A DNA stretch of 33,804 bases from a virus: IMG/VR virus record IMGVR_UViG_3300017724_000030, positions 1-33,804 of that record; one strand, written 5' to 3'. Made by a program: the position numbers and the translations under genes. Below are positions 1 to 33,804 of this stretch, piece after piece; positions within the stretch are counted from its first letter, which is position 1; the number at the start of each line of letters is the position of its first letter. The notes under the pieces are model-generated. The model made no database searches. It had not been told where the DNA came from and saw only the letters and a list, made by a program, of their open reading frames with translations.

Positions 1-297
1 CCAACTATGAGAGGTGGACTTCCAACAGGAGCAGGATCAGGACGTGTAAACGGACTACTTGTACCCGCTGGATCAACTAGTGTTTATGACCAAATCCTTG
101 GTAAAAACGCTAAGAGACCTTTCCTACATGTTAGATATAGAGCTTCAGAAACTGAAGACAGACGTTACAAAACTTGGATTACTGGTTCAGCTGGTGGTGC
201 AAGAACAAGTGATGTTGATAACATGCAAGTAAACTTCTTGTCTGAGAGAGCTGTTTGTACTTTAGGTGCTAACAACTTCTTTATCTTCCAAGAATAG
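1..297 (+). CDS. Major capsid protein, C-terminal part (5'-truncated by window edge)
   Basis: The frame is open from base 1 (Pro-Thr before the first ATG at 7), so this is the 3' end of a longer gene. The visible ~98 residues contain RYRASETEDRRYKTW, then TSDVDNMQVNFLSERAV and the ending GANNFFIFQE. This pattern is what I recall as the C-terminal P-domain/A-domain end of HK97-fold capsid proteins in marine podoviruses. A capsid gene fits the next genes, which are connector and tail proteins. The stop is TAG, followed 11 bases later by a strong terminator, as expected for a very highly expressed late gene. The assignment rests on remembered sequence resemblance and position, not on a search; another abundant virion protein is the alternative. 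Confidence 0.65.
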   Translation, partial: PTMRGGLPTGAGSGRVNGLLVPAGSTSVYDQILGKNAKRPFLHVRYRASETEDRRYKTWITGSAGGARTSDVDNMQVNFLSERAVCTLGANNFFIFQE

Positions 298-308
298 TAC
301 ACTACTTT

Positions 309-340
309 AATGGGGGTGTAACAGCCCCCATTATTTTTAT
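309..340 (+). terminator. Rho-independent terminator after capsid gene
   Basis: Perfect 8-bp stem AATGGGGG (309-316) with CCCCCATT (325-332), 8-nt loop, followed by ATTTTTATTAT. It lies directly after the capsid stop and should insulate or attenuate transcription into the next gene, which has no TAnnTTTG promoter of its own that I can see. Confidence 0.85.
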
Positions 341-362
341 TATAAACTTTAAATCTAATCAA

Positions 363-1115
363 ATGAATACCAGTACAAAATATGTAGATAAAATCTACAA
401 GCTTACAAGAGAAACAGCACCTTTATCCTTAATCTTAGCGTCAAGACATACACAGAGATTTCCTCTGTTGTGGTTTGATGAAGAAACAGGATCCAACAAA
501 GCATTAAGGTATGCTAGAAATCAGAACTCACCTTTTCAAGACGAACAAGATAACAATGCTATTTTAGAGCCTATTGTTTTTGAAAATGGTTTTTTAACAG
601 TTCCTAAAAATAATCAAGTACTTCAGAAGTTTTTAGAATACCACCCTGGTAAAGGGCGTGTATATGTAGAAGTGGACAAAGCTAAAGATGCTGCACAAAT
701 TGTAGAAGAGTTAAATGCTGAAGTTGATGCACTTATAGAAGCTAGACAACTTAGTGTTGATCAAGTGGAAAACATAGCTAGGGTTATATTTCAAATAGAT
801 ATAACAACAGTAACAACAGCGGAGCTAAGACGAGATATATTAGTCTTTGCTAAAAATCAACCACAAGATTTTTTACTTTTATTAAAAGATCCAGCGTTAA
901 AACTAAATTCTAAAATACAGTTATTCTTTGACAAAAAGTTACTTCAATTTAGAAATAGCAATAAAGAGGTTTGGTTTAATACTCCATCCAATAAAAAGAA
1001 AATGCTAAACGTTCCTTATAAGGAAGATCCCTACTATATCATTGCATCTCATTTTCAATCAGATGAGGGATTGGAAGCGTTAAAGCATCTATCTAATCTA
1101 GCAAAAAACGTATAA
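363..1115 (+). CDS. Hypothetical structural-region protein, 250 aa
   Basis: I do not recognise a defined family. The protein is mostly soluble and helical in appearance, with an Arg/aromatic-rich N-terminus (HTQRFPLLWFDEETGSN), a central acidic helix (AAQIVEELNAEVDALIEARQ) and a Lys-rich C-terminal third. No signal peptide or membrane segment is visible. It lies between the capsid gene and a small probable decoration gene, so a virion-assembly or connector-adjacent role is the simplest guess. No promoter is visible in the 65 bases upstream; expression may depend on read-through of the capsid terminator. Start chosen as the only ATG near the frame's 5' end, preceded by A-rich sequence and no Shine-Dalgarno. 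Confidence 0.8.
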   Translation: MNTSTKYVDKIYKLTRETAPLSLILASRHTQRFPLLWFDEETGSNKALRYARNQNSPFQDEQDNNAILEPIVFENGFLTVPKNNQVLQKFLEYHPGKGRVYVEVDKAKDAAQIVEELNAEVDALIEARQLSVDQVENIARVIFQIDITTVTTAELRRDILVFAKNQPQDFLLLLKDPALKLNSKIQLFFDKKLLQFRNSNKEVWFNTPSNKKKMLNVPYKEDPYYIIASHFQSDEGLEALKHLSNLAKNV

Positions 1116-1136
1116 TTCTAGCGTTTTTATTTTTTG
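1104..1136 (+). terminator. Weak terminator overlapping the end of the 250-aa gene
   Basis: AAAAACG (1104-1110) pairs with CGTTTTT (1122-1128) across an 11-nt loop that contains the TAA stop, and is followed by ATTTTTTG. The stem is A/U-rich and therefore weak. It lies immediately upstream of a TATATTTG promoter. Confidence 0.5.
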
Positions 1137-1144
1137 TATATTTG
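1137..1144 (+). promoter_or_regulatory. Bacteroidetes-type promoter -7 element TATATTTG
   Basis: Exact match to the TAnnTTTG consensus used by the primary sigma factor of Bacteroidetes, in an otherwise T-rich intergenic gap. Predicted leader to the ATG at 1174 is roughly 25 nt. No clear TTTG -33 element is visible at the usual spacing. Confidence 0.65.
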
Positions 1145-1173
1145 TTTTTTGTTTAACCCATAAATTTTTTAAC

Positions 1174-1461
1174 ATGGCAAAATATATTACATTCGATACT
1201 GCAAGTAACGGAAATGTCCACCTTGCAACAGATGATATTCTTTATGCAGAAACTACAAGTTCAACTGCTGGAACAATCTTTTTAAAAGGCGGTAGCCACA
1301 AATTTACTGTTACTGGTACAGGTTTAACTTCAGGTTTTGCAGCAAATGTAAACGCCGCATTAGTTAACGCAGCTGAAACAAGTTGGACTAACGCAGTAGT
1401 TCCTGTAAGTACCTCAGGCGGGCTTTTGGTATTTACAAGCGTAGCAGTAGCGACTATTTAA
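1174..1461 (+). CDS. Small virion protein, decoration-protein candidate, 95 aa
   Basis: A 95-residue protein rich in Thr, Ser, Ala and Gly with alternating hydrophobic residues (GTIFLKGGSHKFTVTGTG, GGLLVFTSVAVATI), suggesting an all-beta fold. No signal peptide or membrane segment. It is the only late gene with both its own TAnnTTTG promoter just upstream and a strong rho-independent terminator just downstream, so it is probably an abundant monocistronic product. Small size, beta character and position two genes after the capsid suggest a capsid decoration protein or small structural protein. That is inference; I recognise no specific family. The start has an A-rich upstream region and the MA- N-terminus common to late genes here. 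Confidence 0.75.
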   Translation: MAKYITFDTASNGNVHLATDDILYAETTSSTAGTIFLKGGSHKFTVTGTGLTSGFAANVNAALVNAAETSWTNAVVPVSTSGGLLVFTSVAVATI

Positions 1462-1485
1462 TACTACCTTTTTATTAGGTACTAG

Positions 1486-1520
1486 AGAGAGGTCAGGTAA
1501 AACTGACCTCTTTTTTTTTT
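1486..1520 (+). terminator. Strong rho-independent terminator
   Basis: GAGGTCAG (1489-1496) pairs perfectly with CTGACCTC (1503-1510), 6-nt loop GTAAAA, extended by A-T pairs, followed by a run of T at 1511-1520. It ends the small monocistronic gene and abuts the next promoter. Confidence 0.92.
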
Positions 1521-1523
1521 ACT

Positions 1524-1531
1524 TATCTTTG
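1524..1531 (+). promoter_or_regulatory. Promoter -7 element TATCTTTG for the tail module
   Basis: Exact TAnnTTTG match starting 3 bases after the terminator T-run. The ATG at 1546 lies 14 bases beyond it, so the mRNA leader is probably under 10 nt. It is the likely promoter for the connector/tail genes starting at 1546. Confidence 0.7.
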
Positions 1532-1545
1532 TAAAAAGACTACTA

Positions 1546-2274
1546 ATGATAAATTCTGTAAGAAATACAGTTTTAGCAATAATCAACAAAAACAATTACG
1601 GTTATTTATCACCTAATGATTTTAATTTATTTGCTAAACAAGCGCAATTAGATTTATTCGACGAATATTTTTTTCAATATAACCAACAGATAAACGAAGA
1701 AAACGCAAGACTTTCTGGTACAGGATATGCAGATATAAAAAAGGGATATGAAGAGGTTATTGATACTTTTTCAGTAACCAGTACCTTAACGCAGAATGCT
1801 GCTAATGTATACTTCTTACCATCTGCAGCTACAACCGGATCTGATTATTATCTAATAAATGAAGTTAGATGTTCTAGTGGCGGTATTTTTAAGGGTATTT
1901 CGGAGCTAGTTTCTAATAATAAAATAACTTCACTTAATGCTTCGAACTTAACTGCACCTTCTGTTATGTTCCCAGCATACACGCAAGAAGCGGGGTCTAT
2001 TACCATATACCCATCAACATTCAATGGAGCGAATGATGTCGCCGCACAATACATAAGATACCCTAAAGACCCTAAATGGACTTATCAAACTATATCAAAC
2101 GGGGAACCATTATTTGATCAAAGTCAATCTGATTTCCAAGACTTCGAACTTCCTTTAGACGATGGAAATGATTTAGTTTCTAAAATATTACAATACGCTG
2201 GAATATCAATAAGAGAGGCAGATGTATTCAAATTTGGTCAAGTAGAGGAACAAACACAAAACCAAGAACAATAA
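1546..2274 (+). CDS. Putative connector/ring protein, 242 aa
   Basis: The protein starts MINSVRNTVLAIINKNNYGYLSPNDFNLFA, a helical N-terminus followed by a beta-rich centre and an acidic C-terminus ending in Gln/Glu repeats (EEQTQNQEQ). The order (capsid region, this protein, a second connector-like protein, then the stabilisation protein) matches the portal-proximal ring or head-completion proteins of crAss-like and related podoviruses as I recall them. The assignment is by gene order and general resemblance, so the exact ring identity is uncertain. It starts soon after a TATCTTTG promoter and is separated from the next gene by two bases, so both should be co-transcribed and possibly translationally coupled. 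Confidence 0.6.
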   Translation: MINSVRNTVLAIINKNNYGYLSPNDFNLFAKQAQLDLFDEYFFQYNQQINEENARLSGTGYADIKKGYEEVIDTFSVTSTLTQNAANVYFLPSAATTGSDYYLINEVRCSSGGIFKGISELVSNNKITSLNASNLTAPSVMFPAYTQEAGSITIYPSTFNGANDVAAQYIRYPKDPKWTYQTISNGEPLFDQSQSDFQDFELPLDDGNDLVSKILQYAGISIREADVFKFGQVEEQTQNQEQ

Positions 2275-2276
2275 TT

Positions 2277-3191
2277 ATGGCATACGTAGATCAGAAAAAA
2301 TATTATACTAATGATGGAGTTGCACCAACAGATTTAAATTGGGGGTCATATCAGTATGTAAGTTTGACGGATATTGTAAACAATTTTTTATTGATGTATA
2401 GCGGAAATCATTCGTTAATAAATAATGTTAATCGATTTAAAATATTATTTCACGCTAAAAGAGGCATACAAGAATTAAACTATGATGCATTTAAAGAAAT
2501 AAAATCATTACAACTTACAGTGTATTCAGATTTGAGATTTGTTTTGCCTTCGGATTACGTTAACTGGGTTCGTATATCTTTATTTAAAAATAACACCATA
2601 AGACCTTTGCTTGAAAACATTCAAGTTCAATCTGCACTATCATACGTTCAAAGCGCTACATCTACTTTTACTTACGATGCGGATGATAATGTTAACACTC
2701 AAGCATCAAGCTTAGATACGGCTAGAACTGATGGTTCATTAAATAGTATATACCTAAACCAAGCAAATCTTGATCAAGATAATAATCCACCTTACAATGA
2801 AGATTTTTATGATACGCATATAGGAGCTCGCTACGGCCTTAATACCGAGACAGCAAACATGAACCCTACCTTTACTATAGATAAGAAGGCAGGGGTCATT
2901 AACTTTAACTCTACAATGGCGAATGAGCAGTGTATATTGGAATACATATCTGATGGAATGGAGGGAGGAGATGATTCTTTAATTACTGTAAATAAATTAT
3001 TTGAAGATTATATCTACGCGTATATTAAATATTCTTTATTAAACGGTAAGTTTGGAGTGCAAGAATATATTGTTAATAGAGCACGAAAAGATAAAACCGC
3101 ACTACTTCGTAATGCAAAAATACGCTTGAGTAATATTCACCCCGGTAGGTTATTGATGAATATGAGGGGTGAAAATAAGTGGATAAAATAA
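2277..3191 (+). CDS. Head-tail connector / tail tubular-like protein, 304 aa
   Basis: The N-terminal half contains FHAKRGIQELNYDAFKEIKS and then LRFVLPSDYVNWVRISLF, a pattern I associate with connector or tail tubular (P22 gp4 / T7 gp11-like) proteins of Bacteroidetes and marine podoviruses. The middle, about residues 120-190, is low-complexity and polar; the C-terminus is basic and helical (NRARKDKTALLRNAKIRLSN). No export signal. It lies two bases after the preceding gene (TAATTATGG junction) and one base before the stabilisation-protein gene, so it belongs to one transcriptional and assembly unit. Function is inferred from family memory and gene order. Confidence 0.65.
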   Translation: MAYVDQKKYYTNDGVAPTDLNWGSYQYVSLTDIVNNFLLMYSGNHSLINNVNRFKILFHAKRGIQELNYDAFKEIKSLQLTVYSDLRFVLPSDYVNWVRISLFKNNTIRPLLENIQVQSALSYVQSATSTFTYDADDNVNTQASSLDTARTDGSLNSIYLNQANLDQDNNPPYNEDFYDTHIGARYGLNTETANMNPTFTIDKKAGVINFNSTMANEQCILEYISDGMEGGDDSLITVNKLFEDYIYAYIKYSLLNGKFGVQEYIVNRARKDKTALLRNAKIRLSNIHPGRLLMNMRGENKWIK

Positions 3192-3192
3192 G

Positions 3193-4230
3193 ATGGCACG
3201 GACACAACGAAATTTTATTGCTGGCCGAATGAATAAAAGCCTTGATGAAAGGCTTATACCAAATGGCGAATATGAAGATGCTCTCAATGTAAGATTGGGA
3301 TCGACTGAAGCATCAGAAATTGGTTCTGTAGAAAACGCCAAAGGGAACACCTTACTTACCAATTTATTTTTTTTAGATATACAATCATTAAGTACAAAAG
3401 CTCGTTGCATAGGAGCATTTGAAGATAGTGCTAATGAAACTATTTATTGGTTTGTCCATGATCCAGAATTTACTCTTTCAGATACGGGTAAATGTGATAT
3501 GATTTGCTCATTCAATACCACTACAACAAATGTAAATTATCACGTGGTAAGTACCGATGATGGAAGTGGTGTATTAACAACATTAAACTTTAGCCCTACA
3601 AATTTAATGACGGCTGTAAGCAGAGTGGGAAACTTTTTGTATTTTACTGATAATTTCAATCCCCCTAGATTTATAAACGTCAACAATAGCTACCCAGAAC
3701 CTTTATTGAATGGAACGCCACCAACAAACTCTACGGCATTGTTTAAATTTAAAGCGCAAAAAATATTAGTTGCACCAAATGAATTTATAGGTTTTCATCA
3801 AGGTACTCTATCTGGATGCCCAACAAGTACGCCAGGTTTTGGCCTAGGCATAACCCCCACCACTACACAAATCCCATTACCAGGAGTTGATTGCTATACT
3901 GCAGGGGCCGATAGTGTTACAAAAGGATTTGCAGTACAAGGAAATAATACAGCAAATGGTTTAGCGTTTACACAGTTTTCAACTAATAAAAGTACAGGTA
4001 TCACCACTATAGGGTTAATCAATGCAAGCACTCTGACAAACCCTGGAACCTCTTCAATATCAGGCACCATTAGTGGTGATGACGGGAATTCAGGAACTTA
4101 TACAGCTAATTATTCTGTATCTACTTCTTATACAGATGGTAACGGCGATACCCAACAGCCTGAATCGACAGGTGCAGTAACAATAAATGGAATAACATTA
4201 ACGGAAAACGTAACATATACACTCACATAG
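3193..4230 (+). CDS. Tail stabilisation protein, N-terminal cistron, 345 aa
   Basis: The N-terminus (NFIAGRMNKSLDERLIPNGE then DALNVRLGSTEASEIGSVEN) is the hallmark start of the large tail stabilisation/nozzle protein found in crAss-like and uncultured marine podoviruses. It continues to NPPRFINVNNSYPEP near residues 156-172. In homologues I recall, that segment is followed fairly soon by an ILVIKKPPxAAP segment. Here about 170 residues of Thr/Ser/Gly-rich beta-type sequence intervene, and the frame stops at TAG (4228-4230). One codon later, in the same frame, ATG at 4234 opens a 1496-aa frame carrying the missing remainder. So this is either a naturally split two-chain protein or a read-through product of about 1840 residues. 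Confidence 0.75.
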   Translation: MARTQRNFIAGRMNKSLDERLIPNGEYEDALNVRLGSTEASEIGSVENAKGNTLLTNLFFLDIQSLSTKARCIGAFEDSANETIYWFVHDPEFTLSDTGKCDMICSFNTTTTNVNYHVVSTDDGSGVLTTLNFSPTNLMTAVSRVGNFLYFTDNFNPPRFINVNNSYPEPLLNGTPPTNSTALFKFKAQKILVAPNEFIGFHQGTLSGCPTSTPGFGLGITPTTTQIPLPGVDCYTAGADSVTKGFAVQGNNTANGLAFTQFSTNKSTGITTIGLINASTLTNPGTSSISGTISGDDGNSGTYTANYSVSTSYTDGNGDTQQPESTGAVTINGITLTENVTYTLT

Positions 4231-4233
4231 ATT

Positions 4234-7200
4234 ATGGCTGCTTATATAGATCAATTTTCTGCAGAATCTTTACTGGTTATTAAAAAACCACCGGTAGCAG
4301 CACCTGTTATTGTTCCGTTTAAAGCAGTTAGTGAAAATAATTTTTTAGAAGATAGGTTTGTATGCTTTGCTTATAGATACCAATACGAAAACGGTGAATA
4401 CTCAGCAACCTCTCAGTTTAGTAATGCTGCATTTACAGCAAAACCTTTTAAGTTTAGCGTTGACAGTTATCTTAATGAAGGAATGATTAATGCATCTAAT
4501 GCTGTCACAATTACTTTTAATTCTGGAGGCTCTCTTGTAAAAGGAATAGAGTTGTTATTTAAAGAGTTTAATGACCCTACAATAAAAGTTATAGAAAATT
4601 TAAATAAATTAAACTTAGGGATAGGTAATAATGAATTAACAACGTATACGTTTGATAATCAAAAAATATTTACTGTACTACCAGAGTATGAAATATTAAG
4701 GATTTATGATAACGTTCCATTATTAGCAAAGGCCCAGACACTGATGGGCAATAGATTAGTCTATGGTAATTATGTAGAAGGATATAATTTAATTGACCGA
4801 TTTAGCAACCCTATTCGATTAAACTATGAAACCACTCTAAAGTCAAGTTCTATTGATGTTGAAGAGATATCTTCATCTCTAGTTAATGGGGGATTTGATT
4901 TTGGCGGCTACTTAGTTGTTCCAGACTCAGAAGTTTTGTTGGAGATAGACCCTACGCTTTTAGTAGCTGGCTCTTCCATTACTTGGAGTATACAAATAGA
5001 ACATTCTTCTTTTCAAGGTCAAACACCTTTTCCTGCTGAAACAACTACATCTCGAAACTTAAGTTTTACATATGTCCTGCCACAAGCATTTTCATCCGTT
5101 TACGAATTATCACAAAGTACTGATTTTGTTTCAAAAATAGGATCTTCTACTAATATTCAAACAGTGGCTAATTCATGTAATGGCACGACCTTTACTGATA
5201 TATTTAATTGTGCAATACCAAATCAATTAGATGCGTATTTCAAAAAAGAAAGTGGAATATCAGCGGCTGATCAACCCTTTCAAATATTTGCTTCTACGAA
5301 TAATAACTTTTTAGGTATTCAGATTTTAGCAATGCAGTTTGTGGATAATATAAATACCCCTACACAAACTTTCTATGAGTACTATACTATCTTATCTTCT
5401 TCAGTATCTTACTCAAGCTCCTCTAATAATTTTTCTTTACATAGCAATAGAGGATATGAGATCGGCATTGTTTACATGGACGATTTTAATCGATCATCAA
5501 CCGCCCTTGTAAGTCCTGATAATACTGTTCATGCATCATGTGCAGATTCTGTAACAAAAAATACTATTCAAGTTACAATACCAGGAGGGTTAACAACTCC
5601 CCCTCAAATAGCGCCTTTTTGGGCGACAAGGTATAAGTTTGTTATTAAGCCAGATAAAACAACTTATGAAACTATATATACAAATGTATATTTTGAGGAT
5701 CCCGATACCTTCGCAGCATATTTTTTATTAGAAGGAGAAAATGCAAATAAAGTTCAAGCGGGCGATAGACTTATAGTTAAAGTCGATACAGTTGGACCAA
5801 CAAACACATGTACATTTACCACTGTTTTAGAGAAGGAAAATAAAGCATCTCAGTTTCTTGAGATAGATAATCCTTTAGATCCTACGGGAAATAAAGTAGC
5901 AGTTCCATCTGGAACATACATGAAGTTAAATCCAAACAATTTTTCAATTCAAAACAGTGAGGAAGTTGGAGGTAACTTTATCTCATATCCTTCAATAGTT
6001 GCGATCAGTGGAAATAGTAATGGTTATCCATGCGCAAATTTTCCCGTAACTGTAAAAAACCCTGTAACCACCGGATCTCCAATTGCTAATGTTGACTATA
6101 CCATTCCAGAAGGAAGTACTATTAGGTTTAATTATACTAATTTTAGGGCTGGAAGCTCAGAGCAAAATCCAAGAATAGATTATAAATATGAAGATGAAAT
6201 AGTAGCGACGGCTTTATATTCTAATTTTAAAGCATTTTTTGAAGGAGAGAATGTGATAGATAGAATTAATTCTGTTGGCGTTTCGTGTAATGGTTGGCCG
6301 CCAAACGAGTGTAATGATCCAGAAAATACTAATATTTATGTTAATACTTTATATGAGCCTTCCCCAGCAGCCGATCCTGTAAACTTTCTAACAGGAACTA
6401 CTAATACACAAATAAGTAGTGCTGAAAACATAAATTACTGGAGATTTGCAAAAAACACCGATACAGGTGAAACCTTTTTAATGGCTACAGGAACAGTAGG
6501 TTCTAGTCCTAGTACTGCAGTAGTTGCACTGCAAATAGAAGTGGTTCGACGTGAAACAAGTATTGTTTTTGAAACTCTACCTCAAGACGCATTACCTGAC
6601 GTATGGTACGAAAATGACAAGTCATTTGCCATTGACAACCAAGGGCAACATTCGGGAGATGTGCAAAACCAAGTTATAAACTTTCAAAATTCTGTTCAGC
6701 CGATTACACCTCAAGATGCAATAGTAGACACTGGTTTTAGTAATTGTATTTCTTTTGGTAATGGGGTTGAAAGTTATAAGATTAGAGACTCTATAACAGG
6801 TAAGGAAATTAATTTTGGAAATCGTGTCAGCACAACCTCATCTCAAGTATACAAAAAAGCTCATAGGTTTGCAGATTTAACTTACAGTGGTGTATTTAAT
6901 GATGAATCCAATGTAAATAAACTTAACGAATTTAACCTTGGTCTGTTAAACTTTAAGCCTTTAGAGGAGTTGTATGGACCTATAGAAAGGTTACATGCTA
7001 GAAGAACTGATATACTTACCTTACAAGAAGACAAAATATCATATGTACTCCAAGGTAAAGACCTACTTACGGATGCTGGAGGAGGCGGAGCTTTAACTTC
7101 CGTGCCGACAGTTTTAGGTCAGCAGATTGCTAGAGATGAAGAGTTTGGTATTAGCAATAACCCTGAAAGTTTTGCTGTTTTTGGATCAGATAAATTTTTT

Positions 7201-8724
7201 ACAGATTCAAAAAGAGGGGCAGTACTGAGACTTCGAGGAGGAGAATCAGGTACAGAATCTCTTTCAGTTATTTCTGAAGCGGGGATGCGTAGTTGGTTTA
7301 GAGACTTTTTTGTAGATACCATAGGTAATCAAAAGCTTGGCGGTTATGATCCTTACATGAATGAGTATGTATTGGCTACAAACGGACAGTCAATACCAGC
7401 CTTTGAAAACTGTTTATTATGTGGAGTTACAGAAAATGTATTGGTAAGTCCAGGAGAAGAAACTATCTACTGTGTAAATGTCACTCAAGAGGTAGGAACA
7501 GTTCGTGTTGATTATGTAATACCTAATGCAGAAGAAAGCGGTATAATAACAGAACCTAATACTCCAAGTGTTGGAAATGGCTTACAAGATGTCATAACAG
7601 AACAAGGATTAAATATGGTTACACAACGCACTAGTTCAGGTGTTGGATATGTAATTGAGGCTATATACAATAATGTAACGTATACTACGGGTGTGGTGTA
7701 TGTTAGTGGTTTTATAGATATTCCTAAAAATAACGTTGATGCAACGGAAGTTACAATAATTGTTACGACTACCTCGGTGACTCCCGATACAATTCAAATC
7801 ACAACATCATGTCCAATACAAAATATTTTGAATGTATATAATATAGCTATAACAAGTAGTAATGAAGCTGGGCAGTTTATTCATAATCAATATTCATGGA
7901 TTGACGGAACCTTCTCTTCTCCACTACATTCAAATCAAATAACATTTTCTTCAGATACTTCTTCTGACCCTATTGTATCTCAATATAGCAAGGTTTCGGG
8001 AGCAATTGGTTCTGGAGTTGTACCTAGTGAAGGCGCTACAGTAAATATAATAAGTAATAAGTTAGCGACAGATGACTATGTTTTTGATAATTCTACAAAT
8101 CAATTTAGATATTTAAGAACAGATACATCTTATTCAAATAACTCAATTGAAATACTAGGCCTAATTAATGACTCTAATTTAGCTTCACCAATTGTAACAA
8201 GTGGTGATGAAAATTATGCACAATTTACTATGCCTAATAACACGGGTAGTAACTTGTATTTAATTTGGGATTATAGAAACCCCACACAAGCATTATTAAA
8301 TTTCAATACATCCTCAGCTAGAAATGCGTGCTGTGATTCATTGCCTGTAGGTCCAGTTATTCCATGTAATACTGCAACAGGTTACAGTGGAGGTCCAGCA
8401 TTCCCAGATGTACAGGTCATTGAGTTAGGGGCGACCACAGGCGTGGTTGAAGTGACATGTGAAGCATATGATGTCCCAGATAAGTTTATTGTTGAGTTTG
8501 ACGGTGTAGAGGTTATAAACACAGGATATCGAGGACTTACAAGTCTTCAAGGCCAACTAAATACAGCTTTGGCTGATAAAGGTCTTCCACCAGAAACCAT
8601 CACATCACCTGGTTTTGTTGTCGCAACATTTAATAAAACAACATCAACAACAACAGCAATATTAAAAGTTTTTGCACCTTTGTCGGGCACAGCTTGGCGA
8701 GTAACAGCCGGATGCCCAGTATAA
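4234..8724 (+). CDS. Tail stabilisation/nozzle protein, main C-terminal cistron, 1496 aa
   Basis: It opens with AESLLVIKKPPVAAP and then ENNFLEDRFVCFAYRYQYEN and GEYSATSQFS, the core of the crAss-like/marine podovirus tail stabilisation protein. The middle is large and beta-rich. Around residues 880-1060 are conserved-looking blocks (KKAHRFADLTYSGVFNDESN, LNEFNLGLLNFKPLEELYGP, DILTLQEDKISYVLQGKDLL, SKRGAVLRLRGG) followed by WFRDFF and KLGGYDPYMNEYVLA. The C-terminal ~400 residues are Cys-containing, Thr/Ser-rich repeats ending TAGCPV, probably adhesin or fibre-docking domains. The protein should build the tail wall and anchor the following fibre proteins. The preceding cistron encodes its missing N-terminus in the same frame. 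The stop is TAA, 12 bases before the next gene. Confidence 0.78.
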   Translation: MAAYIDQFSAESLLVIKKPPVAAPVIVPFKAVSENNFLEDRFVCFAYRYQYENGEYSATSQFSNAAFTAKPFKFSVDSYLNEGMINASNAVTITFNSGGSLVKGIELLFKEFNDPTIKVIENLNKLNLGIGNNELTTYTFDNQKIFTVLPEYEILRIYDNVPLLAKAQTLMGNRLVYGNYVEGYNLIDRFSNPIRLNYETTLKSSSIDVEEISSSLVNGGFDFGGYLVVPDSEVLLEIDPTLLVAGSSITWSIQIEHSSFQGQTPFPAETTTSRNLSFTYVLPQAFSSVYELSQSTDFVSKIGSSTNIQTVANSCNGTTFTDIFNCAIPNQLDAYFKKESGISAADQPFQIFASTNNNFLGIQILAMQFVDNINTPTQTFYEYYTILSSSVSYSSSSNNFSLHSNRGYEIGIVYMDDFNRSSTALVSPDNTVHASCADSVTKNTIQVTIPGGLTTPPQIAPFWATRYKFVIKPDKTTYETIYTNVYFEDPDTFAAYFLLEGENANKVQAGDRLIVKVDTVGPTNTCTFTTVLEKENKASQFLEIDNPLDPTGNKVAVPSGTYMKLNPNNFSIQNSEEVGGNFISYPSIVAISGNSNGYPCANFPVTVKNPVTTGSPIANVDYTIPEGSTIRFNYTNFRAGSSEQNPRIDYKYEDEIVATALYSNFKAFFEGENVIDRINSVGVSCNGWPPNECNDPENTNIYVNTLYEPSPAADPVNFLTGTTNTQISSAENINYWRFAKNTDTGETFLMATGTVGSSPSTAVVALQIEVVRRETSIVFETLPQDALPDVWYENDKSFAIDNQGQHSGDVQNQVINFQNSVQPITPQDAIVDTGFSNCISFGNGVESYKIRDSITGKEINFGNRVSTTSSQVYKKAHRFADLTYSGVFNDESNVNKLNEFNLGLLNFKPLEELYGPIERLHARRTDILTLQEDKISYVLQGKDLLTDAGGGGALTSVPTVLGQQIARDEEFGISNNPESFAVFGSDKFFTDSKRGAVLRLRGGESGTESLSVISEAGMRSWFRDFFVDTIGNQKLGGYDPYMNEYVLATNGQSIPAFENCLLCGVTENVLVSPGEETIYCVNVTQEVGTVRVDYVIPNAEESGIITEPNTPSVGNGLQDVITEQGLNMVTQRTSSGVGYVIEAIYNNVTYTTGVVYVSGFIDIPKNNVDATEVTIIVTTTSVTPDTIQITTSCPIQNILNVYNIAITSSNEAGQFIHNQYSWIDGTFSSPLHSNQITFSSDTSSDPIVSQYSKVSGAIGSGVVPSEGATVNIISNKLATDDYVFDNSTNQFRYLRTDTSYSNNSIEILGLINDSNLASPIVTSGDENYAQFTMPNNTGSNLYLIWDYRNPTQALLNFNTSSARNACCDSLPVGPVIPCNTATGYSGGPAFPDVQVIELGATTGVVEVTCEAYDVPDKFIVEFDGVEVINTGYRGLTSLQGQLNTALADKGLPPETITSPGFVVATFNKTTSTTTAILKVFAPLSGTAWRVTAGCPV

Positions 8725-8736
8725 AATAAATTAATT

Positions 8737-9867
8737 ATGGCAGTAGGAACATATTTTTTTGATACCGCAACGTTTACGAACGCATCAACTGTATATACAG
8801 ATCAAGGATTAACGCAAATTGCACCTGATGGTTATTATTCTGATGATATAATTGTAAGAGAGCAACTAAGCGGTAAATTACAAGTAGCTGAGACGTGTGA
8901 TTGTGCTACTACACCTGCTCCAACAGCTACGCCTACACCGACAATTACAGCAACACCAGTTCCGACCCCTGCTCCGACTCCATTTCCAACTCCGTCGCCA
9001 GGGCCAACCTCTGCACCAACCCCTTTACCAACACCGCCGCCGCCGACGCCAGCGCCGACGCCAGCGCCGGTTGCCGGGTATTACTATAGATTAGTGCCAT
9101 GTGTGCCTTGTAATATTACAGAGATTAGGTACATGTTCTCTCTAACAGCACTTACTAATAATCAAAGGTATTTAGAAGCACAAACCGGGTGTTATTATAC
9201 TTATACAGATGATGTAAATTACCCTCCTTTAGTTTCAGTTAATTCTAATTTAATTATTAGCCCATCTGAACTCGAGGGTGAAACATTATGTCCTCCAGTG
9301 CCTACAGGTCCTCCAGTAAACAATTACATTATTCGTAAATGTACAACCAATGTAGTCTCTGTATTTTCTACAACTACAAATTATGATCTTTTTACTAGGA
9401 TGGGTGGGGCTTCTGGTACTTATCGAATAACGGGATCTACTACTGATCCTAATTCATTCCCTAATATAACTGGATTACAGTGTGTTGATGATCAAGGCAG
9501 ATTAGAATCAAATTCTAATTTTAGTGGGTGTACAATAAATTGTCCTGACAACCAATCATATTTTACCCTTAGGAGATGTAACGACCCTATAAACGCTAAT
9601 ATAGGATCACTTATAACCATGAATACATCTGATTATTTGGAAGCTAGTCCATTCGGTTATCAAACAGGCGATGTAGTTTACGCGCCTTCTACTGGCAAAT
9701 GTTATACGATAGGACCAGCACAAACAGGAACAGGAGGCGCAGATGTAGTAAATCTAACTGGGTCTAATAAATTACAAAGTTGTTATGAATGTTCTAATTT
9801 TGAAAGTCCTGATTCGGGAATAGAGCAGCCCAATAGCTTTACAGATTTTGACATCCGGCCTTTTTAA
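8737..9867 (+). CDS. Cys-rich tail fibre/adhesin with Pro/Thr linker, 376 aa
   Basis: Residues 1-57 form a small head (TVYTDQGLTQIAPDGYYSDD ... ETCDC). Residues 58-112 are an almost pure Pro/Thr/Ala/Ser linker of the PTPxPT type. The rest shows three imperfect repeats of a small Cys-containing beta module: about 115-190 (YYYRLVPCVPC ... GCYYTY), 196-268 (NYIIRKCTTN ... GCTINC) and 276-355 (YFTLRRCNDP ... GDVVYAPSTGKCYTI ... SCYEC). Paired Cys and the R-x-C pattern recur in each. This layout suits a virion adhesin on a stiff extended stalk. No signal peptide, as expected for a virion protein. It follows the stabilisation protein and precedes a glycosyltransferase. Receptor and exact attachment are unknown. 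Confidence 0.72.
   Translation: MAVGTYFFDTATFTNASTVYTDQGLTQIAPDGYYSDDIIVREQLSGKLQVAETCDCATTPAPTATPTPTITATPVPTPAPTPFPTPSPGPTSAPTPLPTPPPPTPAPTPAPVAGYYYRLVPCVPCNITEIRYMFSLTALTNNQRYLEAQTGCYYTYTDDVNYPPLVSVNSNLIISPSELEGETLCPPVPTGPPVNNYIIRKCTTNVVSVFSTTTNYDLFTRMGGASGTYRITGSTTDPNSFPNITGLQCVDDQGRLESNSNFSGCTINCPDNQSYFTLRRCNDPINANIGSLITMNTSDYLEASPFGYQTGDVVYAPSTGKCYTIGPAQTGTGGADVVNLTGSNKLQSCYECSNFESPDSGIEQPNSFTDFDIRPF
8908..9072 (+). repeat. Degenerate Pro/Thr-coding repeat in the first fibre gene
   Basis: About 165 bases of imperfect CCxACx/GCxCCx repeats encoding the 55-residue Pro/Thr/Ala stalk, noticeably C-rich compared with the AT-rich flanks. The stretch CCAACAGCTACGCCT also occurs in the second fibre gene near 11625. 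Confidence 0.85.
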
Positions 9868-9887
9868 ATTAAATTAAATGAAATCAA

Positions 9888-11099
9888 ATGGAATCTATAT
9901 TTATTCAAATCGCGAGTTATCGCGACCCAGAGCTAATACCCACAATTGATGATTTATTAGCTAATGCAAGTAATCCAGATGCATTAACTATATGCATTGC
10001 ACATCAGCACAGCGAGGAAGATCAGTGGGATACACTAGAAAAGTATGCTGATGATGGAAGGTTTATTATTATTGACATACCCCACAATGAATCACTCGGA
10101 GCGTGTTGGGCAAGAAATCAAATACAGCAACACTACGACGGTCAAAAATATACCCTTCAGTTAGACTCACACCACAGATTTATAAAAGGGTGGGATAAGG
10201 AGTGTATAAAAATGCTCAAAGATTTACAGAAAAAAGGCCATGAAAAACCTTTGCTTACAAGTTATATTTCTTCTTACAATCCAGAGAATGACCCTGAAGA
10301 AAGGCAACAAACCCCATGGGGGATGTCTTTTGATAAATTTACTCCTGAAGGTGTAGTGTTTTTTTTACCTTATCACATGGGTAATGATTACACTGAACCA
10401 ATAAAAGCTCGGTTTTATTCAGCTCATTTTGCTTTTACGGTAGGAGATTTTTGCAAGGAAGTTCCTCATGATCCAATGTTATATTTTCACGGTGAAGAAA
10501 TAACTATAGCAGTTAGAGCTTACACTCATGGGTATGATTTGTTTCACCCCCATAAAATTATTGCATGGCATGAGTACACTAGAAACGGAAGAACAAAACA
10601 TTGGGATGACGACAAGACGTGGGGGGAAAAAAATAATATAGCTCACCACCGCACGAGGAATTTACTTGGAGTTGATGGAGCCGTGTGTTCACCGTGCAAT
10701 AAAAAAAGTTTTGAAGGTTATAATGTAGGGGAAGTTAGGTCTATTTCAGATTATGAGCTTTATGCTGGATTAAGATTTAAGGACAGATCTGTAACTGAAT
10801 CTTGTAAATCTAATAAATTGCCTCCCGGAAACTCCACCGAAATCTATATGCCTAGATTTAAGCAAATTATTAATTTTGACGCATCAGTATATAAACAAAA
10901 TGATTATGATTTTGCAGCTCTTATACTTAAAGATTTCGAGCATAAGGAAATATATAGAAAAGATTATGTTGATTTTCAAAACATTTTAAATAAACCTACT
11001 ATAGAAATTAAAGAAAATATAAAAACTCCAAGCCATTGGTTGTTGTGGGGCTATTCCAAAAATAAGGGTTGGGCAGAAAAGATAGAGGGTTCTTTATGA
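9888..11099 (+). CDS. GlcNAc-type glycosyltransferase (Skp1/mucin GlcNAc-transferase-like family), 403 aa
   Basis: The N-terminus IFIQIASYRDPELIPTIDDL is the signature of the Glyco_tranf_GlcNAc family (PF11397). It is followed by GACWARNQIQ near residues 71-80 and LQLDSHHRFIKGWD with the DSH metal/nucleotide-sugar motif at about 93-95. SAHFAFTVGDF and YFHGEEITIAVRAYTHGYDL come at about 188-227. These match the GT-A order of known family members, which transfer GlcNAc from UDP-GlcNAc to Ser/Thr or hydroxyproline of polypeptides. The C-terminal ~130 residues are an additional domain I do not recognise. The gene lies exactly between two virion fibres that carry Pro/Thr-rich stalks, so these stalks are the natural candidate substrates (inference). 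The stop is TGA; the start follows an A-rich region without Shine-Dalgarno. Confidence 0.87.
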   Translation: MESIFIQIASYRDPELIPTIDDLLANASNPDALTICIAHQHSEEDQWDTLEKYADDGRFIIIDIPHNESLGACWARNQIQQHYDGQKYTLQLDSHHRFIKGWDKECIKMLKDLQKKGHEKPLLTSYISSYNPENDPEERQQTPWGMSFDKFTPEGVVFFLPYHMGNDYTEPIKARFYSAHFAFTVGDFCKEVPHDPMLYFHGEEITIAVRAYTHGYDLFHPHKIIAWHEYTRNGRTKHWDDDKTWGEKNNIAHHRTRNLLGVDGAVCSPCNKKSFEGYNVGEVRSISDYELYAGLRFKDRSVTESCKSNKLPPGNSTEIYMPRFKQIINFDASVYKQNDYDFAALILKDFEHKEIYRKDYVDFQNILNKPTIEIKENIKTPSHWLLWGYSKNKGWAEKIEGSL

Positions 11100-11123
11100 A
11101 AATTAACTTAACAAATAAAATCG

Positions 11124-11131
11124 TATTTTTG
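11124..11131 (+). promoter_or_regulatory. Promoter -7 element TATTTTTG, near-leaderless
   Basis: Exact TAnnTTTG match ending only 5 bases before the ATG at 11137. Transcription would begin at or within a few bases of the start codon, giving a leaderless or nearly leaderless mRNA for the second fibre gene. Confidence 0.65.
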
Positions 11132-11136
11132 CTAAC

Positions 11137-12534
11137 ATGGCTGTAGTACAATATTGTGGGCAAAGAATAGAAAATCCAGAAAGAACCGGGGAGAGATATG
11201 AATCGGCGGTTGGGACTTATGTTGTAGGAAATAGAACCTCAATTAATATACCTACAGATTTAGTTTTTAGTGGAACCAATAGACCATATGTAAATGCTAG
11301 GTGGGATTCTGGGGGTCAATACAGTTCACAAAGTACAGGTCAAATAAGTGTAGCAGGAGTTTTGCTAGACGCCAATGGTATTGAGGCTATAAGATTTTAT
11401 CCTGAAAGACCTTTTGGTGCAACCGCCACACAATATAATAATGACGTCACTGAGTATAGTTATACCACTGGAGGAACTTTGCCCGCTGGTAATTATGACA
11501 TCTTAACTTTTGAGATTGATGATCCCACCAATAATTCTTATGGAAGTGGGCAGATATGTATAAGGGGAGAAGAAGCTGCTACGTCCCCGCCTTTACCAAC
11601 AGCTACATTTGTTCCCACCCCTTCACCAACAGCTACGCCTGTACCTACTCCAACAGCTACACCAGAACCCACACCAACACCTTCTCCCACTCCCATACCC
11701 GCCAACCCTGTTCCTGTTCCTCTTTTGCCATTGGGGCCTCAGTATACCTTGACCTATAGCGAAAACTCTAAGGGATGGCCATCTTTTTATTCTTACAATC
11801 CTGACTACATGATTGGGATGAATAATTTCTTTTACACATTTAAGGGTGGGAATTTATATAGACACAACACAAACAACCTAAGAAATAACTTTTACGGAAG
11901 ACAATACAACTCAACAATTACAAGTGTAATAAATGAACTTCCCATCGTAACTAAACTGTTTAAAACAATAAACCTACAATCAGATGAACCTTGGACGGTG
12001 ACATTAAAAACAGATATTCAAGGTGGCGGATTCATAAGCAACGAATGGTTTGAGTTAAAGGAAGGCTCATGGTATGCAGATATTAAAAACACAACACAAG
12101 CCCCTACCGTAATTTCAAATTTTGCATCTAGAGCGATTAATGGCATAGGTCGTGCAAGCGCATTCAGTGGTTTACCATCAGCTAGACAATTTGATTTCTT
12201 ATCAAGCCCAACAATTAATATTGGATCTATACTTAGCGTTGGAGACTTTTTGTATTGCAACAATGAAGTTACTAATACCCCACAATTCGCAGGTAGAGTG
12301 ACACAGGTAAATATAGATTTAACCCAAAACATAAATAATATTATTATTGATGCTACTATTAATGGAGCCGAAGACCCTACGATTGGAAACCCTTACGTAA
12401 TAGGAGTAAAGAATAACACGGCTGAGTCTTATGGTCTTCTCGGACATTTCTGTAGATTTCAAATCGTAAACACGGGACCTTCCCCAACGGAGCTCTTTGC
12501 TGTACAAGCTGAGATCATGAAAAGCTATCCATAA
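11137..12534 (+). CDS. Tail fibre/spike with Pro/Thr linker, 465 aa
   Basis: Residues 1-147 form an N-terminal beta domain (QYCGQRIENPERTGERYESA ...). Residues 149-195 are a Pro/Thr/Ala stalk very like that of the earlier fibre. From about 200 to the end comes a domain starting LTYSENSKGWPSFYSYNPDY, then NNFFYTFKGGNLYRH and ITSVINELPIVTKLFKTINL. I recall this KGWxSF/YTFKxGxxYxH pattern in the distal tail proteins of crAss-like and marine podoviruses, sometimes fused to the stabilisation protein. It is probably a tail fibre or spike component that docks through its C-terminal domain. Its own near-leaderless promoter suggests separate control. The stop is TAA. Confidence 0.75.
   Translation: MAVVQYCGQRIENPERTGERYESAVGTYVVGNRTSINIPTDLVFSGTNRPYVNARWDSGGQYSSQSTGQISVAGVLLDANGIEAIRFYPERPFGATATQYNNDVTEYSYTTGGTLPAGNYDILTFEIDDPTNNSYGSGQICIRGEEAATSPPLPTATFVPTPSPTATPVPTPTATPEPTPTPSPTPIPANPVPVPLLPLGPQYTLTYSENSKGWPSFYSYNPDYMIGMNNFFYTFKGGNLYRHNTNNLRNNFYGRQYNSTITSVINELPIVTKLFKTINLQSDEPWTVTLKTDIQGGGFISNEWFELKEGSWYADIKNTTQAPTVISNFASRAINGIGRASAFSGLPSARQFDFLSSPTINIGSILSVGDFLYCNNEVTNTPQFAGRVTQVNIDLTQNINNIIIDATINGAEDPTIGNPYVIGVKNNTAESYGLLGHFCRFQIVNTGPSPTELFAVQAEIMKSYP
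11581..11721 (+). repeat. Degenerate Pro/Thr-coding repeat in the second fibre gene
   Basis: About 140 bases encoding a PTxTPxP-type stalk, with repeated CCAACAGCTAC units at roughly 11596, 11626 and 11650. It shares the CCAACAGCTACGCCT word with the first fibre's stalk, giving two direct homologous patches about 2.7 kb apart. Confidence 0.82.
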
Positions 12535-12541
12535 AAAATAG

Positions 12542-12549
12542 TATCTTTG
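12542..12549 (+). promoter_or_regulatory. Promoter -7 element TATCTTTG
   Basis: Exact TAnnTTTG match between the fibre stop and the next ATG at 12557. The leader would be only a few nucleotides. An earlier ATG at 12553 is closed by a stop after four codons, so 12557 is the start. It probably drives the GNAT and ejection-protein genes. Confidence 0.65.
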
Positions 12550-12556
12550 TTAATGT

Positions 12557-12967
12557 ATGGAGTTTGATATACGAAAACTAAATTCTACTGACTACGAAGA
12601 GGTATTAGTTGGTTGGTGGAAGGACTGGGGATGGGAGCCTCCAGCCAAAGACTTTCTACCAGATGACGGCGAAGGAGGGTTTTTAGTATTAGACGAAGAA
12701 ATTCCTGTATGTGCAGGATTTATATATGTAACAAATTCAAAAGTAGCTTGGGTGGACTGGATTATATCAAATAAAAATTACGACAACAAAAAGAAAAAGC
12801 ATAACGCTGTAATCCTATTAGTTGACACTTTAACTAATCTAGCTAAGAACTCAGGAAAAAAATATTCATATGCTCTTATAAAACATAAGGGCTTGATTAG
12901 AACATACGAGAGGCTTGGATATATTAAAGCAGACAACTACACACAAGAAATGATTAAAGTATTATAG
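12557..12967 (+). CDS. GNAT-like N-acetyltransferase, 136 aa
   Basis: The order is GNAT-like: an N-terminal helix with GWWKDWGWEPP, a beta strand GGFLVLDEEIPVCAGFIYVT, then VAWVDWIISNKNYDNKKKKH (strand 4 and the start of the pyrophosphate-binding loop) and a C-terminal strand/helix with GLIRTYERLGYIK, which resembles the usual YExxGF end of GNAT domains. The canonical Q/RxxGxG/A loop is replaced by a Lys-rich N-K-K-K-K-H stretch, so cofactor binding is not assured. Similar small proteins occur among structural genes of marine and Bacteroidetes phages. The substrate is unknown; a virion or host protein is possible. The stop is TAG, one base before the next ATG, so the two genes are coupled. 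Confidence 0.68.
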   Translation: MEFDIRKLNSTDYEEVLVGWWKDWGWEPPAKDFLPDDGEGGFLVLDEEIPVCAGFIYVTNSKVAWVDWIISNKNYDNKKKKHNAVILLVDTLTNLAKNSGKKYSYALIKHKGLIRTYERLGYIKADNYTQEMIKVL

Positions 12968-12968
12968 T

Positions 12969-13769
12969 ATGGCAGGATTTACAACAATAGCAACAGGCGT
13001 AGGATTAATATCAAACGTGGCATCAACAGTCGGGAGTTTTTCACAAGCTGCAAAGCAAAGAGAAAGACAAAAGCAAGCTGAGATAGATGCTCAAGAAGCA
13101 ATGGACGCGGCCAAAGCTAAATTGGAAGTTAATTATATGGAAGGTAGATCAATCCAAAAAGAGGCGTACGAACAAGCTAGAGAAGCTGGCCTATCTGGTA
13201 CCTCTCAAATCGTACAAGCTGCTAGAGAGGGAGAGCAAAGAGGTGCGGCAGTTGGCGCTGGTAGAGCGGCAGTGTTTAATCAAGCAGCTCAAGCACAAGC
13301 TCGAACAGCTATGGCCCAAGACCTTCAGAACTTTGAGACTGCAGCGCTAAAAGAAGAGTCTCGACTCCGTGATGCTAGGGCTAATTTAGACTTACGTGAA
13401 GTTGCAGGACAACAACAGATTGCCGCTGACGCAAGAGCAGCGGAGCAAGCCGCTAATATGGCAGCCGTCGGCGGATTAGTAAATCTAGGTACACAGGCAA
13501 TGCAGCTTCCTTCATTGTATGGAAAAGCTGACCCATCTTCTGTTATGGTTGATAATAAAATGGTTTCAAGAAACTTGATTGATCAAGAGGGGCCTGGAAT
13601 GTCTAGATATTTGACAGGAAATTCAGGCAGTATTATTGATACCCAAACTATATTTCAGGATCCTTTTAAACCTGTTGTGCCGGGTATCTACGGGAACTTC
13701 ACATACCCAGAAGTAGGTTCTACTTCTTTATCTAGTCAATACGACAGCGTAACAGGCAGACTTAAATAA
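12969..13769 (+). CDS. Internal virion (ejection) protein, T7 gp14-like position, 266 aa
   Basis: A glycine/alanine-rich hydrophobic N-terminus (ATGVGLISNVASTVGSFSQA) is followed by a long Ala/Gln/Glu/Arg-rich region of about 150 residues with strong helical and coiled-coil character (KQRERQKQAEIDAQEAMDAA). A second hydrophobic patch (AAVGGLVNLGTQAMQLPS) follows, then a polar C-terminal tail. This pattern, and its place as the first of three genes ending in a giant protein, resembles T7 gp14, the ejection protein that inserts in the outer membrane. The assignment is by architecture and order, not by recognised sequence identity. It starts one base after the previous stop and ends five bases before the next gene. 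Confidence 0.68.
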   Translation: MAGFTTIATGVGLISNVASTVGSFSQAAKQRERQKQAEIDAQEAMDAAKAKLEVNYMEGRSIQKEAYEQAREAGLSGTSQIVQAAREGEQRGAAVGAGRAAVFNQAAQAQARTAMAQDLQNFETAALKEESRLRDARANLDLREVAGQQQIAADARAAEQAANMAAVGGLVNLGTQAMQLPSLYGKADPSSVMVDNKMVSRNLIDQEGPGMSRYLTGNSGSIIDTQTIFQDPFKPVVPGIYGNFTYPEVGSTSLSSQYDSVTGRLK

Positions 13770-13774
13770 TTAAT

Positions 13775-15292
13775 ATGGCACTAGGATACGGGTACGTTAG
13801 GGATGCAAAGCCAATGCAAATAAATTGGCAAGAGGTTGGTAAACAAATGACCGACAACATCCAAGCTGAAATAACAGATCGTCAAAACAGAAAAGACGAT
13901 ATTGATAAACAACTAACACAATATAACAAAGACCTCTTAGATCAACCACAGGGGACAAATGCCGAGGTTAACAGGTTTATGGGGGATTTCTCTGCAGACG
14001 CAGGAGAAGCCATGAGAAACGCCGAGAGGATGCTTAAAAGCGGTAATCTATCTGAGAGAGACTTCTATAAGTTTAGAGCCAATGCTAATCAAGGTACTGA
14101 TCTAATGTTTGAAGCTGGGAAAAGATTCAACGAAGGGTATGATGAGTCTATGCGTAGGTTTGCAGATGGTGAAAGCCAATCCAAAGAGAACTGGATGCGC
14201 CAACAGACCGAAGGGTTCTTAGCTTTTGCTGACAACGGAGCGTACATCAACCCATTGACGGGCGAGGTAAACGTTGCACGCAGGTACAAAGATGAGAACG
14301 GAGAGTGGCAAATATCAACTAAACCAGGGGAGTTTGCCAACGCCTCAGAGCTTGTTCAGCAAGCCTCAGCGAAGTATAATAAATATGATCTGGACGGTTC
14401 TATCAATAAAGCTATAAAGGGATTAGGCGCAACGCTGATTAAAGAGAGCAGCGGATTATCAACTAAGCAATTTTTTCAAGCTATACAAGACGGAACTCTA
14501 GGGGATAAGGAGCAAGAACTTTTGGACCAAGCTAAATTAAATATGGTGTCATCTTTCACTGCCAACCCTAACCACGTGTCTAGTATCCTTACGGAGAACA
14601 TGGGATTTGCACCTAATGGTGAAGCTTATACTTTTACGTATGATGAGAATAAGGCGAAAATAAATGAGAACCTTATTCTTGTAAACCCCGACGGTACAAA
14701 CAACTTTACAACTGCTAACGGAAAAAAACAACTGCAAGCTGCCGAAGCCTATGCATCTGCACAGTTTGAAGCTGGGCTAGGAGGATCCAGAGAAGAGCCA
14801 ACACCAATGACTGAACAGCAAACAATAGAGAATGAGCTGGCTAAGAGAAGACTTGATTTAGCAGAGCGGCGTTTAAAACGAGATGAGACCGATGAAGATA
14901 CTGAAGGAAAATCGACTATATTAACTGACGCTCGTAAATATTTAGAAGATAATATTTCTTTGGTTGATTTGCAAAAAGAAGATGATGTTGATGTAATAGA
15001 TTCTATAAATGATGTTATAGCAGAGTTTGGTATCCAGATAGGCAATCCCATAAACTTAATAGACGGACAAAGTATATTGTTAACACAGGTCAATGATAAG
15101 GGCGTTGAAACAAGCGAAGAAATATTCTTACCTAGTGATAAAAATATAGATTTTGGGAAAGACAGGCCATCAGCAGAAGCTTCAAAAGAAAGGATAATTC
15201 AATTTATACTTAACAATGTAAAGCTTAGGTCTTTGGGTTCACTAAAAGATAAACTTCAACCTTCAACACGTACAAAAGGAGAATTAGATTAG
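13775..15292 (+). CDS. Internal virion (ejection) protein, T7 gp15-like position, 505 aa
   Basis: A long, mostly helical, charged protein without membrane segments. It has repeated Asn/Gln/Asp-rich helices in the first 250 residues, a heptad-rich helix near residues 345-370 (ELAKRRLDLAERRLKRDETD), and a more globular C-terminus ending TRTKGELD. Its place between a gp14-like and a giant gp16-like protein suggests a periplasm-spanning ejection component. Its TAG stop is followed by ATC and then ATG of the giant gene in the same frame, so amber read-through would fuse the two into one chain of about 3000 residues. Without read-through, the one-codon gap suggests strong translational coupling. 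Confidence 0.65.
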   Translation: MALGYGYVRDAKPMQINWQEVGKQMTDNIQAEITDRQNRKDDIDKQLTQYNKDLLDQPQGTNAEVNRFMGDFSADAGEAMRNAERMLKSGNLSERDFYKFRANANQGTDLMFEAGKRFNEGYDESMRRFADGESQSKENWMRQQTEGFLAFADNGAYINPLTGEVNVARRYKDENGEWQISTKPGEFANASELVQQASAKYNKYDLDGSINKAIKGLGATLIKESSGLSTKQFFQAIQDGTLGDKEQELLDQAKLNMVSSFTANPNHVSSILTENMGFAPNGEAYTFTYDENKAKINENLILVNPDGTNNFTTANGKKQLQAAEAYASAQFEAGLGGSREEPTPMTEQQTIENELAKRRLDLAERRLKRDETDEDTEGKSTILTDARKYLEDNISLVDLQKEDDVDVIDSINDVIAEFGIQIGNPINLIDGQSILLTQVNDKGVETSEEIFLPSDKNIDFGKDRPSAEASKERIIQFILNNVKLRSLGSLKDKLQPSTRTKGELD

Positions 15293-15295
15293 ATC

Positions 15296-18200
15296 ATGGA
15301 TGAACTAAAAAAACTATTTGACGTATTAACACGTGATGGTTATTACACTAAAAGCTTTGAAGATTTTGAAGTACAATTTTCAAGTCCTGAATATCAAAAT
15401 AAAGTTTATAACGTAGTATCAAGAGAAGGTTTATTTACTAAATCGCAAGATGATTTTATAAATAAATATACTTTAAAAAAAAAAGAAGATACGGAATTAC
15501 AGTTGGTGGATGGTTCTTTGGCGCAACCTACGATTCAAGATCCAAATCAAGTTCCAAAAATTGATACCCAACCAGAGGTTGAAACTGCAACTGTAGTTGA
15601 AACAACCGATATAGTTCCAGAAGAAGATCCCGATTTACCCATTACTGTAGAGGACATAAGCAAGGATGAAGAGTTTATTGTCCCAAAACTTAACTATAAA
15701 TTTAAAAATGATGGTTTTGTCTTTGAAGAAACAGGCCTTACAGACAATGTAAAAGTTACTGCGCCTAACAATGAAATTATTACAATAGGTCTTGATGCAT
15801 TTACTGCAGATCAAAACAGGGAAGAAAGGGATAGGCTCAATAAATTTATCGATGCCAATAAGCAAGACACGCTACAGATAAACAAAGCTATTGAGAAATA
15901 CGATTACAAAAAAATGATTTTTGAAAATGAAAAGGTCATTCAAGAAAGAATGGATGCTCTGAATGAAGAAGCTAATACCTTTTCAAAAAATCTAAATAAC
16001 TATTTGTATGAACAAAGTGTTCTGGAAGAAGAGGGCAAGGCTTTACAGGCTTTGTCTGAAGAACAAAGAAGGTTGCAAAAAGAGCGTATAGACAAATATA
16101 ATCAAGATCTGATTCGCCTTAACAAGAGCAATCAAGAAATACAAAACTATTATAAAGACTTTGAGCTTAGAGAGAAAGCTTTAAACACGTCGGTTGGTCA
16201 GTATTACGAGATGAAAAAAAACCAGGGGTCAATGACCGCTGGCCTTGTAGATAGTTTTTTAAGAGGCGCAGGAGAAATAGGAGCAGGTGTTGTTGATATT
16301 GCAATAGATATAGGGGGACGAGTTCCAAGAAAAGAAATGACACCAGAAGAAGAAAAAGCTTCTGACATTAGAAAAAAAGAATTAAAACAAAAGATGTTGC
16401 CTCCCATCAGAGAGTTTTTTGTTGAAACATTTGGTGGTAAAGATGTATCGGAGCAATGGATGATGGCACAACAGGAGAAGTTTTTCCCTGGTGCTTTTTT
16501 AGGATTAGCGCGAAGCTTGCCAGCTTTACTGGCTCCCGGAGGCAAATTTGTTCGGATACCAGCTTTATTTTCACAAGTAAACGCTCAATATCAGGAAGAG
16601 TTTAAGGACCTTGATTTAACAGAAGATGAAAAGGCAACCCTTAAAGTTCCATTAGCTATGACTGTAGCTCTATTAGAAAACGTAGGGTTTGGAAACGTTA
16701 TAAATGAAAATTCTTTTGTAAAGGGTTTATTGTCAAAAGTAATCAAAAAGGTTCCTACTAATGCTTCAGCTTCAGTACTTTCAGATGCCATAAGAAACGA
16801 AATAAAAAGCAAGCTAGGAAGAATAGGAGCAAGGCTAACTACTGCAGGTTTAGCAGAGGCAGAAACAGGAGCTCTTCAGGAGGTTGCTGACATATCTGGA
16901 AAAGTTTTGTTTGAAGAGCTGAAGGAAAAAGATTTGTTCCAAACACCTGAAGGTGCTACTGAGATACTAAGTGAGATAGCATACGCTGCAGGTCAAGAAG
17001 CAGTGGGTGGTTTTGTACTTGGAACATTGCCAGCTATTAGTGATGCCTATGCGGCGAAAGATTTTACAAGGGTTGACAAGGAAGTTTTAGAAATGTTTTT
17101 AAATATCAGAAACGATGGTTTTACTAAAAAAGCATTTGTCCAACAGCAGAAACAGAGGATAGAAAAGGGTGAGCTTACAAAGGAAGAAGCGCAAAAAGAA
17201 TTAGAAAACTTTGACAAAGCAGCAGGACTAGCCAATCAAATACCTTCTGATCTTGACATTGAAAAACAAAAGCAAATATTAGGTCTTCTTGCTAGCAAAC
17301 AAGAATTACAAAATGAAAAAGCAGACAAAGACCCAGCTACAGTCGGCGGTATTGATCAACAGATACAGAAGATTGACAGTCAAATAGAACAAATCTTGAC
17401 TCAGGAGCAGACGGTTGAAGAAGCTATTCCAGACTTTGTTGAAGACCAAGGGCAGGAGCAAGATGGCGATACAGAAACCCAGCTGACGGAAGAACAAGAA
17501 GATATTGACTCGTTTTTTGGAGAGGAAGTTGAAGAGACCACTGAAACAGTGGCTCCTAATTTAAGCATAAATAGGGCTGGTAATACAGTTGAAAAGGGTG
17601 CAGAACAAATACAGAGAGAAAATACTGTTACGAGAATAGCCAGAACAGCGGCAAGTTCAATAAAAAATCTCCTCCCTAACACTAGAATTGTATTACATGA
17701 GAATGAATCAGAGTATTTAAAGTTTGCTGCTCCAGGGCGAGGTGAACTTGTTGGCGATACCATACATATAAATCTTTCAAAGGCCACGGGGACTACCGTT
17801 CCTCACGAGGTATTTCACGCTGTATTTTTAAATAAAATAAAGACAGACCCAAGGGCAGCAGCGGTGGCCGAGACCATGATGAAGTCGGTCCGTAAATCCT
17901 TACCTAATGACAGTGAACTAGCTAGAAGGATAGACACGTTTGCAGAATCATACAAGGATGTAAGCGAGTTGCAGAATGAAGAGAGACTTGCAGAGCTTAT
18001 TGGAATAATGGCCTCAGAGTATCAGACACTAACCAAACCGCAAAAGAATATTGTAATAAAATTCATTGAAGACCTGGCTAGAACTTTAGGCGTTGATATA
18101 AATCTTACTGAGTTTACAAAAACTGACAACGACGTAATTGATTTATTAAATACGTTATCTACAAAAGTTGCGACAGGAGAAGAAATTACTGAGGGTGATG

Positions 18201-21200
18201 TTGAAATATTAGAAGACGGCACAAACCCGGTCGGAGACCCAACAGAGATAAGAGTGCCGAAGCCACGGCAGCAAATTGAGTTTGAAGAGTCATATCCGTT
18301 ATCACTTGTCACGCCCGATAAAAGAATTGATATCATCTCTTTGGTAAAGGACATCAATGCCAAAAAACAAAAGGTGTGGTTTTGGGTAGCAGATCAATTA
18401 GGTCTTGGAGATTTCCAGGGCATACAATTAGACGCTGGTCCAAGCTATGCTTTTGATGGTGAGGCAGTATGGGCAAGCTCAAAATCCTCTAAATCTATTG
18501 ATAAAAATATAAATAAATCAGACTATTTATTTATTATTAGCGGTTCTCCTGAACGTAGTTTATTATTTAACAAAAAGGTTTACGATGTTTTTATAGGTAA
18601 ATTAGGTGATTTCAACACATTTAAAGAAGATGCACTGGCGACTAATCCTATAAAAGCTGTGCGAGAGATTTTAAATAATTTTGATAGTTGGGAGTCTCTT
18701 AGGGATAGTCCACAAAGGAAAGCTTTTCTAAATGCAATTGTTGACCAACAGGGTAAACCAAATACAGAATTTCATAAGTTTATAAAATCAAAAGATGGTT
18801 TTATAAATCCAAACGATATGCGCGATGGATTTTATAAGGCCAATGATTTCAATATAAATGATGTGATGGTCGTCATAAAACCTACCTCAGCTCGAGATGG
18901 GTCACAGCATTCAACATATGATAATGAAGTTTTAGGAGAGGTGTTAGGAGTACCAGATGTCAAGGTAAATGCCTTTGATATTATGCCTCAAGAGATGGTT
19001 GATAAATATAAAAAACAACTAACGCAACAAGAAAAGTCACAGGCGGTTGCTCCATATGGCTCAGGAATTAGGGATGTGTCGGAAAGACAAAGAAGGCAGC
19101 AGAGAACAATAGAGCAGGTAGCCCAGCAGTATAATATGGACAACCAAGGGTTTATCCCCAAGACGGCTAACCTATCACAGTTGCGTAAAGCAGTAGCGCC
19201 ATTTGGATTAGAGGCAAGACAGGCTAGAGTGGATCAGTTTGGCAGAGGTGGAGGTTTGTTCCTTGTGCGTAATGGTAGAAAATTTAATCCTTTTGCTCAA
19301 CCTACCAGAAGAAGACAACAAAGAACACCGGTAGATTATATTAGTGAAGGGAGAGAAGCAGGTTTTAGAGATGAAATAATCGTAGACTATTTACGAAGAG
19401 TTCGAAAGTTAAAAGTAAAAGAGATAAAAGATTTAATGGCTATTGACTCCGAATTATTAGGAGCATTACCAGAAAGCTTTAAAAATATTGAAGGAGGCGC
19501 AAAAGCTGGACTAAAACTGTTTTTAAAGGTAGAGAAATTTATTCTTAACCAAAACAGATTAAATACAAATAGAAAAAAGAAGCTTACCGATGCGCAAATA
19601 ATGGATAAGGCAATTGCTTTTCTAGAAAACCAAGTTGAATATAAAAACGAGGCGGATACATTTAAAGTAAAAGGACAAACGAAAGCCCGAAAAACTTTAT
19701 CTACTAAACAGGCTTTGATGTTGTCAGATCTACAAAAGACATTAAATCAGAGGCCAACTAAAGATATAGCTTTTAAAATTAGAGCTGCTCGAGCGCTTGT
19801 CAGGGCAAGATCAAAGGGTCAAAAAGATTTGCAAAAGGTAAAAAGAGAGCTTCGTAATTTTATGCGTAAGACTTTGCCATCCGCGATATTTACCAAAAAA
19901 GAAGCGTTACAACTAGTTCAAAAGATTGAGCAGGCTACTAATGCTAATATTGAAAATATAATGGAGGAGGTTATTGATTTAGCTACTGCTAAAAACAATG
20001 TTGCTCTGCAAAATCAAATCAACAAAATTCTTACAGGTAAGTATGAGACTGTAGTAAGTGGTAGAAAAAAAGCTATAAAAATAGACCTTGACACGAGAAA
20101 AAGAATAGAGGCTATAGTAAAAAATGTATTGCCTCCTACAGCTACAGAGCAAGAGATATCTGATAAAAATGAAGCTTTAAATAGAGAGTTTTTAGAGTTA
20201 GCTCAAGACCCTAATCAAGACCCATTTGTTATTAACAAGATGGTTGATCTTCAAATAGCAATCAATCTTAATAATGCCTCTCTTTTAGAAAACACAGACG
20301 CCAATAAAACATTGATGTTAGATCAGGCCTTTGACGCATTATCAGGTATGGTGCAGTTTGGTAGATCGGTTCTTAAAGCTCAGATTGAGGCTCAAGCACA
20401 AGAATACCGGAGACAATTTGCTGAACTGTACTACGACGTAACGGGTAATGAATTAAATCTAGACGACCCTGACTTAGATGAACAGCTTGAAAACGAAAAG
20501 TTTGCTCGAAACAATGAGACCAATCGAAGAAAGGTTAAGAACAAGGCAACTACATTGGTGCGAAATATTATGCGTTCCATTGACACGGGCATTATTGGAA
20601 CGGCTGAGGCGTTGGATGGTTTGATGGATAGAATATCATCTCTACCAGGTGAGTTGTTTGGTGGTAGAGCTCAAGTGTTAGTAACTGATAAAATAGATGC
20701 AGCATCTAGAGAGTTTAAAAAAAGAAGGTTAGTCTTGTCTACGCTTCTTGATAAAGAAATGGCTAACTACTTGGGGGCTAACTGGAGAAAAAGAAATAAA
20801 GAGTTTAGTCAACTACAAGCAACTGGTATATATAAAAACCCCGATAGAGTTACCAAAGCGCAACAAGAATATGATAAAGATCCTAAAAGTGTAGATAAGA
20901 AACAAAGACTCGATAAGATTATAAACGAAGAGGAACTTTATCAGTCTCAAAATCAATTGTACTACATGTATAATCAGTTTAAAGATCCTGCTAACAGAGG
21001 AGCTTTTGAAGCTATGTATGGAGAACAAACTGATAGGATAATGAAAGAGATTGAAAAATTCATTGATCCTGACTTAAAAAAGTTTGCAGATTGGCAAGTC
21101 AATGTTTTATATCCAGCCTTGTACACTCACTATAATGAGGCTTATAAGAAAATATACAGAACAGACCTGCCGATGAATAAATATTATGCAGGTTATTTAG

Positions 21201-22819
21201 TTAGAGAAGGTACTACGCCTAATGAATTAGACTTGCTTGGTGACCAGGGCATTATGCAAACAGCAGTTGGATCGGCTTCTACTAAAGCCAGAAGTAGAAA
21301 CAATAAGAAAATAGTTTATACAGACGGTACGACAGCGCTTACAAGCTACATCGATGACATGGAATATTTTTCTGCTTATTCCTCAGCTATTAGAGATATA
21401 TACAAGCTTTTCAGCAACCAGTATATAAAAGACGCAATAAGAAATATACATGGGCAAAAAATAAATGATTTAATAGATGATGCAATTAAAAAGATTGCAA
21501 GCCGTGGAAAAGAAAAACATACTTTAACCGGCTTCTTAGACGGGACAAACACGGTATTTTTGATTTCACGTTTGGGGTTAAGTCCAGTTATTATGATCAA
21601 GCAGTTGACCTCTTTATTTACATATGCTAATGATATTGGTATAGGTAATTGGCTTTTATATGCTGCGAAAAACAAAAGCCAACAGCTTCAGGTTTTTAAG
21701 GAAATTAGAGATAATTCTGTATACATGCAGGATAGAAACAACAATTCTATTTTAAGACAAATTGAAAACTATAGCGAAAAAGATGCCAATAAAGTGTTAC
21801 CGCTAGGCGCAAGAACTAAAGATTGGATCGTCAACTTTTTAATGGCGCAGGTTATTGTTGGTGACCGGACAGCGATCATGCTAGGGGGTGCTCCAAACTA
21901 TTCTTATTACAAAGATCAGTTTAAAAAAAATAACCCCAACGCAACTGAACAAGAAGCCATTGATCATGCAATTATAAAGTTTGAAAGGGATACAAAAAGG
22001 ACACAGCAGTCAAGCGACCTTCAAGATAAGGATTATTATCAGCAAAAAGGACCTCTATCAAGAGCAGCTAATATGTTCTTAACAACACCAAAGCAATATT
22101 TAAGAAAAGAAATCCAGGCTGTTAGAGGTTTGAATAGAAAACTTTTATCTTGGGATCGAACTGCAGGCAAAGGAACTGTTGGTGAAAACATACGTACATT
22201 TGTAATGTATCACATATTTATGCCTGTGTTATTCCAATATGTAACCTTAGGACTTCCTGGGCTCTTAAGAGAGTTTAGAGATGATGATGACGAAGACTTG
22301 TGGAGATCATCAATATTAGGAAACCTCAATGCATTGTTTATACTAGGGGAGGTGTTTACGATTGTAGGAGATAAAATTACTGGCAAACCTTGGACTTCGA
22401 GTAAAGATGTTGGGGTAGTGGCTATTGCAAAAAGTCTATCAGAAAGATATCAAAGAGCCGCGCGAACCAAAGATGTTCGGTTGAAAGCTCAGTACATGAA
22501 TGACTTTTATCTGGAGCTGGCTCAAACCACAGGTTTACCTTTATTAACAGTAAAAAAGTTAGTTAATAATTACACTAACGTTTTAGATTCAAAAGATATG
22601 GGTGAGGCTATTCTCAGGTTATTTAACTTCTCTGAGTATGCGATCAAGGGTAAGAAAAAAAGACAAGGAAGCTCCAGGGCTTCGGATAAAGAACTCAAGA
22701 TGCTATTCCCGGAGTTGTATGATGAAATAAAAATTGAGGAGGGAGATGCTGAATTAAATAAATTAGAAAAGGAAATCAAAGACATAGAGAAACAACTTCT
22801 TGAAGATTTATACAAGTAA
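15296..22819 (+). CDS. Giant internal virion protein with metallopeptidase motif, 2507 aa
   Basis: Residues 6-28 and 37-59 are two copies of a short repeat (LFDVLTRDGYYTKSFEDF and VYNVVSREGLFTKSQDDF). Acidic linkers and long coiled coils follow (about 190-300). Gly/Ala-rich hydrophobic segments lie near 317-340, 400-415 and 570-590. A zinc-peptidase motif HEVFH lies at 837-841, with a downstream NEERLAEL helix near 894-901 that could supply the third ligand. Residues about 1000-1220 contain a block (VWFWVADQLGLGDF ... DAGPSYAFD ... DYLFIISGSPERS) that I recall from large polyvalent phage proteins of unknown function. The last 800 residues are helical with hydrophobic segments near 2302-2324 and 2343-2360. 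Size, position and architecture fit a gp16-like ejection protein that opens a path through the cell envelope. Confidence 0.72.
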   Translation: MDELKKLFDVLTRDGYYTKSFEDFEVQFSSPEYQNKVYNVVSREGLFTKSQDDFINKYTLKKKEDTELQLVDGSLAQPTIQDPNQVPKIDTQPEVETATVVETTDIVPEEDPDLPITVEDISKDEEFIVPKLNYKFKNDGFVFEETGLTDNVKVTAPNNEIITIGLDAFTADQNREERDRLNKFIDANKQDTLQINKAIEKYDYKKMIFENEKVIQERMDALNEEANTFSKNLNNYLYEQSVLEEEGKALQALSEEQRRLQKERIDKYNQDLIRLNKSNQEIQNYYKDFELREKALNTSVGQYYEMKKNQGSMTAGLVDSFLRGAGEIGAGVVDIAIDIGGRVPRKEMTPEEEKASDIRKKELKQKMLPPIREFFVETFGGKDVSEQWMMAQQEKFFPGAFLGLARSLPALLAPGGKFVRIPALFSQVNAQYQEEFKDLDLTEDEKATLKVPLAMTVALLENVGFGNVINENSFVKGLLSKVIKKVPTNASASVLSDAIRNEIKSKLGRIGARLTTAGLAEAETGALQEVADISGKVLFEELKEKDLFQTPEGATEILSEIAYAAGQEAVGGFVLGTLPAISDAYAAKDFTRVDKEVLEMFLNIRNDGFTKKAFVQQQKQRIEKGELTKEEAQKELENFDKAAGLANQIPSDLDIEKQKQILGLLASKQELQNEKADKDPATVGGIDQQIQKIDSQIEQILTQEQTVEEAIPDFVEDQGQEQDGDTETQLTEEQEDIDSFFGEEVEETTETVAPNLSINRAGNTVEKGAEQIQRENTVTRIARTAASSIKNLLPNTRIVLHENESEYLKFAAPGRGELVGDTIHINLSKATGTTVPHEVFHAVFLNKIKTDPRAAAVAETMMKSVRKSLPNDSELARRIDTFAESYKDVSELQNEERLAELIGIMASEYQTLTKPQKNIVIKFIEDLARTLGVDINLTEFTKTDNDVIDLLNTLSTKVATGEEITEGDVEILEDGTNPVGDPTEIRVPKPRQQIEFEESYPLSLVTPDKRIDIISLVKDINAKKQKVWFWVADQLGLGDFQGIQLDAGPSYAFDGEAVWASSKSSKSIDKNINKSDYLFIISGSPERSLLFNKKVYDVFIGKLGDFNTFKEDALATNPIKAVREILNNFDSWESLRDSPQRKAFLNAIVDQQGKPNTEFHKFIKSKDGFINPNDMRDGFYKANDFNINDVMVVIKPTSARDGSQHSTYDNEVLGEVLGVPDVKVNAFDIMPQEMVDKYKKQLTQQEKSQAVAPYGSGIRDVSERQRRQQRTIEQVAQQYNMDNQGFIPKTANLSQLRKAVAPFGLEARQARVDQFGRGGGLFLVRNGRKFNPFAQPTRRRQQRTPVDYISEGREAGFRDEIIVDYLRRVRKLKVKEIKDLMAIDSELLGALPESFKNIEGGAKAGLKLFLKVEKFILNQNRLNTNRKKKLTDAQIMDKAIAFLENQVEYKNEADTFKVKGQTKARKTLSTKQALMLSDLQKTLNQRPTKDIAFKIRAARALVRARSKGQKDLQKVKRELRNFMRKTLPSAIFTKKEALQLVQKIEQATNANIENIMEEVIDLATAKNNVALQNQINKILTGKYETVVSGRKKAIKIDLDTRKRIEAIVKNVLPPTATEQEISDKNEALNREFLELAQDPNQDPFVINKMVDLQIAINLNNASLLENTDANKTLMLDQAFDALSGMVQFGRSVLKAQIEAQAQEYRRQFAELYYDVTGNELNLDDPDLDEQLENEKFARNNETNRRKVKNKATTLVRNIMRSIDTGIIGTAEALDGLMDRISSLPGELFGGRAQVLVTDKIDAASREFKKRRLVLSTLLDKEMANYLGANWRKRNKEFSQLQATGIYKNPDRVTKAQQEYDKDPKSVDKKQRLDKIINEEELYQSQNQLYYMYNQFKDPANRGAFEAMYGEQTDRIMKEIEKFIDPDLKKFADWQVNVLYPALYTHYNEAYKKIYRTDLPMNKYYAGYLVREGTTPNELDLLGDQGIMQTAVGSASTKARSRNNKKIVYTDGTTALTSYIDDMEYFSAYSSAIRDIYKLFSNQYIKDAIRNIHGQKINDLIDDAIKKIASRGKEKHTLTGFLDGTNTVFLISRLGLSPVIMIKQLTSLFTYANDIGIGNWLLYAAKNKSQQLQVFKEIRDNSVYMQDRNNNSILRQIENYSEKDANKVLPLGARTKDWIVNFLMAQVIVGDRTAIMLGGAPNYSYYKDQFKKNNPNATEQEAIDHAIIKFERDTKRTQQSSDLQDKDYYQQKGPLSRAANMFLTTPKQYLRKEIQAVRGLNRKLLSWDRTAGKGTVGENIRTFVMYHIFMPVLFQYVTLGLPGLLREFRDDDDEDLWRSSILGNLNALFILGEVFTIVGDKITGKPWTSSKDVGVVAIAKSLSERYQRAARTKDVRLKAQYMNDFYLELAQTTGLPLLTVKKLVNNYTNVLDSKDMGEAILRLFNFSEYAIKGKKKRQGSSRASDKELKMLFPELYDEIKIEEGDAELNKLEKEIKDIEKQLLEDLYK

Positions 22820-22821
22820 TT

Positions 22822-22995
22822 ATGCCCTTTAAAAGTCAAGCACAACGAGCTTACATGTACAAGAACCTGCCGGAGATAGCAGCGCGGTGGGAGGAGGAGA
22901 CAGTGTCAGGGTCTCTACCAAAAAGAATACATCCAAAAAAGAAAAGGCCATCATTAATTTCACAAAGGAGACGACGACGCTTGCCTAAAAGATAA
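22822..22995 (+). CDS. Small basic phage protein (MPFKSQAQRAYM family), 57 aa
   Basis: It starts MPFKSQAQRAYMYKNLPEIA followed by ARWEEET, close to the MPFKSKAQ-x-YM-x-x-x-PEIA-x-RW pattern of a very common small phage protein of unknown function. The C-terminus is extremely basic, with KKKRP and a run of five Arg before LPKR, suggesting nucleic-acid or capsid-lumen binding. It starts two bases after the giant gene with the TAATTATG junction seen at other late starts, so it is the last gene of the plus-strand late operon. Its last 11 bases overlap a tiny convergent minus-strand gene. Function unknown. Confidence 0.8.
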   Translation: MPFKSQAQRAYMYKNLPEIAARWEEETVSGSLPKRIHPKKKRPSLISQRRRRRLPKR

Positions 22996-23071
22996 GCAAG
23001 GACAGCAGGTACATCACGATAAGGGTGATGCAGATAGCGCCTACAAAATCATAATCTGGTTTATACTTCAT
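22985..23071 (-). CDS. Tiny single-pass membrane peptide, 28 aa
   Basis: ATG at 23071 opens MKYKPDYDFVG followed by AICITLIVMYLLSLLIF and a TAG stop. A short charged N-terminus and one hydrophobic segment of about 17-18 residues fill the whole peptide. The start lies inside the last codons of the upstream 63-aa gene in another frame, as for other coupled genes in this operon. The end overlaps the convergent late gene by 11 bases. Such peptides can be pinholin-like, superinfection-exclusion or host-inhibitor proteins, but nothing in the sequence decides this. A chance ORF cannot be excluded because of its length. Confidence 0.45.
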   Translation of the reverse strand: MKYKPDYDFVGAICITLIVMYLLSLLIF

Positions 23072-23252
23072 CAGTTACAGACTCACCAACATTACGAAGT
23101 TTCTTAGTTAAATTATTTACCTCACCTCTAAGTGTGGTATATTCCTTATCCATCAAGTGTTCGTATATGTTGTTTAGTGAAGTGTGAAGCTCGCCCATGA
23201 CAAAATTTATGTTCTGTATTCTTCTATTTTCAATCGGAGTTAAGTTATTCAT
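23061..23252 (-). CDS. Small early protein, 63 aa
   Basis: It starts MNNLTPIENRRIQNINFVMG and is predicted to be largely helical, ending in NNLTKKLRNVGESVTDEV. The ATG at 23252 is preferred to an upstream in-frame GTG at 23297, because the GTG would overlap the nuclease gene and add an atypical extension. No family recognised. It lies 25 bases after the VRR-NUC gene in the same operon and overlaps the 28-aa membrane peptide downstream. The role is unknown; the context is the tail end of the replication operon. Confidence 0.65.
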   Translation of the reverse strand: MNNLTPIENRRIQNINFVMGELHTSLNNIYEHLMDKEYTTLRGEVNNLTKKLRNVGESVTDEV

Positions 23253-23277
23253 GCTCACTAAATTATAAAAAATATAT

Positions 23278-23517
23278 TTAACCTCTGTATATTTCACATA
23301 TAAATCCTAGATCCTCTAGCTCCTTGAGCCTATACTCTTGTAGTTTCGATACCCTACCTTTTTTTGTTTTGCACTCCACAAATAAGGCAGGCTTACCCGC
23401 GTGCAGGGCCACTAGATCCGGGATTCCATTCTTGTTGGTCTTAATTAGCTTTAAGACGTAGTACCCCAGAGCTTCTAGTTGCTTAATCTTTTTGGCTTGT
23501 ATCTGCTGTTCCGTCAT
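23278..23517 (-). CDS. VRR-NUC domain nuclease, 79 aa
   Basis: A minimal stand-alone VRR-NUC (PF08774) of the PD-(D/E)xK superfamily. Motifs visible: GIPDL (catalytic Asp, residues about 31-35) and FVECKTKKGRVSKLQ (E-x-K, about 46-60), followed by a helix and a final strand CEIYRG. Phage enzymes of this family act as Holliday-junction resolvases or structure-specific nucleases, so a role in resolving recombination or replication intermediates is likely. It starts inside the end of an upstream 49-aa gene (35-base overlap) and sits in an operon with the primase-helicase and SNF2 helicase. Confidence 0.9.
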   Translation of the reverse strand: MTEQQIQAKKIKQLEALGYYVLKLIKTNKNGIPDLVALHAGKPALFVECKTKKGRVSKLQEYRLKELEDLGFICEIYRG

Positions 23518-23632
23518 CCCATAATTGATTATCAGTTAAATATTTTGGACACATTAATGGATAAATAAATTTATATACTCCAGAATATTTGCCCACAAAC
23601 TCGTATTTTTCTATGTATCCGTAGTCTTTCAT
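23483..23632 (-). CDS. Small early protein, 49 aa
   Basis: ATG at 23632 opens MKDYGYIEKYEFVGKYSGVY followed by KFIYPLMCPKYLTDNQLW and ends TSQKD-TAA at 23483. It starts 9 bases after the HtrL/YibB-like gene and its 3' end overlaps the VRR-NUC start by 35 bases, filling the only gap in the operon. That gap-filling position and the normal composition support a real gene. No family recognised; the aromatic-rich sequence has no membrane segment. Confidence 0.6.
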   Translation of the reverse strand: MKDYGYIEKYEFVGKYSGVYKFIYPLMCPKYLTDNQLWDDGTADTSQKD

Positions 23633-23641
23633 CGTTTTATT

Positions 23642-24436
23642 TTACAAAAACTTATTATAGTATTCTCTCCAGTCACAAGTAATTAGGTTGTACTTAGTCT
23701 TATCCGATTGATATGTTATATCTAAAATCTTCTCTTCACTCCCAATGTAACCACCTTTTAAACACTTGTTTACGGTTCGATTAAATTGAGTATGCAAATC
23801 ATCAATGCAATCAGGTGGGCAAAATATGCTGCCGCCCTGTATATATCTTATCTGAGACAAAGCATGGTACTCACTATCAGTTATACTAAAATCAGGTTGA
23901 TGAGAAAAAAAGGTAACCTTATTTGTTGACGCCAACAAATTAAGCTTTTCAAGGTTGGGCCATGACTTACTTTTATAATTTTGAAGATCATCTCTAAGGC
24001 CACCAGCGTCAGCCCAAATATAAAAGTCACCAGGGAAATATTTATTATCTTTTGCATCTTTAATAAATCCAAGTTTATTAAATATAATAGTATTGTACAA
24101 AGGCTTGGTCATCTCAGGGACTTGATGGACAATCTTCTTCTTAAAGTCTTCAGAGTACATTAGCATTTCAAGCCTCTTATTATACATTTTAAAGCTCGGT
24201 ATGTTCCTCAAACTACACTTGATTATTTTAGTGCTAATCATAGTTGGATCAAACTCTTTACGAATTGCTATAATTTTGTCATACAATAGTTCATCAGTGT
24301 ATATAACAAACTCGGCATCTAAAGACAATGTATTTTTCATCCACCATAAGTAGGTGTGATAGGATACGGTATAGGTATCCCAAGCATCTCTGCCTATATT
24401 AAATAACGAGGTCACTATTATTGGTCTTGATATCAT
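23642..24436 (-). CDS. HtrL/YibB-like protein, putative glycosyltransferase, 264 aa
   Basis: The N-terminus IIVTSLFNIGRDAWDTY, a following YLWWMKNTLSL, AEFVIYTDE near 41-49, and FYIWADAGGLRDD near residue 138-150 fit the HtrL_YibB family (PF09612). Members are found in lipopolysaccharide or capsule loci and look like GT-A glycosyltransferases, though their reaction is not established to my knowledge. The acidic WADAG site would be the metal/sugar-nucleotide site if it is an enzyme. It overlaps the SNF2 helicase gene by 4 bases (ATGA), so it is co-translated with replication proteins. Possible roles are surface-glycan change or modification of phage DNA bases or proteins; none is shown by sequence. 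Confidence 0.72.
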   Translation of the reverse strand: MISRPIIVTSLFNIGRDAWDTYTVSYHTYLWWMKNTLSLDAEFVIYTDELLYDKIIAIRKEFDPTMISTKIIKCSLRNIPSFKMYNKRLEMLMYSEDFKKKIVHQVPEMTKPLYNTIIFNKLGFIKDAKDNKYFPGDFYIWADAGGLRDDLQNYKSKSWPNLEKLNLLASTNKVTFFSHQPDFSITDSEYHALSQIRYIQGGSIFCPPDCIDDLHTQFNRTVNKCLKGGYIGSEEKILDITYQSDKTKYNLITCDWREYYNKFL

Positions 24437-25662
24437 AAGCTAAGTAAGTCTTTTTTAAAATGGTTAAGTGTATAATCTTTCTTGCCGATTACAGCTTTAT
24501 ATATCTGATCTTCAATCCCGCCCTGAGAGAATATCCAGTAAACATTGTTGTTAAGTCTATCTTTGGTAGTCATGCGATCACGTGACTGCCAATAGCTTGT
24601 TGCACTAAAATCAATATTGTAGTATACCAAACAGTCAGCTTGTCTAAGACTTATACCTTCCCTGCCGCTTACAATCTGCAGGGCTATACTTTTATTGCCA
24701 TTTACAAAGTCATCTAGTTCTGTGGTAATGCTATCTTGGAATACCTTCTTCAATGCTAGGAGCTCCTGCTTAAACTTATAAAATATTCCGATCTTTTTAT
24801 TTTTAAAACTTTTATGTATAAACTTAGCCTTACTTAGGTCTAGTATCTGTGATGATCCGCTCTCAAACTTTACAGTACCTGAGTATATCTGGTGTAGTTT
24901 CATCATTAGTTTTACAGGGGTATCAGCCAATATCACCTCATCTTTTCCTTGAACGACAAGGTCACTCTTGAGTTTATTAGCTAGGTTATACGTAAAGGGA
25001 TTCATCTTAACGTGCATTACTTTCTCATTTGTCCGAACTTTGAACCCCGCCTCCTTCTGACTATAAGACAAAAAGAAAGGTTGCATGGCGTCCATAATAC
25101 TTTTCTGACCCTTGGAGTAGTCACGGATACTAAGGCCGTTAATCATCCTCTGAGTTACGTTAACGTGAGTGTCGCAGAACCTATAAAAGTTTTTGTGCTC
25201 CCTAAATGGATTGCTAGGTATGGCATACACTTGATGATACATCTGACTGTATGATTCAGGGGTAGGTGTACCTGACAATAGTATGACCATAGGGTCATTC
25301 TTCTGTATAATAGTCTTAACATCCTTCGCGCGTTTGCTCGGCTTGGGGAATGCTCCTATGCCATGAGCTTCATCAAGTACTACAAGATCATATATCTTAG
25401 GTTGAATCTTATGAAGACTCTCGTAGTTTATAACTTCAATTTCAAAACTAGGATTTAACAAATTGTAGTCCGATACAATAGAACTAATAGCTTTCTTTTT
25501 AGTTATAAATAGTACGCTTTTAGCTCCCATCCCCTGGGCTATACCCATGCTAGTAAGGGTCTTGCCTGTTCTAACCTCCATAGCTAAATATACAAACCCA
25601 TACTCTCCAACAACATCTATGCCTTTGGATATAATATCCTTTTGGTATTCTCTAAACTTCAT
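24433..25662 (-). CDS. SNF2-type superfamily 2 DNA helicase/translocase, 409 aa
   Basis: Motifs are in order: Q-like REYQKDII at 4-11, Walker A EVRTGKT at 29-35, VVLDEAH (motif II) at 94-100, LLSGTPTPES (motif III) at 128-137, then in the second RecA lobe SGREGISLRQADCLVYYN (motif V) and SYWQSRDRMTTKDR (motif VI). This is the compact SNF2-like helicase common in phage replication modules, acting as a dsDNA translocase or in replication-fork and recombination remodelling. At 409 residues it has no extra domains. It starts within the primase-helicase stop (ATGA overlap) and itself overlaps the next gene by ATGA, indicating translational coupling along the operon. Confidence 0.92.
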   Translation of the reverse strand: MKFREYQKDIISKGIDVVGEYGFVYLAMEVRTGKTLTSMGIAQGMGAKSVLFITKKKAISSIVSDYNLLNPSFEIEVINYESLHKIQPKIYDLVVLDEAHGIGAFPKPSKRAKDVKTIIQKNDPMVILLSGTPTPESYSQMYHQVYAIPSNPFREHKNFYRFCDTHVNVTQRMINGLSIRDYSKGQKSIMDAMQPFFLSYSQKEAGFKVRTNEKVMHVKMNPFTYNLANKLKSDLVVQGKDEVILADTPVKLMMKLHQIYSGTVKFESGSSQILDLSKAKFIHKSFKNKKIGIFYKFKQELLALKKVFQDSITTELDDFVNGNKSIALQIVSGREGISLRQADCLVYYNIDFSATSYWQSRDRMTTKDRLNNNVYWIFSQGGIEDQIYKAVIGKKDYTLNHFKKDLLSL

Positions 25663-28073
25663 ATTAGCTTTGTTTGAATTTGTGCTTCGCTCCTTGGTTT
25701 CAGTCTAATCCATTTACCAGTGTTGTCCCGACCAACCTCAGCCTCAATAGAGTATGTGTATACTGAATACGCTAACATCCAATTTTTAAATTTGTAATGA
25801 GATACAGAAAACTTGGATCCGCGAGCATAGTCAGGATATGAATTAGTAAAATCATAATAGATTTCATTTAAATGAATCTTTTTGTTTACCTCTAACAACG
25901 GATTTGGTTGACTAGTATCGGTTAATCCGCACCACTCGCAGAAATCCCCGTTGGTTTGCATTATCAATCTCTTCATTTCACCGTTTACAGACTCACTTAA
26001 TATCAATCCTTCTTTTAAATATAGCTGTAGATTTTTAATCATATAGTTATCAAACTTGCACCAGTCCTTATCGTCCCACTCTTCACCAAATATAAACCTA
26101 CCGAAGTCATCCATTGGTGTGTACTTATCATTGTAATGAGATGCAAGTTCTAACTCCCACCTTCGTCTTGCAAATGAAGTACCTGCTCCTTTAATTGTGT
26201 AGTTAGTAGTGATAACTACCTTGGGAGATTTCGAGAATGGGATTTTAATTGCGTCCTTGTTTTTCTTTTCTAGGGTTAACCCTTCAGTAACTACACTAAA
26301 CAATCTCTCAAAATCAAAATATTTTTTTACATCATCAAAGACTAGCACTTGGGTGTCAGCGGATACAAGTTGATAAGGGAATGACTTTTCAAAAGCAAAA
26401 GACTTTCCATCTATCATTACTATCTTTTTCATATGACCCACTGCTTGAAGCCATATACCTTTACCAGTCCCTCCATTGGCAGTATCAGAAATATTTTCAT
26501 CGTTAAGAATAACTGCAGGGCAATAGGACATGTTTTTATGGGCGTGCATTAAATATCCAAGAGTTGACTCAAGTGTTACAACGCGATTATCATCTTTGTT
26601 TGCTATGTTCTTTACGAAAGATTTAAAATCATTTTCAGATTCATCGCATGATTCATACACCCTATTTATAACATGATCCTTCCAGACATATCCATCTAAC
26701 TCTAAATAGTCAATTGCCTCAACCGAGTCCTTGGTTATTTTAACTGCACAATTTTCATAGTATAGATAAGAAGTGTCTAAGGTATCTTCAATAAAGTATA
26801 TGTCAATAGTGCTAAGTAAGGTCAAAAAATCTTCTTTAAATAGCCTAGTCTGGTCAGCAAAGTAGTTATATATAGCCATGTCCTCAAGATCATGAAGATG
26901 GTTGAGAATAAAATCCTTAATATCTTTTTCTGTGGTGTGATCTATTAGGTTGTTTGTTACCTTGACAAAAACATAACTCTTTTGTCCTTCTGGACAGAAT
27001 TTAAAAAATCCATTTGATTCTAAAAACCTTTTAAATATAAGGGGTATAGCTTTAACAACTCCTTTTTTACTAAGAGTCCAAAACTTCACAGAATTATTTT
27101 CTTCAGCTATTTGTATGACGGAGTCTATGACTTCTGACGCCAAGCTTGACTCCTCTAAGTGTTGGCGAATTACTTTTTTTGACTCTCCTCTTCTTAATCT
27201 CTGTTGTATATCATCTAACTTATCTTCATCCTCATAGTATTTAGTGTTGAAGTTTTTTGTGTTTGCATAGGCTGATTTTATTGTATTAGATATTTCAGTA
27301 GCATTAAAGTCTCGGCTTTGATACTGAGTAATAACTAGGGTTGCCGTTGTAGAAGAGATACCAAAGTCATTAAATGCCATCGCCAGTATAAATGCATTCT
27401 GATTGCGCTGACCCTCAGACATGGGATATTTTTTCTGCCACCACTTTACCAGGATATCAACTATCTTATTTTCATCGGTGATTGGTATTGTAGTGATTCC
27501 ACTAGTAGAGTTAACTTCTTTATATTGTTTGTCCTCAAACTCCTCCCAAAGTAAAGAGTCAGTATTAACTTCAATTAACGGATCGTATGACTCATAACAA
27601 ACCCTGCTTAAGTTTTTCGATGTCTTATCAAAATAATTGGATTTAAAATGTTTTTCTAATGCAATAAAGTATCCTGTATGTTTCTCAGTAATCGCAGGTA
27701 TCTTTACTAAAACCTTCAGCCCTTTTCCTGATGGGGATATGAATACTGAGTATACATACTTGTTCTTTGCAAATTTAGTTTTGTCTGATAGTAACTCTTG
27801 CTTTTTTAAATAGCCATCAAAGTCTAAACAGATAAGGCCACTATGTTCAAGTAGCGACACGTCCGACCTCTTGTTAAACTTTCCACTAAAACAAATTGAT
27901 GGGAGTTGTTTTTTTAGCTCATTGCGTTTTGCCTTATTATTCTCAGAACGAATAGATTTTATTAAATCTTTTGACGCTCCTTCTTTGATTCTTTTCAATA
28001 TAACGTCAACATCTCTGAAGAAAGGAGAGGTCGTTGAGTTTATATCTTTAAAAATAGTGACGATTTTTGACAT
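25659..28073 (-). CDS. Bifunctional primase-helicase (VirE-N/BT4734-like plus D5-like helicase), 804 aa
   Basis: The N-terminal domain shows ICLDFDG at 81-87, FISPSGKGLKVLVKI at 111-125 and LSRVCYESYDP, as in the BT4734/VirE-N primase-like domain typical of Bacteroidetes elements. A middle part (QRNQNAFILAMAFNDFGIS) looks like a primase C-terminal helical domain. The C-terminal half is an SF3/D5-type helicase: Walker A GGTGKG at 534-539, Walker B VLVFDDV near 576-582, sensor-like KVVITTNY, and an arginine-finger region FARRRWELELASHY. It should prime and unwind phage DNA. Its TAATTTTG promoter lies about 145 bases upstream, with three 11-bp repeats between or at the start. It is the first gene of its operon. 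Confidence 0.9.
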   Translation of the reverse strand: MSKIVTIFKDINSTTSPFFRDVDVILKRIKEGASKDLIKSIRSENNKAKRNELKKQLPSICFSGKFNKRSDVSLLEHSGLICLDFDGYLKKQELLSDKTKFAKNKYVYSVFISPSGKGLKVLVKIPAITEKHTGYFIALEKHFKSNYFDKTSKNLSRVCYESYDPLIEVNTDSLLWEEFEDKQYKEVNSTSGITTIPITDENKIVDILVKWWQKKYPMSEGQRNQNAFILAMAFNDFGISSTTATLVITQYQSRDFNATEISNTIKSAYANTKNFNTKYYEDEDKLDDIQQRLRRGESKKVIRQHLEESSLASEVIDSVIQIAEENNSVKFWTLSKKGVVKAIPLIFKRFLESNGFFKFCPEGQKSYVFVKVTNNLIDHTTEKDIKDFILNHLHDLEDMAIYNYFADQTRLFKEDFLTLLSTIDIYFIEDTLDTSYLYYENCAVKITKDSVEAIDYLELDGYVWKDHVINRVYESCDESENDFKSFVKNIANKDDNRVVTLESTLGYLMHAHKNMSYCPAVILNDENISDTANGGTGKGIWLQAVGHMKKIVMIDGKSFAFEKSFPYQLVSADTQVLVFDDVKKYFDFERLFSVVTEGLTLEKKNKDAIKIPFSKSPKVVITTNYTIKGAGTSFARRRWELELASHYNDKYTPMDDFGRFIFGEEWDDKDWCKFDNYMIKNLQLYLKEGLILSESVNGEMKRLIMQTNGDFCEWCGLTDTSQPNPLLEVNKKIHLNEIYYDFTNSYPDYARGSKFSVSHYKFKNWMLAYSVYTYSIEAEVGRDNTGKWIRLKPRSEAQIQTKLI

Positions 28074-28077
28074 TTTT

Positions 28078-28149
28078 ATGTTGGTTTTATGTTGGTTTTA
28101 GATTGCTTAGCCTTTAACTGCATTGCAAAGTGTTGAAAATGTTGGTTTT
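28078..28149 (-). repeat. Three 11-bp repeats AAAACCAACAT in the primase leader
   Basis: On the plus strand the unit ATGTTGGTTTT occurs at 28078-28088 and 28089-28099 (tandem, no gap) and again at 28139-28149, all identical. On the coding strand they read AAAACCAACAT, the nearest copy lying 4 bases before the primase ATG. They could be iterons, operator sites or translation-level signals, since ACCAAC also precedes other start codons here. Confidence 0.8.
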
Positions 28150-28215
28150 TAATCTCATTCTGTATTTGAAAAAAGTAAATATAAATAAATATATATATAT
28201 ATAAGTATAGAAAAA
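28150..28215. other. AT-rich tract, candidate DNA-unwinding region
   Basis: Between the third 11-bp repeat and the minus-strand promoter lies AT-rich sequence, including an alternating TA run at about 28188-28203. Together with the repeats and the adjacent primase-helicase gene this is a reasonable candidate replication origin, but there is no direct proof. The whole noncoding interval 28074-28280 holds the repeats, this tract, the promoter and the terminator described separately. Confidence 0.4.
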
Positions 28216-28223
28216 CAAAATTA
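28216..28223 (-). promoter_or_regulatory. Minus-strand promoter -7 element TAATTTTG (replication operon)
   Basis: The plus strand reads CAAAATTA, the complement of TAATTTTG, an exact TAnnTTTG match. It lies just after the terminator of the upstream operon and points at the primase-helicase gene. The predicted leader of about 140 nt is long for this genome and contains the three AAAACCAACAT repeats. Confidence 0.6.
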
Positions 28224-28234
28224 ACATTTAACAC

Positions 28235-28262
28235 AAAAAAAAAGGGGGAGCATAACTCCCCC
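28235..28262 (-). terminator. Strong terminator of the recombination operon
   Basis: On the minus strand, GGGGGAG pairs with CTCCCCC (7 bp, G/C-rich) across a 5-nt loop and is followed by nine T. It lies 18 bases after the SSB-like stop and separates the recombination operon from the replication promoter at 28216-28223. Confidence 0.92.
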
Positions 28263-28280
28263 TAGTTTAGTTGGGGTTAA

Positions 28281-28556
28281 CTAAAATGGTAAATCAGGGT
28301 CAGCCTTCTCCACTTTGGGAGCTGGTGCGGGGGCAGGTGCATTGTCCTCTGGTGGCTTTACATAGGGTTCTTTTATGTTAAGCGATAATTTCTCGGCGCC
28401 AGCTTGTGTTTTACCTTTCCATGCTGAGATTTCAACTTCCTTACCATCCATGGTTGTGCCAGATCCCCTATAGTCAGGCTGGTTGCTTCCATCCTTCTTG
28501 TTGGTGTTAACAAATAAACTTCCTTTCCCGTCAGGGTGTACATACTTTTCACTCAT
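28281..28556 (-). CDS. Single-stranded DNA-binding-like protein, 91 aa
   Basis: The N-terminal ~65 residues (GSLFVNTNKKDGSNQPDYRG, then KEVEISAWKGK and LSLNIKEP) look like a reduced OB-type beta barrel of the short phage kind. A Pro/Ala-rich linker (EDNAPAPAPAPKVEK) follows, and the protein ends DPDLPF, closely resembling the acidic-hydrophobic C-terminal tip (DDDIPF) of bacterial SSB that recruits partner proteins. It lies directly after the RecE-like exonuclease and ERF genes and is the last gene before the terminator. It should coat single-stranded DNA during replication and annealing. The barrel is not a canonical SSB family member as far as I can tell. Confidence 0.78.
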   Translation of the reverse strand: MSEKYVHPDGKGSLFVNTNKKDGSNQPDYRGSGTTMDGKEVEISAWKGKTQAGAEKLSLNIKEPYVKPPEDNAPAPAPAPKVEKADPDLPF

Positions 28557-28559
28557 AGT

Positions 28560-29399
28560 TTAAAATTTAAGATTATATATTACGTTTCTTATGTCTTCTT
28601 TCTTGTCCTTGCCATGATAGTGTTCATAGATTTGAACTGCAGATTCTACCTTCTTTTTCCCATCTAGTGCACTTTCCTCACTAACTGGGCAGACATAAAT
28701 TTCATGGTAGATTTCTCCATTGTCTCCATACGCTCTTGGATTTTTGTCTATAGCTATAAACCACATCGGCTTATTAAATAACGTTTGATAGATGTAGGCT
28801 TGGGTGTCATAGAAATACTTGTTCTTGCCCAACCACACAAATTCCTGGTCGTTCTTTGCCGTTGTAGTTTTTAGGTCTATAATAATTCCTTGAGAAATGA
28901 TGTCAGCCTTGGCCTTAAACGGATGACCAAATATCTCACCGACTATTGGTACCTCATACTCAGCATCCTTGTCTGTTATAAGATCTGCCACTTGTTGCTT
29001 GGCTCCCTTATACCCCTTAACGTTTAAGAGTTCGTCACGGAGTTGTTCCATCAACACTGCCTCATGCTCTAACAACGCACCAGATATGTTGCTCTCTTCA
29101 ATAAATTTATTGTACTTTACCCCCCTTGTCTTAGTATCACTAAAGATTGGAAATTCTTTTGCCTTGTTTGGTTCAAGAATCAACTGGTGGAAGTACCTAC
29201 CCTTTATAAAGTTCTCGTTGTCCTCCTGAACCTTACCAAACTGCTTAAATGTTTTTGGCTGGAGGTCTTGAATATTTGAGTTGGAAAGCCATTGCCTTCC
29301 AAACTCTCCGTAATAATCTTCGTCATTACGGAGTCTGTCTATTATTTGCTTATCACTAAGCTTCTTTTTGCTCATTCGTTTTTTGTTTATATTCTTCAA
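28560..29399 (-). CDS. RecE-like PD-(D/E)xK exonuclease, 279 aa
   Basis: GRYFHQLILEPNK near residue 68 matches the conserved G-x-x-x-H-x-x-x-L-E-P of the RecE-type exonuclease family (DUF3799, PF12684). The nuclease core follows as YEVPIVGEIFGHPFKAKADI (catalytic Asp in the KAD segment), IIIDLKTTTA (D-x-K) and YFYDTQAYIYQTLF (family Gln/Tyr helix). It would resect double-stranded ends 5'-3' to leave tails for the ERF annealase encoded immediately upstream. The ORF overlaps the ERF gene by 44 bases if the first ATG is used; a second ATG at 29375 (MSKKKLSDKQ) is an equally plausible start. Confidence 0.87.
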   Translation of the reverse strand: MKNINKKRMSKKKLSDKQIIDRLRNDEDYYGEFGRQWLSNSNIQDLQPKTFKQFGKVQEDNENFIKGRYFHQLILEPNKAKEFPIFSDTKTRGVKYNKFIEESNISGALLEHEAVLMEQLRDELLNVKGYKGAKQQVADLITDKDAEYEVPIVGEIFGHPFKAKADIISQGIIIDLKTTTAKNDQEFVWLGKNKYFYDTQAYIYQTLFNKPMWFIAIDKNPRAYGDNGEIYHEIYVCPVSEESALDGKKKVESAVQIYEHYHGKDKKEDIRNVIYNLKF

Positions 29400-29949
29400 T
29401 TGTTAAGTCATCATACGTTAATCTCAGCCAAGACTCGATTTGCTTCCAATCTTTTTTAGCTTTCAGTAATTTTTGAATGATAGGAATGTCGTCTGTAGGA
29501 TCACCAGTTGGAGGGACTACTTTCTTTTTAGGTATATCCAATTTATTTACTGCCACTCGTTTAACGTCTTCTCCATATGCATCAACATCCTTGTCACTCA
29601 CAATACCTAGTTGTGATGCCAATGAATATCTTTTTAAATAAGAAATTCCTGATCCAAAAGACTGATAAAGATTTTGACCCTTCATCTCCACTAAAGGAAT
29701 ATCTACAGAACCTGAGTCACTCTCTCCCGATTCAGCATGGAATATTGTCGTAGTCAAACACGCTTGTCCAGTATCCTTGTTGGATCCTAACTTTTGCGTG
29801 AATCCCAGTCCATGCTTTTTCATCAAAGGATTGATGGAATAAATAATTTTGGTAAGGTCAACATACTTGTATCCATACCCATCGGTGTCCTTCAATAAGA
29901 CAGGGCATTCCTGTTGGAAACCTGCCAATGCTTTGTAATAATTTTTCAT
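29356..29949 (-). CDS. ERF-family single-strand annealing protein, 197 aa
   Basis: The pattern YKALAGFQQECPVL ... YGYKYVDLTKIIYSINPLMK ... HGLGFTQKL ... CLTTTIFHAESGE ... YLKRYSLASQLGI is that of ERF annealases (PF04404), with the conserved K-Y-x-D-L and K-R-Y-x-L segments. The last ~60 residues are a linker and a short helical tail. It anneals complementary single strands, working with the downstream exonuclease and SSB-like protein as a red/RecET-type module for end repair, recombination and genome circularisation or concatemer formation. ACCAAC lies one base before the ATG. The gene overlaps its upstream neighbour by ATGA. Confidence 0.9.
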   Translation of the reverse strand: MKNYYKALAGFQQECPVLLKDTDGYGYKYVDLTKIIYSINPLMKKHGLGFTQKLGSNKDTGQACLTTTIFHAESGESDSGSVDIPLVEMKGQNLYQSFGSGISYLKRYSLASQLGIVSDKDVDAYGEDVKRVAVNKLDIPKKKVVPPTGDPTDDIPIIQKLLKAKKDWKQIESWLRLTYDDLTIEEYKQKTNEQKEA

Positions 29950-30329
29950 AGTTGGTTTAACTTTTGTGTTAATTTAAAATACTTTTTAAGAATTCCCGTT
30001 CGTCTTTCTTTTAATGAAGTCAGGCTCTTCTTGTTGTTTAAAATCTCAGGTATTTTTTTCTCTATTATATCCAATCGGTTTCTATATGACTGGAGTACCA
30101 AAGTGTAAACACCTCTTCGCCATCCCCCCTCAAATAATAAATATTCAGGTGGTGTAAGCTCTTCGTAATATTCCTTGCCTCGTGGATTAAATATTTTAAT
30201 CTCGCCAGTCTCTTCATAACACATGATCTGAACGCCATGCATCATCCTAGACTCATAACCCCTCCCGTCTAAGTTGACAGAACTTGGGTCGTTCTTTGCT
30301 TGATCAAATATTTCCATAAGACTAGGCAT
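29946..30329 (-). CDS. Hypothetical early protein, 127 aa
   Basis: I recognise no family. The first ~80 residues look globular (YESRMMHGVQIMCYEETGEI, FNPRGKEYYEEL); the last ~45 residues form a basic helical region (LVLQSYRNRLDIIEKKIPEI ... RRTGILKKYFKLTQKLNQL). No membrane segment. It overlaps the DnaA-like gene upstream by 8 bases and the ERF gene downstream by 4 bases (ATGA), so it is translated as part of the recombination operon. Its place suggests an accessory DNA-metabolism role, which remains a guess. Confidence 0.75.
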   Translation of the reverse strand: MPSLMEIFDQAKNDPSSVNLDGRGYESRMMHGVQIMCYEETGEIKIFNPRGKEYYEELTPPEYLLFEGGWRRGVYTLVLQSYRNRLDIIEKKIPEILNNKKSLTSLKERRTGILKKYFKLTQKLNQL

Positions 30330-30621
30330 CTACGATAGATAATTTTTGTAAGATAACTGAGTAGTCAGGATCATTAGCTATCTGTTTTTCAAGAGACAAT
30401 AACGCTTGAGGAATGGTGTTAGAATAACATACATAACCATTCTCTTCCATGTACGTTTCAATAGCTTTAGTTGTTATCCCTCGATCCTTGCACAATTTGT
30501 ACAAAAATTTTCTTGCATCCGAAACATCACTCTTACGATTATTAGTAAAGAGTTGCTCCTTAGTAAACCCAGTATGCTTGAGAATGTTGTCCACAAACTG
30601 GTCGAAAATGTACTGCTTCAT
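30322..30621 (-). CDS. DnaA domain IV-like DNA-binding protein, 99 aa
   Basis: The segment FTKEQLFTNNRKSDVSDARKFLYKLCKDRGITTKAIETYM followed by NTIPQALLSLEKQI aligns by eye with the C-terminal DNA-binding domain of DnaA (PF08299: basic loop, R-x-x-A/x-Y-L helix, helix-turn-helix, then the HSTVLHA signature). Here the HST signature reads YSNTIPQAL, a recognisable but diverged version. There is no AAA+ ATPase part, so it is a stand-alone DNA-binding module, as in several Bacteroidetes phages. Likely roles are recognition of the phage origin, interference with host DnaA, or transcription control. It overlaps neighbours on both sides (4 and 8 bases). Confidence 0.72.
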   Translation of the reverse strand: MKQYIFDQFVDNILKHTGFTKEQLFTNNRKSDVSDARKFLYKLCKDRGITTKAIETYMEENGYVCYSNTIPQALLSLEKQIANDPDYSVILQKLSIVDA

Positions 30622-30809
30622 TTGAATATATTTTTAAATAAAGGGTTAATGTTGAGGTCTGTGCTGATTGCACGACCTAAAGAGATCAAGTCATCAGAGG
30701 TAGCGATAGGTTTTAGCTTTCGCTCTCGTTCTGCTTTCTTGATAAACTCTTGGAATTGATACTCGTCATCAGCGAACGCATCAATGCTTGGGTTGTTGGT
30801 TAAACGCAT
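30618..30809 (-). CDS. Small leading protein of the recombination operon, 63 aa
   Basis: The first gene after the divergent control region. The sequence (NNPSIDAFADDEYQFQEF, KKAERERKLKPIATSDDLI, ISTDLNINPLFKNIF) is charged and probably helical, with no membrane segment or motif that I recognise. The 3' end overlaps the DnaA-like gene by 4 bases (ATGA). The position as leader of an early operon would suit a small regulator or host-interaction protein, but no evidence in the sequence decides. Confidence 0.65.
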   Translation of the reverse strand: MRLTNNPSIDAFADDEYQFQEFIKKAERERKLKPIATSDDLISLGRAISTDLNINPLFKNIFK

Positions 30810-30835
30810 TTGATTAAGATTAAATTAAATTTTCA

Positions 30836-30843
30836 TAAAGATA
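30836..30843 (-). promoter_or_regulatory. Candidate minus-strand promoter TATCTTTA (recombination operon)
   Basis: The minus strand reads TATCTTTA, matching TAnnTTTG at all but the last base, about 27 bases before the ATG at 30809 within an AT-rich segment. It is the best match in the 174-bp divergent region on this strand. Confidence 0.45.
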
Positions 30844-30923
30844 ATATATTTTATTGATATAAGTTTAATAAAAGATGGGTAAATTGGGTGCAGTTGGGAA
30901 AAAACCAATGTTTTTGTCTATGT

Positions 30924-30960
30924 GTTCCCCTAATGGGAACTTTTGTCCCCTAATGGGAAA
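30924..30960 (+). promoter_or_regulatory. Pair of palindromic operators CCCCTAATGGGAA, 20 bp apart
   Basis: An identical 13-mer CCCCTAATGGGAA occurs at 30927-30939 and 30947-30959. Each is the core of an inverted repeat: the first is perfect, GTTCCC/GGGAAC around CTAAT (30924-30940); the second is TCCC/GGGA. The 20-bp spacing puts both on the same face of the helix, just upstream of the TACCTTTG element, as expected for a dimeric repressor or activator. Confidence 0.7.
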
Positions 30961-30971
30961 GTAATTTTTTT

Positions 30972-30979
30972 TACCTTTG
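30972..30979 (+). promoter_or_regulatory. Promoter -7 element TACCTTTG, near-leaderless
   Basis: Exact TAnnTTTG match ending 4 bases before the ATG at 30984, so the transcript probably begins at or next to the start codon. It is preceded by a T-run and by the paired CCCCTAATGGGAA sites. The rest of the divergent region 30810-30983 is AT-rich near the minus-strand gene, with two TTGGG copies around 30879-30896. Confidence 0.7.
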
Positions 30980-30983
30980 CCAC

Positions 30984-31214
30984 ATGGCAGAAGCTTTCCT
31001 AAAAAATAACCTATCAATCGTGCTATCTTTTTTGGTTGCAGTATTTACTGCGGGTGGTATATTCGCTGAGTTTACTGCCATCAAGAATGAACTTACTATG
31101 GTGCATGAACGTCTTGACAAAAAGATTGTTGTTATAAATAAACTTGAAGATCGTATCCTTGATATTGAAAAACAATTGGAATACGAGCGAGGTTTTATTG
31201 ACGCCTCTAAATAA
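30984..31214 (+). CDS. Membrane-anchored coiled-coil protein, 76 aa
   Basis: The sequence is MAEAFLKNN, then one transmembrane segment at about 10-30 (LSIVLSFLVAVFTAGGIFAEF), then a charged heptad-rich helix to the end (IKNELTMVHERLDKKIVVIN, ILDIEKQLEYE). There is no lipobox. The topology resembles an inner-membrane spanin or a small holin-associated or superinfection-exclusion protein, but no specific family is evident. It is the only plus-strand gene inside the early minus-strand region. It has its own near-leaderless promoter and paired operators, so it is controlled separately from its neighbours. That regulation, and its isolation from the late genes, argues mildly for an immunity or early membrane function rather than lysis. 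Confidence 0.75.
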   Translation: MAEAFLKNNLSIVLSFLVAVFTAGGIFAEFTAIKNELTMVHERLDKKIVVINKLEDRILDIEKQLEYERGFIDASK

Positions 31215-31242
31215 AAAAAGGAGAGACATCTCTGCCTCTCCT
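31213..31242 (-). terminator. Terminator of the small-gene operon (convergent junction)
   Basis: AGGAGAG (31219-31225) pairs with CTCTCCT (31236-31242), 10-nt loop. On the minus strand it is followed by seven T (31213-31219). It lies between the convergent 76-aa plus-strand gene and the 52-aa minus-strand gene. On the plus strand the T tract is lacking, so it should act mainly on minus-strand transcripts. Confidence 0.8.
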
Positions 31243-31265
31243 CTTACTAACAAACAACAAAAAAA

Positions 31266-31424
31266 CTATTTCCTTGTGAACATATACTCCTGCTGGAGTT
31301 GGTTCTTGACTAATTGCAATTCCTCGTTTAGCCTTTTTATTTCTTTTCTTAGAACAACGTTGCTCTGTTTTATAAAGTCAACGTTCATTGGATCGTTTAC
31401 TACGGGGTCTATTACTTTAATCAT
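31266..31424 (-). CDS. Small coiled-coil protein, 52 aa
   Basis: ATG at 31424 opens MIKVIDPVVNDPMNVDFIKQ; the second half is a heptad-like helix (LRKEIKRLNEELQLVKNQLQ) ending FTRK-TAG. Support for a real gene comes from three things. The start overlaps the preceding gene by 8 bases. ACCAAC lies 6 bases before the ATG, as for the primase and the 119-aa gene. A terminator follows 24 bases after the stop. No family recognised. It is the last gene of the small-gene operon. Confidence 0.62.
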   Translation of the reverse strand: MIKVIDPVVNDPMNVDFIKQSNVVLRKEIKRLNEELQLVKNQLQQEYMFTRK

Positions 31425-31680
31425 ATTTAAGTTGGTTTTGGATTTTGAGTTGTTGTAGACTAAGATAAATAATTTGTCTTACTTTCTGATCATTAATCTG
31501 ATAGTCTTTTTTTGTCAATGCTTTTTTATTTGCTCTTGCCATCTGTATTCTTAATAGCCTACATTTTTGGTCGTTCTTTACTAATTGCTCCCATAACTTA
31601 TCATGTCTGCTTTTTTTAAGTTTGCGTTGCTTAAGTTTTAGTTTTACAAATTTGATTATGTATACAAATATTCTTTTCAT
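31417..31680 (-). CDS. Small very basic protein, 87 aa
   Basis: MKRIFVYIIKFVKLKLKQRK opens a Lys/Arg-rich, helical protein (KKSRHDKLWEQLVKNDQ, RIQMARANKKALTKKDY) with calculated character strongly positive over its whole length. The N-terminal hydrophobic patch is too short and too interrupted by Lys for a clear membrane segment. The start overlaps the upstream stop as ATGA, indicating coupling. The basic nature suggests nucleic-acid or ribosome binding; no family recognised. Confidence 0.65.
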   Translation of the reverse strand: MKRIFVYIIKFVKLKLKQRKLKKSRHDKLWEQLVKNDQKCRLLRIQMARANKKALTKKDYQINDQKVRQIIYLSLQQLKIQNQLKYD

Positions 31681-31931
31681 AGGTCTTTGTTTACTTCGTT
31701 AATTATAATTTCATACAAATCATAACTGTTGATGTGTTCGATACTCAGCATTTCATTAGTACCATTCTCTCGAAGAGATATAGTCTGAATCCCTTTATCG
31801 TTTACTGTTGCTTCCACAAAGATATAAAGTTTTATACCCCCTCTTCGCTTGTACATCGTATTCACTACAAATGCCACATGTGTGATGTTGCCATACCCTT
31901 GTCGCTTCCCAAAGTTCTGTGTTATTCTCAT
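31677..31931 (-). CDS. Hypothetical early protein, 84 aa
   Basis: Predicted alpha/beta or beta-rich small protein (ITHVAFVVNTMYKRRGGIKL, YIFVEATVNDKGIQTISLRE) with an acidic C-terminus (YEIIINEVNKDL). No recognised family or membrane segment. It starts one base after the SET-domain gene's stop and ends with an ATGA overlap with the next gene, so it is firmly embedded in the operon. Its function is unknown; close coupling to the SET-domain gene makes it a candidate partner or substrate. Confidence 0.7.
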   Translation of the reverse strand: MRITQNFGKRQGYGNITHVAFVVNTMYKRRGGIKLYIFVEATVNDKGIQTISLRENGTNEMLSIEHINSYDLYEIIINEVNKDL

Positions 31932-31932
31932 A

Positions 31933-32223
31933 TTAAAATCTATAAAATACTGTTAGTTCTTCTTGCTTTATTTTCCGTACTGTGTACAGAAGCCTTGTGT
32001 CGTCATTTTGTAAGATGAAACAGTTAGGTGTATCACTATGGTTAATAAACCCCCCCAGAGGAGTTCTAATAACCCCATACTGATCGTTTAACACATGGGT
32101 AATACCTAAGCATACCCCTGCCTCAATCTCATCGGTACAAAACAAACCTAACCCCTCGATATCACTTTCCTTTATCGTCAAGTGATCAGTCAGAGGTCGG
32201 TAGTTGTTCTTCTTAATCATCAT
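31933..32223 (-). CDS. Compact SET-domain protein (putative protein-lysine methyltransferase), 96 aa
   Basis: The whole protein is a minimal SET domain (PF00856): SDIEGLGLFCTDEIEAGVCL at 20-39, RTPLGGFINHSDTPNC at 53-68 containing the hallmark NHS-x-x-PNC, and IKQEELTVFY near 85-94 corresponding to the E-L-x-x-x-Y end that lines the active site. SET enzymes use S-adenosylmethionine to methylate protein lysines. The start is a double ATG at 32223/32220, four bases after the upstream gene; an upstream in-frame ATG at 32277 would overlap that gene and add an unrelated hydrophobic stretch. The target is unknown; host or phage DNA-binding, ribosomal or RNA polymerase proteins are possible. At 96 residues it is shorter than most SET proteins. 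Confidence 0.85.
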   Translation of the reverse strand: MMIKKNNYRPLTDHLTIKESDIEGLGLFCTDEIEAGVCLGITHVLNDQYGVIRTPLGGFINHSDTPNCFILQNDDTRLLYTVRKIKQEELTVFYRF

Positions 32224-32227
32224 ATGG

Positions 32228-32587
32228 TTAAAGTTCAGCAGTAAAATTACAATAATCATCTTCTGGGTTATCGTCAAAGTAATCCTTAACTTGTTTTCCT
32301 AAACGATAGTCAGCGTACTCAGATAAATCTTCTTCTGTAACATTGTATTGTTTCTGAATCTCACCATTGTAACCCTCGTTTTCATCAAACATTTTGTTTA
32401 CCCTTTCAATCGAACCCTTATCAATTGAATCTAGTTCCTTGACTATATCATCATACTTATCTCTACTGATTTCATAATCAATATAGCTTGGTTCCGCTTC
32501 TTCTGCACCGAATCTTTCATGTGCATTGCTTGACTGTACTGCGAACATAAACTTTCCGTCTACATCGCCATTATAATATCTTCCCAT
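32228..32587 (-). CDS. Conserved small phage protein (MGRYYNGD type), 119 aa
   Basis: It starts MGRYYNGDVDGKFMFAVQSS, a start I recall from hypothetical proteins in Bacteroidetes phages and prophages. The rest is strongly acidic (DYEISRDKYDDIVKELDSID, DYFDDNPEDDYCNF). ATG at 32587 is chosen because ACCAAC lies 6 bases upstream, the sequence MGRYY is the natural start, and the longer frame back to 32650 would be translated through a tRNA-like hairpin. High acidity suggests a DNA-mimic or inhibitor, but that is speculation. It is followed after four bases by the SET-domain gene. Confidence 0.75.
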   Translation of the reverse strand: MGRYYNGDVDGKFMFAVQSSNAHERFGAEEAEPSYIDYEISRDKYDDIVKELDSIDKGSIERVNKMFDENEGYNGEIQKQYNVTEEDLSEYADYRLGKQVKDYFDDNPEDDYCNFTAEL

Positions 32588-32623
32588 TTTAATGTTGGTT
32601 AAATTATTGAGCATTATTACTCG

Positions 32624-32666
32624 TGGATAGGGAGGAATCGAACCTCCCAACGCACCATGCTATCCT
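32624..32666 (-). other. tRNA-like minihelix (acceptor stem plus T-arm, no D-arm or anticodon)
   Basis: Read on the minus strand: GGATAG (32665-32660), a 12-base linker, GGAGG-TTCGATT-CCTCC (32647-32631), then CTATCC (32630-32625). The 5-bp T-stem with G53-C61-type closure and the TTCGATT loop fit a T-arm exactly, and GGATAG/CTATCC gives six acceptor pairs stacked on it. The linker replaces the entire D-arm, anticodon arm and variable loop, so it cannot decode. There is no T-run after it, so it is not an ordinary terminator. It lies in the 80-bp gap between two early genes, starting two bases after the upstream TGA stop. It may be a processed tRNA-like RNA, a tRNA relic, or an attachment-site-like tRNA 3' end. 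Confidence 0.6.
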
Positions 32667-32667
32667 T

Positions 32668-32958
32668 TCATTTTATTTGTTTTATAATGTTTATAACTGC
32701 TTTATATACTTCATCTATGTTGGTAGTAAGCAATGCATCATTTAAACAGAAACTTAAATCATCCCAATTATCATCTTCCATAAGCCTATCAAAACATTTT
32801 TCTACTACCGCCATCAGCCAATCCCATGAGGAGTGATATTTAAGTTCATCAAATGTATTGCCATCTGAATTAAATTTTATGGTCTCTAAGTTGTCATACC
32901 AACCCAAGTTAGTTTGTTGAAACCCCATAAATTCTGCTATAAGTTTATTGTCTTTCAT
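32668..32958 (-). CDS. Conserved small phage protein (KYHSSWDWLM type), 96 aa
   Basis: It contains NKLIAEFMGFQQ near the start, then FDELKYHSSWDWLMAVVEKC at about 36-55 and an acidic helical C-terminal half. I recall the Y-H-S-S-W-D-W-L-M block from hypothetical proteins in phages and prophages of Bacteroidetes; no function is attached to it. No membrane segment. It has the CTTTAAATAAAATG initiation region. Its stop lies two bases before the tRNA-like element, so that element would be co-transcribed with it. Confidence 0.78.
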   Translation of the reverse strand: MKDNKLIAEFMGFQQTNLGWYDNLETIKFNSDGNTFDELKYHSSWDWLMAVVEKCFDRLMEDDNWDDLSFCLNDALLTTNIDEVYKAVINIIKQIK

Positions 32959-32972
32959 TTTATTTAAAGTTT
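32956..32972 (-). promoter_or_regulatory. Repeated initiation region AAACTTTAAATAAAATG, copy 1
   Basis: The coding strand reads AAACTTTAAATAAAATG into the 96-aa gene. An identical 17-mer ends at the start of the 63-aa gene at 33155. In this copy the upstream gene's stop is read CTT-TAA, whereas in the other it is TTT-AAA-TAA, so the nucleotide word is kept across two reading frames. Confidence 0.6.
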
Positions 32973-33155
32973 TATGTTTCTTTCGTTTTCTGTTTTATAC
33001 CATTCAACATGAACAACATCATTGTTGAACATATTGTCTGTATCAAAATCTTCCGTAGGAACGTCATAATAATATATTCCATACAACAAACCATTGTTGT
33101 TGCCATTTTTAAATGCTCTTTCTTGTTCATAATGAACTGCTAATTTTACAATCAT
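32964..33155 (-). CDS. Hypothetical early protein, 63 aa
   Basis: A short protein (IVKLAVHYEQERAFKNGNNN, LLYGIYYYDVPTEDFDTDNM, NDVVHVEWYKTENER), probably beta-rich and acidic, without a membrane segment or recognised family. It begins one base after the upstream stop and ends five bases before the next gene, in a run of similar-sized genes. Its initiation region is the repeated AAACTTTAAATAAAATG word. Confidence 0.65.
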   Translation of the reverse strand: MIVKLAVHYEQERAFKNGNNNGLLYGIYYYDVPTEDFDTDNMFNNDVVHVEWYKTENERNIKL

Positions 33156-33169
33156 TTTATTTAAAGTTT
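33153..33169 (-). promoter_or_regulatory. Repeated initiation region AAACTTTAAATAAAATG, copy 2
   Basis: Second identical 17-mer, leading into the 63-aa gene. A related but less exact form (ACTTTAAAATAAAT ... AAATAAAATG) precedes the 88-aa gene at 33667. There is no Shine-Dalgarno in any of them. Confidence 0.6.
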
Positions 33170-33399
33170 ATAAATTGTTGGTGTACATACTCTTCAGGAT
33201 CAGGAGATAGAATATGTACTTCCGAATCGATAACGCCATCATCGATGACTTTGGTCATTAGGCTTACATCATATCCCGTTGAGTCCATGATCGCTATCTC
33301 TTTGGTCTTGTTGTCATTGGTATACTCCCATACCATATAGCTATCCCCATTGTAGGAGATAGCTTTTTCTATGACTTTCGTGTTAACTATTATTTTCAT
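33157..33399 (-). CDS. Hypothetical early protein, 80 aa
   Basis: MKIIVNTKVIEKAISYNGDS then MVWEYTNDNKTKEIAIMDST and an acidic C-terminus (DDGVIDSEVHILSPDPEEYV). Predicted alternating beta strands; no membrane segment; no family recognised. It sits one base from each neighbour, so it is part of the tightly packed early operon. Its last codons (TTT-AAA-TAA) form part of the initiation word of the next gene. Confidence 0.65.
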   Translation of the reverse strand: MKIIVNTKVIEKAISYNGDSYMVWEYTNDNKTKEIAIMDSTGYDVSLMTKVIDDGVIDSEVHILSPDPEEYVHQQFINFK

Positions 33400-33400
33400 T

Positions 33401-33667
33401 TTATAAATTATCTAATGCGTGATCTGTGATCTCATCATAATCATATCCCCACTCTCGGAGAAGTGCATAAAGGTTTTCGTAATAAAATTTTACTCCTTTA
33501 GTTTTGTCAGATTCGTGTATCCAAATTGGATTGTTTCCATCTTCAGCAAATCGAATTAGAATTGATTTGTAAAAATTAAGTTCAGCATCCCCTTCCAATT
33601 TTACCTCTATCTCTCTGGTTTCGCAGTTAGATATTACTTCAAAGTTGTTTTCTGTTATTGTTTTCAT
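33401..33667 (-). CDS. Hypothetical early protein, 88 aa
   Basis: MKTITENNFEVISNCETREI followed by a Leu/Phe-rich central part (LNFYKSILIRFAEDGNNPIW) and an acidic C-terminus (WGYDYDEITDHALDNL). No recognised family or membrane segment. One base separates it from the next gene. The upstream region is A/T-only over about 20 bases and resembles the AAACTTTAAATAAAATG initiation word in extended form. Confidence 0.65.
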   Translation of the reverse strand: MKTITENNFEVISNCETREIEVKLEGDAELNFYKSILIRFAEDGNNPIWIHESDKTKGVKFYYENLYALLREWGYDYDEITDHALDNL

Positions 33668-33686
33668 TTTATTTATTTTTATATAT

Positions 33687-33803
33687 TTATTTTAAAGTTT
33701 CTTTTATTAATTTTATTTTTAATTCGTTTGATAAATTTTTAGATTTTATAATTTCAACAATAGTATAATATTCGCCATTGTAAAAAATATTGTGTAAAGA
33801 TTT
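33687..33803 (-). CDS. Partial early gene cut by the window edge
   Basis: A frame open to the window edge on the minus strand encodes 38 residues, including HNIFYNGEYYTIVEIIKSKN and a Lys-rich end (ELKIKLIKETLK), then TAA at 33689-33687. It has the same orientation, size class and end-to-start spacing (19 bases) as the following genes, so it is probably the C-terminus of another small early protein. The start is outside the window, so length and family cannot be judged. Confidence 0.5.
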   Translation of the reverse strand, partial: KSLHNIFYNGEYYTIVEIIKSKNLSNELKIKLIKETLK

Positions 33804-33804
33804 A

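Follow-up and report, generated by a model that had tools for sequence, protein, structure and literature searches.

An intergenic element of 41 nucleotides (nt) on the minus strand of a viral genome consists of an acceptor stem, a miniature D-arm (mini-D) and a T-arm, with no anticodon arm. From the architecture, covariation, position, orientation and multiplicity observed for the family to which it belongs, and from the exchange of a family member with a full tRNA, we consider it probable that this combination of a minimal tRNA elbow and an acceptor stem punctuates polycistronic viral mRNA, as a viral counterpart of the plant mitochondrial t-elements, and is cut by host RNase P and RNase Z. 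On balance, and a shade more cautiously, we also favour the broader view that such anticodon-armless mini-tRNAs of ~41 nt, each followed in many lineages by a hairpin, make up a widespread new RNA class that would divide viral operons gene by gene through the host's essential tRNA-processing enzymes, the mRNAs being matured as in mitochondria. If so, viruses in two domains would cut long transcripts into single-gene messages with minimal tRNA mimics, a strategy known mainly from organelles, and the elements would offer minimal RNase P and RNase Z substrates that are natural and covary. They would also explain many unannotated 80-100 nt gaps in viral genomes, which a covariance model could annotate.

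The window analysed here is the whole stretch of 33,804 nt (IMG/VR record IMGVR_UViG_3300017724_000030, positions 1 to 33,804). Read directly, its minus strand from 32665 to 32624 is GGATA-GCA-TGG-TGC-GTT-GGGAGG-TTCGATT-CCTCCC-TATCC-A, of which 32665-32625 is the 41-nt core. The 5' strand of the acceptor stem, GGATA (32661-32665), which the G at 32660 can lengthen to make a stem of 6 bp, is paired in all relatives, with U.G and G.U variants in two of them (L008, L009), and is followed by the mini-D-arm GCA-TGG-TGC (32652-32660) and by a linker, GTT (32649-32651), in place of the whole anticodon arm of a tRNA. The T-arm comprises the 5' strand GGGAGG (32643-32648), identified from sequence and covariation, the loop TTCGATT (32636-32642) and the 3' strand CCTCCC (32630-32635); the acceptor 3' strand TATCC (32625-32629) and a discriminator-like A (32624) complete the element, and CCA is not encoded. 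The GG of the mini-D would take the part of G18 G19 and could contribute to the tRNA elbow. For the core, minimum-energy folding gives the predicted structure (-14.2 kcal/mol); folding energy is not counted as evidence because, with flanks included, it is unremarkable (z = -1.33).

On the same strand, the upstream gene (96 amino acids (aa), 32668-32958) ends in a TGA at 32670-32668, and the downstream gene (119 aa, phrog_33624, 32228-32587) starts with an ATG at 32587. A sequence-only reading of this DNA had described an 80-nt gap (32588-32667), an element beginning two bases past the TGA, 6+5 stacked acceptor and T pairs (equally readable as 5+6), a TTCGATT T-loop and no T-run after the element, all of which is borne out. 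Its statement that there is no D-arm was mistaken: the 12-nt linker that it saw holds a three-pair hairpin with a UGG loop, easily overlooked in one sequence and revealed by L002 and L004, where a double change from C-G to U-A turns GCA-TGG-TGC into GTA-TGG-TAC. The rest of the gap is a short trailer and an A/T-rich leader, the trailer including a weak hairpin with one U.G pair, GAGT-AATAAT-GCTC (32609-32622), at the site where relatives have covarying hairpins.

Existing annotation tools pass the element by. ARAGORN reports no tRNA or tmRNA in the window, finds no tag-coding region or tmRNA at the element and calls none of the mini-elements in the loci scanned; Rfam at gathering thresholds gives nothing in the window nor for mini-elements in the loci scanned; the tRNA model RF00005 has no match at E <= 0.001 across the window's whole record; and BLAST of the element or its region against phage records returns nothing, or merely tRNA T-arms. 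The Rfam hit RF04354 (Plastid-ycf2) was rejected at 22.2 bits against a threshold of 65.7, and lies on the opposite strand. A functional tRNA, of which the acceptor stem, D-loop GG, T-arm with TTCRA and G53-C61 are all present, fails on the anticodon arm and on the RF00005 threshold, and an intrinsic terminator fails on direct reading, with no T-run after the hairpin.

Searched for exact matches to the final 20 bases of the core, IMG/VR yielded six other contigs, all carrying the complete element, and a degenerate pattern raised the contigs with this element to eleven. Among them, T-stem double changes occur in L007 and L011, and the U.G and G.U pairs of L008 and L009 fit the minus strand, not the plus strand. 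When a covariance model built from these relatives (R1) was applied to their complete records, most of the records yielded additional elements of very different sequence, each lying in an intergenic gap, with acceptors such as GGGATG/CATCCC, GAGTCA/TGACTC and GACTAG/TTAGTC; mini-D pairs across elements include GCU/AGC, AU/AU, AA/UU, GA/UC and CA/UG. The total stands at 155 distinct elements in 2.44 Mb of fetched viral DNA, a figure that gives no density estimate because many loci were fetched as matches. A strict descriptor matched 62 times across the 1.28 Mb of viral loci fetched, and five Markov shuffles gave no match. No specific tRNA parent was seen for the elements, among which longer forms with an arm are occasional.

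The clean evidence for structure comes from two tests in which the acceptor was left unselected, and it is these that carry weight. A pattern with ATTGGAT in place of the mini-D ignored the acceptor, whose pairing was then scored: an acceptor of at least 5 bp flush with both arms was present in 22 of the 93 unique matches listed versus 2 of 372 offset controls, the distribution of pairing being bimodal among the matches listed. The other roughly three quarters of those unique matches listed, mostly tRNA variable regions or chance, were removed by the acceptor test. A second acceptor-blind pattern, ATGGTTGYA, gave an acceptor of at least 5 bp in 70/90 matches versus 1/360 in the control; together with the shuffles, these tests rule out a chance palindrome. 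Pattern matches in L041 and L042 proved to be degenerate tRNAs within tRNA clusters rather than mini-elements, and those in Microbacterium phages Mercedes and Juicer are not clear elements.

Covariation was scored in a gapless alignment of eighteen elements which, being gapless and of equal-length members, cannot itself favour the structure. All 252 of 252 cells pair, a percentage inflated because the members were chosen as paired, with double-sided changes at 13 of 14 pairs (83 cells) and a pairing score of 0.935 versus 0.212 for shuffled and at most 0.161 for slid partners. By this alignment, every stem of the family covaries and the structure is under selection.

What stays fixed is the tRNA elbow. 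TTCGA occurs in 155/155 distinct elements, having also been fixed in most of the search patterns that yielded them, and G53-C61 in 155/155; the mini-D triloop is UGG in 146 of the 155, CGG in six and AGG in three; the acceptor and T stems stack to 11-13 bp in 151; and the linker at the place of the anticodon arm, the absence of which from the window element the sequence-only reading had rightly noted, is 2-5 nt in all but one. GG and TTC were required by the descriptor and the linker was capped at 6 nt; not every other regularity was a requirement. Among the 155, the discriminator and the sequence of the acceptor are free to vary, and there is no anticodon, so recognition and charging by a single aminoacyl-tRNA synthetase, and decoding, appear unlikely. 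What is retained is what RNase P reads, namely the T-loop and elbow and a distance of about 12 bp to the cut (the 12-bp distance rule), with G19, G53, A58 and G71 as sensitive positions (PMC11143913). The 11-13 bp stack fits this rule and the acceptor plus T-arm model substrates of the enzyme.

The elements lie in the sense direction, just past a stop codon and ahead of a start. Of 149 elements, 80 have an upstream open reading frame (ORF) of 50 aa or more whose stop codon ends between -10 and +9 relative to the start of the element, versus 34 of 691 displaced control positions, and the next start commonly follows 14-90 nt downstream of the element. A trailer hairpin of at least four Watson-Crick bp follows 30 of 56 elements versus 12.2 +/- 2.9 in shuffled sequence, that of the window falling under this threshold because of its wobble pair, and the trailer hairpins differ in sequence (TGACAA/TTGTCA, TGCAA/TTGCA, ACGTGGA/TCCACGT, TCCGGC/GCCGGA). 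Such a covarying hairpin recurs directly 3' of the element (32609-32623 in the window, and in relatives) and would start the downstream message if the element were excised. In L119, L131, L241 and L261, CCCCC immediately precedes elements with the acceptor GAACTGC/GCAGTTC at several junctions.

Homologous junctions exchange their elements. In L004, L005 and L065 a gene 75-80% identical is followed in each by an element of differing sequence and the same design, and ahead of a 92-aa gene shared at 60% identity, L004 has a mini-element where L065 has a full tRNA-Arg(TCT); in L004, a full tRNA-Arg shares its trailer with mini-elements. Such exchange is what would be expected if any tRNA-like fold sufficed at the junction. 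The sequence-only reading had held that non-conserved stems in related phages, or a full-length tRNA gene at the same locus pointing to a simple recent deletion, would tell against its proposal. The stems are conserved, and a full tRNA was indeed found, but it alternates with a mini-element before the same gene, which supports interchange over decay. As for the window's own downstream gene, three relatives have an element in front of it and three others have none, with another gene directly upstream, so the element is not essential at that junction.

The sequence-only reading's first suggestion, an RNA processing signal in a polycistronic mRNA, is now well supported on comparative grounds. Once transcribed, an element would fold into its 11-13 bp acceptor/T stack with a contact between the D-loop GG and the T-loop; host RNase P would cut on its 5' side, just past the upstream stop codon, and the 3' cut, by RNase Z or another activity that matures tRNA 3' ends, would fall after the discriminator. 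In this way the operon would be split into separate mRNAs, the downstream 5' end often starting with a small hairpin, and neighbouring genes could gain separate stability or expression. The anticodon arm would be dispensable, since the element's RNA would never be used in translation. The cutting, the enzymes involved and the benefit to the virus are what we infer from this arrangement.

A real difficulty for this reading is that, of the 102 elements whose upstream ORF is clear, about 18 (10 of them clearly, at +6 to +8) have the stop codon ending inside the element, so that a cut before position 1 would strip the upstream mRNA of its stop; in the window the stop lies upstream and would be kept after cutting. 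In plant mitochondria, mRNAs lacking a stop codon have reportedly been found near t-elements, and translating ribosomes would unfold the element. L001, L002 and L008 have a conserved upstream gene of 32-35 aa, beginning MNEHED...G in L001 and L002, whose TAG stop lies inside the element's acceptor strand.

These same features lend themselves to an account without cutting, in which the uncut fold at the stop would act as a structural insulator or translation device, limiting ribosome run-on or promoting termination and re-initiation. Tight placement at stop codons, starts 14-90 nt downstream, and stops inside the acceptor strand, where a terminating ribosome would unfold the element, all suit it. 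A plain hairpin would suffice for such a role, however, and the fixed tRNA elbow (xGG, TTCGA, G53-C61) and the replacement by a full tRNA would go unexplained; we regard this account as unlikely, if the best of the alternatives to punctuation.

Elements occur in uncultured phages and in cultured viruses of bacteria and of archaea, with up to 9-11 per viral record. G012 has eight in 5.6 kb, and G034 (the record of L291) has 11 model matches, the descriptor finding nine in 4 kb there. Model matches, all unannotated, number 11 in mycobacteriophage Fowlmouth, 10 in Indlulamithi and 8 in Cuke. In their annotated operons, the same relaxed descriptor places an element in 29 of 36 gaps of at least 60 nt versus 23 of 496 in-gene windows and in none of 27 shorter gaps, mostly too short to fit one; the elements mostly begin 5-13 nt past the annotated stop. 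These cultured phages (host M. smegmatis mc2 155) would allow a direct test of the punctuation reading. In the haloarchaeal viruses HRTV-27 and HRTV-8, where the elements are likewise unannotated, the order is stop, element, hairpin, start. Some mycobacteriophage gaps contain longer forms in which a hairpin stands where a tRNA has its anticodon arm; compensatory changes distinguish the Fowlmouth version from that of Cuke, and the window element is one instance in a spectrum running from 41-nt minis to such armed forms. At one junction, L357 (Fowlmouth, near 4933-5134) and L359 (Cuke, near 5527-5725) have forms of ~100 nt that combine a mini-D reading AATGGTT with a long arm and encode a terminal ACCA; they resemble the tRNA-like domain of tmRNA without the tag. 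L198 (G027) and L087 carry about eight tRNA-like elements in close succession whose D-loop is larger, for example CCTGGTTTGGGTAAT, at intervals of 70-150 nt that leave little room for coding, unlike the one-per-junction layout. L162, an Aliivibrio metagenome-assembled genome (MAG) contig, has a phage element nearly identical to that of G009 and is probably a phage contig binned there.

Another reading gives the elements a role in trans, with free small RNAs engaging RNase P, EF-Tu, or CCA-adding or modification enzymes as decoys and junctions being merely convenient sites. The elbow and acceptor features that many tRNA enzymes read are retained, copies per genome are many, and the array in G027 is very dense with little coding space; having no anticodon, the elements cannot be aimed at anticodon nucleases. 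One strong copy would nevertheless be enough, and placement one per junction beside stops, with trailer hairpin and start spacing kept, is poorly explained. The decoy that the sequence-only reading had raised therefore keeps some probability, though we rate it as improbable, slightly more so than the insulator.

A cis-acting transcription element (a put-like antiterminator, or a pause or terminator signal) that merely resembles a tRNA would likewise be structured, on the sense strand and repeated along long operons. We consider it highly improbable, since there is no T-run, the design is the same in bacterial and archaeal viruses despite their differing RNA polymerases, and the conserved parts are those of the tRNA elbow. 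The sequence-only reading also proposed a remnant of a lost tRNA gene or an attachment site (attP) at a tRNA 3' end. For the family, both are refuted for practical purposes: although such attP fragments are real, as in halovirus HF2 (PMC8707807), all stems here show compensatory changes, each genome has several different elements that share one architecture but are otherwise unrelated in sequence, these lie between genes in the sense direction, and decay would not keep a covarying mini-D.

The punctuation reading has several precedents. In animal mitochondrial transcripts, intergenic tRNAs mark cutting sites in polycistronic RNA; those are real decoding tRNAs, whereas the viral elements are non-decoding minimal mimics, with a full tRNA merely occasional (L065). 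Among tRNA-like signals for RNA 3'-end formation, mascRNA (MALAT1) and others are folds within longer transcripts that RNase P and RNase Z cleave, but these are eukaryotic, larger and not between operon genes. The tRNA-like domain of tmRNA combines an acceptor and T-arm with a reduced D part, from which the viral elements differ in having no tag reading frame; the longer Fowlmouth and Cuke variants, with their extra arm and ACCA end, are superficially similar. The plant mitochondrial t-elements are tRNA-like structures at mRNA ends at which cuts by RNase P and RNase Z define the termini and which receive CCA tails and are not aminoacylated (PMC11658184). The mini-elements share with them a tRNA-like fold at gene boundaries and would likewise be processed there. 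Each plant genome has few t-elements, eight being annotated in Arabidopsis, and these are for the most part homologues of tRNA genes, whereas the viral elements are ~41 nt long, mostly without an anticodon arm, serial along operons and found in bacterial and archaeal viruses. An acceptor plus T-arm suffices for RNase P in the model substrates AT1 and pMini, and the phage P1/P7 C4 antisense RNA precursor is a known non-tRNA substrate (PMC11143913); unlike the viral elements, AT1 and pMini are synthetic, and C4 is a single regulatory RNA, not operon punctuation.

In the open literature we found no description of such viral elements, and subscription papers or preprints could contain one; comparisons of HF1-like haloviruses mention tRNA-like sequences needing further study, one of them read as attP (PMC8707807). 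As an RNA family the elements appear to be new, the principle of t-elements and tRNA punctuation being already known.

The replication protein of the window is nearest to that of MW202828 (58.6%), with relatives also in Flavobacterium, Polaribacter, Cellulophaga and Maribacter phages, so that a Bacteroidota host appears likely for its virus. Among relatives found through this protein, a second model (R2) had no match in the full records of MW202828, elemoF, Leef_1 and phi46:1, and R2 matches in Maribacter phage Panino were ordinary tRNAs. Elsewhere in the window, the minus strand encodes a small SET-domain protein, unusual in a phage (31933-32277; Pfam PF00856, E 1.3e-7), and a 79-aa VRR_NUC-type nuclease (23278-23517; PF08774), and the plus strand encodes proteins with long repeats of the TPTPTPAPTP type at 8737-9867 and 11137-12534.
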